The notes under the pieces are model-generated. The model made no database searches. It had not been told where the DNA came from and worked only from the letters and a program-made list of their open reading frames with translations. A stretch of DNA of 64,000 bases from NCBI GenBank assembly GCA_030841085.1, contig JAVEDP010000017.1, forward strand, positions 1 to 64,000, in the 5' to 3' direction. Source of the DNA: Pyrinomonadaceae bacterium (GTDB taxonomy: Bacteria > Acidobacteriota > Blastocatellia > Pyrinomonadales > Pyrinomonadaceae). The position numbers and the translations under genes are program-made. Shown in pieces: positions 1-64,000 of the stretch (the stretch's first letter is position 1; each line of letters starts with the position of its first letter).

Positions 1-176
1 GTCTGCCCATCGTAAATGGTAAACAATCCCGTCGGACCACCTTCCGGACCACCCGTCCCTACTGCCGGTGATTGGTTCTTCGGATCCTCCGGATCCCTTA
101 ATGTCTGCCCCACTACCACGGCACACAAGACCAACGTTGCGAGCGCAGCAATAAGCGCCCTTGTTGCGAGTCTCAT
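1..176 (-). CDS. Partial secreted protein of unknown function (3' end outside window)
   Basis: An open frame starts with ATG at 176-174 and runs off the left edge, giving 58 codons. The first residues, MRLATRALIAALATLVLCAV, form a typical signal peptide (basic start, hydrophobic core). They are followed by a Gly/Pro/Asn-rich segment. A strong AGGAGG ribosome site lies six bases before the start, on the minus strand at about 183-188, which decides this start and strand over the opposite-strand frame. No domain is visible in the available part. The sequence coding for the last visible residues (bases 10-23) contains two heptamers of the TTTACCA/TTTACGA type seen near arginine tRNA genes elsewhere in the window. 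Confidence 0.75.
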   Translation of the reverse strand, partial: MRLATRALIAALATLVLCAVVVGQTLRDPEDPKNQSPAVGTGGPEGGPTGLFTIYDGQ

Positions 177-554
177 CGCAATCCTCCTGCGAAATGAGTA
201 ATTAAAGCTTTCCGTTTATGCCAACATCAAAACAAATGGCCCAGCTTGCTCGACCGTCCTGCGTAGATGTTGGCGTAACCACCAATTGTCAAATAGGACC
301 AGCACCGGCATCACCTATCCGCACATCGCGAAAGGCCCCGGTGCCTTGTATTCCCCTATTCGCCACCAAGAAATCCAGGCACCACATTCGTGAAAAGGGC
401 AGTTTAGGTTGACGATGTAGACCTCAAACCCCTGCTCAAAATTCAGAGAATCACTAGATTAGTGCGAGACAAAACCTGCCAGACCATACTCTACCTTTTG
501 GGGGAAATCAAGACTTTTTGATGACTTATGCCCGATTTCTTTATGTTTTTTCCG
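177..554. other. Intergenic region, no gene recognised
   Basis: About 380 bases between the signal-peptide gene on the left and the end of the dehydrogenase gene on the right. The AGGAGG ribosome site of the left gene lies at its edge. A 64-codon frame at 218-412 has no ribosome site, no family resemblance and an unlikely Cys/Pro/Arg-rich composition. The region presumably holds the promoter of the left gene; no clear -35/-10 pair can be named. Confidence 0.5.
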
Positions 555-1847
555 TCACGCATAGATACCGCGCATCCGAGTGTCATAGGCCACTCTATCA
601 ATGGCCAACATGTAGGCTGCGGTTCTCGTGTCGACCGAATGTGCATCGGCATAACGGCACAGATCGTTGAAACTCGCGACCATGGTTTCCTGCAGTCGCT
701 GGTTCACCACGTCCTCGCGCCAGAAATAACCCATCCTGTCCTGGACCCATTCAAAGTAAGAAACCGTAACTCCGCCGGCGTTTGCCAAAATGTCCGGGAT
801 CACAAAGATTCCCTTTTCATGTAAGACCTGATCAGCGGCCGCGGTTGTCGGTCCATTGGCCCCTTCAGCCAGCACCTTACACTTTATCCGGTCAGCGTTT
901 TGAGAAGTGATCTGGTTCTCAGTCGCGGCCGGAACAAGCACGTCGCATTCCAGTTCAAGCAGTTCGCTATTCGAAACACGCTCAACGCCTGCGTAAGCCT
1001 CAAATGACCGCGTGGCGTAAAGATGTTTCAAGGCAGCAGGAATATCGATGCCCGCCGGGTTATAGATGCCACCGTGTATGTCCGAAATCGCGACGACTTT
1101 ATAACCAGCATCGTGCAGTAAGCGTGCACCGATCCCGCCAACATTTCCTGAGCCCTGGACCACGACGCGTGTTTCTGCTGGTGTCATACCAAATTTCTTC
1201 ACCGCCTCGTTGATGACAAAAAGGATCCCGCGGCCGGTCGCCTCGCGCCGGCCGGACGAGCCTCCCAAATCAATCGGCTTGCCGGTGACAACCGCCGTAA
1301 CAGTGTGCCGGGCGTGCATGGAGTAGGTATCCATAATCCAAGCCATCGTCTGTTCGTTCGTATTCATATCCGGCGCCGGCACATCTTTTTCCGGACCAAT
1401 AAAGTCCAGGAGTTCCGACGCGTACCGACGCGTCATACGTTCTAACTCGCCAATTGACATCTGTTGCGGATCGCAAATGATGCCGCCTTTCGCTCCGCCG
1501 AAGGGGACATTCACCACAGCGCACTTCCATGTCATCCAGGCAGCAAGTGCTCTTACCTCATCGAGATTGACGTCCGGCGAGTATCGAATGCCGCCCTTCG
1601 CTGGGCCTCGTGCAAAGTTATGCTGCACTCGATACCCCTCGAACACCTGAATCCGGCCCGAGTCCATTCTGGTAGGTATGTAAACTTTGAGCTCGCGATT
1701 CGGCACGCGCATAACGGCGTACAAGTCCGGATCCAGGTTGAGCAACTGCGCGGCCCGATCGAATCGTGACATCATCGACTCAAAGGGATTCTCTTCCTTA
1801 ATCTCGCGGATGTCGTCGACGTATACTGTGTTTTGCATACTCACCAT
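555..1847 (-). CDS. gdhA: Glutamate dehydrogenase (Glu/Leu/Phe/Val dehydrogenase family)
   Basis: Catalyses reversible oxidative deamination of glutamate to 2-oxoglutarate and ammonia in the cytoplasm, linking nitrogen assimilation to the citric acid cycle. The 430 residues match the full family length. The substrate domain shows K84 in GPAKGG, K108 in MTWKCAVV and the catalytic K120 in PFGGAKGGI, followed by PAPDMNT. The dinucleotide-binding half has GSGNVGG at 232-238 and ends with the family segment [16 protein letters not shown]. Start ATG at 1847 has GGAG seven bases upstream; an in-frame ATG three codons later is possible. Coenzyme preference cannot be settled by eye. Monocistronic by spacing. 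Confidence 0.95.
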
Positions 1848-1917
1848 GGTCCATCTCCAAAGGTTCTGTAGAATTAACTCCCGCGAACGCGTCTATCCGT
1901 CGGTGCCGAGTCGGCTC

Positions 1918-2847
1918 TCAGGAAAACTTCTCAACGTCCCGGTCCAGAGCTTCATTCATTGCGCCACTGCGGTAGCCGTTAAGATCGAACGTGACATACT
2001 TAAACCCGAGCTCGCGAAAACGCCGCGCCAACTCGTCTATGACGGTTAGGCTTAGGGCCTGTTCCATTTCAGCACGGGCAATCTCAAGACGCACAAGATT
2101 ATCGTGATGTCTTACGCGAAATTCCCTGAAGCCCAGGTCGCGCAGAATTTGTTCACCGCAATCCACTTCCTTCAGGCGGGCGATTGTCACCGGCAGGCCG
2201 TAAGCGATTCTCGACGACAAGCATGGACTGGCCGGTTGATCCCAAGTGGGCAAACCCGCTTTGTTGCTCAACAGTCGCACCTCAGCTTTGCTCATGCCTG
2301 CTTCTATAAGGGGACTGCGTACGCGGTGCTCGGACGCCGCAACTCGGCCCGGGCGATAATCCTCGAGATCGTCACAGGTCGAACCATCCACTATGAATGG
2401 TACTTGTCGCGTGTGGGCCAGTTCTGCCAACTTGGTGTACAACTCGTCCTTGCAAAAGTAACAACGACTGGCGTTGTTGGCAGTGTAATTAGAATCCTCG
2501 AGCTCGTCTGTCTTAATCACTTCGTGATGAAAGCCAAACTGTTTCGCCAGGTCCTGGATCGTTTTACGCTGCAGTGAAGGCAAGCTCGCCGAATCGCCTG
2601 TAATGCACACCGCGTTTTCGCCCAGCTCGCTAGTCGCAACAAGGGCAACGTAACTACTATCGACGCCGCCCGAGAAAGCCACAATCGCTGAACCCATCTC
2701 GCGAAAGATTTCGCGCAACCGGCGCTCCTTGGCCAGACTCAATTCACCGTCATCGATTTGAAGCGCGGCTTCATCTTGGTTTTTGTTCGGCAGGGACGTG
2801 CTCACAATAGTGCGTTCTCCGCGAAGAGACACGTGCACGGGCAGCAT
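1918..2847 (-). CDS. larE: LarE-type ATP-dependent sacrificial sulfurtransferase
   Basis: A PP-loop ATPase (SGGVDSS at 59-65) of the LarE family, which thiolates the nicotinate-derived precursor of the nickel-pincer cofactor of lactate racemase and related enzymes. Family landmarks are RCYFCKDELY, the DDLEDYRPGRVAA block and PCLSSRIAYG. Three cysteines (C129, C132, C209) occupy the places where some LarE proteins bind a [4Fe-4S] cluster, whereas the single-cysteine type sacrifices its own sulfur; this protein looks like the three-cysteine type. No larB, larC or racemase gene is nearby. The listed ATG has a poor ribosome site. A GTG at 2805, with GGAG about 11 bases upstream, gives a protein 14 residues shorter and is a good alternative start. 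Confidence 0.88.
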   Translation of the reverse strand: MLPVHVSLRGERTIVSTSLPNKNQDEAALQIDDGELSLAKERRLREIFREMGSAIVAFSGGVDSSYVALVATSELGENAVCITGDSASLPSLQRKTIQDLAKQFGFHHEVIKTDELEDSNYTANNASRCYFCKDELYTKLAELAHTRQVPFIVDGSTCDDLEDYRPGRVAASEHRVRSPLIEAGMSKAEVRLLSNKAGLPTWDQPASPCLSSRIAYGLPVTIARLKEVDCGEQILRDLGFREFRVRHHDNLVRLEIARAEMEQALSLTVIDELARRFRELGFKYVTFDLNGYRSGAMNEALDRDVEKFS

Positions 2848-3017
2848 GTTCTTCTATTTGGTTGACCAATGGGATTGCGAAAATAATGTTATCGCATGCA
2901 TCAAATCACCGCAACCAGCATCCAAAAGAATGCGCGCACGATTTTGGACGCGGACTATTTTGAAATGATAAGATGTGGCCCTCCTCAGTTTGTTCTTCCC
3001 TTGTGGCGAAGTGTTTC

Positions 3018-4532
3018 ATGATTGTTCGTCCGACTATCTTAAATCCATTACGGGTCCGAACAGTGCCGCTGATGATCGTCGCCCTTTGCCTGGCTTGCGC
3101 GGTGGTCCATCCGCTAGCCGCCCAAAACGCTGACGCTTTTAGTGACTCGGGCGCCGATCCAGTCAAGTTGTTTGAGCAAGGTCAAAACGCCCACGCACGC
3201 GGCGACTCGCTGAAAGACGCGCGCGAAAAAGTACAAAACTACGAACGCGCGCTCGGGTACTATGAAGAGGCAATCAAAGTACGGCCCGAGTTTCCCGAAG
3301 CAGAGTTTCAAAGAGGGAATGTCCTGGCCACGCTGGGACGTTCCGCTGAGGCCGAGTCAAGTTTTCGGCGCGCAATTGAGTTACGGAAGAATTGGTCGCT
3401 TCCTTATTCGGCGCTGGGAGCGCTATTGGTCCGGCTCAATCGCGACAATGAAGCAGAAACTCTTTTGCGCGAGGCAATACGACTCGATTCACACGACCTG
3501 CTCGCGACTCGGGTACTCGCGAATGTTCGGCTCAACGCCAAAGATCCCAAAGAAGCGCTACAACTTGCAACGCGTGTGACCAATGAAAGCGATGCCGGCG
3601 CCGCGATTTGGTTTGTGCGGGCGCTCGCCGAGCGTGGCACAGGCGACAATCGGGCCGCGCTCAATAGCCTGAATCACGTTCTCGAACTCGAGCCGCAAAA
3701 TCTTGACGCACTCATTGCCCGCGCTGCCGTCCGCGTTGCAGAACACGAGTCAGGAGCCTTTGAAGATCTTAAAGCCGCCGAACTTCTCGCGACTGGTGAC
3801 AAGCAGAAGATGTCCCGGCTCGCCGCCGCTTATGAAAGCGCGGGCAGACATGACGACGCGATCCGCGTGGCAAAAGCTGCGGGCTTGGCTGAACCGACAA
3901 GTGCTAATTCCGGAAACGTGATTGGCACGGAAGAAGAAATAAAGCTTGCGAACAGCGACGACCCGGTCCAGGCGCGCGACGCACTGGAAAAACTGCTAAA
4001 GCAAAATCCGGATAACGCCAGGTTGCTGGAGCGTCTGGGCGCCTCCTACCGAACCGTCGATCCGGTCCGGTCGCTTAGTTTTTATCGGCGCGCACTTGAG
4101 CTAGAGCCTGCGAATGCGGATTTCGCGACCGGCTACAGCTCGGCTTTGGTTCGGGCGCGCCGCTTTGCGGATGCAGTTGCGGTGCTTAGAAAAGTCATCC
4201 GGGCTGCTCCCGACAATTACGCAGCGCACGCAAACCTGGCGACGGCGCTCTACGAGCTAAAACAATTTCCCGAGGCGCTGGTCGAGTACGATTGGCTCCT
4301 GCAAAGCAAACCCGATTTGACCGTTGCTTATTATTTCATTGCCACGGCACACGATAATCTTGGAGAATACGAACAAGCATTAGCGGCGTACGACACGTTC
4401 CTTGCTCATGCCGATCAAAAAACGAACCAACTGGAGATCGAGAAAGTAAAACTACGCCTGCCATCTTTGCAGCGCCAGATTAAACTAGGCGAAGGGCCCA
4501 AAAAGAAATCGGGACGAAGCGGCAAGCCCTGA
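3018..4532 (+). CDS. Secreted tetratricopeptide-repeat protein
   Basis: About 504 residues. The ATG at 3018 is preferred over an upstream in-frame ATG at 2973 because it gives a proper signal peptide with a basic start and the core LMIVALCLACAVVHPLAAQ. The mature part is almost entirely TPR repeats, visible as repeated A-x-x-x-Y/F and L-x-P units such as GYYEEAIKVRPEFPEA, YRRALELEPAN and LRKVIRAAPDN. These helical repeats usually bind partner proteins. The C-terminus is lysine-rich (GPKKKSGRSGKP). It is first in a tight same-strand group with the two secreted unknowns downstream (27-base gap, then overlap). The partner is not known. Confidence 0.85.
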   Translation: MIVRPTILNPLRVRTVPLMIVALCLACAVVHPLAAQNADAFSDSGADPVKLFEQGQNAHARGDSLKDAREKVQNYERALGYYEEAIKVRPEFPEAEFQRGNVLATLGRSAEAESSFRRAIELRKNWSLPYSALGALLVRLNRDNEAETLLREAIRLDSHDLLATRVLANVRLNAKDPKEALQLATRVTNESDAGAAIWFVRALAERGTGDNRAALNSLNHVLELEPQNLDALIARAAVRVAEHESGAFEDLKAAELLATGDKQKMSRLAAAYESAGRHDDAIRVAKAAGLAEPTSANSGNVIGTEEEIKLANSDDPVQARDALEKLLKQNPDNARLLERLGASYRTVDPVRSLSFYRRALELEPANADFATGYSSALVRARRFADAVAVLRKVIRAAPDNYAAHANLATALYELKQFPEALVEYDWLLQSKPDLTVAYYFIATAHDNLGEYEQALAAYDTFLAHADQKTNQLEIEKVKLRLPSLQRQIKLGEGPKKKSGRSGKP

Positions 4533-4559
4533 CTCTTTGCGCAGATCGAAACGAGCAAA

Positions 4560-5153
4560 ATGAAACCCACGGGAATTTCGCGGATTGGAATTTCGATCCT
4601 GACGGTTCTTTGTGCAACCGCGACCATAATGCGCGTTCCGGACGTAGGTGCGCAGGACCAACCGCCGCCGTTGAAAATCGTTGCGCGGCAGGATCGCGTT
4701 CAGCTTGAAGAAGAAAAAGATACTAAAGACCGCGTGCGTTTGACCCTTGCCCTCGCGGAAAGTCATCTGGCTAACGCCGAGTTGCAGACTTCACATCTAA
4801 ATTACGACGAGGCCGCAGCCGAAGCCGGAAAGTATTGGGCGCTTATAGAAGACGTCTTCCTTTTTCTGAGTAAGCAAAAGCTGGACAGCAACAAGACTCG
4901 CGATCTTTACAAGCGTGTCGAACTAACCTTACGCGCCCATGGACCACGTCTAAGCATCATGCGCCGCACGACGCCGTCGGCTTATGCGATTTGGATAAAA
5001 GAGACGGAAGACTTCGCGCGCCAGGGCCGGACTGAGGCTTTGAACTCTTTTTACGGCCACACAGTTGTCCGCGAACGTCCTTCATCACCAGAGCAACGGC
5101 CGGACCGCAGCTCAGTTCAAAACAACGCCGTCCCGCCGGAAAAAAAACCATGA
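4560..5153 (+). CDS. Secreted protein of unknown function
   Basis: 197 residues with a signal peptide (MKPTGISRIGISILTVLCAT) probably cut after VGAQ. The mature part is helical and charged (a Glu/Lys/Arg-rich run at about 45-60, then LALAESHLANAELQ) and ends in a Pro-rich tail. I do not recognise a domain. It follows the TPR gene by 27 bases and overlaps the next gene by four bases (ATGA), so the three are almost certainly one transcript. Together they probably form a small periplasmic or outer-membrane-associated module, but no function can be given. Confidence 0.75.
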   Translation: MKPTGISRIGISILTVLCATATIMRVPDVGAQDQPPPLKIVARQDRVQLEEEKDTKDRVRLTLALAESHLANAELQTSHLNYDEAAAEAGKYWALIEDVFLFLSKQKLDSNKTRDLYKRVELTLRAHGPRLSIMRRTTPSAYAIWIKETEDFARQGRTEALNSFYGHTVVRERPSSPEQRPDRSSVQNNAVPPEKKP

Positions 5154-5719
5154 CGCGACGAACTCTTCTTAGCCTGGCGCAGCTCGGTTTGTTTTTGTCG
5201 TGTTGCTTGACCGCCGCGGCCCATCCTCAGGCGCGCGACTATCTCACGCCAAAAGAAATTGACCTGGTCAAGGACGCCCAGGAGCTTGATAAGCGCGTCG
5301 ACGTATTCATCAAAGCGGCCAACCGCCGGCTGGTGGTGATAAAAGGGTTGGACACCAACACGAAGGAACTAAAGAAGGATGCTGAGTTCTGGGGTGACCT
5401 GCCCGCGGGCACTCGCAGCGAACTAGTGGGCGACATTGCGAGGATCCTCGATGCGGCGATAGACAACATCGACGATGTAAGCTATCGCGATGAAAAAAAC
5501 CCGGCGCTGCCGAGGGCATTGCGCAAACTCGCCGGCGCCGCTTCGCACATCGTCGATCAACTCAAGCCGCTTCAAAGCAGCGCAGCAGATGAGGCAGAAG
5601 TGCGCAACTTCGACGAATTGATGGACAACGCTGAAACAATTGTCCAGGCCGCCGGCAAGCTTGGTCCGGAAATCATTCCACCGCGCAAAGGCAAAGGCGC
5701 CAAAGCAAAAACGAATTGA
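5150..5719 (+). CDS. Secreted protein of unknown function
   Basis: 189 residues starting at the ATG inside the ATGA overlap with the previous gene, a sign of translational coupling. The signal peptide MTRRTLLSLAQLGLFLSCCL ends near AAAHPQA. The mature domain is predicted to be mostly alpha-helical (KEIDLVKDAQELDKRVDVF, then LRKLAGAASHIVDQLKPLQ) with a basic tail KGKGAKAKTN. No family recognised. Last gene of the TPR operon; a dispersed palindrome follows 13 bases after the stop. Confidence 0.75.
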   Translation: MTRRTLLSLAQLGLFLSCCLTAAAHPQARDYLTPKEIDLVKDAQELDKRVDVFIKAANRRLVVIKGLDTNTKELKKDAEFWGDLPAGTRSELVGDIARILDAAIDNIDDVSYRDEKNPALPRALRKLAGAASHIVDQLKPLQSSAADEAEVRNFDELMDNAETIVQAAGKLGPEIIPPRKGKGAKAKTN

Positions 5720-5732
5720 GTGTTGGAGCTAA

Positions 5733-5790
5733 GTGGCACAGACTTTAGTCTGTGGGTTCCAGGCGGCACAGACTGATGTCTATGCCACGG
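5733..5790. repeat. Dispersed inverted repeat, family A (CAGACTTTAGTCTG type)
   Basis: An arm reading GTGGCACAGACTTTAGTCTG faces a degenerate reverse copy ending in TCTATGCCAC. It lies between convergent genes, so a transcript could fold here. It is one of nine loci of this family in the window. Confidence 0.85.
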
Positions 5791-5830
5791 TTTCGCCTGC
5801 TCGCCTTTTAATGTACTGCTTCTTCCTTCG

Positions 5831-7228
5831 TTAACTGCGTCCTTTTCGTCGCACTTCCGCTGTCACTGCTCGGGCTTCTTGAGACACTGCTGTTCCGGCA
5901 CTCGCATCGTCGCCTTCTTCTTTAGCCGTCACCGTGGATTGCAAGCGCGGCGCACCATCGCCAACAGCAAAAAGTTTGTATTCAATCTTTACTTCAGTCT
6001 TATCGACGCCGCCGACGCCGGCAACCCTGCCAAACAACTTCTTGGCGGCAGAACTCTTCATCGAGGCGACATCAGTATAAAGAATGAAGTCACACTGCTT
6101 TGCCTTCGCTTCCGCCTCGGCCTCAGCGGCACTGGAAGCGTTCAAAGCGATCGCATCAACGTCCGCGCCGTCAATTTCGCCGATCAATCGCTGGCGCAAA
6201 GAATCATTCGATATCTGGTGATCGGTGCGGTTGTTAATTTGAACTACGCCAACGCGAATGGAACCCGGCGCCTTTCTATTGCTGCTTAGCGACGCTACGT
6301 TGTCCGTCCTTTCTCGCGCCGGGAAAAAGCCTTTGTCTCCATCATCGTTGCGGCCCTGGGACGCTTGCGACATGGCGTCCATTGACGGCATGCCATACAG
6401 CTCCTGCGCATTCGCAGTTTCCACATAACCCGCGGGCACATCGAACAGCGCCGCATCGAGTGGCTCGCGAGACAGTTCGACAACTTCTTTCGTCGAAGTG
6501 AACGCGACACGTCCGTCTGGGCCATAAACTGTTGTAGTTTCCTGAAGCGGGTAACCGGTTCGAGCAGCGCCCTGCCGGTTGAAACGAATGCGATCGCGAC
6601 AACCGCCCCGGGACGGCATGCCACCCATTTGCGGTGGACGCGCCTGGTCACAATTAAGACCAAAAGAAAAATCGATGTACCAACCGTCAGTCTCCATGCG
6701 CTGATTGATTGGGCTGCAAGCATCCGGCGAAGACTCAATGGCCATACTTGTCTTCACGTGTCGAGCCTGGAACCCAAACATCTCTTTGCGCTCACCAGTA
6801 TCGACAGCCGAAGTTGTGTACGTGATAACTCCGCCACGTGTGGATGGCTCACGCGCTCCGCCCGCTGTAACGCCGCCGGTCACTGGCGTCGAGTCTTCTG
6901 TGTCCATCGGCGTGACTACATACTTCTTTGCGCTGTCGCTGATCTGAATCGTTCGTCTTAAATCACATTGGGTGATGTTAATGATGTCGCGGCCATAGCC
7001 CAGCTTCATTTCCGAGCGCTCGCGCGGCCCTTTCAGCATCATGGTCGTTTCCATCGATTGGCCGGAAGTGCTCGTCCTGTAAGTGATTTTCAAATCGTTA
7101 CGCGCGGGGGTCGCCACCGGTTGCGCCGCCGGCCGATTGGGTCGGCGCTGGGCGACGAAAACCGCCGGCAAAATCACCAACAAGACAAAAGCTCCTAGTA
7201 AACTAATTCCCGCAAACCTTTTTCTCAT
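5831..7228 (-). CDS. Secreted protein of unknown function
   Basis: 465 residues from ATG 7228, chosen over the ATG at 7264 because AGGAAG lies just upstream and a clean signal peptide follows (MRKRFAGISLLGAFVLLVIL). The first half resembles periplasmic proteins that read out extractable-lipoprotein-like folds: a repeated beta pattern from LKITYRTSTSGQSMETTMML to TTVYGPDGRVAFTSTKEVVE. A second part from about 330 onward (GSIRVGVVQINNRTDHQI) looks like a separate alpha/beta domain that may bind peptidoglycan or protein. These are impressions, not matches. Four cysteines lie in the middle region. It stands alone between two family-A repeats. Confidence 0.7.
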   Translation of the reverse strand: MRKRFAGISLLGAFVLLVILPAVFVAQRRPNRPAAQPVATPARNDLKITYRTSTSGQSMETTMMLKGPRERSEMKLGYGRDIINITQCDLRRTIQISDSAKKYVVTPMDTEDSTPVTGGVTAGGAREPSTRGGVITYTTSAVDTGERKEMFGFQARHVKTSMAIESSPDACSPINQRMETDGWYIDFSFGLNCDQARPPQMGGMPSRGGCRDRIRFNRQGAARTGYPLQETTTVYGPDGRVAFTSTKEVVELSREPLDAALFDVPAGYVETANAQELYGMPSMDAMSQASQGRNDDGDKGFFPARERTDNVASLSSNRKAPGSIRVGVVQINNRTDHQISNDSLRQRLIGEIDGADVDAIALNASSAAEAEAEAKAKQCDFILYTDVASMKSSAAKKLFGRVAGVGGVDKTEVKIEYKLFAVGDGAPRLQSTVTAKEEGDDASAGTAVSQEARAVTAEVRRKGRS

Positions 7229-7278
7229 AATGCTTCCTCGTCTCTGGTTAGTTTGTTCGAGCAAATCAAGTCAATTGT

Positions 7279-7336
7279 TGTGGAACAGACTTAAGTCTGT
7301 GGTTTCGTCGCAGCCACAGACTAAAGTCCATGCCAC
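7279..7336. repeat. Dispersed inverted repeat, family A
   Basis: Two facing arms (GGAACAGACTTAAGTCTGTG and CACAGACTAAAGTCCATGCC) around GGTTTCGTCGCAGC. The right arm ends directly at the stop codon of the M28 peptidase gene, so it could act as that transcript's 3' hairpin. Confidence 0.85.
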
Positions 7337-9517
7337 TTAATCGCGCGCCTTGCGTAACGTCTCAGTCGCACGCCTCAGGGCCTCAACAATCCGGTTGAGT
7401 GCTTCGCCGGCATTTACCGTGTTGCGATCCTCAAGTGCCTGGCGAAAATCAGGCAACGGCTGTGCAGCGTACCCGGTGTAAGTTCCCGGCGCATAAATCT
7501 GATGCGTGTACCAGTTGCGATCACGCAACCCACGCGCGTCCGTCAAGTCGCGTTCGACGGCGATCAACGCGTCATTGATGCGCTGCAGTCGTGCACCCGC
7601 ACGTGGCTGAGCAATCGCGTCTTGCCTGGCGCGTTCCGTTTTTTCAGCCTCGCTTGAAAAAGCATCAATCGCGTCATTCATTTGCTTTTCGTCCAGGCCG
7701 CTCGTCAACTTTCGTTGTCGCGCGGTCTTCATGCTTTCTGTAAAGAAGTCGCGCACCTGCGCTGCGTAATCGCGATAGTCCAGTGGCAATCCGGCGGAAT
7801 CCGCAAGTCGCATTGCTATCGTCCCCCATAAGCGGGCCGCGGTCACATGGTACATGAAAGTTGGATCGCCAAAGTGCGACATCCAATAAAAATCGTCGTA
7901 CGCCGAATGGTAAACGCCATAGTCACCACCAAAGCCCATGTCGCTTGAAGGAATTCCGATGTGCTGCAAAAACGGCGTGAAGTCTGAACCGGAACCCAGC
8001 GCGCCGATTCGCGCTTCCGCGATTTTCGTATCGGAACCCGTTTCAGCATTAGCAAGTTCAGCATCGGGAGTGTTGTCTCGCGTTCGATCCTGCCACTGTT
8101 GATACACCGTCTTGCCCGTCTTTGGATCGGGAACGTCGCGCGTCGCCGCCCGGATCAATTTCCACATCGAGGGTACCGAAGACGCGCCAAAATTTGCACC
8201 GGAAACCGCGACGTCTACGTTGAGATAGACCACCGCTTTCTGTTTCAACTCGGCCGCGTTTTCCTCGACCCATTCAGTCGAGCCTAACAGTCCATACTCC
8301 TCGCCGTCCCAACTACAAAGCACGATGGTCCGCCGCGGCTTCCAACCTTTGTTCAACAAGCCACCAAAAGCGCGTGCCGCTTCCAGCATTGCCGTGGTGC
8401 CGCTGTTTGGATCCACCGCGCCAAACGTCCAGGCGTCGCGATGGTTGCCCATCACCACCCAACGATCTTTTTCCTCGGCGCCCTCGATGCGCGAAATGAC
8501 ATCCCAAATCTTGCGCACCTGATAATCCATGTCGGTTTTTAAATGCACGCGAACGCCGGCCGTTCCGCCGACGTGATAAGCGAACGGCAACCCGCCCTGA
8601 AAACCCATGGGCCGGAGCGGACCTTGAAGCGGTTCCAACAAACGGTGCGCATCGCCATATGAAATTGGCTGAACTGGAATGCGCGTTAGGGTAGTTGCCT
8701 CTTCCATTTTTAATCTTGGTGTTCCGGGAATGGCCGGCGTGCCGGGAGTCAATGGATCGCCGGGCGACGTCGAAAGAAACTGAACCGAACCGCGTTGCGC
8801 CGAACTCGCCGGCCGCCATGGTCCTTTCGGAAAAACGTCACCCTGCATGTAACCGTCGTCGGCCGGATCGGAATAAATGATCAAGCCCACCGCGCCATTG
8901 TCTTGCGCAACCTTGGCCTTCACGCCCCTGAACGAATTGCCGTAACGCGCCAGCACGATCTTGCCCTTTACATCCACGCCAACTTTTTTCAGCGCGTCAT
9001 AGTCAGGCGGCAAGCCGTAGTTAACATAGACCAGCGGCGCAGTAACATCGCCAGTGGCGCTGTAACCATTAAAGAGCGGAATGATTTTTGGATTCGAACT
9101 GAAGGGATCTTCCGGAACAACCGCCTCTTTAACGGCCAATCGTTCGTGGCGCGGTGCTACGAGTTCAACAATGGTCGGTTGCTTCGGATACGGCAGCAGC
9201 ACCTCATATTCTTTAAGCTCGGAAGAAATTCCATAACTACGCATCCGATCGCGCACGTAAATCGCGGTGTCATAGTCTTCCTTCGTTCCCGCCACATGCG
9301 GCTGGGCGGTCAGGCGGCGTAGATGTTCGCGGGCCGAAGTGGCTTCCGGAATCGCCCGAAACTCAGCCTCCCAATTGCGTTCCGTTGCCGAGCCTTCGGC
9401 GGTGAACCCATCGAGTTGTGTTGAGTTGTTCTGCGACCAGGCCGAGCGAAGATTGGCATTGAAAGCGAGAAGGGCAAGCGTTAGTACGAGTATGATCGGA
9501 CGGCGAACATTTTTCAC
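7337..9517 (-). CDS. Secreted M28-family metallopeptidase (glutamate carboxypeptidase II-like)
   Basis: An exported zinc peptidase of the transferrin-receptor/PSMA type. The GTG at 9517 is chosen because AGGAG lies about ten bases upstream and the protein then starts with a signal peptide (KNVRRPIILVLTLALLAFNA); the open frame continues 51 codons further upstream without a start signal. Domains in order: N-terminal lid; PA domain (KGKIVLARYGNSFRGVKAK); M28 catalytic core with the zinc-site motifs NHRDAWTFGAVDPNSGT, SWDGEEYGLLGS and VYHSAYDDFYW; C-terminal dimerisation helix region. About 726 residues, normal for the family. Such enzymes release glutamate or trim peptides in the periplasm. Confidence 0.92.
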   Translation of the reverse strand: MKNVRRPIILVLTLALLAFNANLRSAWSQNNSTQLDGFTAEGSATERNWEAEFRAIPEATSAREHLRRLTAQPHVAGTKEDYDTAIYVRDRMRSYGISSELKEYEVLLPYPKQPTIVELVAPRHERLAVKEAVVPEDPFSSNPKIIPLFNGYSATGDVTAPLVYVNYGLPPDYDALKKVGVDVKGKIVLARYGNSFRGVKAKVAQDNGAVGLIIYSDPADDGYMQGDVFPKGPWRPASSAQRGSVQFLSTSPGDPLTPGTPAIPGTPRLKMEEATTLTRIPVQPISYGDAHRLLEPLQGPLRPMGFQGGLPFAYHVGGTAGVRVHLKTDMDYQVRKIWDVISRIEGAEEKDRWVVMGNHRDAWTFGAVDPNSGTTAMLEAARAFGGLLNKGWKPRRTIVLCSWDGEEYGLLGSTEWVEENAAELKQKAVVYLNVDVAVSGANFGASSVPSMWKLIRAATRDVPDPKTGKTVYQQWQDRTRDNTPDAELANAETGSDTKIAEARIGALGSGSDFTPFLQHIGIPSSDMGFGGDYGVYHSAYDDFYWMSHFGDPTFMYHVTAARLWGTIAMRLADSAGLPLDYRDYAAQVRDFFTESMKTARQRKLTSGLDEKQMNDAIDAFSSEAEKTERARQDAIAQPRAGARLQRINDALIAVERDLTDARGLRDRNWYTHQIYAPGTYTGYAAQPLPDFRQALEDRNTVNAGEALNRIVEALRRATETLRKARD

Positions 9518-9714
9518 TTGAATGATTCTCCTTATGACGCATTTTGGTGACGCATTCTTGCGCGAACCACCAACAGCACCGAACAATATTCTGGATGAGC
9601 ACGGAAGTCTAGCACGTTGCGTTAAGCTCTTCGACGCGTAGCGGCGGTAGAATTTAATCCGGCCTTTCAAAGCCGGGAACAGTTGACGAGTTCACGTCGA
9701 GTTATGTGTAGTTG

Positions 9715-9963
9715 CCCATAGCCCGCGGAGCGCGGCGATAGCGTAAAGCCTGGGGTGGAGCGAAGCTTTGCGAGCGGAACCCCAGGATCGACGGCACACC
9801 AGCTTGCAGCCCGCGAAGCGGGCGACAGACTGTTCATCATCAGTGACTTGCCACGTTTGCGCTATCGCACGCTTCGCGCGCTTGAATTTCATAATCGTCG
9901 CCAACCTGGGGTTCCGCTCCGCTTCACCCCAGGCTTTACGCTATCGCCGCGCTCCGCGGGCTA
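9715..9963. repeat. Long inverted repeat, family F, in a gene-less stretch
   Basis: The 740-base gap 9518-10261 has no convincing gene. Its centre is an inverted pair: CCCGCGGAGCGCGGCGATAG at the left and its reverse complement (to CGCCGCGCTCCGCGGG) at the right, each arm about 55 bases including GCGTAAAGCCTGGGG. The spacer of about 130 bases contains no start signal. Frames reading across the arms are products of the repeat. Confidence 0.85.
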
Positions 9964-10261
9964 AGCCCAATCAAACCGCTGATCAACTTGATTCAGTCCT
10001 TCTAAAGCTTATCGGACAACAAACGAATCCGCATCCAAAAAGTTGACTTATACTCTAATCGGTCGTATGGTTTCCGCGCTCGGACAATTTCCAAATAGAC
10101 GCAGCGGCAGGTCCTAAGAGACCCTCTTCGGATTTTTTCTGCGCTGCCGGTTTCAAATTCCCAGGCAAGCTTTTGGTCAATAACTTCAGGGCGCATTTCG
10201 CGTCCGAAGATCAAGCGAAACCCTTTCAATTAACGTTCCCCAAAAACCCCGGAGGTTATCT

Positions 10262-11170
10262 ATGAAGAAGTCTCTCCTGATGTTGATTGTTCTACTTTCA
10301 GCCTGCTCAGCCGTTATGGCCCAGACAATGCCGGCTCCCCATGGACCACCAAAGGTTCTTTACCTCGTTCGCGAGGACATCAAGCCAGGCATGATGCCCG
10401 CGCACAATAAACACTCTGCAAACTTCGCCACTATTTTCGGACAGCTGCAAACCCCTAACTACCGCATCGCCCTCGTCCCAGTTGCGGGCAGTGAAAACGA
10501 AGTCGTTTACCTGACGGGCGCAGAAACTTTCGCACAGCTCGAAGGTATGCTGCAGGGCACCGACAAGAAAATGGGCGCGGCCACGGGCGCCACGAAAGCG
10601 GAGTTAGCCCGGCTTGCGGTCGAGGCACCACAGTTGCACAACGCCATGCGCGACATGTTTGCGATCTATCGGCCCGAGCTCAGTTTCAATCCCGGTGTGG
10701 TGTTGCCGCAGATGCGTTACTTCAGCATCACAACCGTTCGCCTTAAACCGGGAAAGGACGCTGAGTATGCCGAGTACATCCAGAAAGTAGTCAACGTCGC
10801 TCGGACCAAAGCGAAGGTTGATAACTTCCACGCAGCCGTCTTCCAGGTTATTTCGGGAACCGGGGGCGGCACGTATCTGATCTTTCGCCCAATGAAGTCG
10901 CTCGGCGAAATGGATGATCCGGTGAACATGCGCGTGCGCGCCGCAATGAGCGATGACATGCGCAAAGAGGCTGACAAATCGTACTCCGACGCCGTGATGT
11001 CCAGCGAGACCAGCACCTATTGGTTAACGCCGGAGATGAGTTATGTGGAAAAGGAATTTGCAGCAGTTGACCCGACGTTCTGGAATACAAAACCGGAACC
11101 GGTAGCAATGAAACCAAAACCGCGGAAACGAACGGCCAAGCCGGCAGTGGCAACGCCACCGGCGAACTAG
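10262..11170 (+). CDS. Exported protein with two EthD/NIPSNAP-like (ferredoxin-fold) halves
   Basis: 302 residues. GGAGG lies seven bases before the ATG. The signal peptide MKKSLLMLIVLLSACSAVMA contains a possible lipobox (LSAC), so it could be a lipoprotein or be cut after VMA. The mature part holds two similar segments, beginning VLYLVREDIKPGMMPAHNK and MRYFSITTVRLKPGKDAEYA. This is the beta-strand plus 'K-x-G-x-x-x-x-Y' pattern of dimeric alpha/beta-barrel proteins (EthD, NIPSNAP, antibiotic monooxygenase-like). The C-terminus is Pro/Lys-rich. Enzymatic activity is not evident. A strong terminator follows. Confidence 0.75.
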   Translation: MKKSLLMLIVLLSACSAVMAQTMPAPHGPPKVLYLVREDIKPGMMPAHNKHSANFATIFGQLQTPNYRIALVPVAGSENEVVYLTGAETFAQLEGMLQGTDKKMGAATGATKAELARLAVEAPQLHNAMRDMFAIYRPELSFNPGVVLPQMRYFSITTVRLKPGKDAEYAEYIQKVVNVARTKAKVDNFHAAVFQVISGTGGGTYLIFRPMKSLGEMDDPVNMRVRAAMSDDMRKEADKSYSDAVMSSETSTYWLTPEMSYVEKEFAAVDPTFWNTKPEPVAMKPKPRKRTAKPAVATPPAN

Positions 11171-11171
11171 C

Positions 11172-11212
11172 CAGTAGACAGTCGGCAGGAGCAGTCGGCA
11201 GTTAGCAGACGT
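11172..11212. repeat. Heptamer array downstream of stop codon
   Basis: Units of the CAGTAGA / CAGTCGG / CAGTTAG type with near-seven-base spacing, beginning two bases after the TAG stop of the exported protein gene and ending just before the terminator. Confidence 0.65.
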
Positions 11213-11218
11213 TAACAA

Positions 11219-11252
11219 CGCCGCGCGATCGATCAGATCGCGCGGCGTTTTT
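11219..11252 (+). terminator. Rho-independent terminator
   Basis: A perfect 12-bp stem (CGCCGCGCGATC with its complement) closes a five-base loop and is followed by TTTTT. It ends the transcript of the upstream exported-protein gene. Confidence 0.9.
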
Positions 11253-11253
11253 G

Positions 11254-11343
11254 AGTGGCACGGACTTTAGTCGGTGGCTCGTTGGTGGCACGGACGCAAG
11301 TTTGTGGTTGCCACAGAGTCACAGACTAAAGTCTATGCCACTC
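11254..11343. repeat. Dispersed inverted repeat, family A, with an extra arm
   Basis: Two direct left arms (GTGGCACGGACTTTAGTCGG, then GTGGCACGGACGCAAG) face one right arm CACAGACTAAAGTCTATGCC. It stops two bases before the stop codon of the permease gene. Confidence 0.8.
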
Positions 11344-11345
11344 TC

Positions 11346-12836
11346 CTAATCGTGCCGCAGCGCTCTGACTGGATCGATGCGCGCCGCACGCGCCGCAGGA
11401 TAAAGCGCCGCCAGAATTGAAACGACCAGCGCAAATGCGATCGCACTCGCCGACAGCCACGGCGGCAAGGAAAAAAAGTCGATGAATGACGCGCCCTGAG
11501 GTTTTAAGATAAACCGATACGCCAGGCGATTAGCTAATGCGGTCATGCCCCATCCCGCCAAAACGCCAATTACGCCGCCACACGCTCCGATTACCGCGGC
11601 TTCAAAAAAGAAGATTAATTTGATCTCGCGATCTTCCGCGCCGATCGCTTTCATAATGCCAATCTCGCGCGTGCGTTCGAGGATCGACATGATCATTGTG
11701 TTCGCAATGCCAAACGAAGCGACCAGCAGCGAGATGCCGCCCAACAGTCCCAGCGCTGAATCAATTATCAAAAACACAGTTTTGATTTGCTCGATTTGAT
11801 CGACGATCGAAAAACTTCCGAAGCCCAAATCGGTTAGCCGCTTGCGCACGTCCGTCAGGGCAACCGGATCGCTTACACGAATAACTGCAGCGTCGTAGCC
11901 TTCAGCTTCCGAGCCATTCAATGAACCTGATTGCCGCGCCAGCGCGAGTGCCACCTGGCTCATTGGCCCACGATGTTCCAGCGCCCATTGTCGCGCCGCG
12001 CGCACGGGAACGTAAATAGCCGCGCCGGGCAGCAGGCCCACCATTCCTCCCTGCCCTGGTCCATCTTTTAAATGGAGGTCAAGCACACCGACAATCCGAA
12101 ACGTGCGCGCCACCAAATCTGTTTGCGACGCATCGGTCGTGTCCTGCTCGTCGAGCGGGATACCAAAAAAATTCGCCGGTCCTTCCTCCGCAGCCTGGCT
12201 GGGTTCGCTCTTGCTCTTCTCGTTTGTATTCGTGGGTGGAGCAAGAAACTCAATCGTCTGGCCCACCGCATCTGCCGGGTTTTCAAAACCAAAATCTTCA
12301 GTGAAACTATCAGTAACTACCGCTTCGTCCGCATCCGCTGAACTGATCATTCCGCCGGCAAGGAAAGTTTTAAATCGCGATGAGCCATTGGGAACCGAAG
12401 CGCCTGCCGCCGGCTCAAATCGCACGTGACCGTTGGCGCGCGTGTAAACATACAAACTGATGGTCGGCTGAATGTAGGCGACGCCGGGAATTTTTGCGAT
12501 CTCGGCGATTGCCGCATCGTCAAGAATGCGTGTGGGATTTTTGTCCGGCTTCAAACGCGGACCGCGGCGCTCGCCGCCTTCGTTAGTGCGCCCAGTCTGT
12601 CGATCGAAACCGGCAGTTGCGAGATTAGTAAGACTGCGGCCAAAGACTGTTATCTCATTGAAAAGATCGAGCGCACCAAAGCGCGCCAACATGTTCTGCT
12701 GCAAACCCAAACCAAACGAAACCATAGTTACGATAACGGCCACGCCGACAACGACACCCATTGTCGTCAACAGCGCGCGCAGTTTTGCTTGGCGTAGATT
12801 GCGAAAAGCCAGTTGAAGAATATCGAAAAAGTTCAT
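11346..12836 (-). CDS. MacB/FtsX-type ABC transporter permease
   Basis: 496 residues with the architecture of MacB/LolC-like permeases: one N-terminal membrane helix after the family start FRNLRQAKLRALLTTMGVVV, a large periplasmic domain (about 50-340) and three C-terminal helices. The C-terminal helices contain the FtsX signature ERTREIGIMKAIGA and the end motif LYPAARAARIDPVRALRHD. Such proteins use ATP in the cytoplasm to move substrates or lipoproteins mechanically on the periplasmic side. The partner ATPase is probably the gene at 14942-15622 on the same strand, with a HAD and a cNMP-binding gene between. The substrate is unknown. Confidence 0.9.
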   Translation of the reverse strand: MNFFDILQLAFRNLRQAKLRALLTTMGVVVGVAVIVTMVSFGLGLQQNMLARFGALDLFNEITVFGRSLTNLATAGFDRQTGRTNEGGERRGPRLKPDKNPTRILDDAAIAEIAKIPGVAYIQPTISLYVYTRANGHVRFEPAAGASVPNGSSRFKTFLAGGMISSADADEAVVTDSFTEDFGFENPADAVGQTIEFLAPPTNTNEKSKSEPSQAAEEGPANFFGIPLDEQDTTDASQTDLVARTFRIVGVLDLHLKDGPGQGGMVGLLPGAAIYVPVRAARQWALEHRGPMSQVALALARQSGSLNGSEAEGYDAAVIRVSDPVALTDVRKRLTDLGFGSFSIVDQIEQIKTVFLIIDSALGLLGGISLLVASFGIANTMIMSILERTREIGIMKAIGAEDREIKLIFFFEAAVIGACGGVIGVLAGWGMTALANRLAYRFILKPQGASFIDFFSLPPWLSASAIAFALVVSILAALYPAARAARIDPVRALRHD

Positions 12837-12870
12837 TTAGAAAATTGGGTGTGTCGTTCAGTGGTTAAAA

Positions 12871-13008
12871 GAATACAGAACCGGGAGCAGTAGCGACCGG
12901 GTCGGACTTGCGATAGACAAGACCTCATCGGTCGCCGAGTCGCTAGTTTACAATTATGACCTCAACGCTGCGCAGACCCAGTCGCTACCGCTCCCAGTTC
13001 TGTATTCT
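12871..13008. repeat. Dispersed inverted repeat, family E
   Basis: Arms of about 35 bases: GAATACAGAACCGGGAGCAG with TAGCGACCGGGTC at the left and the reverse complement ending in TTCTGTATTC at the right. A second copy lies at 33328-33456. It fills most of the gap between the HAD and permease genes. Confidence 0.85.
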
Positions 13009-13034
13009 TCGGCCCACAACGTTAATACCAATTC

Positions 13035-13727
13035 TTAGTTGAACACATGCCGCACCGCGTCAACGTTCCAGTCCGCGAGATTCGCTGTAACAACATCAGC
13101 GCCGGCCGTTCGCAGCACGGTTTCGGCGACGGTGTTCGTAACGCCAAGCGTGCGCATGCCCGCTTGCTTGCCTGATTCAATACCCGGCGGCGAATCTTCA
13201 ACAACGAGGCACTCGGCCGGCATTAACGGCAGTTTCCGATCGCTGCGCCGCTGCTCATTTAGTTTCTCCAATGCGATGCGATAACAATCAGGTGCTGGTT
13301 TGCAGACACTGACATCTTCTGCGCTGACCACCACCGTAAACAAAGATCGTAACTTCGAGCGCTGAAGTGCGTAATCAATCTCGTTCAACCCGGCCATGCT
13401 GACAACGCCGAGTTGATAACTTCGCGACGCGGCCTGCAAAAACGTCACGACTCCGGGAAACAACGGCAACTCACCTTCGATCAGCTTACGATGCTTCGTG
13501 CCTTTGCCTGACAACACGCTGCCGAGCACGTCGTCCGTCAATGTTTTGTTCGCGCGCGCAAATGCTGCCCGCACAAATGTTTTGTCGTCCATGCCCAGCG
13601 CGCCGAAATAATCTGCTTCAGTCAACTCGATCGAGTGCTCGCGCAGGACTTCCTGATACGCCGCCATTTGCAATTGCTCGTCGTCGATGATGACGCCGTT
13701 AAAGTCAAAAAATATCGCTTGAATCAT
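13035..13727 (-). CDS. HAD-superfamily hydrolase (beta-phosphoglucomutase-like) with DxN motif
   Basis: 230 residues. It has the fold of HAD subfamily I phosphatases with an alpha-helical cap: motif I FFDFNGVIID with nucleophile D8, motif II around VSMAG, the cap segment AYQEVLREHSIELTEADYF, and motif IV LVVEDSPPGIESGKQAGM. In most family members the second acidic residue, two places after the nucleophile, is Asp and serves as general acid/base. Here it is Asn (N10), which should change or lower phosphatase activity unless the substrate helps. The rest looks intact. Substrate unknown. Same strand as the ABC genes but separated by repeats. Confidence 0.85.
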   Translation of the reverse strand: MIQAIFFDFNGVIIDDEQLQMAAYQEVLREHSIELTEADYFGALGMDDKTFVRAAFARANKTLTDDVLGSVLSGKGTKHRKLIEGELPLFPGVVTFLQAASRSYQLGVVSMAGLNEIDYALQRSKLRSLFTVVVSAEDVSVCKPAPDCYRIALEKLNEQRRSDRKLPLMPAECLVVEDSPPGIESGKQAGMRTLGVTNTVAETVLRTAGADVVTANLADWNVDAVRHVFN

Positions 13728-13736
13728 TACTAGTTA

Positions 13737-13936
13737 GTCCAAAGTCCAATGTCCAAAGTCCAATGTCGATTGATTCAAATAGTTCTGAGTCCCAACCTTT
13801 AGGTTGTTGCTTTGCAGCGAAAAGCAAGCTGAAGCTTGTACTCTGAACTACTTGAGCTTGACTCTGAACTGCTTGAATATCCCGTCACAGCTTCGTTCCC
13901 TGACTTTGGACATTGGACATTGGACTTTGGACACGT
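13737..13936. repeat. Facing heptamer arrays around a family-G hairpin element
   Basis: The left array (13737-13767) has units GTCCAAA/GTCCAAT. The right array (13902-13936) has the reverse-complement units GACTTTG/GACATTG. Between them, at 13781-13850, is a palindrome-like element (CCCAACCTTTAGGTTG and CAAGCTGAAGCTTG) that recurs at 43469-43552. The right array lies inside the 3' end of the cNMP-binding gene and codes for its last residues. Confidence 0.8.
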
Positions 13937-14799
13937 GTTGTTTGGACTTGTGCTATTTTCGCGTTTTGTTCTTCGAACAATTTCGGCAGACGCTCGCTCT
14001 CGATCACATCCAACCGGCGCAATACTTCCGCCAGCGATAACTCATTTTTCAAATTCACTCGATAGTCCAGGTCCGCGCGCAGGCGATCTTTTTCGCCCTG
14101 CCGGTTTTGCGACATCATGATGATTGGCGCCTGCATTCCGGCAATCACCGCCAGCACCAGATTCAACATTTGATAGGGCTTCGGATCGAAACCGCTAAAG
14201 AGCACATAAGAGTTAAAAAAGATCCAGACAAGTATCAGGGCAATCGATACGCCTATGAATTTCCAACTGCCGCCAAACTCTGCAATCAAGTCGGCGGCGC
14301 GATCGGCGACAGTCGCGCGCAGTCGCTCTTCTTCGTTTGCGTTTCTGGAAACGCGCGAACGCAACAACTCGTCGGTGCGTCGCAGGCGTTCGCTCAGCGC
14401 GCTCAACATTTCCAAAGCCACATCCGGATTAGCGCGGACAAAACTTAGAAAAGACGGACGCGAAAGAATTGCCAGTCGCGCATCCTGGACCACGCGTGCG
14501 TCCGCGGAGCGCTGGCGGCCATCAATCAGCGCCATCTCGCCAAAGAAATCGCCCTGCGCCAAATCAGCGAGCGTCACTTCCTCCGCATCCTGGTCGGTAA
14601 TGCTGATGCGGACGTGTCCAGTTTCGATTAGGTACATTGCATCGCCGCTGTCGCCCTTATGAAACAATTGAGTGCCCGCGGAAATGTCCTCGATGGTCAG
14701 CAACTCGCGCAGGTCAACAGCAGCCTGGTCGTCGAGCGATCCAAATAAAGGGACAGACCGCAGCGCTTCCAGCGTCATCTCGTTAGCATTAACAGACAT
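13885..14799 (-). CDS. Cyclic-nucleotide-binding domain plus DUF1003 membrane protein
   Basis: 304 residues. Residues about 15-135 form a CNB domain (LFGSLDD, then GDSGDAMYLIETGHV, DFFGEMALIDGRQRSADARV) with the phosphate-binding cassette FGEMALIDGRQRSA. Residues about 165-285 are DUF1003, with two membrane helices (GVSIALILVWIFFNSYVLF and NLVLAVIAGMQAPIIMM) followed by the family motif SQNRQGEKDRLRADLDYRVN. It is probably an inner-membrane sensor of cyclic nucleotide, and notably a nucleotide-cyclase gene lies 1 kb upstream on the same strand. The last 13 or so residues (from VQSPMSNVQS on) come from a heptamer array and are probably not functional. Confidence 0.9.
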   Translation of the reverse strand: MSVNANEMTLEALRSVPLFGSLDDQAAVDLRELLTIEDISAGTQLFHKGDSGDAMYLIETGHVRISITDQDAEEVTLADLAQGDFFGEMALIDGRQRSADARVVQDARLAILSRPSFLSFVRANPDVALEMLSALSERLRRTDELLRSRVSRNANEEERLRATVADRAADLIAEFGGSWKFIGVSIALILVWIFFNSYVLFSGFDPKPYQMLNLVLAVIAGMQAPIIMMSQNRQGEKDRLRADLDYRVNLKNELSLAEVLRRLDVIESERLPKLFEEQNAKIAQVQTTRVQSPMSNVQSQGTKL

Positions 14800-14848
14800 G
14801 GGGGTTTACCTCTTTACTAAATGATCAAAGCGGAAGTATGAAGACGAT

Positions 14849-14934
14849 GAGACGCGGCGACAGGGCGACAGGGAGATCCCTTCCCATAGATCGCCGTATC
14901 GCCGTGTCTCCCCGTCACCCCGTCTCCGCGTCTG
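14849..14934. repeat. Facing octamer arrays (GCGACAGG / GTCTCCCC type)
   Basis: The left side (14849-14880) has eight-base units such as GCGACAGG repeated. The right side (14890-14934) has ATCGCCGT twice followed by GTCTCCCC, GTCACCCC, GTCTCCGC. The two are roughly reverse complements with a nine-base gap. The same unit family brackets the four-helix-bundle gene at 47517-47933, so this looks like a gene-less relative. Confidence 0.75.
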
Positions 14935-14941
14935 AAAATTT

Positions 14942-15622
14942 TCATCCTTCGTCGACTACTGCGCCATCTTTCATTTGGATAATGCGATCCGCAAAGCTGG
15001 TGGCCAGCTCGCGATCGTGCGTAACCATCAGTATCGTCAACGCGTCGCTCGAGGCCATGCGCCGCAGCAGCTCCAGCAGTTCGTGAGCACGCGTTGAATC
15101 AAGATTTCCGGTTGGCTCATCCGCTAAAAGTACCTTCGGATTATTCGCCAGCGCTCGCGCAATCGCCACGCGTTGTTGTTCGCCGCCCGAGAGTTCGCCC
15201 GGCCGATGCGTCAAACGGTCCGCGAGCCCTACGCGATTCAGCAACTCACTCGCTTTGTTATTTCGTTGAGTTCCGCGCAAGCCGCCAAACGCCAACGCCA
15301 GGCCGACATTTTCCTGCGCGTTCATGGTCGGGATTAGATTAAAGTTCTGAAAGATCATACCTACCGAATAGCGCCGGTACCGGGCCATCTCGCGTTTGCT
15401 GAACGGGCCGAGCGGCCTGGCGTTGAAAAAGACCTCTCCGCTGGTCGGATGGTCCAACCCGCCCACGATATTCAGCAGCGTACTTTTCCCCGAGCCGGAA
15501 GTTCCCTGGATCGCGACGAACTCGCCTTCGTTGACTTTCAAAGAGACATTGTCGAGCGCGGTCACACTCGTGCTGCCCATTTGATAAAGCTTTGAAACTT
15601 CGCGTGATTCCAGGAGCGACAT
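14942..15622 (-). CDS. ABC transporter ATP-binding protein (LolD/MacB family)
   Basis: 226 residues, the normal length for a stand-alone LolD/MacB-type ATPase. Walker [10 protein letters not shown] at 40-48, Q-loop in IFQNFNL, signature LSGGEQQ at 144-150, Walker B VLLADEP at 164-170 with TGNLD, and the H-loop histidine at 202 (MVTHD). The start [13 protein letters not shown] is typical. It energises a MacB/FtsX-type permease, most likely that at 11346-12836. It is the first of a minus-strand series (ATPase, CNB/DUF1003, HAD, permease), though repeats interrupt the series. Confidence 0.93.
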
Positions 15623-15635
15623 TAAGATTATATTA

Positions 15636-15787
15636 GCCGCGGATTAACGCAGATTGACGCGGATCAGAAGAAAATAGGACCTAAATAAGATTTGTTACCG
15701 AAATATTCATTCTGGCTTTCCCTTTATCCGGACACGGCTACTCGTTTACAAATTCCGAACCGCGTTTATCCGCGTGAATCCGCGGCA
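15636..15787. repeat. Dispersed inverted repeat, family H (GCCGCGGATTAACGCGGAT type)
   Basis: Left arm starts GCCGCGGATTAACGC; right arm ends GTGAATCCGCGGC. The right arm overlaps the 3' end of the cyclase gene and codes for its last residues DLAADSRG and the stop. Other copies: 20672, 26850 and 59043. Confidence 0.8.
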
Positions 15788-17614
15788 AGATCTTTTTTCT
15801 TACTTACGCGCCACAGTTCAAATCGTTCCTCATCGAAACCCTTCAACATAATTTCAAACGGCGCGGCTTGCAGGTTCTCAGCGCGGATAAGCTCGCGCAC
15901 TTCCGCATCGTCATAGATTGCGTGAGAGATTACCACGTCATCACCCGTCGATAGGGCTTCAAGCCGCGCCGCCATGTTGACGGTCGAGCCAAAATAGTCG
16001 AGCCGTTCGTTCAAGGTAACCGCGATGCACGGCCCTTCGTGAATGCCCGCCTTAAGCGTCAGCGGCGGCATGCCGTCCGGAGGCGCGGACAGTAATTCCT
16101 GCGCAGCCAGCATTGCTCTTAACGCGGCAACCGGCCGGCGAAAGATTGCCATCACGGCATCGCCAATTGTTTTTACCAGCGCGCCGTCTTCGTCCGTAAT
16201 GATTTTTTTGAGAACATCGAAATGATTCATCACGCGGCCAAATGCCGTCGCGTCGCCAATCTCGCGATACAACTGGGGTTGAGTTTCGCAAGTCGGTAAA
16301 CAGGACTGTCAGCGTGCCCACCGAAATTTGTTCACCCGGACGCAACGCTTCGCTCGAAAACAGATCGCGAAAAGTTTGCAACGCCGTCACCTCGGCGGCG
16401 GTTGCGGCCTGATCGCTCCAGGCCAGGTGTTCGAGAATTAACAACTGTTCGGCGGTCGTCGCATTCTCAAGTTCGAGCGATGACAACGTCGCCAACTTCA
16501 GCGGCTCGTGCGGCCAGCCTGCTTCAGCAATCGCGACTGTTGCTTTGTCAGTACCGTCGCCGGCAGTTACGGACACGTCAATGCCACCGGAAAGTTCCAG
16601 CGCGCGCAGCCGATAGCGGCCGGGCTCCAGCGGCAGGCTCAACACGCGTTTTGACTGTGGCGGCAACAATTGCTGCGCGACGATGTGCGGCGTTCGCTGC
16701 GGGCTGCCGATGCAGAAATCCTGCCTCTGGACCGGCCGCAGCGACGGGTTAGGACGGAAAGTTAATTCGACAAAACGATCAAAGTTAACTTTGAAATCGA
16801 TGCGGCAAGTTTCGCAGTGGAGTTCAGAACTTATATCGCGCAGCGAACCGCCCGACTCTCTAGCCCCGCGGCAGAGCGGACACAAAAGCTCCCATTGCAA
16901 ATCAAGCAAGCCGGCGCGCGTAGCCTTCAGGCATAACTCAAGCACGGCGCGCCGCGAAACATTCCAGTCGTCGGCGAGTTGATAAGGACGGATGCGCCCA
17001 ACGGCAAAATCGTCAGCCGTTCGTACAAAGCTTGCGAGTCGATCGATGATCTCAGTTTCGCCATTCTCAGCATGAAGCTTGAGTTTGATATTCGCGATTC
17101 GATCGATGGCCGCCGAACTGAGTTCGACGGTTGAGTCGGCCGTCGCCGGCGGAAGATCCAGTAGCGCCATGTCGTCATAATGTTTGAAGGCTCGAGCAAA
17201 GCGACGAGCACTGACGAACTTCATTTGCAGCGCCACACTAAGCGCGCCAAACAGCGAACGCGGTTTGATAAAAACTTGATAAGTGAGAGTGGTGCCGCCC
17301 GCTGCGCGAGGTGTGAGTTCGGCAAGCGCGCGCAATTCAACCATCGGCCCTTTGCTGTAACTGCGAGCGACTCCAAAACGCGACGGCCGAATCCATTCAA
17401 ACGGCTGCTCTTCCCATTCCACTGCCACGCCGTAAATCGACAGGCGCAATCGCTGGCGCGCGTTCCTAAGTCGCTGCCGAGTTTCGCCTGGCTCGACGGA
17501 AGGCACACCGGTATCGCGGTTGAAACGATTGGTGTCCGAGACGAACGGCCACAGCTCCGCGGGGCTCGCCTTTAAGTTATATTGCCAGCGGTAATGAAGC
17601 TGTCGGGGGGGCAT
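15766..17614 (-). pseudogene. Class III adenylate/guanylate cyclase, interrupted by a one-base frameshift
   Basis: Read in two frames, this codes for about 615 residues. The first is 17614 to about 16279: an SRPBCC/START-like domain (HYRWQYNLKASPAELWPFVS), then a region of the DUF5939 type with four cysteines (CPLCRG, CETC), then the start of the cyclase domain, VLFTDLRNST, with a metal-binding Asp. The second frame, 16272-15766, continues it: QLYREIGDATAFG, KTIGDAVMAIF (second metal Asp, base-binding Lys), LDYFGSTVNMAARLE. The frames join if one G is removed from the GGGG at 16275-16278. The base-specifying residues (Lys, Asp) suggest adenylate cyclase. Either a real mutation or a homopolymer error. 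The start codon sits two bases from a heptamer array, with no ribosome site. Confidence 0.85.
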
Positions 17615-17615
17615 A

Positions 17616-17816
<201 letters not shown>

Positions 17817-18338
17817 CTAGATTTCTTTGTACTCCGAATCGACATCTTCATCTGAAAAAGCGACGCGGTAGTTTTTCGACTGCACCTGGGTCGTGATTAG
17901 CAGATCAGTTTTAGTCTTAAGCAGGTCGGCGCGGTTGTAAACCGAAAGTTCAAAGTTGTAGCCGTGGGTAATTGCATCCTTTGGACACGCCTCAACGCAG
18001 TAACCGCAAAAGATGCACCGCCCATAGTCGATGTTGTAGACCTCGGCGTAACGCTCATCGACGCCGATGCGATCGGCGGGCAGGCGCGGGTCATCTTTCG
18101 CGATGATGTATATGCATTCGGAAGGGCAGGCAGCGGCACAGAGAAAACAAGCGACGCACTTTTCCTTGCCGAGTTCGTCAACATGAAGCAGGTGCTGACC
18201 ACGGTAACGGGGCTGCATCGTCACCGGCTCTTCGGGATATTGGACGGTCCATTTTCGTTTTGGAATGTAGGAAAGCGTCACGCCCATCCCCTGGATGATG
18301 GCTTTCGTCGATTGAATTACGTCGGTAATAATAGACAT
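17817..18338 (-). CDS. nuoI: NADH-quinone oxidoreductase subunit I (8-Fe ferredoxin)
   Basis: 173 residues. Carries the two [4Fe-4S] clusters N6a/N6b of complex I, passing electrons through the peripheral arm. Two complete cluster motifs: C61, C64, C67, C71 and C108, C111, C114, C118, each ending in CP. The family segment YPEEPVTMQPRYRGQHLL is present. No other nuo gene is adjacent, so this is either a split complex I set or an extra copy. No ribosome site: heptamer-like sequence (18347-18384) lies directly upstream of the ATG, and another array abuts the TAG stop. Confidence 0.93.
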   Translation of the reverse strand: MSIITDVIQSTKAIIQGMGVTLSYIPKRKWTVQYPEEPVTMQPRYRGQHLLHVDELGKEKCVACFLCAAACPSECIYIIAKDDPRLPADRIGVDERYAEVYNIDYGRCIFCGYCVEACPKDAITHGYNFELSVYNRADLLKTKTDLLITTQVQSKNYRVAFSDEDVDSEYKEI

Positions 18339-18346
18339 TGCGTTTT

Positions 18347-18674
18347 GGCAGTTGTTAGTTGTTTGTGGCCAGTGGTCAGTTGTCGTCTTTGGTCTTCGGT
18401 CTTCGGTCTTCGGTCTTTGGTCTTTGGTCCTTGGTCCTTGGTCCTTGGTCTTTGGTCTTTGGTCTTTGGTCTTTGGTCTTTGGTCTTGGGTCTTGGGTCT
18501 TGGGTCTTTGGTCTTCGGTCTTTGGTCTTCGGTCTTCGGTCTTCGGTCTTTAAAATTTGGAATCTGGAATTTGAAATCTGAAATTTGTTTTTGCTTTCCG
18601 CCTACCGCCTACCGCCTACTGCCGTCTGCTCCTGCCGTCTGCCGTCTGCCGTCTGCTCCTGCCGTCTGCCTACT
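18347..18674. repeat. Three heptamer tracts in a 330-base gene-less gap
   Basis: 18347-18384: GTTAGTT/GTCAGTT-type units next to the nuoI start. 18385-18551: about 24 units of GGTCTTY (variants GGTCCTT, GGTCTTG), the longest array here. 18598-18674: CCGCCTA units, then TGCCGTC units, overlapping the TAG stop of the next gene. Between 18552 and 18597 is AATCTGGAATTTG-like repetition. Long frames across this stretch (repeating VFGL-WSL) result from period seven being out of step with codons. I see no gene. Confidence 0.9.
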
Positions 18675-19524
18675 GATTGATCGGCGTCACTTCCGACCCG
18701 GTCGCCTGCCATCTGCCGTCGCGCCAGACGAATTTATCGACAAAATTAAACGCAAGTTCCTGATCTTTTACCTGTAACCGAATGATACCAGTAAGTGTCG
18801 CTCGTTCGCCTAATAGACTAACCTTCAAGTCTTCAAAATTCCATTTTTGAATCGTATTGTCGGGCTCTACGGTCTTGATATATTCGGCCTTGCCGTGCGG
18901 TTTTCCCTCGCTCGTCTTACCAACATAGTCATCCGCAAGAATGCGATCGAGCTTCTTCTTGTCGGCATTAATGTTGGCCTCGGTCCAATCATTTTCCAAG
19001 TCGGTCAACTGAGCCAGCACTTGCTCTTCATTAGTGGGCGGCGCAGACGAGGTCTCAGCGTTGTCGTTCCCATTATCCTGGCCGGAATTTACGTTTGTGT
19101 TCGCGTTCGTGTTTGCGTTCGAGTTCGCATTGACGTTGTCCGGGCGGTACGAGCGCGCATTTGTGTTCGACGAATTGCTGTTTGCTGCCGCGCGCAACAT
19201 TCGTGGAACAAACACCGCCGCCGCAATTCCCAATCCGGCTATAGCGATCAAAAGAAGGGCCAGGATTCCCACCACCCAGAGCCATGCCTTCCGTTTTGCA
19301 GGCGGCGCAGGTGGCACATAAGAACCGGGCGGTTGATAGGCGGGCTGATCTCGATTGTTCGCAGCGGATGGTCCATCAGCGCGCGCGGCGTTGCTCGCGG
19401 ACGGGTTGACCAACGTCTCTTCAGAAGCATCATCGACCACGGTTGCCAGCGGAGTTCCGTCTTCAGTGCAGAAACTCAGATTCGAATCCGCAAATGTTCG
19501 TTTGCAGGTGGGACAGCGTTTCAC
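18670..19524 (-). CDS. Zinc-ribbon membrane protein with NTF2-like (DUF4440) C-terminal domain
   Basis: 284 residues. The N-terminal half-zinc-ribbon MKRCPTCKRTF (C4, C7, C19) is cytoplasmic. Then comes a Pro-rich linker, one membrane helix at about 81-106, an Asn-rich linker (about 113-155, coded by AACGCG/AACACG-like hexamers), and a periplasmic SnoaL/DUF4440 domain from about 165 (EEQVLAQLTDLENDWTEANI to WRDGRWQATGSEVTP). Likely a membrane-anchored sensor or binding protein; ligand unknown. The neighbour at 19551 has the same zinc-ribbon start, so they may share a partner. The TAG stop lies in a heptamer array. Confidence 0.85.
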   Translation of the reverse strand: MKRCPTCKRTFADSNLSFCTEDGTPLATVVDDASEETLVNPSASNAARADGPSAANNRDQPAYQPPGSYVPPAPPAKRKAWLWVVGILALLLIAIAGLGIAAAVFVPRMLRAAANSNSSNTNARSYRPDNVNANSNANTNANTNVNSGQDNGNDNAETSSAPPTNEEQVLAQLTDLENDWTEANINADKKKLDRILADDYVGKTSEGKPHGKAEYIKTVEPDNTIQKWNFEDLKVSLLGERATLTGIIRLQVKDQELAFNFVDKFVWRDGRWQATGSEVTPINQ

Positions 19525-19550
19525 TTTGGTTCTTTCCTGGTTCGGCAGTT

Positions 19551-20078
19551 TTAAAGTCTATGCAGACCGCTAAGTAAAATACCTAAACCGTAAATCAGAA
19601 TTATCACGGCTAAGACAACAAAGTAGAGGCCACCACTCACAATCCCGGTTATGGCCAATGGCTTACCAGTATAACGATTTGGCTGACTCTTGATTTGCGA
19701 CAGAGCGACGATTCCCAAAACTATCGCCACCGGCGCTGTTAACAAACCAAAGCTACAACACCAGCCCAGCGTCATTGAAACGAGCCCGAGCACCATGGAC
19801 CAGACGGCCAGGCTTTGCGACGGACCCGCCACCGTCCTGGGCGGCGGAGGCGGTTGCCATGTCGATGGAACGCTTTGCGGCGGCGGGCGATAATCGGCGG
19901 GAGCGACTTCGGCGCTCGACTGCTGGCCCATATCTTGTTGCGTTACGACAGGTGGCGGCACAACCACCGTGGGCGGCTGGTATAGCGCGCCCGTGTCGAT
20001 GAGCGGAGAGCCATCAACTGTGCAGAATGTTAACCACTCATCTTCAAAGATTTGGTTACAGGTGGGACACCGTTTCAT
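19551..20078 (-). CDS. Zinc-ribbon protein with DUF4190 membrane domain
   Basis: 175 residues. N-terminal zinc-ribbon MKRCPTCNQIFEDEWLTFC (C4, C7, C19), a Pro/Gln-rich linker of about 60 residues, then DUF4190: helix LAVWSMVLGLVSMTLGWCC, the loop APVAIVLGIVALSQI, and a second membrane pair ending in LYFVVLAVIILIYGLGILL. DUF4190 proteins are small inner-membrane proteins of unknown role. Only 26 bases upstream of the other zinc-ribbon gene on the same strand, so the two are probably cotranscribed. Confidence 0.85.
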   Translation of the reverse strand: MKRCPTCNQIFEDEWLTFCTVDGSPLIDTGALYQPPTVVVPPPVVTQQDMGQQSSAEVAPADYRPPPQSVPSTWQPPPPPRTVAGPSQSLAVWSMVLGLVSMTLGWCCSFGLLTAPVAIVLGIVALSQIKSQPNRYTGKPLAITGIVSGGLYFVVLAVIILIYGLGILLSGLHRL

Positions 20079-20197
20079 GGTCGATGGACTCTTTCACGCC
20101 TCGACTACAAGCTATTGCAGAGAACCACTCAGTTAATTCAATTTGCAACTTGAATGTTGTCCTGCTCGCATTACGTGTCAACTTGATCCCGGCAGGT

Positions 20198-20614
20198 TCA
20201 AACTAATTCCAGCTGGCTGAAAAAGTAGGCAATCTCGATGGCCGCGTTTTCGTCGGAATCCGAGCCGTGCGTCGCGTTCTCGCCAACCGAAGCGCCAAAC
20301 TCTTTTCTTAAAGTTCCTTCATCTGCTTTGGCCGGATCCGTTGCGCCCATCAGGTCACGCCAGGCTTTTACAGCTCTATCTTTTTCTAGAACCATGACTA
20401 CGCAGGGCGCGCTCGACATGAATTCAGTTAGACCGGCGAAGAACGGGCGTTCGCGGTGGACGGCATAAAAACCTTCCGCTTCGCGCTGTGTCAGGTGCAG
20501 CGTCTTCATCGCGCGCAGCTTGAAACCAGCGTCATTAATTCGCTGAATAATGTTGCCGGTGTTTCCGGCGCGCACCGCGTCGGGCTTGATAATTGCGAAT
20601 GTAAGATTCCCCAT
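20198..20614 (-). CDS. ndk: Nucleoside diphosphate kinase
   Basis: Transfers the gamma phosphate of ATP to other nucleoside diphosphates through a phosphohistidine. 138 residues, normal length. It starts MGNLTFAIIKPDAV and has the active-site motif NATHGSDS with H116. It lies just downstream of sucD on the same strand (173 bases away, with a family-H repeat between). This ndk/succinyl-CoA synthetase neighbourhood recurs in several phyla and fits the use of GTP or ATP made by the synthetase. Confidence 0.95.
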   Translation of the reverse strand: MGNLTFAIIKPDAVRAGNTGNIIQRINDAGFKLRAMKTLHLTQREAEGFYAVHRERPFFAGLTEFMSSAPCVVMVLEKDRAVKAWRDLMGATDPAKADEGTLRKEFGASVGENATHGSDSDENAAIEIAYFFSQLELV

Positions 20615-20671
20615 CTGCTCTTCTCTGTCTCCTTAATCGTTCTGAACAGTTCTGCCGCGAGTAAGAATTCT

Positions 20672-20781
20672 GCCGCGGATGTTCGCGGATAAACGCGAAT
20701 CTGAAATGACAATCCACAAACGCGAATTTTCTGACTGGCTTACTTTTCAGATCAGCGTGAATCCGCGTTAATCCGCGGCCA
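20672..20781. repeat. Dispersed inverted repeat, family H
   Basis: Left arm GCCGCGGATGTTCGCGGAT, right arm ATCCGCGTTAATCCGCGGCC. It fills the gap between ndk and sucD and ends just before the sucD stop codon. Confidence 0.8.
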
Positions 20782-20787
20782 AATTTC

Positions 20788-21672
20788 TTACGCCGCCGAA
20801 GACGCTCCCAGCGCTTCCCTCATGCCTGTGCCGATATCCGCCGGCGACTTGACCACATGAATGCCGGCATCTTCCAGCGCCTTCATTTTTTCCGCGGCAG
20901 TTCCCTTGCCTCCGGCGATGATCGCGCCGGCATGGCCCATGCGACGCCCCGGCGGCGCAGTCTGTCCGGCAATGAACGCAACGATTGGCTTGGTAACGTT
21001 CCCCTTTGCAAAAGCCGCCGCTTCCTCTTCTGCCGTTCCGCCAATCTCGCCAATCATGACAATGCCATCCGTCTCATCGTCATCCTGAAACAACCGCAGC
21101 GCATCGACGTGCGTTGTGCCGACAATCGGATCGCCACCAATACCGATTGCTGTCGACTGGCCCATACCGAGCGCCGTAAGTTGGCCCACCGCTTCATACG
21201 TCAACGTTCCGGAACGCGAGACAACGCCGATACGGCCTTCGCGATGAATGTGGCCGGGCATGATTCCGATCTTGCATTTGCCGGGACTAATAATTCCCGG
21301 ACAATTCGGACCAATCAGACGCGTGGCTTTGTCGCTCAGGTATTGCTTCACCTTAACCATGTCGAGCGTCGGGATGCCCTCGGTGATGCAAACAACCACG
21401 GGGATTCCTGCCGCAGCGGCTTCCATAATTGCGTCGGCCGCAAACGCCGGTGGAACATAAATGACGGCCGCGTTCGCGCCTGCTTCGTTCACCGCATCGC
21501 TAACCGTGTTGAAAACCGGAATGCCTTCATGGGTCGTGCCGCCCTTGCCGGGCGTGACGCCGCCGACAACGTTCGTTCCATACTCAACCATTTGTTTAGT
21601 ATGGAATGTTCCCTCTTTGCCCGTGATTCCCTGAACCACCAGGCGCGTATTTTTATCAACGAGAATACTCAT
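20788..21672 (-). CDS. sucD: Succinyl-CoA ligase, alpha subunit
   Basis: 294 residues. Forms the CoA-binding and phosphohistidine-bearing subunit that pairs with SucC to make succinate and ATP/GTP in the citric acid cycle. Visible: the start [20 protein letters not shown], the CoA-binding Rossmann part, [19 protein letters not shown], and the catalytic histidine H247 in RRMGHAGAI. sucC lies upstream on the same strand with a MauE/DoxX-like gene between, an unusual insertion in a pair that is normally adjacent. No ribosome site is seen; a heptamer array begins two bases before the start codon. Confidence 0.95.
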
Positions 21673-21673
21673 A

Positions 21674-21783
21674 AGCAGAAGTCGGAGGTCAGAAGTCAGA
21701 AGTCAGAAATCGAAAGTTGGCCTCCGACAACATTCGGTGGCCATCACGCATCACGCATCACTCATCACGCATCACTCATCACT
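21674..21783. repeat. Two heptamer arrays upstream of sucD
   Basis: 21674-21716: units GTCAGAA/GTCGGAG. 21742-21783: six units CATCACG/CATCACT. The first is two bases from the sucD start codon, the second 13 bases from the stop of the MauE-like gene. Confidence 0.85.
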
Positions 21784-21795
21784 CAACGAAGTCGT

Positions 21796-22299
21796 TCACT
21801 CTACAGCCGCGCCGGATGAAAGTTCAAACGTGTCACGCTGCAACGGCAACGGCTGGGTTCGGCGGTAGCCAACAAAAACTATTAAGACCGGAACCAGCAG
21901 CGCGAGATTTCGCAGCGTCGTCTTCACTCCCAACTGGCTCGCAATGATGCCGCCAAAGCAGCCGCATTCGAGCGGCTCACCATGCAAAACATAAACGTAA
22001 TAAAGCGCGTAGCCCGCAAAACCAATCAAAAGTGCGCCCGCGAATAAAGCACCGAGACGAACTGTTTTTGGAATAAACAGCAGCGCTGCGGTAATGACTT
22101 CCAGGGCGATAACGGCAATCGTCGCCGGCCACATCCAGCGTGTGTAGTTGAAACCTGAAGCTGCCAGCAGTTCGCCGACATTAGCGGCAAAGGCTTTCAC
22201 GATGGCGAGCTTCGCGCCCGCGGTAATCAAAAACAGAGCGGCCAAAGCGAAGCGGCAAATCTGTACCAGGATTCGGACTAGTCTTGAACGGAGTGGCAT
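21796..22299 (-). CDS. MauE/DoxX-family redox-associated membrane protein
   Basis: 167 residues, four predicted membrane helices (ICRFALAALFLITAGAKL; ATIAVIALEVITAALLFI; LGALFAGALLIGFAGYALYY; LRNLALLVPVLIVFVGY). The motif LECGCFGG between helices three and four is the cysteine pair typical of MauE-type proteins, which take part in disulfide chemistry or quinone-linked redox of periplasmic partners. The only in-frame ATG lies inside a family-A repeat (TATGCCACT), without a clear ribosome site. Sits between sucC and sucD; no functional link to them is known. Confidence 0.8.
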   Translation of the reverse strand: MPLRSRLVRILVQICRFALAALFLITAGAKLAIVKAFAANVGELLAASGFNYTRWMWPATIAVIALEVITAALLFIPKTVRLGALFAGALLIGFAGYALYYVYVLHGEPLECGCFGGIIASQLGVKTTLRNLALLVPVLIVFVGYRRTQPLPLQRDTFELSSGAAVE

Positions 22300-22350
22300 A
22301 GACTTTAGTCTGTGGTTTCGTCGCAGCCACAGACTGAAGTCTGTGCCACG
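22291..22350. repeat. Dispersed inverted repeat, family A
   Basis: Arms GTGGCATAGACTTTAGTCTG and CAGACTGAAGTCTGTGCCAC around a GGTTTCGTCGCAGCC loop. The left arm carries the start codon of the MauE-like gene. About 90 bases without any other feature separate it from a second copy. Confidence 0.85.
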
Positions 22351-22439
22351 CTAGTCGCGGCGGCTTTGCCACCTTCCGTACGGAAACGGGCCTCCCTTAC
22401 CGCGTCAATGATTATTCAAAGAGGGGCAACTCCGGACCT

Positions 22440-22501
22440 GAGTGGCATAGACTTTAGTCTGTGCATCCGTCGCAGCCACAGACTAAAGTCTGTGCCACTC
22501 C
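22440..22501. repeat. Dispersed inverted repeat, family A
   Basis: Arms GTGGCATAGACTTTAGTCTG and CAGACTAAAGTCTGTGCCAC. Ends three bases before the stop codon of sucC; probably forms the 3' hairpin of the sucC transcript. Confidence 0.85.
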
Positions 22502-22503
22502 AG

Positions 22504-23664
22504 TCACGCCGCGAGCGCAACAACCTTTTCCGCCGCGTCCTTCATTCCCTTGGCGACGGTAAAGTTCATTCCCGAATCGCGAATAACGCGCTGGCCTTCT
22601 TCGACGTTCGTGCCTTCAAGCCGAACGACGACCGGCACTTTGATTCCCAAGTTTTTCGCTGCTTCAACTACGCCGCGCGCGACCATATCGCAGCGCACAA
22701 TGCCGCCGAAAATATTTATCAGAACCGCCTTCACGTTTTCGTCGGCCAGCAGAATGCGAAACGCAGCTTCAACTCGCTCCTGCGAAGCGCCGCCGCCGAC
22801 GTCAAGAAAGTTTGCCGGTTCGCCGCCGGCGAGTTTGATGATGTCCATCGTTGCCATCGCCAGCCCGGCGCCGTTGACCATGCAGGCAATGTTGCCGTCG
22901 AGCTTGATGTAGTTGAGATCAAACTTCGACGCTTCGATTTCCAAAGGCTCTTCTTCGTTCAGGTCGCGCAACGCCAGAAAATCTTTATGGCGAAACATCG
23001 CGTTGTCGTCAAAGTTTACTTTTGCATCGAGCGCAATCAGCCGCTTGTCCTTAGTCAAGAGGAACGGATTGATTTCCATCAACGACGCGTCCATCTGTTC
23101 ATACGCCAGATAGAGCGACTGCATGAACTTCACGGCCTGGCCAATCAATTCCGCCGGCAGTCCTAAACTAAAAGCCAGCTTGCGCGCCTGAAACGCACGA
23201 AAGCCGACAGCCGGGTCAACGGTTTCCTTCATGATTTGTTCCGGTGTCTTTGCCGCCACTTCTTCGATGTCCATGCCGCCCGCGGCCGAAGCCATGAAGA
23301 CGGGCCGGCCCGAGGCGCGATCCAAAACGATGCCGAGATAAAATTCTTTATCGATCGGCAAACCTTCTTCGACTAACAAGACGCGCACTTCGCGGCCTTC
23401 GGGTCCCGTCTGATGCGTGACAAGGTTCATCCCCAGCATCTGGCTCGCAAGCTCGCGCGCTTCTTCGGGACTCTTGGCCAGTTTGACGCCGCCGCCCTTG
23501 CCGCGGCCGCCCGCATGAATCTGGGCCTTGACGACAACGATGTCCGTGCCCAATTCTTTGGCTGCTGCAAAAGCCTCTTCCGGCGAACGCGCAACCAGCC
23601 CGCGCGGCACGGGGACGCCGAAGTTTTTCAATAGTTCTTTGCCTTGATACTCGTGGATTTTCAT
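22504..23664 (-). CDS. sucC: Succinyl-CoA ligase [ADP/GDP-forming], beta subunit
   Basis: 386 residues, full length. The ATP-grasp half binds nucleotide ([39 protein letters not shown]). The C-terminal half has the CoA-ligase fold with [29 protein letters not shown] and [11 protein letters not shown]. Magnesium-site region MEINPFLLT. It works with SucD (20788-21672) to convert succinyl-CoA to succinate with substrate-level phosphorylation. First gene of the minus-strand group sucC - MauE-like - sucD - ndk. Only a weak ribosome site (GAGCAG) is seen. Confidence 0.95.
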
Positions 23665-23681
23665 GATCTGCTCAATGACTA

Positions 23682-23788
23682 CGGAGTGCGCCGGCTCGAC
23701 GGCGCTTTGCGAAAACTAGTTTGAATGGTCGTACGTTAATCAAGTCCCATCACTGGAATCAAAAGCGGCGTCAAGCCGCCGCACTCCA
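23682..23788. repeat. Inverted repeat, family K (GGAGTGCGCCGGC type)
   Basis: Arms GGAGTGCGCCGGC...GACGGCGCTTT and AAAGCGGCGTCAAGCCGCCG followed by CACTCC face each other over about 50 bases upstream of sucC and the divergent OsmC gene. Only one copy in the window. Confidence 0.75.
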
Positions 23789-23862
23789 AAAGGATTGATA
23801 ATGTTAGTTGGAAAGCGCGACGAGTTTAGCCGCACAAAACATGCAACTGCAAGGAGGCCCTG

Positions 23863-24285
23863 ATGCCCGATGTGATCGTCACTTCATTAGCAAACCTGCA
23901 AAACGAAGTTCGTTACGGCGAAAACCACATTCTGATCACTGATGAACTGGTTGCAGCAGGCGGCGAAGATGCGGGCCCCGACCCTTACACTCTGTTGCTC
24001 GCGGCGCTGGGCAGTTGCATCTCAATGACAACAACGCTGTATGCGAAAAGAAAAGCCTGGCCGCTCGAACGCATGACGGTCCGCTTGCGCAACGAAAGAA
24101 CTCACGCGAAGGATTGCGTCGAATGCACGCGCACAACTGAGGGCTATGTGCACCGCATTCAGCGCGCGGTGAGTTTCGAAGGCGAGCTAACTGATGAGCA
24201 ACGCGCACGGCTTCAGGAGATCGCGCACAAGTGTCCAGTGCATAAAACGCTGACGTCAGAAATTGTGATCACCGAACTGACTTAG
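23863..24285 (+). CDS. OsmC-family peroxiredoxin-like protein
   Basis: 140 residues. OsmC/Ohr-type proteins reduce organic hydroperoxides with two cysteines. The first is in ALGSCISMT (C52), the second in HKCPVHKTL (C124), both in the expected places. The pattern YGENHILITDELVAAGGEDAGPDPYTLLLAALG is that of the YhfA/OsmC-like subgroup, given here only as description. AAGGAGG lies six bases before the ATG, one of the best ribosome sites in the window. Monocistronic, divergent from sucC. Confidence 0.9.
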   Translation: MPDVIVTSLANLQNEVRYGENHILITDELVAAGGEDAGPDPYTLLLAALGSCISMTTTLYAKRKAWPLERMTVRLRNERTHAKDCVECTRTTEGYVHRIQRAVSFEGELTDEQRARLQEIAHKCPVHKTLTSEIVITELT

Positions 24286-24294
24286 CCGCGGATT

Positions 24295-24353
24295 GGTGGC
24301 ACAGACTTTAGTCTGTGGCTGCGACGAATCCACAGACTAAAGTCTATTCCACC
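24295..24353. repeat. Dispersed inverted repeat, family A
   Basis: Arms GTGGCACAGACTTTAGTCTG and CACAGACTAAAGTCTATTCC, beginning about ten bases after the OsmC stop. Confidence 0.85.
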
Positions 24354-24422
24354 AATCGCGTCTGATTATCTGCGGCCAAAATAAAAGGCTTCCAATCATT
24401 TGCGATTGGAAGCCTGCTAAAC

Positions 24423-24499
24423 TGGTCGGGACGCCGAGATTCGAACTCGGGGCCTCACCCACCCCAAGGGTGCGCGCTACCAGGCTGCGCCACGTCCCG
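24423..24499 (-). tRNA. tRNA-Pro (anticodon GGG)
   Basis: A 77-base cloverleaf with encoded CCA. Acceptor CGGGACG pairs with CGTCCCG; D-arm with G18-G19; anticodon stem CACCC/GGGTG around the loop TTGGGGT gives anticodon GGG; T-loop TTCGAAT is standard. Just downstream on the minus strand (24381-24420) is CTTCCAATCATTTGCGATTGGAAG, a small hairpin that may end transcription. Confidence 0.95.
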
Positions 24500-24549
24500 T
24501 CACTCCAAGTATCTCTGCAAAAAACAAGTAACGCAAACCGTCAGTTCTT

Positions 24550-24634
24550 GTAAAGCAAACTGTTAGTTTGCGGTGGTTCGCAGCCTTCAAAGTTGAACGG
24601 CAACGCACGTCCGCAAACTAACAGTTTGCTTTAC
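24550..24634. repeat. Dispersed inverted repeat, family B (AAACTGTTAGTTTGC type)
   Basis: Arms GTAAAGCAAACTGTTAGTTT and AAACTAACAGTTTGCTTTAC with about 40 bases between. A second copy lies at 39430-39514. It ends seven bases before the MerR stop codon. Confidence 0.85.
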
Positions 24635-24640
24635 AGAAGA

Positions 24641-25120
24641 TCAACGCGTCTTGCGCGGTTCACTTTCGAGCAGCGATAACAGTTCGCGCAACTCAGTCGC
24701 AACCTTGCGCAACGCTTTGCGATCTTCAGCCGTCCTCGCTTCCGAAACAGCGCGCGACATCTCGGTCTTTATGCCTGTTCGAGCGGACGCCGCACTCTCG
24801 CCTGACTCTTCCTCGTGGTCCTCGCCGTTTTCCGGTGAAACTATTTTTAGCTTTCCACCGGAACGCAAGTCGTTTGCGAGTCGCTTCTTGGCGCCGGCAA
24901 TCGTGTACTGGTCCTCGTAAAGTAATTCTTTAATTCGCAACGCCATCTCGACATCGCGTTTGCGATAGACACGCTGACCGGCACGATTCTTTTGCGGCGC
25001 CAGTGTGGGAAATTCCGACTCCCAATAGCGCAACACGTGCGCCTGCACGCCGGCCAGTTCGCAAACTTCGCCGATCTTAAAGAAAAGCTTTTCAGGGATG
25101 GCTACGGCAGAACGGCCCAT
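24641..25120 (-). CDS. MerR-family transcriptional regulator
   Basis: 159 residues. N-terminal winged helix at about 12-80: [20 protein letters not shown], then [20 protein letters not shown], the classical MerR pattern. The second half is an acidic linker (about 97-115) and a helix (about 125-155) probably for dimerisation. No metal-binding cysteines at the end, so not a metal sensor of the MerR/ZntR kind; the short HTH-only type is often near tRNA or division genes. A family-A repeat lies 16 bases upstream of the start, in the promoter position. Confidence 0.9.
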
Positions 25121-25136
25121 GATTTTGTAGCACGGA

Positions 25137-25211
25137 CTTTAGTCGGTGCTGGTTTTGGTAGCACAACATTAGCTGTGAATCTCGGTTCACCGACTAAAGT
25201 CTGTGCTACTT
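25137..25211. repeat. Dispersed inverted repeat, family A (variant)
   Basis: Arms GTAGCACGGACTTTAGTCGG and CCGACTAAAGTCTGTGCTAC with a partial third arm (GTAGCACAACATTAGC) between. Lies directly upstream of the MerR gene. Confidence 0.8.
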
Positions 25212-25412
25212 CCGGCTCGGGAAATTAATGGAGAACTAATCGCGAGATTGCGCGGCAGCCCGACGCGGCCGCCATGTTACTGCCAGCGCGTTTGGCGTGT
25301 CAATACTTGCACTTAGCACAGATTAGTTAAAACTGAATCTTAAAAGTATCTTCTAAGGGTTCAAGTTTTGAAATGTATCTGGTACCCAAGCGCTCGCAGA
25401 CGGAAATCCGTA

Positions 25413-25525
25413 TTACTGGGACCGCGGGCGTCCCGCCCGCACGGCTACGTTACAAAGCCTTGTTGAGTACTCGGTTGTTCGCGCTGCGCGCTCATTGTGG
25501 GCGGGACGCCCGCGGTCCCAGTATT
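25413..25525. repeat. Dispersed inverted repeat, family C (GGGCGTCCCGCCCGC type)
   Basis: The gap 25212-25667 has no gene. Within it, arms ACTGGGACCGCGGGCGTCCC and GGGACGCCCGCGGTCCCAGT face each other, with the middle containing GCGCTGCGCGCTCATTG. Another copy lies at 30178-30281 and a half copy at about 53877-53931. Confidence 0.85.
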
Positions 25526-25667
25526 GAGGTCTCTCCGGTCGCCAACGCGCACGGTCCCGCACGTCCTTGAACTCGTCCGCAGTTTTTCTGAGCATCGCTA
25601 GACGGACATTAGTCCCCAAGCTATAATCCGCCTTCGATTCTCCGCACGCAGAGGAAAACCTTCCACA

Positions 25668-26837
25668 GTGACCACGTCTCCAATTGTTTTCCGCCTTGCC
25701 TCACGGCTTGATCAAATTGGCTTCTCTGACATCGTCAACATTCGCAATCGCATAATGAAACTGCGCGAGCAGGGCGCGAAGGTGTATCAGTTTGAAGGCG
25801 GCGAGCCTTACATGAACACGCCCGACTTCGTGAAAGAAGCGATGAAGCGCGCGCTTGATGAAAACAAAACTCGTTACGCGCCGTCATCCGGCATTCCCGA
25901 ACTGCGCGCCGCCATTGCCGACAAACTGCGAACGAAAAATAGTATTGCTGCGCAGCCGAACGACGTCATGATGGTGAACGGCGGCATGCAGGGTTTGTTC
26001 GGCGCTTTCCAATCCGTCGTTAATCCCGGCGAAGAGGTTCTTGTCTTCTCTCCTTACTGGACGCCGATAAAAGATTTGATTGCCTATTGCGAGGGGCGAG
26101 CGGTACTTGTTCCCACTGCGTTGGCGCGCGCTGAAGGCTTCGAGAAAACTCTGGCCCGTTACACGACGGACCGCACGCGCGCGATTTATTACAACACGCC
26201 GCAGAACCCAACCGGAGTTGTGTTCACTCGAGACGAGGCACGGGCGGTGGCGCATTTTGCGAGAGAGAAAGACCTGATCGTACTCGCAGATGAAGCGTAT
26301 GAAGATCTGGTTTACGACGGCGAGCATTTTTCGATAGCGTCGCTTGAAGGAATGTTTGAACGCACGATCACAATCTTCACGCTTTCAAAATCGTTTGCGA
26401 TGACTGGCTGGCGGCTCGGTTATACAGTCGCAGCAGAGCCGTGGATGACGGGCATGCGCAAGACTACGTTGTATTCTTCCAACGGCGTGTCCACGCCGAC
26501 TCAGTGGGCGGCGCTCGCGGCGTTCACAACTGAGTCTGACATGTTGGAAACAAATCGGGTCGCTTACCAGCAACGACGCGACCTGCTTTTAGCGGGACTG
26601 AATGAGTTGGGACTGAGTTGCGAAAACCCGGCGGGCGCGTTCTATGCCTTCCCGGATGTCTCGCGTATCAGTCGCGACAGCCGCGAAGCCGCGGAGATTC
26701 TGCTCGATCGTGCGCAAGTGGCGACAGTCCCCGGCGTTGTATTCGGACCCGACGGCGAGTCACATCTGCGTTTCTCTTTTTCCACTTCCCTTGAAACCAT
26801 CGAGGCCGGCCTCGATTCCCTGCGCCGCAATCTCTGA
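25668..26837 (+). CDS. Pyridoxal-phosphate aminotransferase, class I (aspartate/aromatic type)
   Basis: 389 residues from GTG 25668. Fold-type I aminotransferase: substrate-binding start FEGGEPYMNTPDFV, NTPQNPTGV with N180, ADEAY with D208, Schiff-base lysine K241 in TLSKSFAMTGWRLGY, and a C-terminal arginine in LRFSFSTS. The pattern is closest to aspartate aminotransferase-like enzymes of the AspC/YbdL-type subgroup; the actual amino donor cannot be told. The ribosome site is AGAGGAAAA-like, about 12 bases upstream. No operon partner. Confidence 0.9.
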   Translation: MTTSPIVFRLASRLDQIGFSDIVNIRNRIMKLREQGAKVYQFEGGEPYMNTPDFVKEAMKRALDENKTRYAPSSGIPELRAAIADKLRTKNSIAAQPNDVMMVNGGMQGLFGAFQSVVNPGEEVLVFSPYWTPIKDLIAYCEGRAVLVPTALARAEGFEKTLARYTTDRTRAIYYNTPQNPTGVVFTRDEARAVAHFAREKDLIVLADEAYEDLVYDGEHFSIASLEGMFERTITIFTLSKSFAMTGWRLGYTVAAEPWMTGMRKTTLYSSNGVSTPTQWAALAAFTTESDMLETNRVAYQQRRDLLLAGLNELGLSCENPAGAFYAFPDVSRISRDSREAAEILLDRAQVATVPGVVFGPDGESHLRFSFSTSLETIEAGLDSLRRNL

Positions 26838-26849
26838 AGGTCGAATTTT

Positions 26850-26953
26850 GCCGCGGATGAACGCGGATAATCGCGGATAAGAGCAACAACATTTATGCAC
26901 TTGCCGGTTTCTTTCGCTGTTATTATCCGCGCAAATCTGCGTTAATCCGGCTA
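26850..26953. repeat. Dispersed inverted repeat, family H
   Basis: Left arm GCCGCGGATGAACGCGGAT, right arm CGCGCAAATCTGCGTTAATC followed by CGGC. Fills the gap between the aminotransferase and thiL. Confidence 0.8.
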
Positions 26954-26963
26954 AGAAACTTAA

Positions 26964-28013
26964 ATGAACGAATTCGACTTCATAGAAAAGATCCGTGCGC
27001 GCGTTCGTGCGAAACACGACTCTGCCTCAGCACTCATCACTCGTCACTCATCACTTATCCAGGGTATCGGCGACGACGCCGCTGTAATTCGTTCGCAGGC
27101 TGGCAAGGATTTAGTCGTAACCACCGACCTGTTGATCGAGGACATAGATTTCAAGCGCGACACCACTTCTCCCGAATTGATTGGTCATAAAGCGCTGGCG
27201 GTTTCGCTTTCCGACGTCGCAGCGATGGGCGCAGGCGCTCGCTGGGGATTTGTCTCCATCGGGCTGCCTCCGGATGTTTGGGAATCGGGCTTTGCGGAGC
27301 GGCTCTACGATGGCTACTTCAGTTTGGCCGAGCAGTATGGAGTTGAACTGGCCGGCGGTGACGTGTCGCGCACCACCGAAAAGATCGTCATTGACTCAAT
27401 GCTGATTGGCGAATGCGATTCTGGTCGCGCGGTTTTGCGACGCGGCGCGGCGGCCGGTGATCAGATTTTTGTGACTGGCTTTCTCGGCGACGCTGCGGCC
27501 GGTTTGCGTTTGCTTGAACGCGGCGCGCGAGTGCACACCGCGAGCGGACCGAAACCTTTAGAAGAAGTTTCAGTAAACCGATTGTTGCTGCGACAACTGT
27601 GTCCCGATCCGCGTGTCGGTTGGGGAATCTTATTGGGCGAGCAGCAACTGGCCAGTGCGATGATCGATATCAGCGACGGGCTTTCGTCTGACTTGAATCA
27701 TCTTTGTGAAGAGAGTGGCGTCGGCGCAATGATTGATGCGTCGCGAATTCCCATCGACAAGCTCGTAACTGAAATTTGCGGCCGGCGTGCGCTCGATCCG
27801 TTGATGCTGGCGCTCCACGGCGGCGAAGATTTTGAGTTGCTCTTCACCGTCAAACCGGAAAATGTCGCGCGCTTACCAAGGAAGGTTGATGGCGTTTCGA
27901 TTTGTCAGATAGGTGAAGTTACAAGCGAGCCCGGTAAGATAAGCGTTTCCGAAAAGGACCGTGTTTGGGATTTGAAGGCTGAGGGATTTGATCATTTCAA
28001 GCGCGAAGGTTGA
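26964..28013 (+). CDS. thiL: Thiamine-monophosphate kinase
   Basis: 349 residues. Makes thiamine diphosphate from the monophosphate using ATP. Landmarks: GIGDDAAV (36-41), TTDLLIEDIDF, HKALAVSLSDVAAMGA, GGDVSRTTEKIVIDS, MIDISDGLSSDLNHLC and HGGEDFELLFTV, all of the ThiL fold. Residues 23-32 (ALITRHSSLI) between the first helix and the GDD motif are coded by a four-unit CACTCAT-type heptamer array, an insertion-like stretch that seems tolerated because it keeps the frame. It follows a family-H repeat; no ribosome site is evident. Thiamine genes are not adjacent. Confidence 0.92.
   Translation: MNEFDFIEKIRARVRAKHDSASALITRHSSLIQGIGDDAAVIRSQAGKDLVVTTDLLIEDIDFKRDTTSPELIGHKALAVSLSDVAAMGAGARWGFVSIGLPPDVWESGFAERLYDGYFSLAEQYGVELAGGDVSRTTEKIVIDSMLIGECDSGRAVLRRGAAAGDQIFVTGFLGDAAAGLRLLERGARVHTASGPKPLEEVSVNRLLLRQLCPDPRVGWGILLGEQQLASAMIDISDGLSSDLNHLCEESGVGAMIDASRIPIDKLVTEICGRRALDPLMLALHGGEDFELLFTVKPENVARLPRKVDGVSICQIGEVTSEPGKISVSEKDRVWDLKAEGFDHFKREG
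27031..27058. repeat. Heptamer array inside the thiL coding region
   Basis: Four units CACTCAT, CACTCGT, CACTCAT, CACTTAT at codons 23-32 of thiL. Same unit family as the CATCACT array at 21742-21783. Confidence 0.8.
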
Positions 28014-28036
28014 AGTGAACTGTTGATTATAAGCTT

Positions 28037-28453
28037 TCAGGGTATGCCTGGTGTTACTTCAAAGAACTTCTGATTTAGCTGAAAGTTAATCTCAAACTGT
28101 TCGAAGAAACCACGCTGACCAAGTAGACCCGTTCCTACCACCATCGAATTCGTGAAGCCAACGTCGAGCGTTATCGCACTCAACCCTCTTACGGTGAGCT
28201 CGACGCGATGAAGGTACGCCACTTCCCTTACGCCGGATACACCCTGGAAAGCCAACTCCGGCGCAGCCTCAATTTCGATTCCAAGCATCCGCCCAATGTC
28301 AGAGTGGAACAAGCAGACATCCGCTCCTGAATCAACCAGTGAGATTACATCCTTGTGCCGGTTGCCGTTGCGCAAACGCACGATGAGGTATGGTCTACTA
28401 AATGGTTTCTGCGGATCTTGATGGTTTTGAATATCCGTGTAACGAAATCTCAT
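28037..28453 (-). CDS. Retropepsin-like aspartic protease family protein
   Basis: 138 residues. The motif SLVDSGADVCLF (D41-S42-G43) is the active-site loop of single-domain, retroviral-type aspartic proteases, and the later GTGLLGQRGFFEQFEINF is the matching second half of the fold. Enzymes of this size act as homodimers. No signal peptide, so cytoplasmic. It overlaps the upstream DUF5678 gene by four bases (ATGA), so the two are made together. The paired arrangement suggests they act as one unit; activity has to be inferred from the fold. Confidence 0.8.
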   Translation of the reverse strand: MRFRYTDIQNHQDPQKPFSRPYLIVRLRNGNRHKDVISLVDSGADVCLFHSDIGRMLGIEIEAAPELAFQGVSGVREVAYLHRVELTVRGLSAITLDVGFTNSMVVGTGLLGQRGFFEQFEINFQLNQKFFEVTPGIP

Positions 28454-28647
28454 GCCAGTGGGATTAAGGCAGAATCGAAAGATGGTACTTTGAACAGAAT
28501 CGTATCCTGGTAGCCGTGGCGTTCAGCTTCCTCAGTCGCTTCAAACGCATTGTCGCCAACCCCGACGATCTTCTGCTGCGTTTCATCAATCGCAACCCAT
28601 TTGTTCTCGTGTTTCTCAAGTTGGGCCGAAATAGCGGCTATGTCCAT
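28450..28647 (-). CDS. DUF5678-family small protein
   Basis: 65 residues from ATG 28647, preceded by GGGAGA about ten bases upstream; a GTG 12 codons further upstream is possible but lacks a ribosome site. The sequence ENKWVAIDETQQKIVGVGDN followed by EATEEAERHGYQD and KVPSFDSALIP is the DUF5678 pattern, a small domain of unknown role often encoded next to retropepsin-like proteins. Its end overlaps the protease start (ATGA). It might be a partner or regulator of the protease, but this is not shown by the sequence. Confidence 0.75.
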   Translation of the reverse strand: MDIAAISAQLEKHENKWVAIDETQQKIVGVGDNAFEATEEAERHGYQDTILFKVPSFDSALIPLA

Positions 28648-28779
28648 CGTGAAGTGTCTCCCGTCTAAGAGAATTATGGTCACATCGGGAAGGCTTGTAA
28701 AGTAAGCTGCAAGAGTGCCGAGCGGTCGTATCTCAGCGCTGTTTGACTACCCTCCAGTCCTTTCTTAGACTCGCACGCC

Positions 28780-30177
28780 ATGCTTAGATTCCGCAACACA
28801 CTGTCCGGCAAAGTTGAAGAGTTTCACCCGATGAACGAGGGCGAAGTTCGTTTTTACTATTGTGGTCCAACTGTCTGGGAGTATGGCCACATCGGCAACT
28901 TTCGCTCAGCCGTCGCCGCCGACATCGTGCGCCGTTATCTGAAATTCAAAGGATACAAAGTAACGCACGTGATGAACATCACGGACGTTGAGGATCGCAT
29001 CATCGCCAAGTCGCAGGAAGCCGGACTTAGCATTGACGACTACACCGCAAAATACATTGACGCGCTGTGGGAAGACTTTGATGCGCTCGGTTGCGAGCGG
29101 CCCGAGATTGTTCCGCGCGCCACCCGCCACATTCCCGAAATGGTTTCGCTGATCGAGAAATTGCTCGAGACAAATCACGCCTACGCCTCGGACGGATCTA
29201 TTTATTATCGCATCGCTTCCTTTCCCGAATATGGCAAGCTCTCGAAGATTAACTTCGCCGGCAACATCGCCGGCGCCAGCGAGCGTATCGACACCGACAA
29301 GTATGAAAAAGAGGACGCTCGCGATTTTGCGCTCTGGAAAGAACCGGCAAACGAGAATGAACCGGCGTGGGACACGGCCATCGGTCGCGGCCGCCCGGGC
29401 TGGCATATCGAATGCTCGGCGATGTCTATGAAGTATCTGGGCGAGACTTTTGATATTCATGCCGGCGGCATCGACCTCGTTTTCCCGCATCACGAAAACG
29501 AGATTGCGCAGAGTGAAGGCGCAACCGGAAAGCAGTTTGTGCGCTACTGGATTCACTTTGAACATCTCAAAGTCGAAGGCGAAACGATGTCGAAGTCGAA
29601 AGGCAACTACTACACGTATCGCGATTTGAAAGCGAAGGGTTATTCGGCTGCGGGCATTCGCTATTTCTTGTTGAGCGTTCCTTACAACAAACAGATCAAT
29701 TTGAACTTTGATGTGCTGGCCGGTGCGGAAAAAACAGTGGCGGGCTTGCGCGATTTTCGCGCGCGATTAAACGAAGCTAAAACAGAACCCGGCATGAACG
29801 AGGCGCTTCACGATATAGCGCTGCGCGCGGCGGAAGAATTCGAAGCGGGCATGGACGACGACTTGAACACGTCGGTGGCGTTGGCCGTCGTTCATAATCT
29901 CAGTCGTGAAGTGAACACCGCGCTGGCCCGCAAAAAAGTAAAAGAAGAAAACAAACAGGAATTGCTGGAGCTGCTAAAACGAATCGACACGGTGCTGAAT
30001 ATCTTTGGCGCTGAAAGTAATGAAATGCTCGACAGCGAAATTCAGAGCTTGATCGATGAGCGGCAGGAAGCTCGCCGGCGGCGCGATTTTCATCGCAGCG
30101 ACGAAATCCGTGACGAGCTTGCTAGTCGCGGCATTATCCTCGAAGACACAAAAGACGGTGTGCGCTGGCGCCGGTGA
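28780..30177 (+). CDS. cysS: Cysteinyl-tRNA synthetase
   Basis: 465 residues, normal length. Zinc ligands C28 (FYYCGPTV), C212 (WHIECSAM) and H237 (FPHHENE). ATP-site signature HIGN at 37-40 in place of HIGH, and TMSKS at 269-273 in place of KMSKS; both variants are known in the family. It ends with the anticodon-binding helical domain (EARRRRDFHRSDEIRDELAS). No clear ribosome site upstream of the ATG. The TGA stop is followed immediately by a family-C inverted repeat, which may act as the 3' hairpin. Confidence 0.96.
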   Translation: MLRFRNTLSGKVEEFHPMNEGEVRFYYCGPTVWEYGHIGNFRSAVAADIVRRYLKFKGYKVTHVMNITDVEDRIIAKSQEAGLSIDDYTAKYIDALWEDFDALGCERPEIVPRATRHIPEMVSLIEKLLETNHAYASDGSIYYRIASFPEYGKLSKINFAGNIAGASERIDTDKYEKEDARDFALWKEPANENEPAWDTAIGRGRPGWHIECSAMSMKYLGETFDIHAGGIDLVFPHHENEIAQSEGATGKQFVRYWIHFEHLKVEGETMSKSKGNYYTYRDLKAKGYSAAGIRYFLLSVPYNKQINLNFDVLAGAEKTVAGLRDFRARLNEAKTEPGMNEALHDIALRAAEEFEAGMDDDLNTSVALAVVHNLSREVNTALARKKVKEENKQELLELLKRIDTVLNIFGAESNEMLDSEIQSLIDERQEARRRRDFHRSDEIRDELASRGIILEDTKDGVRWRR

Positions 30178-30281
30178 TACTGGGACCGCGGGCGTCCCGC
30201 CCGCAATGAGCGCGCAGCGCGAACAATTCGACCACTAGTGGTAACGCGGCAATGCGGGCGGGACGCCCGCGCTCCCAGTGT
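30178..30281. repeat. Dispersed inverted repeat, family C
   Basis: Arms TACTGGGACCGCGGGCGTCC and GGGACGCCCGCGCTCCCAGT with GCGCGCAGCGCG-like sequence inside. Starts immediately after the cysS stop codon and ends 14 bases before the chosen GH47 start. Confidence 0.85.
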
Positions 30282-30294
30282 TATCGCGGCAAAT

Positions 30295-31674
30295 ATGCGC
30301 CATAAATACTCGCAACCATCTACAACGAAATTCCTGACCGCGGCGTTGAGCCTGCTGCTCATTCCCTCCTTCGCGCCGCCTGGTTACTCACAAACCAAAC
30401 CTGCAAGAGAAGAGCTCGACGACCAGGTGCGCGCTGAGTTCCTGCACGCGTGGAACGGTTACAAAAAGTACGCGTGGGGTCACGACGATCTACGTCCGCT
30501 GACCAAGACCTATCACGATTGGTATGGCCAGTCGCTCTTAATGACTCCGGTCGATTCCCTCGACACGATGATCATTATGGGCCTTGACGACGAAGCCAAA
30601 GCGACGCGCGAATACATCGCCAAGAACCTTTCGTTTGACAAAGACATCTATGTCCAGAACTTCGAGGTCACGATTCGACTGCTGGGCGGGTTGCTTTCCA
30701 GTTACCAACTGACAGGCGACAAACGTCTATTGAACCTTGCGGAAGATTTGGGCAACCGGCTGCTTCCCGTCTTTGATTCGCCCACCGGAATGCCTTACCG
30801 GTTTGTGAATCTAAAAAGCGGCAAAGTGCGCGATGCCGAAAGTAATCCCGCCGAAACTGGAACCTTGTTAATCGAATTTGGCACGCTTGCAAAACTCACA
30901 AACCGGCCCATCTTTTATGACAAAGCGAAGCGCGCGCTTGTCGAGACTTACAAACGACGCTCAGCCATCGGTCTGGTTGGCGAAAAGATAAACGTCGAAA
31001 CTGGAAAGTGGCTTGCGAGCGACAGTCACATCAGCGGCGCAATCGATAGCTACTACGAATATCTTTTGAAGTGCTGGCTGCTATTTGGCGATCAGGATTG
31101 CAAGCGTATGTGGCGCGAGAGTATCGCTTCAATAAATAAATACCTTGCCGACGGTCGGGTCGAGTCGGACCTTTGGTATGGACATGCTGACATGAATTCA
31201 GGAACTCGCACCGCGACGACCTTCGGTGCGCTGGATGCTTTCTTCCCCGCCGTGCTAGCGCTGTCTGGTGATCTTAATCGAGCAAAGAGTTTGCAAGCTT
31301 CGTCGTTCAAAATGTGGCAACTTAACGGCATTGAGCCGGAAGAGTTGAACTTTCGGACGATGGAAGTTACCAGCGCAGGCTATGTGCTGAGGCCGGAAAT
31401 AATTGAGTCGACCTATTACCTTTATCACTACACGAGGGATCCGAAATATCTGGCGATGGGCAAGGTCTTGTTCGCAGATTTCGTGAAGTACTGCAAAACA
31501 GACGAGGCGTATGCGAGTCTTAAGAGCGTGGTGACGAAAGAAAAAAGCGACTCGATGCATAGTTTCGTTTTCGCCGAGACGTTCAAATATTTCTATCTGC
31601 TTTTCGCTCCACCGAAGACAATGAACTTCAAGCAAGTTATCTTCAACACCGAGGCGCACCCGATTCGCAGGTAA
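30295..31674 (+). CDS. Glycoside hydrolase family 47 (alpha-mannosidase-like), secreted
   Basis: About 459 residues from ATG 30295. This start excludes repeat sequence and gives a signal peptide (KFLTAALSLLLIPSFAPPGY). The (alpha/alpha)7-barrel motifs of class I alpha-1,2-mannosidases are clear: EFLHAWNGYKKYAWGHDDL, SLLMTPVDSLDTMIIMGL, NFEVTIRLLGGLLSSYQL, LRPEIIESTYYLYHYT, SFVFAETFKYFYLLF and the C-terminal calcium-binding FNTEAHPIRR. The family is best known from the eukaryotic ER/Golgi; secreted bacterial members exist and trim mannosides. The likely job here is use of external glycans. A bidirectional terminator follows. Confidence 0.93.
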   Translation: MRHKYSQPSTTKFLTAALSLLLIPSFAPPGYSQTKPAREELDDQVRAEFLHAWNGYKKYAWGHDDLRPLTKTYHDWYGQSLLMTPVDSLDTMIIMGLDDEAKATREYIAKNLSFDKDIYVQNFEVTIRLLGGLLSSYQLTGDKRLLNLAEDLGNRLLPVFDSPTGMPYRFVNLKSGKVRDAESNPAETGTLLIEFGTLAKLTNRPIFYDKAKRALVETYKRRSAIGLVGEKINVETGKWLASDSHISGAIDSYYEYLLKCWLLFGDQDCKRMWRESIASINKYLADGRVESDLWYGHADMNSGTRTATTFGALDAFFPAVLALSGDLNRAKSLQASSFKMWQLNGIEPEELNFRTMEVTSAGYVLRPEIIESTYYLYHYTRDPKYLAMGKVLFADFVKYCKTDEAYASLKSVVTKEKSDSMHSFVFAETFKYFYLLFAPPKTMNFKQVIFNTEAHPIRR

Positions 31675-31712
31675 ATCATCTCCAAATCACAAAAAGGGCC
31701 AATTGGTGGCAA

Positions 31713-31751
31713 AGAAAAAGGGTCATCGACCTGCATCGATGACCCTTTCTT
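31713..31751. terminator. Bidirectional rho-independent terminator
   Basis: A 13-bp perfect stem AAAGGGTCATCGA / TCGATGACCCTTT with a six-base loop lies between convergent genes. It is flanked by AAAGAA on one side and CTTAT on the other, so it can serve the GH47 gene (+) and the CpxP-like gene (-). Confidence 0.88.
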
Positions 31752-31770
31752 ATACTGCCGTTACTCCGTT

Positions 31771-32265
31771 TTAGAAACCCGGCGGCGGTGGTGGTGGTGG
31801 TCCATGATGACCACGTTCGCCGTGTTCGCCCGGTCCGCCTTCGCCGTGCATCTTCATCATCTGATCGGCCTTGGTTTTTTGTTCGGCCGTCAGCAAGCCA
31901 TAAATCTGTGAGTGCAGCCGCAGATGGTCAACCATTTGATCGGTCATCAACTGCGACTGTTGGCTCGCAAGATTGCGGACAGTGTTTTCATCGAACTGAC
32001 CGTTCGCGGTGGCTGCGTCAATCTGTTTGCGAAGGTCGTCGAGTTTGGTGTGTCGTTGTTCTTCCGTCGCGTGCTGCGCTTCGATAAGAGTCTTGACCTG
32101 GGCCTTTTGGGCATCTGTTAGGTTCAGCTCACGAGACATGTGTTCGACCATGTCGCCCGGTCCGTGGCCGCGCATTTTTTCGCCCTGATGCTGTGCCAGC
32201 GCAAAAACCGTTGCGCCAATTAGCAGCGCAGCGATGCCGGCAAGTACTAAGATTTTTTTCTTCAT
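31771..32265 (-). CDS. CpxP/Spy-family periplasmic stress protein
   Basis: 164 residues from ATG 32265, preceded by AGAGGAG. Signal peptide MKKKILVLAGIAALLIGATV followed by ALAQ. The mature helical domain has two LTxxQ motifs, LNLTDAQKAQV and LLTAEQKTKA, the marks of the CpxP/Spy fold (cradle-shaped dimer; binds misfolded periplasmic proteins or a sensor kinase). The C-terminal tail is His/Gly/Pro-rich (GHHGPPPPPPPGF), as in metal-linked relatives. It is divergent from a CpxR/CpxA-like pair with a GTAAA-N5-GTAAA box between, which strongly suggests it is a target and feedback partner of that system. Confidence 0.88.
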   Translation of the reverse strand: MKKKILVLAGIAALLIGATVFALAQHQGEKMRGHGPGDMVEHMSRELNLTDAQKAQVKTLIEAQHATEEQRHTKLDDLRKQIDAATANGQFDENTVRNLASQQSQLMTDQMVDHLRLHSQIYGLLTAEQKTKADQMMKMHGEGGPGEHGERGHHGPPPPPPPGF

Positions 32266-32378
32266 TTCAATCTCCTCTAGTGGTTTGGCCGACAGTGTAT
32301 TCCGCCTGGCCGGTCTTTGCATACTGCCGTTATACGCTAGTTGTCGTCTGCGCGACGTAAAGAGTCAGTTAACGCAAT

Positions 32379-32393
32379 GTAAAGTTTTGTAAA
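32379..32393. promoter_or_regulatory. Candidate CpxR box GTAAA-N5-GTAAA
   Basis: The sequence GTAAAGTTTTGTAAA matches the enterobacterial CpxR consensus exactly. It is 114 bases upstream of the CpxP-like start and 169 upstream of the regulator start. A GTAAA at 32356-32360 and a reverse copy TTTAC near 32417 lie on either side. No binding data; the fit comes from sequence and from the neighbouring CpxR-like gene. Confidence 0.7.
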
Positions 32394-32456
32394 GAAGGCT
32401 AAACGGTTGACACTTCTTTACAAAGACGCCTAACCGGTTGGGCTACAATGCTTTTT

Positions 32457-32557
32457 GTAGGACAGACTTTCCAGTCTGTCCCTTTCTTACGCGGACAGGC
32501 AGGAATGCCTGTCCTACGGAACAGTTTTACGCGGACAGGCAGGAATGCCTGTCCTAC
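32457..32557. repeat. Inverted and direct repeat, family D (GGACAG...CTGTCC)
   Basis: One unit GTAGGACAGACTTTCCAGTC with its hairpin partner, followed by two direct copies of a unit containing GGACAGGCAGGAATGCCTGT. Each unit is a palindrome. It ends four bases before the ATG of the response regulator, replacing any normal ribosome-site region. Confidence 0.85.
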
Positions 32558-32561
32558 TTTA

Positions 32562-33254
32562 ATGGACCAGATACTTATCATCGACGACGACGTGGCCCTG
32601 TGCGAGCTGGTGACCGAATATCTCGAGCCGCTCGGCTTTGAAATCAAGGCAGTGAACCGCGGCGATCAAGGCGCGGAGGCGGCGCTCTCGGAAAACTTTT
32701 CAATCGTAGTGCTCGATGTGATGTTACCGGGCTTGAATGGTTTTGAAGTGTTGCGCCGGATACGCGCGGAATCGAAAGTGCCGGTCTTGATGTTGACCGC
32801 TCGCGGCGATGACGTCGATCGCATTGTTGGTTTGGAAATCGGCGCTGACGACTATTTGCCAAAGCCGTTCAATCCACGCGAACTGGTCGCGCGCATTCGC
32901 GCCATCCTGCGGCGCAGTCAAACAGACGACGCGCGCGAGCACACTCAAGCGGGATCATTGACTGCCGGAGATGTCGAACTCGACCCGGCAACGCGCGTAG
33001 TGCGTCGCGCCGGACAAGTTATCGAAGTCACCGCGGTGGAATTTGATTTGCTGGAAAAGTTATTGCGGGCGGCCGGCAGGATCATAACTCGCGAGGAGCT
33101 TTCAAAAGAGGTGCTGGGCCGCAGTACTTCGCCTTTCGATCGCAGTATCGACATGCACATTAGCAACCTGCGAAAAAAATTGGGTCATCAACTGGGCGAT
33201 GTCGAACGCATCAAGACCGTGCGCGGTGTCGGTTACATCTATGCCGCCAACTGA
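32562..33254 (+). CDS. cpxR: OmpR-family response regulator, CpxR-like
   Basis: 230 residues. Receiver domain with the acidic pocket IIDDD, phosphoacceptor D52 (VVLDVMLPG) and K101 (YLPKPF). The C-terminal winged helix ends RIKTVRGVGYIY. Stretches such as GADDYLPKPFNPRELVARIR and SPFDRSIDMHISNLRKKL are nearly those of enterobacterial CpxR. The start is ATG 32562; the open frame upstream of it is repeat sequence. It probably binds the GTAAA-N5-GTAAA box at 32379 and controls the CpxP-like gene and itself. The kinase gene follows after 300 bases. Confidence 0.93.
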   Translation: MDQILIIDDDVALCELVTEYLEPLGFEIKAVNRGDQGAEAALSENFSIVVLDVMLPGLNGFEVLRRIRAESKVPVLMLTARGDDVDRIVGLEIGADDYLPKPFNPRELVARIRAILRRSQTDDAREHTQAGSLTAGDVELDPATRVVRRAGQVIEVTAVEFDLLEKLLRAAGRIITREELSKEVLGRSTSPFDRSIDMHISNLRKKLGHQLGDVERIKTVRGVGYIYAAN

Positions 33255-33327
33255 GCTTTGCACAAAGAATCGTAAGCGCAATGGGGATTATGAACTTGAC
33301 CCCTGTTTATTTGCATTGTGGGTCGGC

Positions 33328-33456
33328 GAATACGGAACCGGGAGCGGTAGCGACCGGGTCAGCCACTCAATTTAGTGATAACCACCAAGGCATGCGAAAA
33401 AAAACAATCAGAGTTGAATCCACGACCCGGTCGCTACCGCTTCCGGTTCTGTATTC
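33328..33456. repeat. Dispersed inverted repeat, family E
   Basis: Arms GAATACGGAACCGGGAGCGG and the reverse copy ending TTCCGGTTCTGTATTC. It separates the regulator gene from its kinase gene. 33255-33327 and 33457-33559 hold no other gene. Confidence 0.85.
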
Positions 33457-33559
33457 CCCGACCCTCTACAAATGAGGGCTTCCACGAGGAACTTTTTGAT
33501 CGCATCCTGAAGTGCACGAATTTTTGTGCCACAGAGAAAACAGACGCGGAGCGGATAAG

Positions 33560-34933
33560 TTGGGACGAAGTCTTTTCCTTAAAATCTTTCTTTGGTTTGG
33601 TGCGGCGCTGCTGACGGTCGTGGTAGGCACCTTTCTGGTTGGCGAACTGTTGCGGCCGGAACCGTTTCATCCTCCAATGCGACGGCCCCTGGATGCGGCG
33701 GTGAAGGGTTATGCACAAGTGGCGACCGAGATCTATGAACGCGACGGCCAAACGGCGCTGGCCGAATATTTTGATCGAGTCGAGCGCGAGGGCCACGTTC
33801 GCATTTTTCTTTTTGATAGCAAACTTCGCGAATTAGCGGGACGCAAAGTGCCGGACGCGGCGCCCGAACTCGCCCACCAGGTTCTGCAGAGTCATGCACC
33901 CGAGTTTGGCGCGCACGGCCCACCCGGACTAATGGCCCAGCCGGTGACTTCCCCGAGTGGCGCACAATATGTGCTGGTTGCCGAGTTGCCGATGCAGATG
34001 CGCTCGGCGCCGTTGTGGGACCACCTGCTGCATTTGCTGGCCATCATCGCGGTCGCCGGATTGTTCTGTTATTGGCTGGCAAGGTATCTGACGGCGCCGG
34101 TGACTAAATTGCGCGCGGCCACTCAGGAATTAGCGCGCGGCAACCTGAGCGCGCGCGTCGCGCCGGCATTCGGAAACCGTCGTGACGAGTTGGCAGCGCT
34201 GGCAACGGACTTTGATCAAATGGCCGAACAGATTGAAACGTTAGTTAATGGGCAGCGGCGGTTGTTGGGTGACATCTCGCATGAATTGCGTTCGCCACTG
34301 GCGCGCCTGAATGTCGCCTTGGAATTGGCGAGGCAGCGGGCCGGCGCTGACGCTGCCACTGCACTGCAACGGATTGAGCGCGAAGCCGAAACACTCAACG
34401 AAATGATTGGACAACTGCTGGCGCTTACGCGGCTCGAGAGTCATACCGTAGCAGTCGAGAAGACTCAGTTTGATCTGGTCCAGTTAATGCGGGAAATTGC
34501 TGACGACGCAGACTATGAAGCCAGCAATCGCAACCGCTCGGTGCGGCTTGAGGCTCCTGCCGCCTGCAACATTTTCGGGAACGAGCAACTGTTGCGACGA
34601 GCAATAGAAAATGTGGTTCGCAATGCAGTGCAGTACACGGCCCAGGAGACTGCGGTCGAGGTGAAGTTGGACTGCGGCGATCACGCGGTCATAACCGTTC
34701 GCGACCATGGACCAGGAGTTCCGGCCGAGACGCTCGATAAACTCTTTCGTCCTTTTTATCGTGTTGACGAAGCCCGCGATAGAGATAGCGGCGGCACCGG
34801 ACTGGGCCTGGCGATTGCCGAACGCGCAGTTCGCCTGCATGGCGGCACAGTTGAAGCCGCCAATGTTTCCACTGGCGGCCTCGTAGTTACCATTACCTTG
34901 CCTGTCGAGCACACAGCAGACAGCAAACAGTAG
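33560..34933 (+). CDS. cpxA: CpxA-like sensor histidine kinase
   Basis: About 457 residues if started at TTG 33560 (GGAG eight bases upstream); a GTG at 33512 lacks a ribosome site. Membrane helix 1 (FLKIFLWFGAALLTVVVGTF), a periplasmic loop of about 120 residues, helix 2 (LLHLLAIIAVAGLFCYWLAR), HAMP (YLTAPVTKLRAATQELARGN), HisKA with the phosphorylated His in GDISHELRSPLARLN, and HATPase with NVVRNAVQYT, DHGPGVP and GGTGLGLAIA. It senses the envelope and phosphorylates the adjacent regulator. The stop TAG and last residues TADSKQ lie in an ACAGCAA-type heptamer array. Confidence 0.92.
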   Translation: MGRSLFLKIFLWFGAALLTVVVGTFLVGELLRPEPFHPPMRRPLDAAVKGYAQVATEIYERDGQTALAEYFDRVEREGHVRIFLFDSKLRELAGRKVPDAAPELAHQVLQSHAPEFGAHGPPGLMAQPVTSPSGAQYVLVAELPMQMRSAPLWDHLLHLLAIIAVAGLFCYWLARYLTAPVTKLRAATQELARGNLSARVAPAFGNRRDELAALATDFDQMAEQIETLVNGQRRLLGDISHELRSPLARLNVALELARQRAGADAATALQRIEREAETLNEMIGQLLALTRLESHTVAVEKTQFDLVQLMREIADDADYEASNRNRSVRLEAPAACNIFGNEQLLRRAIENVVRNAVQYTAQETAVEVKLDCGDHAVITVRDHGPGVPAETLDKLFRPFYRVDEARDRDSGGTGLGLAIAERAVRLHGGTVEAANVSTGGLVVTITLPVEHTADSKQ

Positions 34934-34941
34934 ACAGCCAG
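34914..34941. repeat. Heptamer array at kinase stop codon (left arm)
   Basis: Units ACAGCAG, ACAGCAA, ACAGTAG, ACAGCCA across the TAG stop of the kinase gene. Faces the array at 35407-35494. Confidence 0.75.
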
Positions 34942-34958
34942 CGGAAGAAAACCGGCTA

Positions 34959-35318
34959 CTAACGATCGGCTCTAACCTTTAGGAGAAGCGCTGCCAGCAT
35001 GCGTTTCACTTCGATTATCTGGGATTCAAGACCTTCATATGACTCAGCGCTGATAAACCCTAAATCCTTTGCTAGCAGGACGTGATACTCGACTTCGTAC
35101 GCTGACCCCATTCCAATCTGCAAGAATCTTGCAAGTTCAACATTTCCTCCGCGCCCAAAACCCTCTGCGATATTTGCCGGTATAGAAGCTGACGCACGTC
35201 TTAGCTGACTTGTAATACCGTAAAGTTCTTCTTTGGGAAACCCGGCAGTAGCTTTGTAAATTTCGAGTACAAGCTTATGAGCCTTTTCCCAGACTTTGAT
35301 CTGCCGAAAGTCGCGCAT
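34959..35318 (-). CDS. Four-helix-bundle protein (S23/IVP-like family)
   Basis: 119 residues, complete. The family signature is clear: DFRQIKVWEKAHKLVLEIY, FPKEELYGITSQLRRASASI, PANIAEGFGR, ELARFLQIGMGSAYEVEYHV. Such proteins form helical bundles; the family was first met as the protein encoded in 23S rRNA intervening sequences, and relatives include accessory proteins of diversity-generating retroelements. The function of stand-alone copies is unknown. It stands opposite to the kinase gene and is bracketed by facing heptamer arrays (34914-34941, 35407-35494), which suggests it arrived as a cassette. A second, divergent member is at 47517. Confidence 0.9.
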   Translation of the reverse strand: MRDFRQIKVWEKAHKLVLEIYKATAGFPKEELYGITSQLRRASASIPANIAEGFGRGGNVELARFLQIGMGSAYEVEYHVLLAKDLGFISAESYEGLESQIIEVKRMLAALLLKVRADR

Positions 35319-35406
35319 GACACGTCCTTAGCATGCGCCAAAAGAAACAGCAAGCAACTCCAAAAATTCGGGCATTTGATCTAATGCCAGGATTCTTGTA
35401 AAAGCC

Positions 35407-35494
35407 GCTTGCTGTTTGCTGTTTGCTGTTTGCTGTTTGCGTTTGCCGTTCGCTGTTTGCTGTCTGCTGTTTGCTGTTTGCTATTCGCTGTCTA
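35407..35494. repeat. Heptamer array at prolyl oligopeptidase stop codon (right arm)
   Basis: About 13 units of GTTTGCT (variants GTCTGCT, GTTCGCT), the reverse complement of the array at the kinase stop, ending inside the TAG stop (35492-35494) of the peptidase gene. Between it and the four-helix gene (35319-35406) is a non-coding stretch with GAAACAGCAAGCAA. Confidence 0.88.
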
Positions 35495-37711
35495 CTTCGG
35501 CGTCACACCTAAATTCCACATCAGAAATGAATAGATGTCTGCAGCCTGCTCAATTGCCTTGGTCGTGCTGCTGGCGCCATGACCTGACTTCGTATCGATG
35601 CGAATTAAAATTGGGTTAGTGCCACCTTGTGCTGCTTGCAACGCCGCCGCGTATTTGAAATTGTGCGCGGGCACGACGCGGTCGTCATGGTCTGCGGTCG
35701 TAATCAACGTTGCCGGATAGTTCACGCCGGGTTTGATGTTATGAATTGGTGAATAAGCATAGAGCGCTTTGAACTCCGCTTCATTTGCGCTGGAGCCATA
35801 GTCGGCAATCCAGTTCCAACCAATGGTGAATTTATGAAAGCGCAACATGTCCATCACGCCTGCCTGTTCAACCACTGCCCGGAATAACTCGGGACGCTGA
35901 TTGGAGACGGCGCCGACCAGCAAGCCGCCATTCGATGCACCCTGAATCGCAAGCTTCTCGGGCGAGGTGTACTTGTTCTTAATCAGATACTCGGCGGCAG
36001 CGATGAAGTCGTCAAAAACATTTTGCTTCTTGAGTTTCATGCCGGCTTCATGCCACTTTTCGCCATACTCGCCGCCGCCGCGCATGTTTGCGGAAGCGTA
36101 GACGAAGCCCTGCTCGAGCAATGCCAGTCGCAACGCGCTAAAGTTTGGTGAGGTGGTGACATTGAAACCACCGTAACCGTACAGCACGGTCGGATTGTTG
36201 CCGTCCAGCTTGATTCCCTTCTTATGGACCAGGAACATCGGCACGCGCGTGCCATCTTTGCTGGTGAAGAAGACTTCAGAAGTTTCAAAGTCCTTTGACT
36301 TGAAACCAGGAATTTCGGGTTGGCGAAAAATGCTGGACTGTTTGGTAGCCAGATCGTATTTGTAAATCGTCGGTGGAAAATTGAACGTCGTGAAGGTGTA
36401 GAAAGTAAACTTGTCGTCACCTCTACCACCAAAACCACCGACAGTTCCCGGTCCCGGCATGGTGATTTCGTTTTCGAGCTTGCCGTTCAGACTGTAAACA
36501 TAAACCCGCGCGGCAACGTCCTTGAGATAACCGACGAACAGTTTCCCGCCGACAGTATTCGCAAAGTCGAGCGGTTCCGGTTTCTCGGGAATTACATCTT
36601 TCCAGTTCGCTTCTTCAGGGTGCTTGGGATCGAAAAGAAATACGCGACCATTCGGCGCCTTGTGATCGGTATAAACCAGGAACTTATCACCAACATTATC
36701 GACTACGTCGTACGTGTCGTCGCCGATTTCGGCAACGAGAGGCGTGAACGCAGTGCCGGGTTGAGACGCATCGCGCCAGAAAACCGCGTTTCCCTTTTTA
36801 CCTTTGCCGCGATCGGAAATGGTCAGGAAAACATAACGCTCATCATCGCTGGTGCTGACGGTGTGGAAACGCTGCGGGTTCGCCGGATCCTCGTAAACCA
36901 GCGTGTCCGCCGATTGCGGCGTTCCGATCTTGTGATAGAAAACCTGATGGTTCTCGTTCTTCGCCGTCAGCTCGTGGCCTTTTTCCGGCGCGGGATAGCG
37001 GCTGTAGTAAAAGCCATTGCCCTGCCAGGAAATACCAGAGCTCTTCATCCACTCAACATGGTCCGTGGATAACTGCTTGGTCGCGGTATCCAAAACATAG
37101 ACGTCGTTCCAATCGGAACCGCCTTGCGAAACGCCATAGGCCAAATACTTTCCATCTTTCGAGAGTGAAACTGCGCCCAAACGAGTGGTGCCATCGGTCG
37201 ACAATTTATTTGGATCGAGCAGGATTTCGGCGACGCCATCCAGGCCCTTCTGCCGGTACCAAATGCTTTGATTCTGCAGGCCATCGTTTTTGGTATAGAA
37301 GAAATAATCGCCACGACGTGAAGGCGCGGAGTATTTAGGATAGTTATACAGCGCCGTCAACCGCTCTTTGATTTTGTTTCGGAAAGGAATCTTGTCGAGA
37401 TACGCAAAGGTAACTTTGTTCTGGGCCTCGACCCATTTCTCAACTGCCGGTGCCCGATCATCTTCCATCCAGCGATAGGGATCGGAAACCTTAGTGCCGA
37501 AATAATCCTCGACCGTGGCACCGGGCATTGAATCGGGATAAGTAAGTTTTGGCGGTGGCGCCGCACCATCGACGACCGGCGTCGAGGGGTTGGGATTCTG
37601 CGCGCTTGTAAGGGGCGCCAGCACGAACTGCGCCGTCATCAACGACACAATCAACAACACTAAGAATGACAACGTTCGCGCGCGACGCGACCTGCAGACA
37701 TTTCGATTCAT
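35492..37711 (-). CDS. Secreted prolyl oligopeptidase (S9A family)
   Basis: 739 residues from ATG 37711, which has CAGGAGAT nine bases upstream and gives a signal peptide (TLSFLVLLIVSLMTAQFVLA). After YPDSMPGATVEDYFGTKVSDPYRWMED comes the seven-bladed propeller, then the alpha/beta-hydrolase domain with the catalytic triad: Ser in QGASNGGLL, Asp in TADHDDRVVP, His in KSGHGAS. Cuts proline-containing peptides, here exported to the periplasm or outside. Full length. The stop TAG overlaps a heptamer array. An upstream in-frame start at 37804 exists but lacks a ribosome site. Confidence 0.94.
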   Translation of the reverse strand: MNRNVCRSRRARTLSFLVLLIVSLMTAQFVLAPLTSAQNPNPSTPVVDGAAPPPKLTYPDSMPGATVEDYFGTKVSDPYRWMEDDRAPAVEKWVEAQNKVTFAYLDKIPFRNKIKERLTALYNYPKYSAPSRRGDYFFYTKNDGLQNQSIWYRQKGLDGVAEILLDPNKLSTDGTTRLGAVSLSKDGKYLAYGVSQGGSDWNDVYVLDTATKQLSTDHVEWMKSSGISWQGNGFYYSRYPAPEKGHELTAKNENHQVFYHKIGTPQSADTLVYEDPANPQRFHTVSTSDDERYVFLTISDRGKGKKGNAVFWRDASQPGTAFTPLVAEIGDDTYDVVDNVGDKFLVYTDHKAPNGRVFLFDPKHPEEANWKDVIPEKPEPLDFANTVGGKLFVGYLKDVAARVYVYSLNGKLENEITMPGPGTVGGFGGRGDDKFTFYTFTTFNFPPTIYKYDLATKQSSIFRQPEIPGFKSKDFETSEVFFTSKDGTRVPMFLVHKKGIKLDGNNPTVLYGYGGFNVTTSPNFSALRLALLEQGFVYASANMRGGGEYGEKWHEAGMKLKKQNVFDDFIAAAEYLIKNKYTSPEKLAIQGASNGGLLVGAVSNQRPELFRAVVEQAGVMDMLRFHKFTIGWNWIADYGSSANEAEFKALYAYSPIHNIKPGVNYPATLITTADHDDRVVPAHNFKYAAALQAAQGGTNPILIRIDTKSGHGASSTTKAIEQAADIYSFLMWNLGVTPK

Positions 37712-37833
37712 GGGGATCAATCTCCTGAGCTGGAACTTATTTTGGAATGGTGCAAAGCGTGGGCAGACAGCGGATACTTTAATCGACTTGCTGGATAAGT
37801 TCAAAGCGCCTCGAGTTGTTCGTTCAGGGGAGC

Positions 37834-37933
37834 GATGCAGTTTGAATCAAAGGCCTCGAAGTCGGAACCCATCCGCTACCGCAGACGATACTGACTTCAT
37901 TGCCGCTGCGACGCCTTTGATTCAAACTGCATC
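37834..37933. repeat. Inverted repeat, family J (GATGCAGTTTGAATCAAAGGC)
   Basis: Arms of 21 bases, GATGCAGTTTGAATCAAAGG and its reverse complement, with about 55 bases between. It lies in the divergent promoter region of the prolyl oligopeptidase and VWA genes. Single copy in the window. Confidence 0.8.
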
Positions 37934-38047
37934 ACTACCGAGGCTTCTCTTTTCTCCGCAGACACCTACGGGTTATCATCGAACCCCCACCAAAGCACTC
38001 TCCCCGAGGAAAGCTTAGGTTGCAGCCTTTCGGAAATTGGAGTGCTC

Positions 38048-39097
38048 ATGAAAGCCTTGTTCTCAAGCGCGCGTAAATACAAATTCCTATCGCCCCTGCT
38101 TTTGCTTTTACTCTTGCCGTACGTCTCGTCGCGGATCACGTCACAAACTCGCGAACGGACCGTGACTGGCGACAAGCGGACTGCATCCCAGCCAGCCGAA
38201 ATCGTAAAGGTCGATGTTGATCTGGTGACGGTGGATGCGCTGGTTCTGCAAAAGAAAACTGCCCGCGTCGTCGGCAATCTGAAGGAAACGGACTTTGTGA
38301 TTTTGGAGGACGGCACGAAACAGCAGATCACAAACTTTAGCCAGGACACTCTGCCGTTATCCGTTGTCTTGTTGATTGATCGCGGAGGATGCATTGATCC
38401 ATTCGGGAACGAAGTACGCGGGGCGGCAAACGAAGCGCTGGCGCGTTTGAAGGAAACAGATGAAGTGGCAGTAATGACCTATCACGATAATGTCGAGCTG
38501 CTGCAAGAATTCACGCGCGACCGCTCGCAAATTGCCAACGCGCTGGAGCGTATTCCCAAAAACAACACCTGGGCCGATCACTGCTTGAACAAGGCCTTCT
38601 ATAAAGCCGCCGACTACATGGTAACCGCCGGTAATCCGGTTGGTCGCCGCGTAATCATTGCCATTACCGGCATCACGCGAAACTTTGACTGTGGCCATGG
38701 ACCATCAGGCAAAGCCGCGAAGCAAGCCATTTTCGAGTCGGGAAGCGTCGTGTGTGGTCTGATCCCCAAGACGCCGGTCCAGCGAATGGAAAACTCATTA
38801 ATGGTTTTTGGCACGCGTGTGGGCGGAGTGTTTAGCGCGGTATTAGATATCAAGCAACTCGCTGACGAAACCGGCGGTGAGGTGTTCGAAGAGAAACCTG
38901 AGCAACTGAATACAACGTTTAAGACGTTGATCGAGCATCTGCGCACGCGCTATAACCTCGCCTTCGTTTCTTCAAATAAGAAACGAGATGGAACTCTGCG
39001 CAAACTCAAAATCGATTTGACACCTAACGCGCAAAAGTCGAACGGCAAGCTAGTAGTTAAAGCCAGGCGAGGTTACATTGCGCCTAAAGAAAAATAG
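38048..39097 (+). CDS. Secreted VWA-domain protein (VWFA-related acidobacterial type)
   Basis: 349 residues from ATG 38048, with GGAG just upstream. Signal peptide MKALFSSARKYKFLSPLLLL. A short beta domain (VDVDLVTVDALVLQ, FVILEDGTKQQITNFSQ) precedes a von Willebrand A domain. The metal site is degenerate: the usual DxSxS appears as LLIDRGGCID, so metal-dependent binding is doubtful. VWA continues to TPVQRMENSLM and ETGGEVFEEKPEQLNTTFKT, ending RRGYIAPKEK. This architecture is typical of proteins expanded in Acidobacteria. Likely a periplasmic or surface adhesion/assembly factor. The Smr gene follows after 12 bases. Confidence 0.88.
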   Translation: MKALFSSARKYKFLSPLLLLLLLPYVSSRITSQTRERTVTGDKRTASQPAEIVKVDVDLVTVDALVLQKKTARVVGNLKETDFVILEDGTKQQITNFSQDTLPLSVVLLIDRGGCIDPFGNEVRGAANEALARLKETDEVAVMTYHDNVELLQEFTRDRSQIANALERIPKNNTWADHCLNKAFYKAADYMVTAGNPVGRRVIIAITGITRNFDCGHGPSGKAAKQAIFESGSVVCGLIPKTPVQRMENSLMVFGTRVGGVFSAVLDIKQLADETGGEVFEEKPEQLNTTFKTLIEHLRTRYNLAFVSSNKKRDGTLRKLKIDLTPNAQKSNGKLVVKARRGYIAPKEK

Positions 39098-39109
39098 GAC
39101 TGAGTTCTG

Positions 39110-39433
39110 ATGAAGAGTGCTGATAACCCGAGCGCTGACGACCCGCAGTCAGATCCCTACAATCCGTTTCCCGAACCGGTTACGATTCCAATTACTGACG
39201 TGTTCGACCTGCACTCGTTTCAACCGAGCGAGGTTAAGCTGGTGGTGGAGGAGTATTTGAATGAAGCGCGGCGATTAGGATTTCGGCAGGTCAGAATTAT
39301 TCACGGCAAAGGTATTGGAGTGCAGCGTGAAATGGTCCACGCGATTTTAGGTCGAACGCCGTTTGTCCTCGGTTGGACTGACGCGCCGCCGGAAGCTGGC
39401 GGTTGGGGCGCAACGATTGTTTCGCTTGAGTAA
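39110..39433 (+). CDS. Smr-domain protein (MutS2 C-terminal type)
   Basis: 107 residues. The Smr fold has the opening DVFDLHSFQPSEV (DLH) and the nucleic-acid-binding loop RIIHGKGIGVQR (HGKG). Stand-alone Smr domains are nickases or RNA nucleases in some bacteria and bind branched nucleic acid. Here 30 residues of unstructured N-terminus precede the domain, and a short tail ends in GGWGATIVSLE. Cotranscribed with the VWA gene by its 12-base spacing, an unexplained pairing. The TAA stop is formed by the left arm of a family-B repeat. Confidence 0.9.
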   Translation: MKSADNPSADDPQSDPYNPFPEPVTIPITDVFDLHSFQPSEVKLVVEEYLNEARRLGFRQVRIIHGKGIGVQREMVHAILGRTPFVLGWTDAPPEAGGWGATIVSLE

Positions 39434-39514
39434 AGCAAACTGTTAGTTTGCGGCGGTTGGTTAGCTTCAAAGATGAGTGACAACAAACCGCCGCAAACTA
39501 ACAGTTTGCTTTAC
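39430..39514. repeat. Dispersed inverted repeat, family B
   Basis: Arms GTAAAGCAAACTGTTAGTTT and AAACTAACAGTTTGCTTTAC. The first TAA is the stop of the Smr gene; the right end lies 16 bases from the stop of the opposite receiver gene, so it may be a shared 3' hairpin. Confidence 0.85.
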
Positions 39515-39529
39515 GAAGAAAGACCCAAG

Positions 39530-39913
39530 CTAAACCAGCAGCCCTTCAATCAGCTCGCTAAGCCACGGCATATCAATTGGCTTCGTTACATACGCATTGA
39601 ACCCAGCCGCTTTTGCGTCAGCGCGAAAATCTATTTCCTGATGCGCCGTCACCGCAATAACGGGAACAGTGTTGAATCCGTCGCAGGCGCGAATTTTCGT
39701 GGTTGCTGCAATACCGTCCATAATGGGCAAACTCAAATCCATCAGAATAATGTCCGGACGCTCGCGTTCCGCTACTTCGACCGCCTTCTCGCCGTTGTCG
39801 GCTTCCACGATGCGATAGCCGAGCTGCTCCAACTCCAGGCGCATAAAATAACGCGCGTCTTCCGAGTCTTCGACAATCAGAACTGTTTTATGCTGCGAAT
39901 CTTTTTCTGCCAT
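39530..39913 (-). CDS. Single-domain response regulator (receiver only)
   Basis: 127 residues from ATG 39913; the open frame extends 26 codons further upstream without a domain. Receiver domain: VLIVEDSEDARYFMR (acidic pair), phosphoacceptor Asp in IILMDLSLPIMDG, Thr in AVTAHQ and Lys in YVTKPID. No output domain, as in CheY/SpoF-type phosphorelay carriers. It is most like receivers that follow hybrid kinases (SLPIMDGIAAT). No kinase is adjacent, so the phosphate donor is encoded elsewhere. Weak ribosome site. Confidence 0.9.
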   Translation of the reverse strand: MAEKDSQHKTVLIVEDSEDARYFMRLELEQLGYRIVEADNGEKAVEVAERERPDIILMDLSLPIMDGIAATTKIRACDGFNTVPVIAVTAHQEIDFRADAKAAGFNAYVTKPIDMPWLSELIEGLLV

Positions 39914-40136
39914 TGGGGTCCATTCATGGGCCGGAAAAACTCCGAGCGGGTTCGGATAGCATCTGAAACCTTGGAATTTTGCGGAGTGCATCGAATGTAA
40001 GACGCGGTAGAACTTATGTCAAGATGGGTCGCGTTGGCAGCTCAGTTTCAATCAAACGGCAATTCAAATCGAACTAAATGGTCGCCAAGCTCGTTAGTGC
40101 TCTCAAGATTATTCGTCTGCAAACGGAGATATTCCA

Positions 40137-41003
40137 ATGAAAAAGATCATCCTTGTGGTTCTTCTGGTGGCCGTTGCCGGAGTTGCAGGTGTGATGCGCT
40201 CGCGCGCAAAAACCACCGGCGGAATTCGCAATTGGTCGCAGGTGGTGGATGGCGACAAGTCTTCGGCCAGCGATGTGCGCGAAGAGATTCGCAAAACGTA
40301 TGAGCTTTCGCCGGGCGCCCGCGTTGAAGTAGCCGGCATTAATGGTGGTGTAAAAATTGAAACTTCGGACAGCAGGACCGCTGAGGTTTACGTCGAACGC
40401 ACCGGCAAGAGCCAGGAAGTTTTGGGCCGGCGCAAAGTGACCATCGACGCTACGGCTGACAGCCTGACCGTTCGTGCGGAAAGCGCCGAGACCAGTTTCT
40501 TTGCGCGCATCTTTGGTTCTAATCCGACGGAGCGCGTGACCTTGCGTCTGCCACGCGAAATTTCCCTGGTCGCGAGAGGCATCAATGGTTCTTTGAGCAC
40601 CGGCGAAATCGCTGGCCCAGTTGAAGTGAAAGGCGTGAATGGAAAAGTTGATATCGCCCAGGCTTCGGGCGCTGCAACCTTCAAAGGCATTAACGGCAAT
40701 ATCGCGCTCGCACTCAAACAAATCGACAGAGGCGGCGTCGATATTAGCGGCATCAACGGCAACATCGAGTTAAGACTGAACGACGGCGTCAACGCGGACC
40801 TGGAAGCGCATGGCATGAACGGGAACGTCGTTTCCGATTTGGCGAACGTGAGCATCGACCGGAGCCGGCACGGTCACTACAGCGCGCAGATCGGCAGCGG
40901 CGGCAACTCAATTAATGCCAGCGGAATAAATGGCAACATCCATTTGACGCGAATGATGACCGCCTCTTCAAACAGCGACCAGGCTAAAACTAAGAGCGAC
41001 TGA
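40137..41003 (+). CDS. DUF4097-family secreted beta-repeat protein
   Basis: 288 residues. GGAGATATTCCA precedes the ATG. The signal peptide or N-terminal anchor MKKIILVVLLVAVAGVAGV is followed by a beta-solenoid-like domain of the DUF4097 type. The motif G-x-x-G-x-x-x (VAGINGGVKIET, ARGINGSLST, VKGVNGKVDI, FKGINGNIAL, ISGINGNIEL, AHGMNGNVVS, ASGINGNIHL) recurs about every 20 residues. Probably periplasmic or surface-exposed; function not known (in other bacteria such proteins are linked to envelope stress). A shared terminator follows. Confidence 0.85.
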   Translation: MKKIILVVLLVAVAGVAGVMRSRAKTTGGIRNWSQVVDGDKSSASDVREEIRKTYELSPGARVEVAGINGGVKIETSDSRTAEVYVERTGKSQEVLGRRKVTIDATADSLTVRAESAETSFFARIFGSNPTERVTLRLPREISLVARGINGSLSTGEIAGPVEVKGVNGKVDIAQASGAATFKGINGNIALALKQIDRGGVDISGINGNIELRLNDGVNADLEAHGMNGNVVSDLANVSIDRSRHGHYSAQIGSGGNSINASGINGNIHLTRMMTASSNSDQAKTKSD

Positions 41004-41041
41004 AGTAGCGACAAAGCAGATTGCTGAGTCAAAGCAAATCG

Positions 41042-41070
41042 AAAAGGGTACCGCTGTCGGTACCCTTCTC
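41042..41070. terminator. Hairpin between convergent genes, probable terminator
   Basis: A ten-base perfect stem AAGGGTACCG / CGGTACCCTT with a four-base loop, flanked by AAAA on the left and CTCTTGT on the right. On the minus strand the stem is followed by TTTTC, so it works best for the BNR gene read leftward. Confidence 0.75.
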
Positions 41071-41122
41071 TTGTCTCCCCAAAACCGAAACGCAATCATT
41101 TTCATCGCGCCTTTGATCCAAC

Positions 41123-42634
41123 TCACTTCACTTTGGCGGTGAATACTTCCTCCATCAAGTAAGGACGCTGGCAACCGCTGGCCGCATCCAACTGTCTGCG
41201 ACTGTCTGTCCAAACGGGATAAGAGACTCCGCCAAACGATACCAGTCCTTCATAATCGCCTTGCTGGTTTCCGTAGTTAATTCCTGGGCACGGAAAGACG
41301 CCACTGCAATCATGCTCGTTTGAACTAACGTTGCTAACGCGAATGTCTGGCGAATTCCAGGTCGCACCATCGCTCGAGCGCGCGAGATAGGAATCCGTCT
41401 GATAGCGCGCGCCGCTGGTGTCGTTGCGCGTGTCGTAAAAAGCTATGTTGACGCCGCCGGTAATTGGGTCAACCGACATCCAATGGTTGAAGCGATCCAC
41501 TGGCGACAAAAACTGATCGGTGACGGGCGCCGGCGTTGACCAGTTCGCGCCATTATTGTCCGAATAGGAAATGAAAATGTCCGTAACGTTTGCCGGTGTC
41601 AGATCCATCCAACTGCAATAAATCCTGCCGCGATGAATTCCGCTTGAACGATCAACATCCAGCGACGGATAGACCAGTGCGCCGCGAAAAGATTCGGCGG
41701 GAACGGCAATATCAAAAGGCAGAGTTTTCGGTGAAATGGTAACGGACGTGCCCCAGGTGTTCCCTCCATCAAAGGACCGGTTGAACACGATCGCGTTGGC
41801 TACATAATCGTTCCACGCAACATAAACTTCGCCGTTTGGCCCCACGGCCGGCGACGCGCCAATGGACCGGCCTGGTCCAGAGGGGTCGTCAACTCTTTTC
41901 GTTGAGAAGCTCGCCCCGTGATCTGTAGAAGTCGCCAAACGCACGCCACCGCCAATAGATCCTCCGGAGGCAGCATCCCAGGCAATGTAAACATTGTCTC
42001 GAAACGGACTGCCCAGGTTCTGGTCGGCTGTAATCATGGGCTTGTCGTTGAAGTGGTTGGTGCCGTTCTCAAACGCAAAGAACGTAGCTGTGGGATATGT
42101 TTTCCCGCCGTCAGTCGAGCGTGCGACGGCCATCTGCGTACCGTTGATGCCGTTGCCCTTCGCGAAAAAAACCACGATGTAGCCATAGAAGAGATTGCCG
42201 CGACTGTCAAAAGCGAGCGTGGGATCCGATCCGAAGTCGATCCCGCTCTTTGATTTTGCCGGCGGCAGCGGAAGATCGACTCCGCCCCAACTCGTGCCGC
42301 CGTTTGAACTGTAATAACCGCGCATCGGCAAGCGAAAGATTTCATTTGATCCGGCGGCAAGCGTTTTCGGCTTATTGGGATCGAGTGTAATGAAAGTTTC
42401 GCTCTGTGGACCACACTCATTGGAAACGTCCACGTTGCCGCCATAGCTGACTGAGTTAGTTGAACCGGCATCCGCGTCGGGGCCATTGTTAAGAATGAAT
42501 TCATACTTGCTCCACCAAGTCGGATCGTGAGCATTCGTCTGGGCCTTTGCCGGTCGCAAACCGGGAGACACGGCCATGGCCAAAAGAATTAGTGCAAGTG
42601 CAAAAACAATTGACAACCGTAAACGTGTAATCAT
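41123..42634 (-). CDS. Secreted BNR/Asp-box protein (sialidase-fold beta-propeller)
   Basis: 503 residues from ATG 42634, with AAGGAG five bases upstream. Signal peptide TRLRLSIVFALALILLAMAV. The mature part has at least five Asp-box turns (SxDxGxxW-like): YSSNGGTSW, STDGGKTYP, STDHGASFS, SFDGGNTWG and SDNNGANWS, the hallmark of six-bladed sialidase-type propellers. The catalytic arginine triad of true sialidases cannot be identified with certainty, so glycan binding or another hydrolase role is possible. Four cysteines near the ends may form disulfides. Monocistronic. Confidence 0.87.
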   Translation of the reverse strand: MITRLRLSIVFALALILLAMAVSPGLRPAKAQTNAHDPTWWSKYEFILNNGPDADAGSTNSVSYGGNVDVSNECGPQSETFITLDPNKPKTLAAGSNEIFRLPMRGYYSSNGGTSWGGVDLPLPPAKSKSGIDFGSDPTLAFDSRGNLFYGYIVVFFAKGNGINGTQMAVARSTDGGKTYPTATFFAFENGTNHFNDKPMITADQNLGSPFRDNVYIAWDAASGGSIGGGVRLATSTDHGASFSTKRVDDPSGPGRSIGASPAVGPNGEVYVAWNDYVANAIVFNRSFDGGNTWGTSVTISPKTLPFDIAVPAESFRGALVYPSLDVDRSSGIHRGRIYCSWMDLTPANVTDIFISYSDNNGANWSTPAPVTDQFLSPVDRFNHWMSVDPITGGVNIAFYDTRNDTSGARYQTDSYLARSSDGATWNSPDIRVSNVSSNEHDCSGVFPCPGINYGNQQGDYEGLVSFGGVSYPVWTDSRRQLDAASGCQRPYLMEEVFTAKVK

Positions 42635-42922
42635 CGTCACTCCTTGGATTCAGAAAGCGCCGTCTTCGTCAGGCACCGGGGATGAATTGATTTCTCGTTC
42701 ACCGAACCAGGTTTTCGGGAACGAAGCAATGGCACTCAAGCAGAAAAAGCAATTGTCGGGGACGGCAAGGCGCACATTCTATCTCGAATTTTGTCGGATG
42801 AGAAGGCCCAAGTGAACTGAAAGTTAATGCAATCCGCCGCCCGAATAAGCGGCCAGAATTGAACCCGCTGGGGAAACCAGTTATAAGTACCGCGACCAAT
42901 TTCATTCAGGAGACTCGAAGAC

Positions 42923-43459
42923 TTGCCGCAAAGTAGACATCGAAAAACCACGAAAGCTAAGAAACGTCCGAAGGGCCCGTATTCCGCTGCGAAGACCCCG
43001 GCGTCGGCAGGCGGCAATGGGCAACTGAGAATCATCGCCATTGTTATTGTGCTGGCGCTCGCCGCTGCGGCAATTGCGTATGTCATCACCAGGCGCAGCA
43101 AGAGCGGTGGTGCGGAAATCACAACCGCATCGGGATTGAAATACGTTGACGTGGCGGAAGGAACAGGAGCTTCACCGAAACTCGGGCAAACTGTTTCCGT
43201 CGCTTACACCGGCACACTCGAGAACGGAACGAAGTTTGACAGCTCCTACGATCATCCCGGACAAAAACCAATTGAGTTCCAATTGGGCACGCAAAATATT
43301 ATTCAAGGGTGGAACGAAGGAATAGCCACGATGAAAGTTGGCGGCAAACGCAAGTTGATCATTCCCGCACCGCTCGCCTATAAGGCTGCGGGTAAACCAC
43401 CGGACATACCGCCGAATGCCACGTTAATCTTCGATGTTGAGCTGATGGGCGTGAAGTAG
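42923..43459 (+). CDS. FKBP-type peptidyl-prolyl cis-trans isomerase, membrane-anchored
   Basis: 178 residues from TTG 42923, with AGGAG about ten bases upstream. A basic N-terminus, one membrane helix ([19 protein letters not shown]) and then a periplasmic FKBP domain: [66 protein letters not shown] and the end [15 protein letters not shown]. Catalyses proline isomerisation of exported proteins. The first 30 residues are Lys/Arg-rich and predicted to be cytoplasmic. Confidence 0.93.
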
Positions 43460-43468
43460 AGGCTAAGC

Positions 43469-43552
43469 GTCAAGAAGTTCAGAGTCCAACCTTTAGGTTG
43501 CTCTTGCGCTGGTAAGAAGCAAGCTAAAAGCTTGGACTCTGAATTTCTTGAC
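43469..43552. repeat. Hairpin element, family G
   Basis: Ends GTCAAGAA and TTCTTGAC enclose AGAGTCCAACCTTTAGGTTG and AAGCTAAAAGCTTGGACTCT. The two arms pair imperfectly over most of their length. A second copy lies at 13781-13850. It starts nine bases after the FKBP stop. Confidence 0.8.
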
Positions 43553-43634
43553 GGCTCCCAAGCATTTGAGACCCAGCGCGCGTTTCGGAGTTAAGCGAAG
43601 CGTTACAAGAGTAACCGCAAAGTTCGCAAAAGGA

Positions 43635-43693
43635 AGTGGCATAGACTTTAGTCTGTGACTTTCGTAGGAGGCACCGATTGAAGTCTGAGTCAC
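43635..43693. repeat. Dispersed inverted repeat, family A (degenerate)
   Basis: Left arm AGTGGCATAGACTTTAGTCT; the right arm is worn (GATTGAAGTCTGAGTCACC). It lies in the 370-base gap between FKBP and citrate synthase genes; the rest of that gap shows nothing else apart from the family-G hairpin. Confidence 0.75.
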
Positions 43694-43828
43694 CTCCTCG
43701 CGATCTTGGCGGTTTATTTTTTAGTCAGCCTCAGTTACGCGAAAGAAATGCCTCATGGTTTGATTAGTGGATCGTCTCAAGGTTAATCTGGGATACCCCC
43801 GAAAGTCATAAGCCCAGGAGAAAAAGCG

Positions 43829-45145
43829 ATGAGCGCGAACACGCTTACCATCACCGACAATCGCACCGGCAAACAATATGAAGTACCGATCGAAAACGAC
43901 ACGATCAAGGCAATGGATCTGCGCCAAATCAAAACCTCGGACGACGACTTTGGTTTAATGACCTACGATCCGGCTTTCATGAACACGGCTTCCTGCAAGA
44001 GCCGCATCACCTTCATCGATGGCGACAAAGGCATCCTAGAGTATCGCGGTTATCCCATCGATCAACTCGCCGAAAAGAGCACCTACCTCGAAGTCGCGTA
44101 CCTGCTGTTGCACGGCGAACTGCCGGAGGAAGCGCAGTTAAAAGAATGGACGCGCAACATCACCTATCACACCTTTATCAACGAGAACATCAAGACCGTA
44201 ATGGATGGCTTTCATTACAACGCGCACCCGATGGGAATGTTTGAAGCAACGCTCGGCGCGCTGTCAACTTTTTATCCCGACGCGAAGCAAATCTTTGACG
44301 TTGAGTGCCGCCGCAAACAGATTTACCGGCTGGTGGCGAAGGTGCCGACGATCGCTGCGTTTGCCTATCGTCATCGCATCGGCATGCAGTACGCCTATCC
44401 GGACAACGATCTCGGTTACGAAGGCAATTTTCTCAACATGATGTTCAAGACGACGGAGTTGAAGTACAAACCAAATCCGGTGCTTGAACGCGCGTTGTCG
44501 GTGCTCTTCATCCTGCACGCCGATCACGAACAGAATTGCAGCACCAACGCGATGCGCAGCATTGGCAGCGCGCAGACCGATCCATTTTCATCTTTGGCGG
44601 GAGCGGCAGCTGCGCTATATGGACCACTGCACGGCGGCGCCAACGAGATGGTGCTGCGCATGCTGAAGGAGATTGGGTCGAAAGATAAAGTTCCCGACTA
44701 CATCAAGCGTGTGAAGGCAGGCGAGTTTCGCCTGATGGGCTTTGGCCATCGCGTTTACAAGAACTACGATCCGCGCGCCCGCATAATCAAGCAAGTGGCA
44801 GATGAAGTTTTCGAAGTAACCGGAAAGGATCCGATGCTGGAAATCGCCTTGGAACTGGAACGCATCGCGCTGGAGGATGAGTATTTCGTGAAGCGCCGCT
44901 TGTACCCGAACGTTGATTTCTATTCCGGGATCATTTACCAGGCGATGCGATTCCCGGTCGATATGTTTCCGGTGCTGTTTGCAATTCCGCGCACGTCAGG
45001 CTGGCTGGCGCAGTGGGTCGAGATGCTGGAAGATCCCGATCAAAAGATCGCGCGACCACGTCAAATCTACCTCGGCCACAAGACCCGCGATTATGTGCCG
45101 ATCACGGGCCGAAAATTGCCCGCAACCGCTTCTGCGAATGCCTGA
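43829..45145 (+). CDS. gltA: Citrate synthase
   Basis: 438 residues, type II (hexameric) length. It condenses acetyl-CoA and oxaloacetate at the start of the citric acid cycle. Catalytic residues H268 (YGPLHGGANE), H307 (GFGHRVYKN) and D363 (NVDFYSG) are all present. The N-terminal beta domain (LTITDNRTGKQYEVPIENDT) is that of NADH-regulated type II enzymes. AGGAG lies eight bases before the ATG. Not clustered with sucCD. The toxin gene of the following TA pair ends 11 bases after the stop on the opposite strand. Confidence 0.96.
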   Translation: MSANTLTITDNRTGKQYEVPIENDTIKAMDLRQIKTSDDDFGLMTYDPAFMNTASCKSRITFIDGDKGILEYRGYPIDQLAEKSTYLEVAYLLLHGELPEEAQLKEWTRNITYHTFINENIKTVMDGFHYNAHPMGMFEATLGALSTFYPDAKQIFDVECRRKQIYRLVAKVPTIAAFAYRHRIGMQYAYPDNDLGYEGNFLNMMFKTTELKYKPNPVLERALSVLFILHADHEQNCSTNAMRSIGSAQTDPFSSLAGAAAALYGPLHGGANEMVLRMLKEIGSKDKVPDYIKRVKAGEFRLMGFGHRVYKNYDPRARIIKQVADEVFEVTGKDPMLEIALELERIALEDEYFVKRRLYPNVDFYSGIIYQAMRFPVDMFPVLFAIPRTSGWLAQWVEMLEDPDQKIARPRQIYLGHKTRDYVPITGRKLPATASANA

Positions 45146-45156
45146 GTTTTTTAGGG

Positions 45157-45426
45157 TTAATAGTGATACTTGCAGGCGAGGATCCTAATCTTCTCGTTCG
45201 TCACTTGATAGACTAGTCGGTGTTCTTGATCGATTCGGCGTGACCAACAACCTTTTAGCTCGTGTCTTAGGGGTTCTGGCTTACCGATTCCTTTGAAGGG
45301 ATCCCGCTGAAGGTCTCTAAGGAGGTTAACGATTCGGAGCGCCTTGCCGCGATCCTGCTTAATCCACCAGGCCAAATCTTCAAACGCGGCAGCATCAAAT
45401 TCCAAGCTTCTCAAGGGCTTCCTCAA
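45157..45426 (-). CDS. Txe/YoeB-family mRNA interferase toxin
   Basis: 89 residues from TTG 45426, overlapping the antitoxin gene by 32 bases. The alignment with YoeB is good: AFEDLAWWIKQDRGKALRIV, then PFKGIGKPEPLRHELKGCWS, RRIDQEHRLVYQV and the end CKYHY. Conserved Glu, Arg, His and Tyr residues of the ribosome-dependent endonuclease are there (EPLRHELKG, RRID, HRLVY, KYHY). Such toxins cut mRNA in the ribosomal A site when the antitoxin is degraded. A TTG seven codons later is an alternative start. Confidence 0.9.
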   Translation of the reverse strand: MRKPLRSLEFDAAAFEDLAWWIKQDRGKALRIVNLLRDLQRDPFKGIGKPEPLRHELKGCWSRRIDQEHRLVYQVTNEKIRILACKYHY

Positions 45427-45598
45427 AGGGAATGCCTGTCTGGCGATCTTTAGCCTCAGACAGACGACGCCTCATGTTTTCGCTTTTTAGCAGGTAGGCG
45501 GTTTCCTTTTCTGATTCAATTTCGCGCCACAATTCAATCGGGACAATCACGCTGATTGGCTTGCCAGTTTCATCCGAAACGTACTGTATTTCCGTCAT
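45395..45598 (-). CDS. YefM/Phd-like antitoxin
   Basis: 67 residues from ATG 45598, with GGAGGAG about six bases upstream; an ATG five codons earlier lies before that ribosome site. The N-terminal part (MTEIQYVSDETGKPISVIVP) resembles the operator-binding half of Phd/YefM-like proteins, though shorter and with a GKPISVIVPIELW element also seen in antitoxins fused to RelB-like ends. The C-terminal half (LKSENMRRRLSEAKDRQTGI) should wrap the toxin. It ends 32 bases inside the toxin gene, so translation is coupled. Confidence 0.82.
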   Translation of the reverse strand: MTEIQYVSDETGKPISVIVPIELWREIESEKETAYLLKSENMRRRLSEAKDRQTGIPFEEALEKLGI

Positions 45599-45689
45599 CG
45601 AGCGCTCCTCCAATAACGATTCTTTCCCAAGTCTCCCTCTCGGTCAAGGCAAAGTGAGGATTCAAAATATCGCGTTTGGATCGCGGAAG

Positions 45690-45766
45690 TGGTGCGCGCG
45701 GCAGGGCTCGAACCTGCGACCTTTTGATTCGAAGTCAAACGCTCTATCCAACTGAGCTACGCGCGC
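45690..45766 (-). tRNA. tRNA-Arg (anticodon UCG)
   Basis: Cloverleaf of 74 bases plus encoded CCA. Acceptor GCGCGCG/CGCGCGC; D-loop AGTTGGATA with G18-G19; anticodon stem TTTGA/TCAAA around CTTCGAA gives anticodon TCG; T-loop TTCGAGC is normal. Four bases upstream of its 5' end is a five-unit heptamer array also found before the other tRNA-Arg. Confidence 0.94.
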
Positions 45767-45770
45767 TAGT

Positions 45771-45805
45771 TCGTGAATCGTAAATCGTAAATCGTGAATG
45801 GTAAA
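45771..45805 (-). repeat. Five-unit heptamer array directly upstream of tRNA-Arg(UCG)
   Basis: In the tRNA direction the units are TTTACCA, TTCACGA, TTTACGA, TTTACGA, TTCACGA, ending four bases before the tRNA. The array at 55701-55735 upstream of tRNA-Arg(CCU) differs at two of 35 positions. Confidence 0.88.
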
Positions 45806-45881
45806 GTAGTCAGTTGTTAGTCGTCAGTGGTCAGTTGCGACTTCGGCTCAACTGACAACTAACAACCGACCACTAACTACT
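45806..45881. repeat. Hairpin of facing heptamer arrays, five units each
   Basis: Left 45806-45840: GTAGTCA, GTTGTTA, GTCGTCA, GTGGTCA, GTTGCGA. Loop CTTCGG. Right 45847-45881: CTCAACT, GACAACT, AACAACC, GACCACT, AACTACT, overlapping the TAG stop of the cytochrome gene. It can form a long imperfect hairpin with a UUCG-type loop. Confidence 0.85.
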
Positions 45882-46278
45882 TGCCCTGAAAGTCATGCCG
45901 AATAAGCCGCACTAGATCGGTTATCTGTTCTGGCGTTAGTTTGTCTTTGAACGCCGGCATGCCGTCGCCGCCTTTGTTGATCTGCTTGATGAAGTCGTCG
46001 TCGGGATGTTTCAGCGCGTGGCCCTCGCGCAGATTCGGCACCTTCAATTTCTTGCCATCGACAGTTTTCAATCCGCCCGTGCCATCTTCACTATGACAGT
46101 TCGAGCAGCTTTTCTTGAAAGTTGCGCGCGCGTTGGCAAATTCGTCCGGCGTTGCCGCCGCAGGTGACAATGCGGGTGTTGGCCCATTGTGCGTAACAGT
46201 CACCGTATCGGGCTTGCTGCACGCCAAAGCGAATAATGAAATGGCGGCGATTAATAGCGTATAAGTAAAAACCTTCAT
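45877..46278 (-). CDS. Cytochrome c lipoprotein (single heme)
   Basis: 133 residues from ATG 46278, with GAGGAAAAGC upstream. Lipobox at SLFALACS (cleavage before the Cys) anchors it to a membrane facing the periplasm. One class I cytochrome c domain: heme motif CSNCH in KKSCSNCHSEDGTGG, and the distal Met ligand in GGDGMPAFKDKLT. The C-terminal helix is EQITDLVRLIRHDFQG. It should carry electrons in the periplasm; the redox partner is unknown. The stop TAG is in a heptamer array. An ATG 14 codons upstream gives no signal peptide. Confidence 0.9.
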   Translation of the reverse strand: MKVFTYTLLIAAISLFALACSKPDTVTVTHNGPTPALSPAAATPDEFANARATFKKSCSNCHSEDGTGGLKTVDGKKLKVPNLREGHALKHPDDDFIKQINKGGDGMPAFKDKLTPEQITDLVRLIRHDFQGK

Positions 46279-46413
46279 GCTTTTCCTCGCTCGAAATAGT
46301 TTGTAAAAAGGGGCTGTCACAGGAGTATAGCAAAACTTTTCACGTTCGACCTTTACGCGATCGGTCGTGGCCCAGTGCGCTGCAGGTGTCCGATTACTTC
46401 TCTAAAGATTCTG

Positions 46414-46500
46414 CTCTTCCATTTGAGAGAGGGTTGGGGAAAGGGGTGGTGCGCGACAAGCTTCGCACCCTCCCCTAACCCCTCCCAAAGGGAGGGGAAG
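46414..46500. repeat. Inverted repeat, family L (GGGTTGGGGAAAGGGG type)
   Basis: Arms TTTGAGAGAGGGTTGGGGAA and CCCTAACCCCTCCCAAAGGG around GTGGTGCGCGACAAGCTTCG. It is in the 410-base gap between the cytochrome and HemQ-like genes (divergent), where I see no other gene. Single copy here. Confidence 0.75.
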
Positions 46501-46688
46501 AAAGCACGAAAGTCCAACAACTTGTTTAAGCGTTCCTTCAGTTTGTCGCGGCGTTACGACAAGCTGAAGCTTATCGGACAGCGCGTGGCCGGTTGCAAAC
46601 GGCTGGCAGACTCGGCAGAATACTTTCGCATTACCTCGGGCACGACTAAGATCGAATTTCTTCACTAGCAATAGAGGTCAAGCGAAAA

Positions 46689-47459
46689 ATGGGTTCGGAC
46701 AAAGATCAAGGTAGCGCGACCAGAGGCTCTTTGCGCCTCGCCCCCAATTGCGTCGAGTTGGAGGAACAGAAAGCCAAGCTGCCGCGGCAATTTGTTAACT
46801 TCACGTTCTATAGCGCCCGGCCTGAGTGGCGCATGTTGGCCGCTGACGAGAAGCAACGATGCAAAGATGAATTCGTCGGCACCGTACAAAAATTTCATCC
46901 GCCTTTGCTGCTTCATAGTTACTCGACCATCGGCCTGCGCACGAATGTTGATTTCATGATCTGGCGTATTGGCTATGAGTTGGACCCGATCCAGGAGATG
47001 ACCTCGGAACTGAACCACACCGAGATGGCGAAATACATCGAGCCCACGCAATCGTTTCTCTCAATGACTAAACGATCGATGTATATCGATAAAGACAATC
47101 CTGAGCACGCAGAAGATCGCCTGCACATTGTTCCGGGCAAATCGGACTATCTTTTCGTCTATCCCTTTGTGAAGACTCGCGAGTGGTATTCGCGCACCGC
47201 GGACCAGCGCCAGGAAATGATGGATGAACACATTCGCATTGGCTCCAAATATCGTTCGGTCAAACTTCACACGACTTATTCTTTTGGTTTAGATGATCAG
47301 GAATTCGTCGTCGCCTTTGAGACTGACAACCCGGCGGATTTTCTTGACCTGGTCCAGGAACTGCGGGAAACAAAAGCAAGCTCCTACACTCTGCGCGATA
47401 CCCCGATGTTTACCTGCCGCCAACGAACGCTGGCCGAGTGTCTCAATGCGCTTGGCTGA
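46689..47459 (+). CDS. hemQ: Chlorite dismutase-family protein, HemQ-like coproheme decarboxylase
   Basis: 256 residues. The fold of chlorite dismutase/HemQ is visible: QFVNFTFYSARPEWRML, FLSMTKRSMYIDKD, DYLFVYPFVKTREWYS and the heme-ligand segment VKLHTTYSFGLDDQEFVVAF, where the histidine of KLHT is the proximal ligand. The Tyr of VYPF is placed like the catalytic tyrosine of HemQ. The Arg that chlorite dismutases need cannot be confirmed, so HemQ (last step of coproporphyrin-dependent heme synthesis) is favoured. No clear ribosome site. Confidence 0.85.
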   Translation: MGSDKDQGSATRGSLRLAPNCVELEEQKAKLPRQFVNFTFYSARPEWRMLAADEKQRCKDEFVGTVQKFHPPLLLHSYSTIGLRTNVDFMIWRIGYELDPIQEMTSELNHTEMAKYIEPTQSFLSMTKRSMYIDKDNPEHAEDRLHIVPGKSDYLFVYPFVKTREWYSRTADQRQEMMDEHIRIGSKYRSVKLHTTYSFGLDDQEFVVAFETDNPADFLDLVQELRETKASSYTLRDTPMFTCRQRTLAECLNALG

Positions 47460-47460
47460 C

Positions 47461-47505
47461 GCCGCGACAGGGAGATGGGGAGAAGGGGCGACAGGGAGAT
47501 CGCCT
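47461..47505. repeat. Octamer array, left arm of a bracketed four-helix-bundle cassette
   Basis: Units GACAGGGA, GATGGGGA, GAAGGGGC, GACAGGGA, starting three bases after the HemQ stop and ending 12 bases before the ATG of the four-helix gene. Faces the array at 48017-48067. Confidence 0.78.
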
Positions 47506-47516
47506 CTCGCAAGCCA

Positions 47517-47933
47517 ATGGCCCACATTTCGACTTACAAGGAACTCCGCGTTTATCAGGCAGCCATGACCGCCGCAATGCGGATCTTTGAACTCACCAAA
47601 AAATTTCCTATTGAAGAACGGCATTCGTTAACCGATCAGATTCGCCGCTGTTCACGATCGGTATGTTCAAATATCGGCGAGGCTTGGCGGAAGCGTCGAT
47701 ACCCTGCCCACTTCGTCAGCAAACTAAGCGATTCAGAGGGAGAGGCTGAGGAGACTCGTGTCTGGTTAGAGTTCTCCTGGCGATGTGGCTCCATGTCACA
47801 AAGCGAAGCAGCTTCGCTCGATAAGGAGTACGACCAAATCATTGGCCAATTGGTACGAATGATTGATCGTCCGGATCAATGGCTAGTTTCGACTCACGCG
47901 GCCAATGCGGGAACCGGCAAATTAACAAAGTGA
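47517..47933 (+). CDS. Four-helix-bundle protein (S23/IVP-like family), second copy
   Basis: 138 residues from ATG 47517; an open frame upstream reads through the octamer array. Weaker but clear family pattern: YKELRVYQAAMTAAMRIFEL, FPIEERHSLTDQIRRCSRSV, CSNIGEAWRKRRYPAHFVSK, SDSEGEAEETRVWLEFSWR, ending with a charged helix and the tail GTGKLTK. It differs from the copy at 34959 in half or more of its residues, so the two are not recent duplicates. Octamer arrays lie on both sides. The last four bases overlap the GTG start of the next gene. Function unknown. Confidence 0.88.
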   Translation: MAHISTYKELRVYQAAMTAAMRIFELTKKFPIEERHSLTDQIRRCSRSVCSNIGEAWRKRRYPAHFVSKLSDSEGEAEETRVWLEFSWRCGSMSQSEAASLDKEYDQIIGQLVRMIDRPDQWLVSTHAANAGTGKLTK

Positions 47934-50900
47934 AATCGCGCGCGTTTGGCAAGAGTGCTTTGATTCTGCTTGCCACCTTCACAACTTTTTTTTGGTCTCT
48001 CTCTTCGTCGGGTTCCAGCCTTCGCGTCTCCCCGTCCCCCCGTCTCTCCGTCTCCCCGTCTCCCGGTCTGGAGTACCTCTGGCTTGAGACCGAAGAGATG
48101 CGCGGGTTTGCCACGCAGCCAAATGGCGAGCCGGTACTGAATCCCTCCTGGCGTGACTTGCCCAGCGCCCAGGCGCGCGGTTGGGGCATGAACGGCACCG
48201 GCACCTCGGCCGAGTGGACACAGGGCGGAGAAAGCGGCTGGAATTCCGCGGCGGCCAGCGCGGATGAAACCCAGGCGACCATCTATCAGAACATTGAGAT
48301 TCCCCGCGCCGGTCAATACCGCGTCTGGGCCCGTTATGCGGACTGGGCCAACAAGACTGAAAACTTTGTTATCACTGTCAGTCAGCGAGAGCACGAAGTA
48401 TTCCGGCATGAGTTTGGTACGAAAGATTTGATCGATGTCCATGATGAAGTCAGCATGTACTGGCGCTGGGCATTTACCTGGGACAGCGCAACTGCGCAAT
48501 TGGAAAAAGGCCCGGCGCGCATTTCGATCGCGATTGAGAAAGCTGCTCAGGCGCGCCGTCACGTCGATGTCACGCTTGTAACAAACGATCTTGCTTATAC
48601 GCCCCAGGCGCGTGCTAAGCCGGACTTCGCAGCGATGCGTTACCTGCGTGACTGGTCCAACAACCGCGTGCCGCTCGCTTCTCTAATCAGCCAAAATATT
48701 TCCAGCGAAACTCCGGCGGTGTGGCAACGGCCAAGTATTGCGGGCCGCGACTTTCTTCTGCCCTGGAACATAGCGCCGGATTTTTGGAAGCTATACGACC
48801 TGTCGCCCGGAGAGCGTCCTCTCTATCCGTTCAATGCCGAGCCGATCGATCAGTTTGTGCAGAAATATAAAGGCGCTCGAGATGTCCCAATTTTTAGTTC
48901 CAAACTCGTTGCGCCGGTGATCTATATCAACAACCTTCCCGAGTATCTAAAGGAAGGAAGTCCATTTCTACGTTTCCTGCGGGAAACGAAAAGCCCGTTC
49001 GCCGTGCTTATCAACTACGGTTCAGCAGACATGTCGGACGCAGATGGCCAGGCGGCCTGGAATCTTTTGAATGGAGAACTCAAGGATCAATTTCTTGGCT
49101 GGATTTCCGGCGAAAGTGTGGGCCACGTATTCGACTCAGCCGCGAAGGAATTGAAAGTTTCCGATGCTATGTCACGGCGCGAGTTGCTCGAGGCGTATCG
49201 CAACTTTTACAACAATGCTATTGCGCGCAAGTGGGCCGGTACATTCCACGTCGAAACCGGTGCGATGTGGGACAAATTGATTCCCGCGCAATCAACTTCA
49301 AGCACATCATTTGCTCACGCGCTAACTAATTGGGGAGTGCGGCTGTTAGGCATTGAGACGGCGGCGGTGCAACCGATGTTCGCAATGCGCACCGCATTCA
49401 CGCGCGGCGCCGCGCGGCAATACGGCGCCAATTTTCTTTACTACCACGCGCCGAACTTTGGGGATACGGCTACTACATTTACGAAAGCGCAAAACTTTGC
49501 CGGGCCGGATAATTTTTTCCATTCGCGCTATGGCGTGACGATGGGCCCATCGCTCTCGTGGTATCGCAAGAGCTATTACTTCTATTACATGTCCGGCGCC
49601 GCGGCGATCTATCTCGAGCAAGGTGGCGATCAGTTCTTCAAGCCTGGCCCGGGCGAACATGAATTCCAGTTAAACCCGTTAGGTCGCATTACTGACGAGT
49701 TCGTGCGCTTTGCAGAAAAGCATCCGGATCGCGGCAGCCCTTACACGCCCGTCGCTTTTTTGCTTGATCCGGCCCACGGCTGGGAGATGACTGACTATCC
49801 GCAATGGTCCTTTGGAGTTTCCCAAACCAATCGGAGCGACCGTGCGCTGCGCGAATTGTTTAGTGTTGCGTACTTTCCTGGGACTGTAGTTGAGGGTGAA
49901 CCCGCCACCGGCGATCGTCAGGCCTTCGTCAACGGCGCCTTTGGCGATATTTTTGATGTGCTGGTCGCCTCGAACAACCCGGACAGTAAGTCCATCGTTC
50001 AAAGTCCAACTGCTCGCGCCGCCGTCGTAGTGAAAGCCACACAAACGATCGCAGACGAAAAAGCGCGGCAGACTAAGACCACCACGAGCGACCCATGGAT
50101 GTACGAAGGCGGGAATCCGAGCGTCGGCGCGTCGCCGACACCAACCCGCTTACCAATTGTGACGCGTGGCACGCTCGCGCCTGCTTCGCCGATCAACTAC
50201 GCAGCGCTGTTGGGTTCGTATCGCGCGGTGGTCGTCGGCGGTCGACTAGAGTGGACAACGTCTTGGATCCAACGACTAACTGCGTATGTCAAATCCGGCG
50301 GTACCGTCGTTCTTAACGCCGCTCAAGTCAAAGACATTCCCACCGAACTGCTCGGCTTACGACTCACCGGTGTGACTGCCGAAGCCGACAACGCGCGTTG
50401 CCTGTCGAGCGGCGAAGCATCTCAAAATCTAAGCGGCCAAATGTTTCGTTATGAAAAGTTAGAATTGAAAGGCGCGACCCCGCTGATTATTTCGGACAAC
50501 GGCGATCCGCTCGTAACAGTCAACAAAGTCGGCAGCGGCACCGTCGTCTTTGCGGCTTTGCCAGATCTGCTTGGCGAAGACGAACGGGTCACGCCTTTTG
50601 CGGCACACATGCTCGCGCACGTCTTCGCAGATGCTGCGCCCATCAAAATAAACGGCGACGTTGAATATCTGATCAATCGCAACGCGGAAGGTTGGCTGGT
50701 CACGCTGATTAACAACAACGGCGTCTACAAACCACAACAAGGCATGGCCCAGGTGGATCGCAGTGCCGTGGTCACAGCGACAATCACCTTGCCATCACAA
50801 ATCAGAACTGCGACTGATTGGATTAGTGAAAAGAGTATTGAGGTGAAGAGCCAACCGGGCGGAAGCGCGGTCCGCATTAGCATTCCGCCCGGCGGCATTT

Positions 50901-50956
50901 CCATCGTGCAACTGAAAACCGAGTCTACCCAAACAGGTAGCGCCGGGAACGATTAA
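47930..50956 (+). CDS. Large secreted protein, probable glycoside-hydrolase-like, unrecognised
   Basis: 1008 residues from GTG 47930, which overlaps the previous stop (GTGA) and yields a signal peptide (KSRAFGKSALILLATFTTFF); an ATG 17 codons earlier gives none. Residues about 23-37 (LRVSPSPRLSVSPSP) are coded by an octamer array. N-terminal domain of carbohydrate-binding type: EYLWLETEEMRGF, IEIPRAGQYRVWARYADW. A long middle domain (about 190-690) has helical and beta stretches with GWISGESVGHV and HVETGAMWDK, like a TIM-barrel hydrolase. A C-terminal domain has VLNAAQVKDIP (class I amidotransferase-like) and an Ig-like end. No catalytic pair identified. Confidence 0.75.
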   Translation: MKSRAFGKSALILLATFTTFFWSLSSSGSSLRVSPSPRLSVSPSPGLEYLWLETEEMRGFATQPNGEPVLNPSWRDLPSAQARGWGMNGTGTSAEWTQGGESGWNSAAASADETQATIYQNIEIPRAGQYRVWARYADWANKTENFVITVSQREHEVFRHEFGTKDLIDVHDEVSMYWRWAFTWDSATAQLEKGPARISIAIEKAAQARRHVDVTLVTNDLAYTPQARAKPDFAAMRYLRDWSNNRVPLASLISQNISSETPAVWQRPSIAGRDFLLPWNIAPDFWKLYDLSPGERPLYPFNAEPIDQFVQKYKGARDVPIFSSKLVAPVIYINNLPEYLKEGSPFLRFLRETKSPFAVLINYGSADMSDADGQAAWNLLNGELKDQFLGWISGESVGHVFDSAAKELKVSDAMSRRELLEAYRNFYNNAIARKWAGTFHVETGAMWDKLIPAQSTSSTSFAHALTNWGVRLLGIETAAVQPMFAMRTAFTRGAARQYGANFLYYHAPNFGDTATTFTKAQNFAGPDNFFHSRYGVTMGPSLSWYRKSYYFYYMSGAAAIYLEQGGDQFFKPGPGEHEFQLNPLGRITDEFVRFAEKHPDRGSPYTPVAFLLDPAHGWEMTDYPQWSFGVSQTNRSDRALRELFSVAYFPGTVVEGEPATGDRQAFVNGAFGDIFDVLVASNNPDSKSIVQSPTARAAVVVKATQTIADEKARQTKTTTSDPWMYEGGNPSVGASPTPTRLPIVTRGTLAPASPINYAALLGSYRAVVVGGRLEWTTSWIQRLTAYVKSGGTVVLNAAQVKDIPTELLGLRLTGVTAEADNARCLSSGEASQNLSGQMFRYEKLELKGATPLIISDNGDPLVTVNKVGSGTVVFAALPDLLGEDERVTPFAAHMLAHVFADAAPIKINGDVEYLINRNAEGWLVTLINNNGVYKPQQGMAQVDRSAVVTATITLPSQIRTATDWISEKSIEVKSQPGGSAVRISIPPGGISIVQLKTESTQTGSAGND
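48017..48067. repeat. Octamer array, right arm of the four-helix-bundle cassette
   Basis: About six units of the CGTCTCCC type with variants CGTCCCCC and CGTCTCTC, inside the 5' coding part of the large secreted protein gene. Reverse complement of the left array at 47461-47505. Confidence 0.8.
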
Positions 50957-53652
50957 TGGCCGTTGCCGCCGTTTTGTTTTCTTACTGCTGCCTTAACTTC
51001 TGATTCCGCTGCCGCCACACGCGAATCAGTCCCCGCTTCCGGTTGTTTGGCCACGCCATTTTGTCGCGCCGTCGGCACGCCCAGAACATGTCGCTGCAAT
51101 GCTGCGTCCGCCACCTCCGACTGACCACTTAGATTCAAAAGCTTGACTACAGCGCGACGGACCTCATCGCTTGGGTGTTCCTCGATCGCCTTGATCAAGG
51201 GTTCCACCTCGCCGGTTTTCGCCATCACGAAAAGAATCGAGAGCGAGTTGTAAGTCTCTTCGCGACTTTCACTCACCAGGTTTTCTACCGCTTCAGCGGC
51301 CACGCCCGAGGCCGCGATTGCCGCTCCAATGTGTTGTCGCCGTTCTTCAGAACCTTCTTCCAGGGCCCGATTAAACAAATCGACAGTGCGGCTTGGTTCC
51401 AGCTTCCGCAGCGCTCGGGCCGCGGCGTTCCGCACATGCGACGAAGAGTCGTCAAAAGCGTTGGCGATAATATTAAACGCTTCTTTTGATCCGGAACGTC
51501 CTAACTCCGCCACCGCAGCCGCGCGCTTGTAAGGATCGATGCTCGACAAATACGCCGCGATAGCGGGTGGCACCTCGTCTCTGCGCGAGGTCGCGCGACC
51601 AACAGCCTGGTTCTCGGAAGCAGGTCCGAGGAAAGTGGGCGCCGCAACCAAATCAGTTGAACCGGCCAAGCTTTCCGGTACGTCGCCAATGTCACTCGCC
51701 GAAAACTGCTCAGCCGATGCGAGCGCCTGTTGCTCAACTTCATATCGTTCCCGCAGTTGCCGGAAGCGCGTTTCAACTTCTGTGCGCTGCAGCACAGCGG
51801 CTTCCAGGCGCGGCCGCTCTTCTTCCTCAAGACGGTGGAACATTTCGATCTCTTCTTTAATGCGCTTCTCTTGTTCCGATCGTGCCTGTGCTTCTACTGC
51901 CACCGTGCGGCGCGTAGCTTCCAGCCTTGCCAACATCTGTTCTTCTTCAAGGCTGCGTGCATGCGCCTCAGCCTCCATGCGCTGCAACTTTTCAGCGGCG
52001 AGCTTATAGGCCTCGTCCGATGTGTGCCGGCGCATTTCGGCTTCCGAGATACGTTTGCGAGTTTCGGCATCAGAGATTCGCAAACTTTCAAGCTGGGCCA
52101 TGAGCTGTTGTTCCTGCTCAGCGCGTTGTTTGCCTTCAGCTTCCGCCTTCTGACGCATCTCTGAGAGCTCTTTCAAGCGTGCCTGTTCTTGCTGCGCAAC
52201 GCGTTGCGTTTCTTCCGTCAGGCGGTCCTGCTCTTCGATGCCGCGGCGCCGCGTTTCCTCCAGTTGCCGGCGCTCGGTTGCCAGCCGTTCGTTAATTTCG
52301 GATTCCAGTTGCAGGCGTTCGGCCTCGGCCTGATTACGAGCTTCTTCGGCCGCACGCATGCGCGCTCGCGCTTCGACAAGCAGCTCGGCTTCTTTCTCAG
52401 CCTTCGCCCGAGCAGTCTCAACTTCAGCGCGGCGGTGGGCCACTTTTTCAAAGGACGCGCGCAGAGCCTCTTCGTCGCGACGCAATTTATCCAACTCCGA
52501 CTGGTGTTGTTCCGCGGCTTCCTGGCGCAAGTGTTTGGCTTCGAGCAACTGGGCCGCTTCTGCTGCTTCGGCACGAGCGCTTTCAACCTTCACTCTTTCA
52601 CGAAGCAACTCTTGTGCGGTCTGTCGGCGCCGCACGGCCTCGAGGCGGATTCGCGTTTCATCCTCAGCGAGCCGGCGCGCTTCCTTCTCCGCAGCCGCGC
52701 GAGTCTTCTGTTCGGCAGCCACCCTTTTTGCATCTTCGGCTATTCGTCGCTCAGATTCTTCAAAAGCCTGCCGGCGCAATTGCTCTTCTTCGTCACGACG
52801 AGCGGCGGCTTCCGTTCTTAGTTTCGCTTCGCCTTCAATGAGACGCCGGATTTCTTTTTCGGCTTCCTTGCGCGCGGCTATCGTTTCGAGAATGTGGCTT
52901 TCAAGTTCCTGCAGTTTGGTTCTGACTTCGTTTTCCTGGGCGAGCAGTTGTTGCGGGTCTTTCGTTGCGCCGGTTTCTAGTACAGGGGTTTTTGAAACTG
53001 CCGCAGCCGGTTCCGCAACCTTAGTCTCGGTCGGTTGCGGTGTCTTCACTCTTGCAGTCTCAACAGGAGCTTGTGATTGGTTTACCACCGGAGGTTTCGC
53101 TGCGGGTGCGGTCGCAATCCCGTTTGCAATCCCCTGGGTGATTGCGTTCTTCGGCACGCTCGAATTTCCAAACTGGGCCAATACTTCATTAGCCGTCGCC
53201 CGCACCGTGGCATCGGCGTCGAAGAGTGCAGCGATCAAATGAGGGGTGGCGCGTTGGCTCCCGGCTCCTGCAAGAATACGAGCGGCCGCTGCGCGCGTCT
53301 CGGCTGATTCGCCGGCGCGTAAATCGTGCACCGCCTGGTCAAAACCTTCAGAAGGCGCAAACTCGCGCGAGGCCTGATCAGTCGCCTGTGCAGATTTGTT
53401 TTGAGCCTTCGCCGGTTCGACTGTTTCCGATTGAGGGTCATCGGGAGTCGCATTTTTGTCGGGTTGATTTTCTGGTTCCATTTTTACTTCTTCTTGAGTA
53501 AGCGGAGCTGGCGGCATGGGCGCCGCGGAATTCCCAGCGACAAGATTTTCCGACACGTTTTCTTCATCCTCCTGGTGCCCACCAATGAAATCGCGCACCG
53601 CTCCAAATGCTGCCTTAACAGACGATTTTGACTTTGGCTTTGCAGAAGACAA
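50953..53652 (-). CDS. Large HEAT-repeat and coiled-coil protein
   Basis: 899 residues from TTG 53652, preceded by AGGGGG. In order: acidic Pro-rich N-terminus (1-100); HEAT-like repeats (about 108-165: ARILAGAGSQRATPHLIAAL, DATVRATANEVLAQF); Pro/Ala linker; very long Glu/Lys/Arg/Ala-rich coiled coil (about 235-660); linker; and a second set of HEAT repeats (about 710-850: ELGRSGSKEAFNIIANAFDD, SSHVRNAAARALRKL). No enzyme motif or signal peptide. Probably a cytoplasmic scaffold. Its stop overlaps the stop of the convergent secreted protein gene (50953-50956). TTG start is favoured by the strong ribosome site. Confidence 0.8.
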   Translation of the reverse strand: MSSAKPKSKSSVKAAFGAVRDFIGGHQEDEENVSENLVAGNSAAPMPPAPLTQEEVKMEPENQPDKNATPDDPQSETVEPAKAQNKSAQATDQASREFAPSEGFDQAVHDLRAGESAETRAAAARILAGAGSQRATPHLIAALFDADATVRATANEVLAQFGNSSVPKNAITQGIANGIATAPAAKPPVVNQSQAPVETARVKTPQPTETKVAEPAAAVSKTPVLETGATKDPQQLLAQENEVRTKLQELESHILETIAARKEAEKEIRRLIEGEAKLRTEAAARRDEEEQLRRQAFEESERRIAEDAKRVAAEQKTRAAAEKEARRLAEDETRIRLEAVRRRQTAQELLRERVKVESARAEAAEAAQLLEAKHLRQEAAEQHQSELDKLRRDEEALRASFEKVAHRRAEVETARAKAEKEAELLVEARARMRAAEEARNQAEAERLQLESEINERLATERRQLEETRRRGIEEQDRLTEETQRVAQQEQARLKELSEMRQKAEAEGKQRAEQEQQLMAQLESLRISDAETRKRISEAEMRRHTSDEAYKLAAEKLQRMEAEAHARSLEEEQMLARLEATRRTVAVEAQARSEQEKRIKEEIEMFHRLEEEERPRLEAAVLQRTEVETRFRQLRERYEVEQQALASAEQFSASDIGDVPESLAGSTDLVAAPTFLGPASENQAVGRATSRRDEVPPAIAAYLSSIDPYKRAAAVAELGRSGSKEAFNIIANAFDDSSSHVRNAAARALRKLEPSRTVDLFNRALEEGSEERRQHIGAAIAASGVAAEAVENLVSESREETYNSLSILFVMAKTGEVEPLIKAIEEHPSDEVRRAVVKLLNLSGQSEVADAALQRHVLGVPTARQNGVAKQPEAGTDSRVAAAESEVKAAVRKQNGGNGH

Positions 53653-54016
53653 GCTGACCCCCTTGGTTTACTAGCTGCGCAAGACTATAAGTAAAGATAG
53701 TCCGATTCGTGGATTTCTTCTACAGAAAACGCGAATTTTCTCTGTTTTTCAGTGCGAAAACGATAGTGATGTGACTTGAGCGCCCGTCGCGGCCCCGGCC
53801 AACTGGACGGTTGGGCATCATCCGCCCGGTTGCTACAATATTGAAAACGCAGCAAGCGAAGGGGCGTGTGACGGGTATGGGGATCGCCGGCGTCTCGCCC
53901 GCAATGAGCGCCGAGCGAGAACTACGTCTTGGTTAACGACTGATGAGTTCGAAGTCCGCCACGTTTGTTGGCTGCCGCAACGACGATCGGGCGGAAGGAA
54001 GGAGCGGTGGTTTAAT
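53653..54016. other. Intergenic region with a half copy of repeat family C
   Basis: The region upstream of the HEAT protein and the next gene. A stretch at about 53877-53931 (GGCGTCTCGCCCGCAATGAG, then GCCGAGCG) is a single arm of family C without its partner. Nothing else is recognised; promoters for both divergent genes must lie here. Confidence 0.5.
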
Positions 54017-54439
54017 ATGAAGTTCAGAACTCAAAATAAAATTCTTGTGGCGAGCAGTTTAGTTTTGCTGCTCGCATCGATCGGCATCGGCGCACGCAAA
54101 ATGCAAAGATTAGATAACGGAACCTGGGGTGGTCCACACATTCAGTTCGAGGTCAGCGATGGCGCGGTCGGCATTGAGTACGACTGCGCCCATGGCTCGA
54201 TCGCAGGCCCTCTAACGGTCGATCGTCAGGGCCGTTTCAGTTGGCGAGGCACCTATACCAGGGAACGCGGCGGGCCAATTCGAATGGGCCAAAAGGTCGA
54301 CAATCTACCGGCAACCTATTCCGGCTCGCTTACCGGCAACACGATGAAACTTACGGTGAGATTGGAGAACTCGAGTAACGAGCCACAAACATTTACGCTC
54401 GAACGTGATAAGGTCGGAAGAGTTTTTAAATGCAAATGA
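54017..54439 (+). CDS. Secreted protein of unknown function
   Basis: 140 residues. Signal peptide MKFRTQNKILVASSLVLLLA; mature part about 110 residues, rich in beta-strand pattern (GTWGGPHIQFEVSDGAVGIE, GPLTVDRQGRFSWRGTYTRE, ATYSGSLTGNTMKLTVRL). It has two cysteines, C54 (YDCAHG) and the penultimate-residue C139 (KCK). It resembles small lipocalin-like or META-like beta-barrels; that is only a shape impression. No family recognised. GGAAGGA-like sequence lies about 16 bases upstream of the ATG. Confidence 0.72.
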   Translation: MKFRTQNKILVASSLVLLLASIGIGARKMQRLDNGTWGGPHIQFEVSDGAVGIEYDCAHGSIAGPLTVDRQGRFSWRGTYTRERGGPIRMGQKVDNLPATYSGSLTGNTMKLTVRLENSSNEPQTFTLERDKVGRVFKCK

Positions 54440-54534
54440 ATTTAACAGTGCGGCGGCACGGCACCGCTTGACGGCGCTTTAGTTCCGCAAAGTGAAGCCT
54501 CAAGAATGACCAGGCTAACGTCGCAATCGCTCGA

Positions 54535-54569
54535 TTTACGATTCACGATTTACGATTCACGATTCATGA
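54535..54569 (+). repeat. Five-unit heptamer array upstream of acylphosphatase
   Basis: Units TTTACGA, TTCACGA, TTTACGA, TTCACGA, TTCATGA, the same family as the arrays before both tRNA-Arg genes. It ends four bases before the ATG of the acylphosphatase gene. Confidence 0.85.
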
Positions 54570-54573
54570 ACGC

Positions 54574-54852
54574 ATGGCAAAGGTGGCGCGAAAGTTTTTG
54601 ATTAGAGGCGACGTGCAAGGGGTGGGTTTCAGATTTTTTGCCCAACGTGCCGCGGCCAAACACCAGGTTTTGGGTTATGTGCGCAATTGTCCCGATGGAA
54701 CCGTCGAAGCGCTCGCCGAGGGACCGGCCATCAATGTCGATGAGTTTAGAAATGATTTGGTGACTGGACCACAATGGTCGCGCGTCGAACACGTCGAAGA
54801 AATTAGCATTGAACCAACAGGACTTTATTCGAGTTTCAGGATTGAACGATGA
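54574..54852 (+). CDS. acyP: Acylphosphatase
   Basis: 92 residues, normal length. It cleaves acyl phosphates such as 1,3-bisphosphoglycerate and carbamoyl phosphate. Active-site motif GDVQGVGFRFF with catalytic R20, and the second motif GYVRNCPDGTVEALAEG with N38. No ribosome site: a five-unit TTTACGA-type heptamer array ends four bases before the ATG. After the TGA stop comes GGTTAGTAGTCAG-type heptamer sequence. Confidence 0.93.
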   Translation: MAKVARKFLIRGDVQGVGFRFFAQRAAAKHQVLGYVRNCPDGTVEALAEGPAINVDEFRNDLVTGPQWSRVEHVEEISIEPTGLYSSFRIER

Positions 54853-55009
54853 ACGGTTAGTAGTCAGTGGTTAGTGGTCAGTTGTCCGTTGTTAGTTGCT
54901 AAGAACGTCGCCATCACTGCTGACATTCAAAGGTAACCACTGATAACTAACAACCGACAACTGACAACTGACGACGGACAACCGAACCGACAACTGACAA
55001 CTGACGAAC
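54853..55009. repeat. Facing heptamer arrays between acylphosphatase and apt
   Basis: Left (54853-54899): GTTAGTA, GTCAGTG, GTTAGTG, GTCAGTT and similar. Right (54932-55009): ACAACTG, ACAACCG, ACGACGG and similar, reverse complements. The spacer is about 30 bases. The right array ends five bases before the apt start. Confidence 0.82.
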
Positions 55010-55013
55010 CAAT

Positions 55014-55535
55014 ATGGATGACCTTAAAAAACTAATTCGCGAAGTACCGGATTTCCCAAAACCCGGCATTAATTTTTATGACATCACCACGCTGCTAAAA
55101 CATCCCGACGGCTTGCGCAAGACTGTCGATGCGCTGGCTGCGGAGTATGACGGCGAAAAGGTCGACACCGTGATTGGCGTCGAAGCGCGCGGCTTCATTT
55201 TTGCCCCGGCGCTGGCTTATCACCTGGGCGCCGGGTTTGTGCCGGTGCGCAAGCCAAAAAAATTGCCGGCTGAATGCGCGTCGATTTCTTATGATTTGGA
55301 ATACGGACAGGACACGCTCGAGATTCATCGCGACGCGGTTGGCAATGGTCACCGAGTCATCATTGCAGATGATCTCCTGGCCACTGGCGGCACGGCAAAA
55401 GCGGTTTGTAATCTAGTGGAACAGCTGGGCGGCATTGTGGTCGGCTTAGTGTTTGTGGTCGAGCTGGAGTTTCTGCCCGGCCGCGCAAAGCTTGATGGGT
55501 ACGATGTGAGATCGCTGATCAAATATCAAAGCTAG
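55014..55535 (+). CDS. apt: Adenine phosphoribosyltransferase
   Basis: 173 residues, full length. It makes AMP from adenine and PRPP. PRPP-binding motif [14 protein letters not shown] at 115-128, base-recognition segment [20 protein letters not shown], flexible loop [13 protein letters not shown], and [14 protein letters not shown]. The ATG is preceded by a heptamer array, with no Shine-Dalgarno sequence. The stop TAG is the first base group of another array. Confidence 0.96.
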
Positions 55536-55700
55536 AAGTCAGAGGTCAGAAGTCAGAGGTCAGAAGTCAGAGGTCAGAGGTCAGAGGTCAGAGGTCAGAC
55601 ATCGAGGTGACAGACCTGGTTCACTAACTTTCTGATCTCTGACTTCTGATCTCCGACTTCTGATCTCTGACTTCTGATCTCTGACTTCTGACCTCTGCTC
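55533..55700. repeat. Facing heptamer arrays after apt, ten units each
   Basis: Left 55534-55603: ten units of AGAAGTC/AGAGGTC, overlapping the TAG stop of apt. Right 55631-55700: ten units of TCTGACT/TCTGATC, the reverse complement. Spacer 27 bases. It can fold into a hairpin of about 70 bases per arm. Confidence 0.9.
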
Positions 55701-55735
55701 TTTACCATTCACGATTTACCATTTACGATTCACCA
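55701..55735 (+). repeat. Five-unit heptamer array directly upstream of tRNA-Arg(CCU)
   Basis: Units TTTACCA, TTCACGA, TTTACCA, TTTACGA, TTCACCA, in phase with the preceding ten-unit array and six bases before the tRNA. Thirty-three of 35 positions match the array before tRNA-Arg(UCG). Confidence 0.9.
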
Positions 55736-55741
55736 GTTCTC

Positions 55742-55818
55742 GCTCCCGTAGCTCAGTTGCATAGAGCGTCCGCCTCCTAAGCGGAAGGTCGCGCGTTGGA
55801 ATCGCGCCGGGGGCACCA
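55742..55818 (+). tRNA. tRNA-Arg (anticodon CCU) with C19-G56 elbow pair
   Basis: 77 bases including CCA. Acceptor GCTCCCG/CGGGGGC (one T-G pair), D-stem GCTC/GAGC, anticodon stem TCCGC/GCGGA around CTCCTAA gives anticodon CCT, and T-stem GCGCG/CGCGC. The D-loop has G18 then C19 (base 55760) in place of G19, and the T-loop is TTGGAAT with G56 (base 55798) in place of C56. The two changes restore a pair in the opposite sense. Confidence 0.9.
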
Positions 55819-55924
55819 CATCTCAGGTTGAACGGGTGAGCGAACCTAAGTTAGGCGAATCTGCAAAACTGTTCCTCCCGCTGTAATCCGGAACGTAGTT
55901 CAATCCTTTCATCATTTTCATCTG

Positions 55925-56404
55925 ATGGCCAAAAACAAAAAGACAAAGACGCGCGCAAAATCGCGGAAAGGCATTTGGCTGATCGTTGTCTTTAAGCTTC
56001 TCAAAGGGCTGACGCTTCTGGCGGTAGGACTTGGCGCGCTGTCGCTGCTCCATGAAAATGTTGCCGCACAAGTCAGTCATTGGATCCAAGTCATCCGCGT
56101 CGATCCAGACAACCACTTCATTCACGCGTTCATCCGCAAGCTCTGGACAGTGGATGACAAGAAGTTGGTAGAGCTTAGCGCCGGCACATTTTTTTATGCG
56201 GCGATTGTTTTGACGGAGGGTGTCGGTCTGGCGCTGCGTAAGAAGTGGGCCGAGTACTTCACCATTTTCGCCACCGCCTCGCTGGTCCCGCTTGAGATTT
56301 ATGAGTTAGTTCAGGAGTTCAGCTTCGTCAAGATTATCGTGATCGCAGTCAATATTGCGGTGGTGATCTACCTTGCCTTCGGTTTGCGCGAAACAAAAAG
56401 TTGA
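55925..56404 (+). CDS. DUF2127-family membrane protein
   Basis: 159 residues. A Lys/Arg-rich start (MAKNKKTKTRAKSRKG), then four hydrophobic segments (IVVFKLLKGLTLLAVGLGAL; SAGTFFYAAIVLTEGVGLAL; YFTIFATASLVPLEIYELV; VKIIVIAVNIAVVIYLAFGL) in the DUF2127 pattern, including the EGVGLALRKKWAEYFT motif between helices two and three. Inner-membrane protein of unknown function. Monocistronic, 106 bases after the tRNA. Confidence 0.87.
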   Translation: MAKNKKTKTRAKSRKGIWLIVVFKLLKGLTLLAVGLGALSLLHENVAAQVSHWIQVIRVDPDNHFIHAFIRKLWTVDDKKLVELSAGTFFYAAIVLTEGVGLALRKKWAEYFTIFATASLVPLEIYELVQEFSFVKIIVIAVNIAVVIYLAFGLRETKS

Positions 56405-56464
56405 AAAGCTGAGCTGACTGATGCTTGTGCAATGAGGCCACGTGATCAAACAGGTGGCCGCTTT

Positions 56465-56896
56465 CTACTGCGCATCCAGAAATTTGGCGCGATGTTTTGC
56501 TTCCGGCAGCATGCAAGATTCGTATTTGCCAAAGACTCGATAGCGATTGCGTGCAACCAGGCCGTAGAGACCGTCGCGCATCGTTCGCGGCAGAATTTTC
56601 CCCAACGACGCGAGCTTCCAAACACCGCCCAGGTGCTTAAGCAAAAACAGGATCGCGTCTGAACGCGCCAACAGACTCTCGGCTGGTTGCGCGTAGTCAA
56701 CGACCACGTAGACCGTGTCAAGGTCGCGCGCGTCGCGGTCATGCCGCTGCAAAACTTCACTTGCGAGATCGCTTTGCAGAGCTGCGAAGCGAAAGTAATC
56801 CCGCCGGTCATGCTTCAATACAAATTGGACCAGTCTGTTGCAAAGGCCGCAAACTCCATCGTAGAAAATGATTGGGTTGGAGTTAGTGTCGGGCAA
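56465..56896 (-). CDS. DUF393 / DCC-family thiol-disulfide oxidoreductase-like protein
   Basis: 143 residues. N-terminal DxxCxxC motif in FYDGVCGLCN (D13, C16, C19), the defining element of the DCC family, on a thioredoxin-like fold (RFAALQSDLASEVLQRH, TVYVVVDYAQPAESLLARSD). The second half (AILFLLKHLGGVWKLASLGK, MRDGLYGLVARNRYRVFGK) is typical. No signal peptide, so cytoplasmic or membrane-associated. The substrate is unknown. Convergent with the DUF2127 gene. Confidence 0.9.
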   Translation of the reverse strand: MPDTNSNPIIFYDGVCGLCNRLVQFVLKHDRRDYFRFAALQSDLASEVLQRHDRDARDLDTVYVVVDYAQPAESLLARSDAILFLLKHLGGVWKLASLGKILPRTMRDGLYGLVARNRYRVFGKYESCMLPEAKHRAKFLDAQ

Positions 56897-56986
56897 GTTG
56901 AATGGTATCGATGTGAAGCGGCAACGCCGACGACGTCACCGCAGGTTACGTTCTTACTTGATTGAGTAGTGTCCTAATTTCCAGTT

Positions 56987-57087
56987 TTTCTCTGTGCATC
57001 CTTCGTGTCCTCTGTGCCTCTATGGTGACCAATCCCTAATAAGAATTCACCACTAAGGCACAGAGAACACAAAGGACGCACAAAGAA
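56987..57087. repeat. Inverted repeat, family I (CTCTGTGCATCCTTCGTG type)
   Basis: Left arm TTCTCTGTGCATCCTTCGTG, right arm AAAGGACGCACAAAGAAG with GGCACAGAGAACAC before it. The arms pair over about 35 bases with loss at the middle. Single copy in the window; fills the gap between DUF393 and the following lipoprotein gene. Confidence 0.78.
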
Positions 57088-57121
57088 GATTTCAAACCAA
57101 GGGGCCACACTTGATTTTGCG

Positions 57122-57703
57122 TTATTTGAATTCGAAAGAGTTGATGTAGCCGGTATAAGCCTGGTCCCAGCGGCTGACAGTGTTTTGTGGTCCAGTCAGT
57201 TTAACGAAGTACATACCTTTTGGCGTTTCAACAATCGCCGCGCGCATGCGGTAGTTGGATAAGTCGCCCGGAGTCGCGCTCGGCGAGGCGCCGGGAGATG
57301 CCATGCCGCCATTATATTTACCGAGAACATCGACGGTCGTCACCGCCAGGCCGTTGACGGTCGTGTTTTCGATCTTTGCCTTTTCTTGCGACGGACTGCC
57401 GTCCGACTGTTGCATTTGATTGAGCCACCGGTCGATGTTGGCCTGTCTCGAGCCGCCCTGGCCCTGACCAAAGTAATAAACTACGAGCTCCGCGTCGGCG
57501 CCGTCGCCCTCGGCTCTTGGCAATGTGTATTGCGCCACCCGCATGTTTGAGTTTGGTCTTTCAACTTGCCAACCTTCGGGCACCGTATAGCTCAACTCGC
57601 CTTTCACCGGCGCCGCTTTGTTACCAGGAGCGGTGGCTACAGAATTCCGACTACAAGCAGTGCAGATGAGCGCAGTGGAAAGCAAAACAATTATTGTTTT
57701 CAT
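57122..57703 (-). CDS. Lipoprotein of unknown function
   Basis: 193 residues. Signal peptide with lipobox LICTACS, so lipid-anchored at C17. The mature domain has the pattern GELSYTVPEGWQVERPNSNM, AELVVYYFGQGQGGSRQANIDRWLNQM and MRAAIVETPKGMYFVKLTGP, like other bacterial lipoproteins of the 'P-x-W-x' beta-sandwich type, but I do not recognise a named family. A Pro/Ser/Ala stretch near 130-140 is probably a loop. It stands alone on the minus strand, with a family-A repeat cluster upstream of it. Confidence 0.75.
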   Translation of the reverse strand: MKTIIVLLSTALICTACSRNSVATAPGNKAAPVKGELSYTVPEGWQVERPNSNMRVAQYTLPRAEGDGADAELVVYYFGQGQGGSRQANIDRWLNQMQQSDGSPSQEKAKIENTTVNGLAVTTVDVLGKYNGGMASPGASPSATPGDLSNYRMRAAIVETPKGMYFVKLTGPQNTVSRWDQAYTGYINSFEFK

Positions 57704-57752
57704 CGATGTTGTCTATTTAGCCGAAACATTCAGAGCATGTAAAGAGTTGATG

Positions 57753-57904
57753 ACGTGGAATAGACTTTAGTCGGTGGTTTATTATGTGGCATAGACTTCA
57801 GTCTGTGGTTCATTAAGTAGCATAGACTTCAGTCTGTGGTTCGTGAAGTGGCATAGACTTCAGTCTGTGGTCCCCAAGGTTCCACAGACTAAAGTCTGTG
57901 CCAC
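57753..57904. repeat. Family-A repeat cluster: four direct arms and one inverted arm
   Basis: Four left arms (GTGGAATAGACTTTAGTCGG, then three of GTGGCATAGACTTCAGTCTG type) in a row with spacing of about 32-36 bases, then one right arm CACAGACTAAAGTCTGTGCC ending at the stop codon of the DUF2891 gene. The largest cluster of this family here. Confidence 0.88.
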
Positions 57905-59017
57905 TTATAGTTCCGGCGTCGAAAGCAGGTAGACGGCAAACGATGCCAGCCAGTGCTCGCCGGCATAATCGCCGCTGGCAACATGGGCCAACGCGTCCGC
58001 GGCATGCGCTCGTGCTGACTCCGTAAGAATTCGGCGGTCCGGATCAGTTTTGGGAAGTGTGGCGGCGATGCTGCGCATGGACCAGGCACGACTTAAATTC
58101 AAACCGTCCAGATGGACCAGTTTCGGGTCGGTTCGATCTGTAACTACCGCCGGTTGCAACAGGCTTTTGAACCGCTGCGTCGCTAGTTGTGGCAGGAAGC
58201 GATGAAACCAGCGGCGAAACTCAGCAGGCGCCATTACCCGTCGCATGAGATCGGCCTCCATTAAAGCCGGCGAAAAGAAATCTTCGCCGCCCGGCTCCCA
58301 GTTTCCGGGATAGTCGACGTCCTTTCCAAAATATGTGCGGCTGCGTTCGGCAATCAGCGTTGCGAGTGTTTCATTGCCGGTTGTCTTCGCGTAATCAAAT
58401 GCAAAAGCCAACCCAAAAGCCGTGTTCGGATGCACGCCGGTCCGAATCGGATAGGTTTGTTTCGGCAGGAACGCAAGATACTGACTGACCATTGCGTTAG
58501 CGAGCGGCTGTAGATTACGTGACCACTCTTTGCCGTCAGTGTCGTTCCATAATGATAGTTCTTCGGCGAGTTTCAATAACCACGCCCAGCCGTAAGTACG
58601 TTCAAACGATTGCCGGTTCGGCTGTTTCAAATATGCGATTTCCCCGGCAATGTTTTCGGCTTTCAGATTCGCATTGAGAGCTTCGCGTATCTGCGCGGCT
58701 TCGGGAAGATTTGGAAACGTCCGCAACAGTCGCACCAACATCCAATGCCCATGGACCGACGAATGCCAATCGAAACAACCATAGAAAGCTGGATGAAGTT
58801 TCTTTGGATTGTCGACGTCGCGGCCGTCATTCATCACGTGCTCGGGTTTGTTTGGATATTCCTTTGCGATGCATTTCAAAGCGAGACTAGCGAAGTGCGA
58901 CGCCTGCGATTGCGTTAGAGACAACTCTGCCACGGCCGCGGGCGACTGCGATCTTAGTTTAAGTGTATTACCCATAACCGCGATCAGGAGCAAAGCGAGC
59001 GCAAATCTTTTTAGCAA
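57905..59017 (-). CDS. DUF2891-family protein, secreted
   Basis: 370 residues. Signal peptide MLKRFALALLLIAVMGNTLK. The mature part follows the DUF2891 layout of an alpha/alpha-toroid: HPAFYGCFDWHSSVHGHWML, PNRQSFERTYGWAWLLKLA, HPNTAFGLAFAFDYAK, GEDFFSPALMEADLMRRV, LDGLNLSRAWSMRSIA and ending GEHWLASFAVYLLSTPEL. The fold is shared with glycan-processing enzymes, but no catalytic residues are established for the family. Probably periplasmic. The TAA stop abuts a family-A repeat. Confidence 0.88.
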   Translation of the reverse strand: MLKRFALALLLIAVMGNTLKLRSQSPAAVAELSLTQSQASHFASLALKCIAKEYPNKPEHVMNDGRDVDNPKKLHPAFYGCFDWHSSVHGHWMLVRLLRTFPNLPEAAQIREALNANLKAENIAGEIAYLKQPNRQSFERTYGWAWLLKLAEELSLWNDTDGKEWSRNLQPLANAMVSQYLAFLPKQTYPIRTGVHPNTAFGLAFAFDYAKTTGNETLATLIAERSRTYFGKDVDYPGNWEPGGEDFFSPALMEADLMRRVMAPAEFRRWFHRFLPQLATQRFKSLLQPAVVTDRTDPKLVHLDGLNLSRAWSMRSIAATLPKTDPDRRILTESARAHAADALAHVASGDYAGEHWLASFAVYLLSTPEL

Positions 59018-59042
59018 CTCAAACCTCCACCAGCAATAATTT

Positions 59043-59137
59043 TGCCGCGGATTAACGCGGATTTTGCGAATCTGAAAAAAACGTTCTCAATGCTTTTTAT
59101 GGGGCTGATCTGCGTTCATCCGCGTAAATCTGCGGCC
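59043..59137. repeat. Dispersed inverted repeat, family H
   Basis: Left arm GCCGCGGATTAACGCGGAT, right arm TCTGCGTTCATCCGCGTAAA followed by TCTGCGGCC. Between the DUF2891 gene and the next minus-strand gene, upstream of DUF2891. Confidence 0.8.
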
Positions 59138-59172
59138 AATGTTTTTCGGCCTTGTCTCATTGAACAGCGCCG

Positions 59173-59979
59173 CTAGTACCTATGCGATGGCCGGCCAACA
59201 TGAATGTGAGGGCCGGTTGCTGTTCCGGGTATTGCTGCGCGAAACGCCAAAAAAGGAATGCCATTGCTGCGCAAAAAGTTCAGCAGCGCCTGTCCTTCGG
59301 CGCCGTCGGGGTGCAGCGAGACATCCATCGCGTTGTGATGGTCCAACCGCCAACGATCGTGAATCGAGCCTTGTCCGAAAACCGCGATCGGGAGCGGCTT
59401 CTTAAATGTGTCAAGGAAAAACCGCTGCACCTTCCAAGCGTCGGATAAAGCCCACGAAGCGCCGCCATTGTAACGAATATAGGCAGCGGTTTTCAGAAGC
59501 GAGCCTTTTGCCATCGGCTTACTCTTCGCCAAGGACTTCTCTGCTTCCGCCTCAACCAATGTATCCGCGATTTGCGCGTCGGCACTGTTCATGCGCAGTT
59601 TGGTCTCGGTCACTTTATCGTTTGATTCGGCCAGTGCGCGTTCGCCGGCGGCAACATCATTCTTAGAAATCAATCCTTGTGCGAATAGTTCTCGCGATTG
59701 ATTCAACCGCGTCTCCGCTTTGGCGACATTCTTTTCATAGCTGGCCAACAGCTTTTCCAAACTGGCCTTGTAGTCGTTTGTGGCCTTAATAAATTCGTTT
59801 CGTAGCCTTGTGAGCTCATCGACTGGCTTGGCCGGCGCTGGTTTCGCTTTGGTTGTTGACTTCTTTTTCTGTGCGGCGGCCGGCAGGCAAACAAACAATA
59901 ACGTTGCGAATATCAACGTCACGTGGACCATACGCATTCTTGATCGCGTCCAACCGGCATAGTTTACAGAATCGGTCAC
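59173..59979 (-). CDS. Exported coiled-coil protein with M15-like metallopeptidase C-terminus
   Basis: 268 residues from GTG 59979, which overlaps the upstream YihY stop (GTGA) and has GGAG eight bases upstream; ATG 59937 is a shorter alternative. The signal peptide is formed by RMVHVTLIFATLLFVCLPAA, then KKKSTTKAKPAPAK. A helical coiled coil follows (about 50-150: LRNEFIKATNDYKASLEKLL to ALAESNDKVTETKLRM). The C-terminal domain has HDRWRLDHHNAMDVSLHPDG and GPHIHVGRPSHR, the HxxxxD...HxH zinc motif of DD-peptidase (M15-like) enzymes. Likely acts on peptidoglycan in the periplasm. Confidence 0.82.
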   Translation of the reverse strand: MTDSVNYAGWTRSRMRMVHVTLIFATLLFVCLPAAAQKKKSTTKAKPAPAKPVDELTRLRNEFIKATNDYKASLEKLLASYEKNVAKAETRLNQSRELFAQGLISKNDVAAGERALAESNDKVTETKLRMNSADAQIADTLVEAEAEKSLAKSKPMAKGSLLKTAAYIRYNGGASWALSDAWKVQRFFLDTFKKPLPIAVFGQGSIHDRWRLDHHNAMDVSLHPDGAEGQALLNFLRSNGIPFLAFRAAIPGTATGPHIHVGRPSHRY

Positions 59980-60800
59980 GAGTCTTGCTCCAGCTCGGAA
60001 TTGATTTCGCCGCCGATCAGAATTGCCAGGCCGGTGAAGTAGAACCACAGCATCAAGACAATCAGCGCACCGAGCGAGCCGTAGGTGACGCTATACGAGT
60101 TGAAAAAGTGCAGGTAGAGCCGAAAGCAAAATGAAACCAACAACCACAAGACCACTGCGGTTACAGCGCCTACGTTCCACAAGTTGCGCCCGCGACGCCG
60201 ATCGTCCGGTGCGAAATAGTAAATGAGATCGAACGTCAACAAGATAAAAACAAGTGCAATCGGAAACTGAACAATTTTCCAGCCCAGCGTAAACGCAGTA
60301 CTAAAACCAAAGTGCGCCGCGATTACGTCACCAATCCGGCCGCCATAGAGCACAATTGCCAGTGCCACCACAATCAAGATCGACAGCATGATGGTAAGAC
60401 CGATCGATACCAGTCGCACCTTCCACCAGGGCCGCCGTTCCTTTACGCCGTAGGCGACATTCAGCGTGTCGCTGATTGCGCCCATTCCGTTTGACGCGGC
60501 CCATAGTGCCGCCAGTATGCCCACCGAAATTTTGCCGCCGCCCGCCGATTGGCTAATCTCGTCCAACGTCGTGCGGACCAGCGTGACGGCCGAGTACGGC
60601 ATGACCGTAGCGAGATAGGTGAGCAATTTACTGCGCAAATCGGAACCGGCCTGGGCGAAATAACCAAGCAAGCTCATGAGAAAAAGTAGAAGTGGAAAAA
60701 GCGCGAGCAGGAAATAGTAAGAGAGTTGTGCGGCGCGGCCGAATATGTCGTGGTCATTTATGCGCGTCCACAGGCGGCCGATGAATTTTTTCAAATGCAA
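59976..60800 (-). CDS. YihY/UPF0761 family inner-membrane protein
   Basis: 274 residues with six predicted membrane helices and the family pattern: RAAQLSYYFLLALFPLLLFL, GILAALWAASNGMGAISDTL (the conserved WxASxGxxA block), NVAYGVKERRPWWKVRLVSI, PDDRRRGRNLWNVGAVTAV, ending GSLGALIVLMLWFYFTGLAI. These proteins were once called ribonuclease BN by mistake; the actual role is unknown (possibly envelope-related transport). The last four bases overlap the start of the M15-like gene, so the two are one operon. Confidence 0.92.
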   Translation of the reverse strand: MHLKKFIGRLWTRINDHDIFGRAAQLSYYFLLALFPLLLFLMSLLGYFAQAGSDLRSKLLTYLATVMPYSAVTLVRTTLDEISQSAGGGKISVGILAALWAASNGMGAISDTLNVAYGVKERRPWWKVRLVSIGLTIMLSILIVVALAIVLYGGRIGDVIAAHFGFSTAFTLGWKIVQFPIALVFILLTFDLIYYFAPDDRRRGRNLWNVGAVTAVVLWLLVSFCFRLYLHFFNSYSVTYGSLGALIVLMLWFYFTGLAILIGGEINSELEQDS

Positions 60801-60939
60801 TCGAATGAACCCCCGTGAGCAAGAGTGACGCTTGATGTTTAAGACACGAATTCCAGCACGCGTGGCTGGCGTACAATCGAACCGTAAAGAGGGGAACTAA
60901 GTTGGCGGGGGGTCCGTAAACTTCGGAGTGGTGGCCGGG
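60801..60939. other. Short intergenic region
   Basis: About 140 bases upstream of YihY on the minus strand. It ends at the 3' end of the signal peptidase gene. Short runs of G (GGGGAAC, GGCGGGGGG) but no hairpin with T-run and no gene. Confidence 0.4.
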
Positions 60940-61836
60940 TTATTTCACCATCGTTCCGGTGCGATTCCAACGCGTGTTGTTGAAAAAATCCAGAATAAAA
61001 TTGCCGCTCGAGGGCGCGCTCTCGTCGTAGGACCAATACACAAACATCGCTCTGCCGATAACCAATTCGCGCGGAACAAAACCCCAGTAGCGACTGTCTT
61101 CGCTGTTGTTGCGATTGTCTCCCATGACGAAATACTTGCCTGCCGGTATAACGATTTCCTTGCCGTCGCCTTCAAGGCGAAAGATCGGATAACTCTCTTC
61201 CGTGAAATCGGGGTTGTAGTAAACGTCATAAGGCTCGCCCGCCTTGCGCGGCGACGGGTTCCTGAGGTTGAGCGGCGCTTTGTCGTTGTTATCTATCGCC
61301 TCGATTTGGTGTTCCGGTAGCTGCTTGCCGTTAATGATCAGGTTTCTGCCTTCCATGCGGATGCGATCGCCGGGCAGACCGATGACTCGCTTTACGTAGT
61401 TAGTCGTTATCGGTTTATTGTCCGGCCGATCATCGCGACTGGGATCATAACGATTGCCGGGGTACTTAAAAACGATGATGTCGCCACGTTTAATCTCGCG
61501 TTGCGGCAGAAACGGCAGTGACTTGCCGGGGGCAAAGATAAACTTGTTGACGAGCAGATGATCGCCGATCGTGATGGTGTTCTGCATCGACCCTGTCGGC
61601 ACCTTCACGGCCTGGACAATGAAGGTCATTCCGAACAAGGCCATGATTACCGTGACCACAGCTGACTCGAAATATTCCCGCCAGACAGATTTGGGTGGGC
61701 CTTTGGGTTTGGTTTCCAGCGGCGATTTGTCGTGACCGTTGCGCTGAAAAATTTTGGAAAAAGAAAACGGCGTTGCTTTCGTTTTCGTTTCGACGTCGCT
61801 CTGCTTGCTGCGACCGCTGGAAGGGTTACTACTCAT
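60940..61836 (-). CDS. lepB: Signal peptidase I
   Basis: 298 residues. It removes signal peptides from exported proteins at the inner membrane. A Lys/Ser/Thr-rich N-terminus of about 50 residues, one membrane helix (FESAVVTVIMALFGMTFIVQ), then catalytic Ser S83 in VPTGSMQNTI, catalytic Lys K149 in YVKRVIGLPGD, and the late motif GDNRNNSEDSRYWG. The periplasmic domain has an insertion (about 175-210) longer than in E. coli. rnc lies upstream on the same strand, as in many bacteria where lepB and rnc are neighbours, though the usual order is lepB-rnc. Confidence 0.95.
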   Translation of the reverse strand: MSSNPSSGRSKQSDVETKTKATPFSFSKIFQRNGHDKSPLETKPKGPPKSVWREYFESAVVTVIMALFGMTFIVQAVKVPTGSMQNTITIGDHLLVNKFIFAPGKSLPFLPQREIKRGDIIVFKYPGNRYDPSRDDRPDNKPITTNYVKRVIGLPGDRIRMEGRNLIINGKQLPEHQIEAIDNNDKAPLNLRNPSPRKAGEPYDVYYNPDFTEESYPIFRLEGDGKEIVIPAGKYFVMGDNRNNSEDSRYWGFVPRELVIGRAMFVYWSYDESAPSSGNFILDFFNNTRWNRTGTMVK

Positions 61837-61890
61837 CTACAAAATTATCCTAGATACGTTGTCTGCGATGGTCAAGTGCGGTTTACCAGT

Positions 61891-62664
61891 TCACAGTTCT
61901 GAATTGATTTGAGCATCATCCGGAACGCTTTGCATTGCCTTTAACGCTTCTCGGGCCGCTGCGGTTTCCGCAGCCTTGATCGAGCGCCCTTCGCCGCGAA
62001 TACTGCCGCCATCCCAACTCACCTCGACATGGAACGTGCGTTTGTGCGGCGGCCCGATTGCTTCAACGACTGAATAACGCGGGGCCGAGCTGCGCTCTGC
62101 CTGAAGTTTCTCTTGCAACATCGTTTTGAAATCCGCCTGCGCGGCTGCCTTGGGCGTTACCACGCGCAACTCTTCACCAATAACGCGTTGCACAAAATTC
62201 GTAGCGGCCGCCAATCCGCCATCGAGAAATATCGCGCCGGCCACTGCTTCCAACACATCCGCTAACAATGCATCTTTCCGCCGTCCGCCACTTCTCTCTT
62301 CGCCGCGGCCAAACTTCAAAAAGTCGCCGAGCTGCATTCGCGCCGAGGCAGCGGCGAGCGTCGGGGCGCTGACCAGGCGGTGCTTCATGCGTGACAGTTC
62401 GCCTTCCGTAACTTCCGGGTAGGCCGTGCAAAGATAGTCGGCCACTATCAATCCCAGCACCGAGTCGCCCAGGAACTCCAACGATTCATTGTGCAGCCGG
62501 CGCGCTTCATCTTCAGCTCCGGGAGCAACCTGTTCGTGCGCCCAGGAACGATGCGTGACGGCGCGTTCAAGCAGCGCACGATTCTGAAAGTTGTAAGACA
62601 GAACTGTTTCCAGTAGATCCAAATCGGGAAGGGTCTGCGGCTGCTTAGCGGTAGGTCTCGGCAT
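61891..62664 (-). CDS. rnc: Ribonuclease III
   Basis: 257 residues from ATG 62664; a TTG at 62700 is in frame but lies inside a terminator hairpin. Cuts double-stranded RNA in rRNA and mRNA processing. RNase III domain with signature NESLEFLGDSVL (59-70) and later DVLEAVAGAIFLDGG, holding the acidic metal ligands, then a C-terminal dsRNA-binding domain (DFKTMLQEKLQ, HVEVSWDGGSIRGEGRSIKA). The start is right after the T-run of a hairpin that ends the upstream gene. It is followed by lepB 54 bases later. Confidence 0.95.
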   Translation of the reverse strand: MPRPTAKQPQTLPDLDLLETVLSYNFQNRALLERAVTHRSWAHEQVAPGAEDEARRLHNESLEFLGDSVLGLIVADYLCTAYPEVTEGELSRMKHRLVSAPTLAAASARMQLGDFLKFGRGEERSGGRRKDALLADVLEAVAGAIFLDGGLAAATNFVQRVIGEELRVVTPKAAAQADFKTMLQEKLQAERSSAPRYSVVEAIGPPHKRTFHVEVSWDGGSIRGEGRSIKAAETAAAREALKAMQSVPDDAQINSEL

Positions 62665-62710
62665 AATAAAAAGGCCGGAAGCATCGTCGACGTAAGACAA
62701 GCTTCCGGCG
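62665..62710 (-). terminator. Hairpin with T-run between the secreted protein gene and rnc
   Basis: On the minus strand the arms GCCGGAAGC / GCTTCCGGC close an 18-base loop and are followed by TTTTTATT. The T-run touches the rnc start codon. It is a terminator for the gene at 62738-63946; whether rnc has its own promoter in the loop region is not visible. Confidence 0.82.
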
Positions 62711-62737
62711 CTTCGGAAAGTAAGCTGGCGAATGATC

Positions 62738-63946
62738 TCAGTTACGTCTGTGGTTGTTGCGCGGTTTCGGCTTAGTTGTCGTCGTGGTTGCAGGGGCGGT
62801 CGTGGTTTTTGTTGTCGTTGTCACCGCAGTCGCTGGTTTCGCTCCCGCAGGTAAAGCCGCTGAACCACCGGCATTGTTAGCGCCGACGGCACCCGGAGTT
62901 CCCGACGTCGGCGTGGCCGCCGGCGCCGAAGCAGGCAAGGTAGTTATCGGCGTTGGCAACGGCGGCAAAGGCTTTGACAACACGCTTGCGATCATTTCAT
63001 TCATACCAGCGTCTGATGAATTGTGTCGATATTTGTACCAGGTGCTTAACGCGTCTAACCAATCCTTCTTGTTCGCAGCGTATTTTGCGTCGCTGCCGGC
63101 CAAAGCTACGGCGCGCGCGTAAGCATCAACTATGCGATCGATAAGCTGGTTAACATTCTCAAGCGCCAACTTGCTTTCAGGCGTCTCGTCTTTGCCAGCA
63201 AACCTTTTGTAATCCGCAGACAACGTGGCGTATGGCCCACCTTCGTAAGAGAAACCGATGAAGTAGTAGTTCCACGGATCTTTCTTGAGGTCAGTTTCCA
63301 TTTGGACTGATTTGATCAAGGACTTTAGCGCGTCAGTAGGGTTGCTCTTAACTGCCTGGCGGCCGATAACGTTGTAAAGATACGCGAGTGTTTCTTCTTT
63401 GGACTTAAACGGAGTCCAGCTTTCGGGTGCTTTATTGGCTTCAAGAAGCTGGATCGCTTTCTTCGCGTAGTTCACCGCATCGGCATTAAGACTTTCATTC
63501 TTCAAGGCGACGGCGGCCAGGTAGCTGCCCCAGCCCATATCGATTAAGACTCTGAGGTTCTCGGGCTCCTCGGCCAGAATTTCTTTGCCCAGCGCAAGTG
63601 CTTCTGTGTACTTCTTGTCGTTATAAAGGAGAGGCTGAAATTTTCCGCGGCGAGCTCCCTTATCGTAAGCTGCGATCCACTTCTTCAAATACGTGGGAAT
63701 GTCACCCTCTTCTTGCGGACAACCAGCCAAATACTTTTTGCCGGCTTCAGCTGCCTTGGCTGGGTCGGTAGTACGGAACTTCATGAAGTCAGCGTACCAG
63801 GCGCCTTTGGCTTCATCGGTGCAGGCGCCCTGCGCGGCAGCCGGGGCCGGTGTCTGGGCACTGACTGCAGGCTTGTTCGTGAATGCAGTTACGGCAATCA
63901 CTGCCAGGCTCGCGTAAATGGCAAGCAATCTAATAAATGTTTTCAT
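62738..63946 (-). CDS. Secreted helical-repeat (TPR-like) protein with Pro/Ala/Thr tail
   Basis: 402 residues. Signal peptide MKTFIRLLAIYASLAVIAVT. The mature part has TPR-like helix pairs: DPAKAAEAGKKYLAGCP, YTEALALGKEILAEEPENLR, DAVNYAKKAIQLLEANKAPE, PTDALKSLIKSVQMET, DAYARAVALAG. The last 80 residues are low-complexity Pro/Ala/Thr/Gly (LPTPITTLPASAPAATPTSG) ending in a basic cluster PKPRNNHRRN. Two cysteines near the start (C42, C75) may pair. A likely envelope scaffold; no function known. A terminator follows; the 54 bases from 63947 to the window end are its promoter side. Confidence 0.8.
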   Translation of the reverse strand: MKTFIRLLAIYASLAVIAVTAFTNKPAVSAQTPAPAAAQGACTDEAKGAWYADFMKFRTTDPAKAAEAGKKYLAGCPQEEGDIPTYLKKWIAAYDKGARRGKFQPLLYNDKKYTEALALGKEILAEEPENLRVLIDMGWGSYLAAVALKNESLNADAVNYAKKAIQLLEANKAPESWTPFKSKEETLAYLYNVIGRQAVKSNPTDALKSLIKSVQMETDLKKDPWNYYFIGFSYEGGPYATLSADYKRFAGKDETPESKLALENVNQLIDRIVDAYARAVALAGSDAKYAANKKDWLDALSTWYKYRHNSSDAGMNEMIASVLSKPLPPLPTPITTLPASAPAATPTSGTPGAVGANNAGGSAALPAGAKPATAVTTTTKTTTAPATTTTTKPKPRNNHRRN

Positions 63947-64000
63947 CAGTCGTTCAGAACCTCCCGAGTTCTCATATCCGGTCTACCCTGGCAGAGACAA

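Follow-up and report, generated by a model that had tools for sequence, protein, structure and literature searches.

The window (the whole stretch of DNA that was analysed, 64,000 nucleotides) contains, between the gene for HemQ and the gene for a large secreted protein, a short gene for a four-helix bundle protein that is bracketed by inverted octamer arrays, and the right array lies inside the coding region of the neighbouring gene. What kind of element is this, and how did one of its ends become part of a secreted protein? A preliminary description had taken the locus for an inserted unit fused to the 5′ end of its neighbour. The locus is real as described there, but it is no one-off and belongs to a large class. 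We consider it probable that 47464–48069 represents a class of small mobile units in which a PF05635 gene is flanked by two arms, each a tandem array of 7- or 8-bp repeats and the two inverted relative to each other. The locus comprises the following features.

46689–47459, + strand: HemQ gene (chlorite dismutase family; Pfam PF06778, 2e-58), the left neighbour
47464–47500, + strand: left arm, octamer array of GACAGGGA/GATGGGGA
47517–47933, + strand: four-helix bundle (23S_rRNA_IVP) gene, 138 aa (PF05635, TIGR02436)
47930–47933, + strand: GTGA, shared by the four-helix stop and a possible GTG start of the secreted-protein gene
47930–50956, + strand: secreted-protein gene, 1008 aa from the GTG, with homologues in 25 of 78 relatives
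47930–48024, + strand: signal-peptide region, inside the unit, downstream of the four-helix stop and upstream of the right arm
48025–48069, + strand: right arm, octamer array of CGTCTCCC, inverted relative to the left arm and read in frame as a Ser-Pro-Arg linker

The anatomy given in the preliminary description was recovered. Octamers of the left array start 4–6 bases beyond the HemQ stop codon (TGA, 47457–47459), and the coordinates given earlier were right to within a few bases. The right array, with 5.6 copies of CGTCTCCC, lies in frame within the secreted-protein reading frame after the signal peptide, and the GTGA overlap with a 1008-residue protein was found as reported for a GTG start; an in-frame ATG is also present at 47879. 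Comparable overlaps occur in relatives (TTGA in genome G010 and GTGA in genome G013). The four-helix gene matches PF05635 (6.7e-29, 100.7 bits) and TIGR02436 (97.1 bits) well above the curated cut-offs of 33.8 and 24, respectively, and it probably starts at ATG 47517, in agreement with its homologues, rather than at ATG 47475 inside the left arm. With one mismatch allowed, the window has 14 occurrences of the motif GACRGGGAGA where 5.6 are expected; 0 of 100 shuffles reached 14, and 13 of the 14 fall in two places, namely, the hemQ locus and a gene-less hairpin at 14856–14933. The arms of the hemQ locus have a period of 8 and form an inverted-repeat stem with the S23/IVP reading frame in its loop. 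At this site, the left and right arms match their own partners no better than arms from other genomes.

The flanks of PF05635 genes were compared on a wider scale by aligning 300 nt on either side as inverted sequences, with a fixed cut-off score of at least 15; the hemQ locus scores 19. In the source genome (G000, 4.69 Mb), 15 of 17 PF05635 genes have inverted arms, versus 2 of 517 control ORFs of 100–230 aa from 400 kb of the same genome (Fisher 4e-25). Both of these control ORFs are Y1 (IS200/RAYT-type) transposases with REP-like palindromes, and Y1 genes flanked by such palindromes lie at L057:8376–8976 and L043:4487–5072. The repeat units in the source genome vary by locus (CAGTGGG, CAAGTTC, GAGTGCT, CAGCAAA, CAGAGGT, GACAGGGA and others), and the two arms of one locus match. 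Two PF05635 genes of this genome, L013 and L014, are armless and have a longer C-terminus (REREEFLKEL), and are possibly a domesticated subfamily. Among 78 relatives of the same class, arms were found in 49 of 57 PF05635 rows, in which a few loci are listed twice. A wide sample across many phyla, drawn with one protein subfamily as the best 80 of 535 candidates, gave arms in 61 of 79 PF05635 loci versus 1 of 181 neighbouring ORFs on the same contigs (Fisher 8e-42), and it includes Nitrospira, Bacteroidetes, Planctomycetes, Verrucomicrobia, Armatimonadetes, Proteobacteria and a candidate-phyla bacterium. The mismatched-flank control in this sample was 4.5%, because the units share a consensus (AGTTTCA, AGTTCAA, AGTCCAA). 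Arms were also present at all five plasmid-borne PF05635 genes examined (Nostoc, Calothrix, Pseudanabaena, Trichormus and Riemerella). The genomes compared are mostly metagenome assemblies, and a PF05635 search of 14 well-known control genomes gave no match, which may explain why the class has been overlooked. The 5′ motif ATCACCCT was considered as a further class feature and left out of the class definition, being found in 16 of 143 loci overall and mostly in the source genome.

Judged from where the alignments of duplicated copies stop, the arms are the ends of a duplicated and transferred unit, and terminal inverted repeats delimit this unit as in DNA transposons and MITEs. Loci L006 and L010 of the source genome, which lie between efflux genes and beside a gene read as glyceraldehyde-3-phosphate dehydrogenase, respectively, are two copies of one unit at unrelated loci, 83.5% identical over 534 bp, with the likeness bounded by the arms on both sides. 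Genome G009 carries two inverted copies about 2 kb apart with 85.3% identity over 605 bp, again ending at the arms, and genomes G008 and G002 share a unit core that is 92% identical between unrelated flanks. In a tree of the L012-like subfamily, the genus of the source genome is intermixed with other families.

Sites are polymorphic between sister genomes. Neither G011 nor G005 has the second unit of the window (34910–35490), and the junction there holds a short hairpin of another kind. At the site of L006, the four-helix gene is absent in G002, G003, G004, G010 and G014, of which G002 and G010 have a 7-mer hairpin without a gene there, G014 has a REP-like palindrome, and G003 and G004 have no more than a short palindrome. 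A GAGTGAT-armed unit of G011 occupies, at a third place, the exact position of a gene-less CAGCAAA hairpin in the source genome, and the adjacent spot shows the reverse. Such differences at matched sites indicate that intergenic hairpin positions are reoccupied repeatedly by different elements. The sites compared for target-site duplication likewise carry other hairpins at the same position, with no clean empty junction.

Arrays are also found apart from PF05635 genes, and the window itself contains several gene-less hairpins in addition to the second gene-bearing unit:

34910–35490, − strand: second unit, heptamer arms CAGCAAA / TTTGCTG, PF05635 gene at about 34962–35318 (−); absent at the same site in G011
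14853–14934, no strand assigned: gene-less hairpin with octamer arms as at the hemQ locus, loop of about 35 bp
55533–55697, no strand assigned: gene-less heptamer hairpin AGAGGTC / TCTGACC
13735–13932, no strand assigned: gene-less heptamer hairpin AGTCCAA / TTGGACT
54855–55005, no strand assigned: gene-less heptamer hairpin GGTTAGTAGTCAGT / ACTGACA

In 464 kb of the source genome, period 7 alone is in excess among tandem arrays (41 versus about 1 for shuffles and for other periods). With periods 7 and 8 taken together, 34 of 54 arrays lie within 1.2 kb of an inverted partner. Several gene-less array units are identical to units flanking four-helix genes. Gene-less hairpins with short loops rise in number with PF05635: heptamer arrays numbered 0 in 520 kb of four PF05635-free genomes and 49 in 1,400 kb of seven genomes with PF05635. 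Across 11 genomes, sampled over 74–400 kb each in stretches that exclude the listed PF05635 places, the density of 7-mer arrays correlated with PF05635 genes per Mb at a Spearman coefficient of 0.88 and with Y1 transposases at 0.64; the latter also track the arrays and therefore remain a confounder. Several different families of 7-mer arrays are clustered at 17618–18670 of the window, surrounding a gene whose product resembles a ferredoxin-type (NuoI-like) protein.

The repeat unit follows the PF05635 protein subfamily. Protein identity and arm composition were correlated (Mantel r = 0.42 overall, 0.33 under 60% identity and 0.15 under 50% identity), and 0 of 1000 permutations reached values as high; the L012-like subfamily has mostly GACRGGGW octamers and occurs in several families of the host's class. 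The four-helix genes are under strong purifying selection, with dN/dS of 0.025 at the hemQ site (against G011), 0.03–0.09 at other sites and 0.02–0.09 over all five measurable pairs, four further pairs being saturated at synonymous sites; the value for the secreted neighbour is 0.135. Searches with Pfam, NCBIfam and PADLOC revealed no transposase in the unit, Y1 transposases included, and PF05635 is its sole gene. The units are most likely mobile MITE-like elements akin to rRNA intervening sequences, located outside rRNA and having no known transposase, with their mobility inferred from copies and empty sites.

The relation between the unit and the secreted protein was analysed in homologues found with the mature part as query in the 78 relatives (25 positive). 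Their N-termini form two groups, with and without an octamer-coded linker rich in Ser, Pro and Arg. The linker lies between the signal peptide and EYLW in G000, G011, G006, G013, G010, G017 and G012. A four-helix gene or its remnant is located upstream in the first six of these, being frameshifted in G013 and 5′-truncated in G017, and G012 has a RAYT-like transposase in its place. The 19 remaining homologues have neither linker nor four-helix gene. The association is significant under both a strict and a loose criterion for the linker (Fisher 3e-5 and 4e-4). In homologues that lack the four-helix gene, a plain signal peptide leads into a short linker and ...EYLWYEAENMRG, and the Ser-Pro stretch is missing, as the preliminary description had anticipated, and the insertion-free loci that it proposed to search for exist among the relatives. 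The linker in distant lineages with no four-helix gene beside it, which would have spoken against that description, was looked for in the homologues and was not seen. Within one genus, G017 and G044 have a similar upstream gene, and the unit is present in one and absent in the other (read by eye). The frame from signal peptide to linker is open in all seven linker genomes. As octamers shift the frame unless gained in threes, this is expected of a translated, constrained linker.

The earlier reading is partly supported: the linker tracks the four-helix gene (6 of 7 genomes versus 0 of 19), but simple insertion is inadequate. The distance from the four-helix stop to the right arm is 5–35 nt in related units elsewhere (L123, L127, L128, L129, L132, L134), versus about 90–150 nt at the hemQ site, where it corresponds to the signal peptide. 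Because the signal peptide lies inside the unit, one-step insertion of a ready-made unit fails to explain the anatomy. Either the gene would have entered the loop of a pre-existing hairpin that spanned the start of the secreted-protein gene, or the arm would have re-formed downstream. Insertion-free hemQ sites often have other hairpins between hemQ and the secreted-protein gene (G043, G004, G007), and in G004 the first residues of this secreted protein are already encoded by the right arm of a hairpin of the CAGATTACGC type, which makes entry of the gene into an existing hairpin a plausible order of events. Hairpins with units like CAGATTACGC occur in the same intergenic slots at L085 and L086 (the hemQ sites of G004 and G007) and at L249 and L250. 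A situation like that at the hemQ site recurs at L246 of G009 (1158–1619), where the open frame of a neighbouring gene extends upstream across the right arm of a unit with octamers (VLVSASLRLPPPCLPISPSPRLSVSPRP...). A single origin at the hemQ site was set aside, given that a weakly supported tree mixes the hemQ-site copies with copies of other families elsewhere and fits one or several insertions.

Other explanations of the arrays were weighed against these results. An element acting at the RNA level like the 23S rRNA intervening sequence, in which the transcribed arms form a stem that RNase III cleaves, with RNA-borne mobility through an Avd-like four-helix protein and a reverse transcriptase, is a genuine although unlikely alternative. 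It draws on the Coxiella 23S intervening sequence, which has tandem heptamers (GACAGAT) upstream of the S23p ORF and is cut by RNase III at the first repeat (PMC4990558), on the weak but real similarity of L001 to Avd (NF033474, 7.7e-10), and on strong predicted RNA folds with paired arms (z −5.4 for L006 and −2.15 for the hemQ locus). However, mismatches in the coding-strand arms showed no excess of G.U (137) over A.C (129; p = 0.67), and selection on an RNA stem is unsupported since A.C is about as frequent as G.U. In a check by motif only, none of the loci examined carried any of four conserved 23S rRNA motifs, and no RVT_1 match was found in G017, G027 and G037, which have 9–13 PF05635 genes each. 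A reverse-transcriptase partner as a general rule was rejected, several PF05635-rich genomes being without any RVT_1. The sole RVT_1 match of the source genome (L245, G000:C24, 1006–2640) is a 544-aa frame on another contig with no PF05635 gene adjacent, and it looks like a lone defence-type reverse transcriptase.

It is unlikely that the hairpin arms are moved in trans by IS200/RAYT-type Y1 transposases with the four-helix gene as a passenger. Y1 genes are common in the same genomes (15 in the source genome), REP-like palindromes use the same intergenic slots, and both control ORFs with inverted flanks are Y1 genes; against this, array density tracks PF05635 better than Y1, the arm unit tracks the four-helix subfamily, G044 has 14 Y1 genes and 0 arrays in 100 kb, and G015 has no Y1 match, yet carries 1–3 arrays in 160 kb depending on the threshold. 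Host regulatory hairpins at fixed slots, serving in mRNA end protection or attenuation, with PF05635 proteins as adjacent RNA-binding regulators and without mobility, would agree with the strong purifying selection that the four-helix gene shows and with the occurrence of different hairpins in one slot across species. This account is improbable, as units complete with their arms have been copied to unrelated loci and passed between genomes, and a given slot has the gene in some genomes and lacks it in others. Tandem arrays can arise through slippage, but an origin of the arrays by chance or polymerase slippage, with coincidental bracketing, has a negligible probability: period 7 alone is in excess, and the control counts (15 of 17 versus 2 of 517) refute it.

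For the preferred reading, a mobile unit with array ends, a mechanism may be outlined. The four-helix protein, a homopentamer in a solved relative, would recognise the array hairpin that belongs to its subfamily and, together with host enzymes, would allow the unit, or a derivative without the gene, to be copied into intergenic hairpin positions. To our knowledge, no catalytic domain is known for PF05635, so the model needs a host enzyme. The rRNA intervening sequences occupy hairpins of 23S rRNA in a comparable way. At the hemQ copy, the right arm would have come to separate the signal peptide from the mature part of the secreted protein without breaking the frame, and would since have been kept as the Ser-Pro-Arg linker in seven related genomes. 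The locus would also illustrate how a mobile end can turn into a translated linker of a secreted protein.

The 23S rRNA intervening sequences of Leptospira and Coxiella are similar in having a protein of the same family, whose reading frame occupies the loop of a long stem formed by inverted repeats, and a patchy distribution with horizontal transfer. The present units differ in that they lie outside rRNA in intergenic positions (that at 47464–48069 sits between hemQ and the secreted-protein gene, not within a 23S rRNA gene), with 17 PF05635 genes in one genome, and in that they have gene-less derivatives and a repeat unit that differs per locus; the present four-helix gene is under strong purifying selection, whereas the Coxiella ORF is decaying. 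The REP/REPIN elements with RAYT (Y1) and MITEs resemble them as short multicopy intergenic hairpins in gene-bearing and gene-less forms with turnover between species, but the present unit is without a transposase and its arms are tandem arrays rather than single palindromes. The Avd protein of diversity-generating retroelements belongs to a four-helix fold family with weak sequence similarity, but the present units and the sequence next to them showed neither a reverse transcriptase nor a template/variable repeat pair.

Intergenic 7-mer arrays are known from Xanthomonas, Nostoc and Beggiatoaceae (GGGAATC, GGGGAYT, TAACTGA), and the Xanthomonas arrays (GGGAATC) are often convergent pairs (PMC4692102). 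The arrays of the source genome likewise are intergenic, of period 7 and in convergent pairs, as described for STRR-type repeats, with the hemQ locus itself having period 8. No associated gene family is mentioned in the accessible parts of these reports, nor, for Xanthomonas and Nostoc, a general connection with mobile elements; for the TAACTGA repeats, a mobile protein that binds the repeat has been put forward as a speculation (PMC4679880). In contrast to the arrays as they appear in those parts, the present arrays bracket PF05635 genes and are statistically dependent on them. In the literature searched, with most subscription papers outside it, no link of PF05635 with arrays outside rRNA was found, and papers on intervening sequences and on heptamer arrays exist there with none joining both. 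The unit type is apparently widespread but undescribed, and there is a fair chance that this selfish element of the intervening-sequence type is a separate kind of its own. A broader reading, which we hold tentatively at slightly below an even balance, is that of a phylum-spanning mobile family whose sole protein is a four-helix bundle without a known catalytic domain and whose array ends are protein-specific; it would be the source of the unexplained bacterial heptamer arrays, with the rRNA intervening sequences as an offshoot. If true, the job of the S23/IVP proteins, annotated only as 'four helix bundle protein', would meet the origin of intergenic heptamer arrays, each protein subfamily would be expected to bind its own repeat, and arrays would be expected to be absent where the gene is absent.

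Two minor observations concern the surroundings of individual units. An armed four-helix unit lies between cas6 and cas4 in a CRISPR operon of a Pseudanabaena plasmid (L232, 1501–1860). At seven loci (L001, L005, L006, L007, L009, L010 and L011), the motif ATCACCC(T/C), which is like the 16S rRNA 3′ end, occurs 20–40 nt upstream of the four-helix start, with an AGGAGG-like site after it; this motif, which is rare in other genomes, could pair with the ribosome-binding site of the gene itself.
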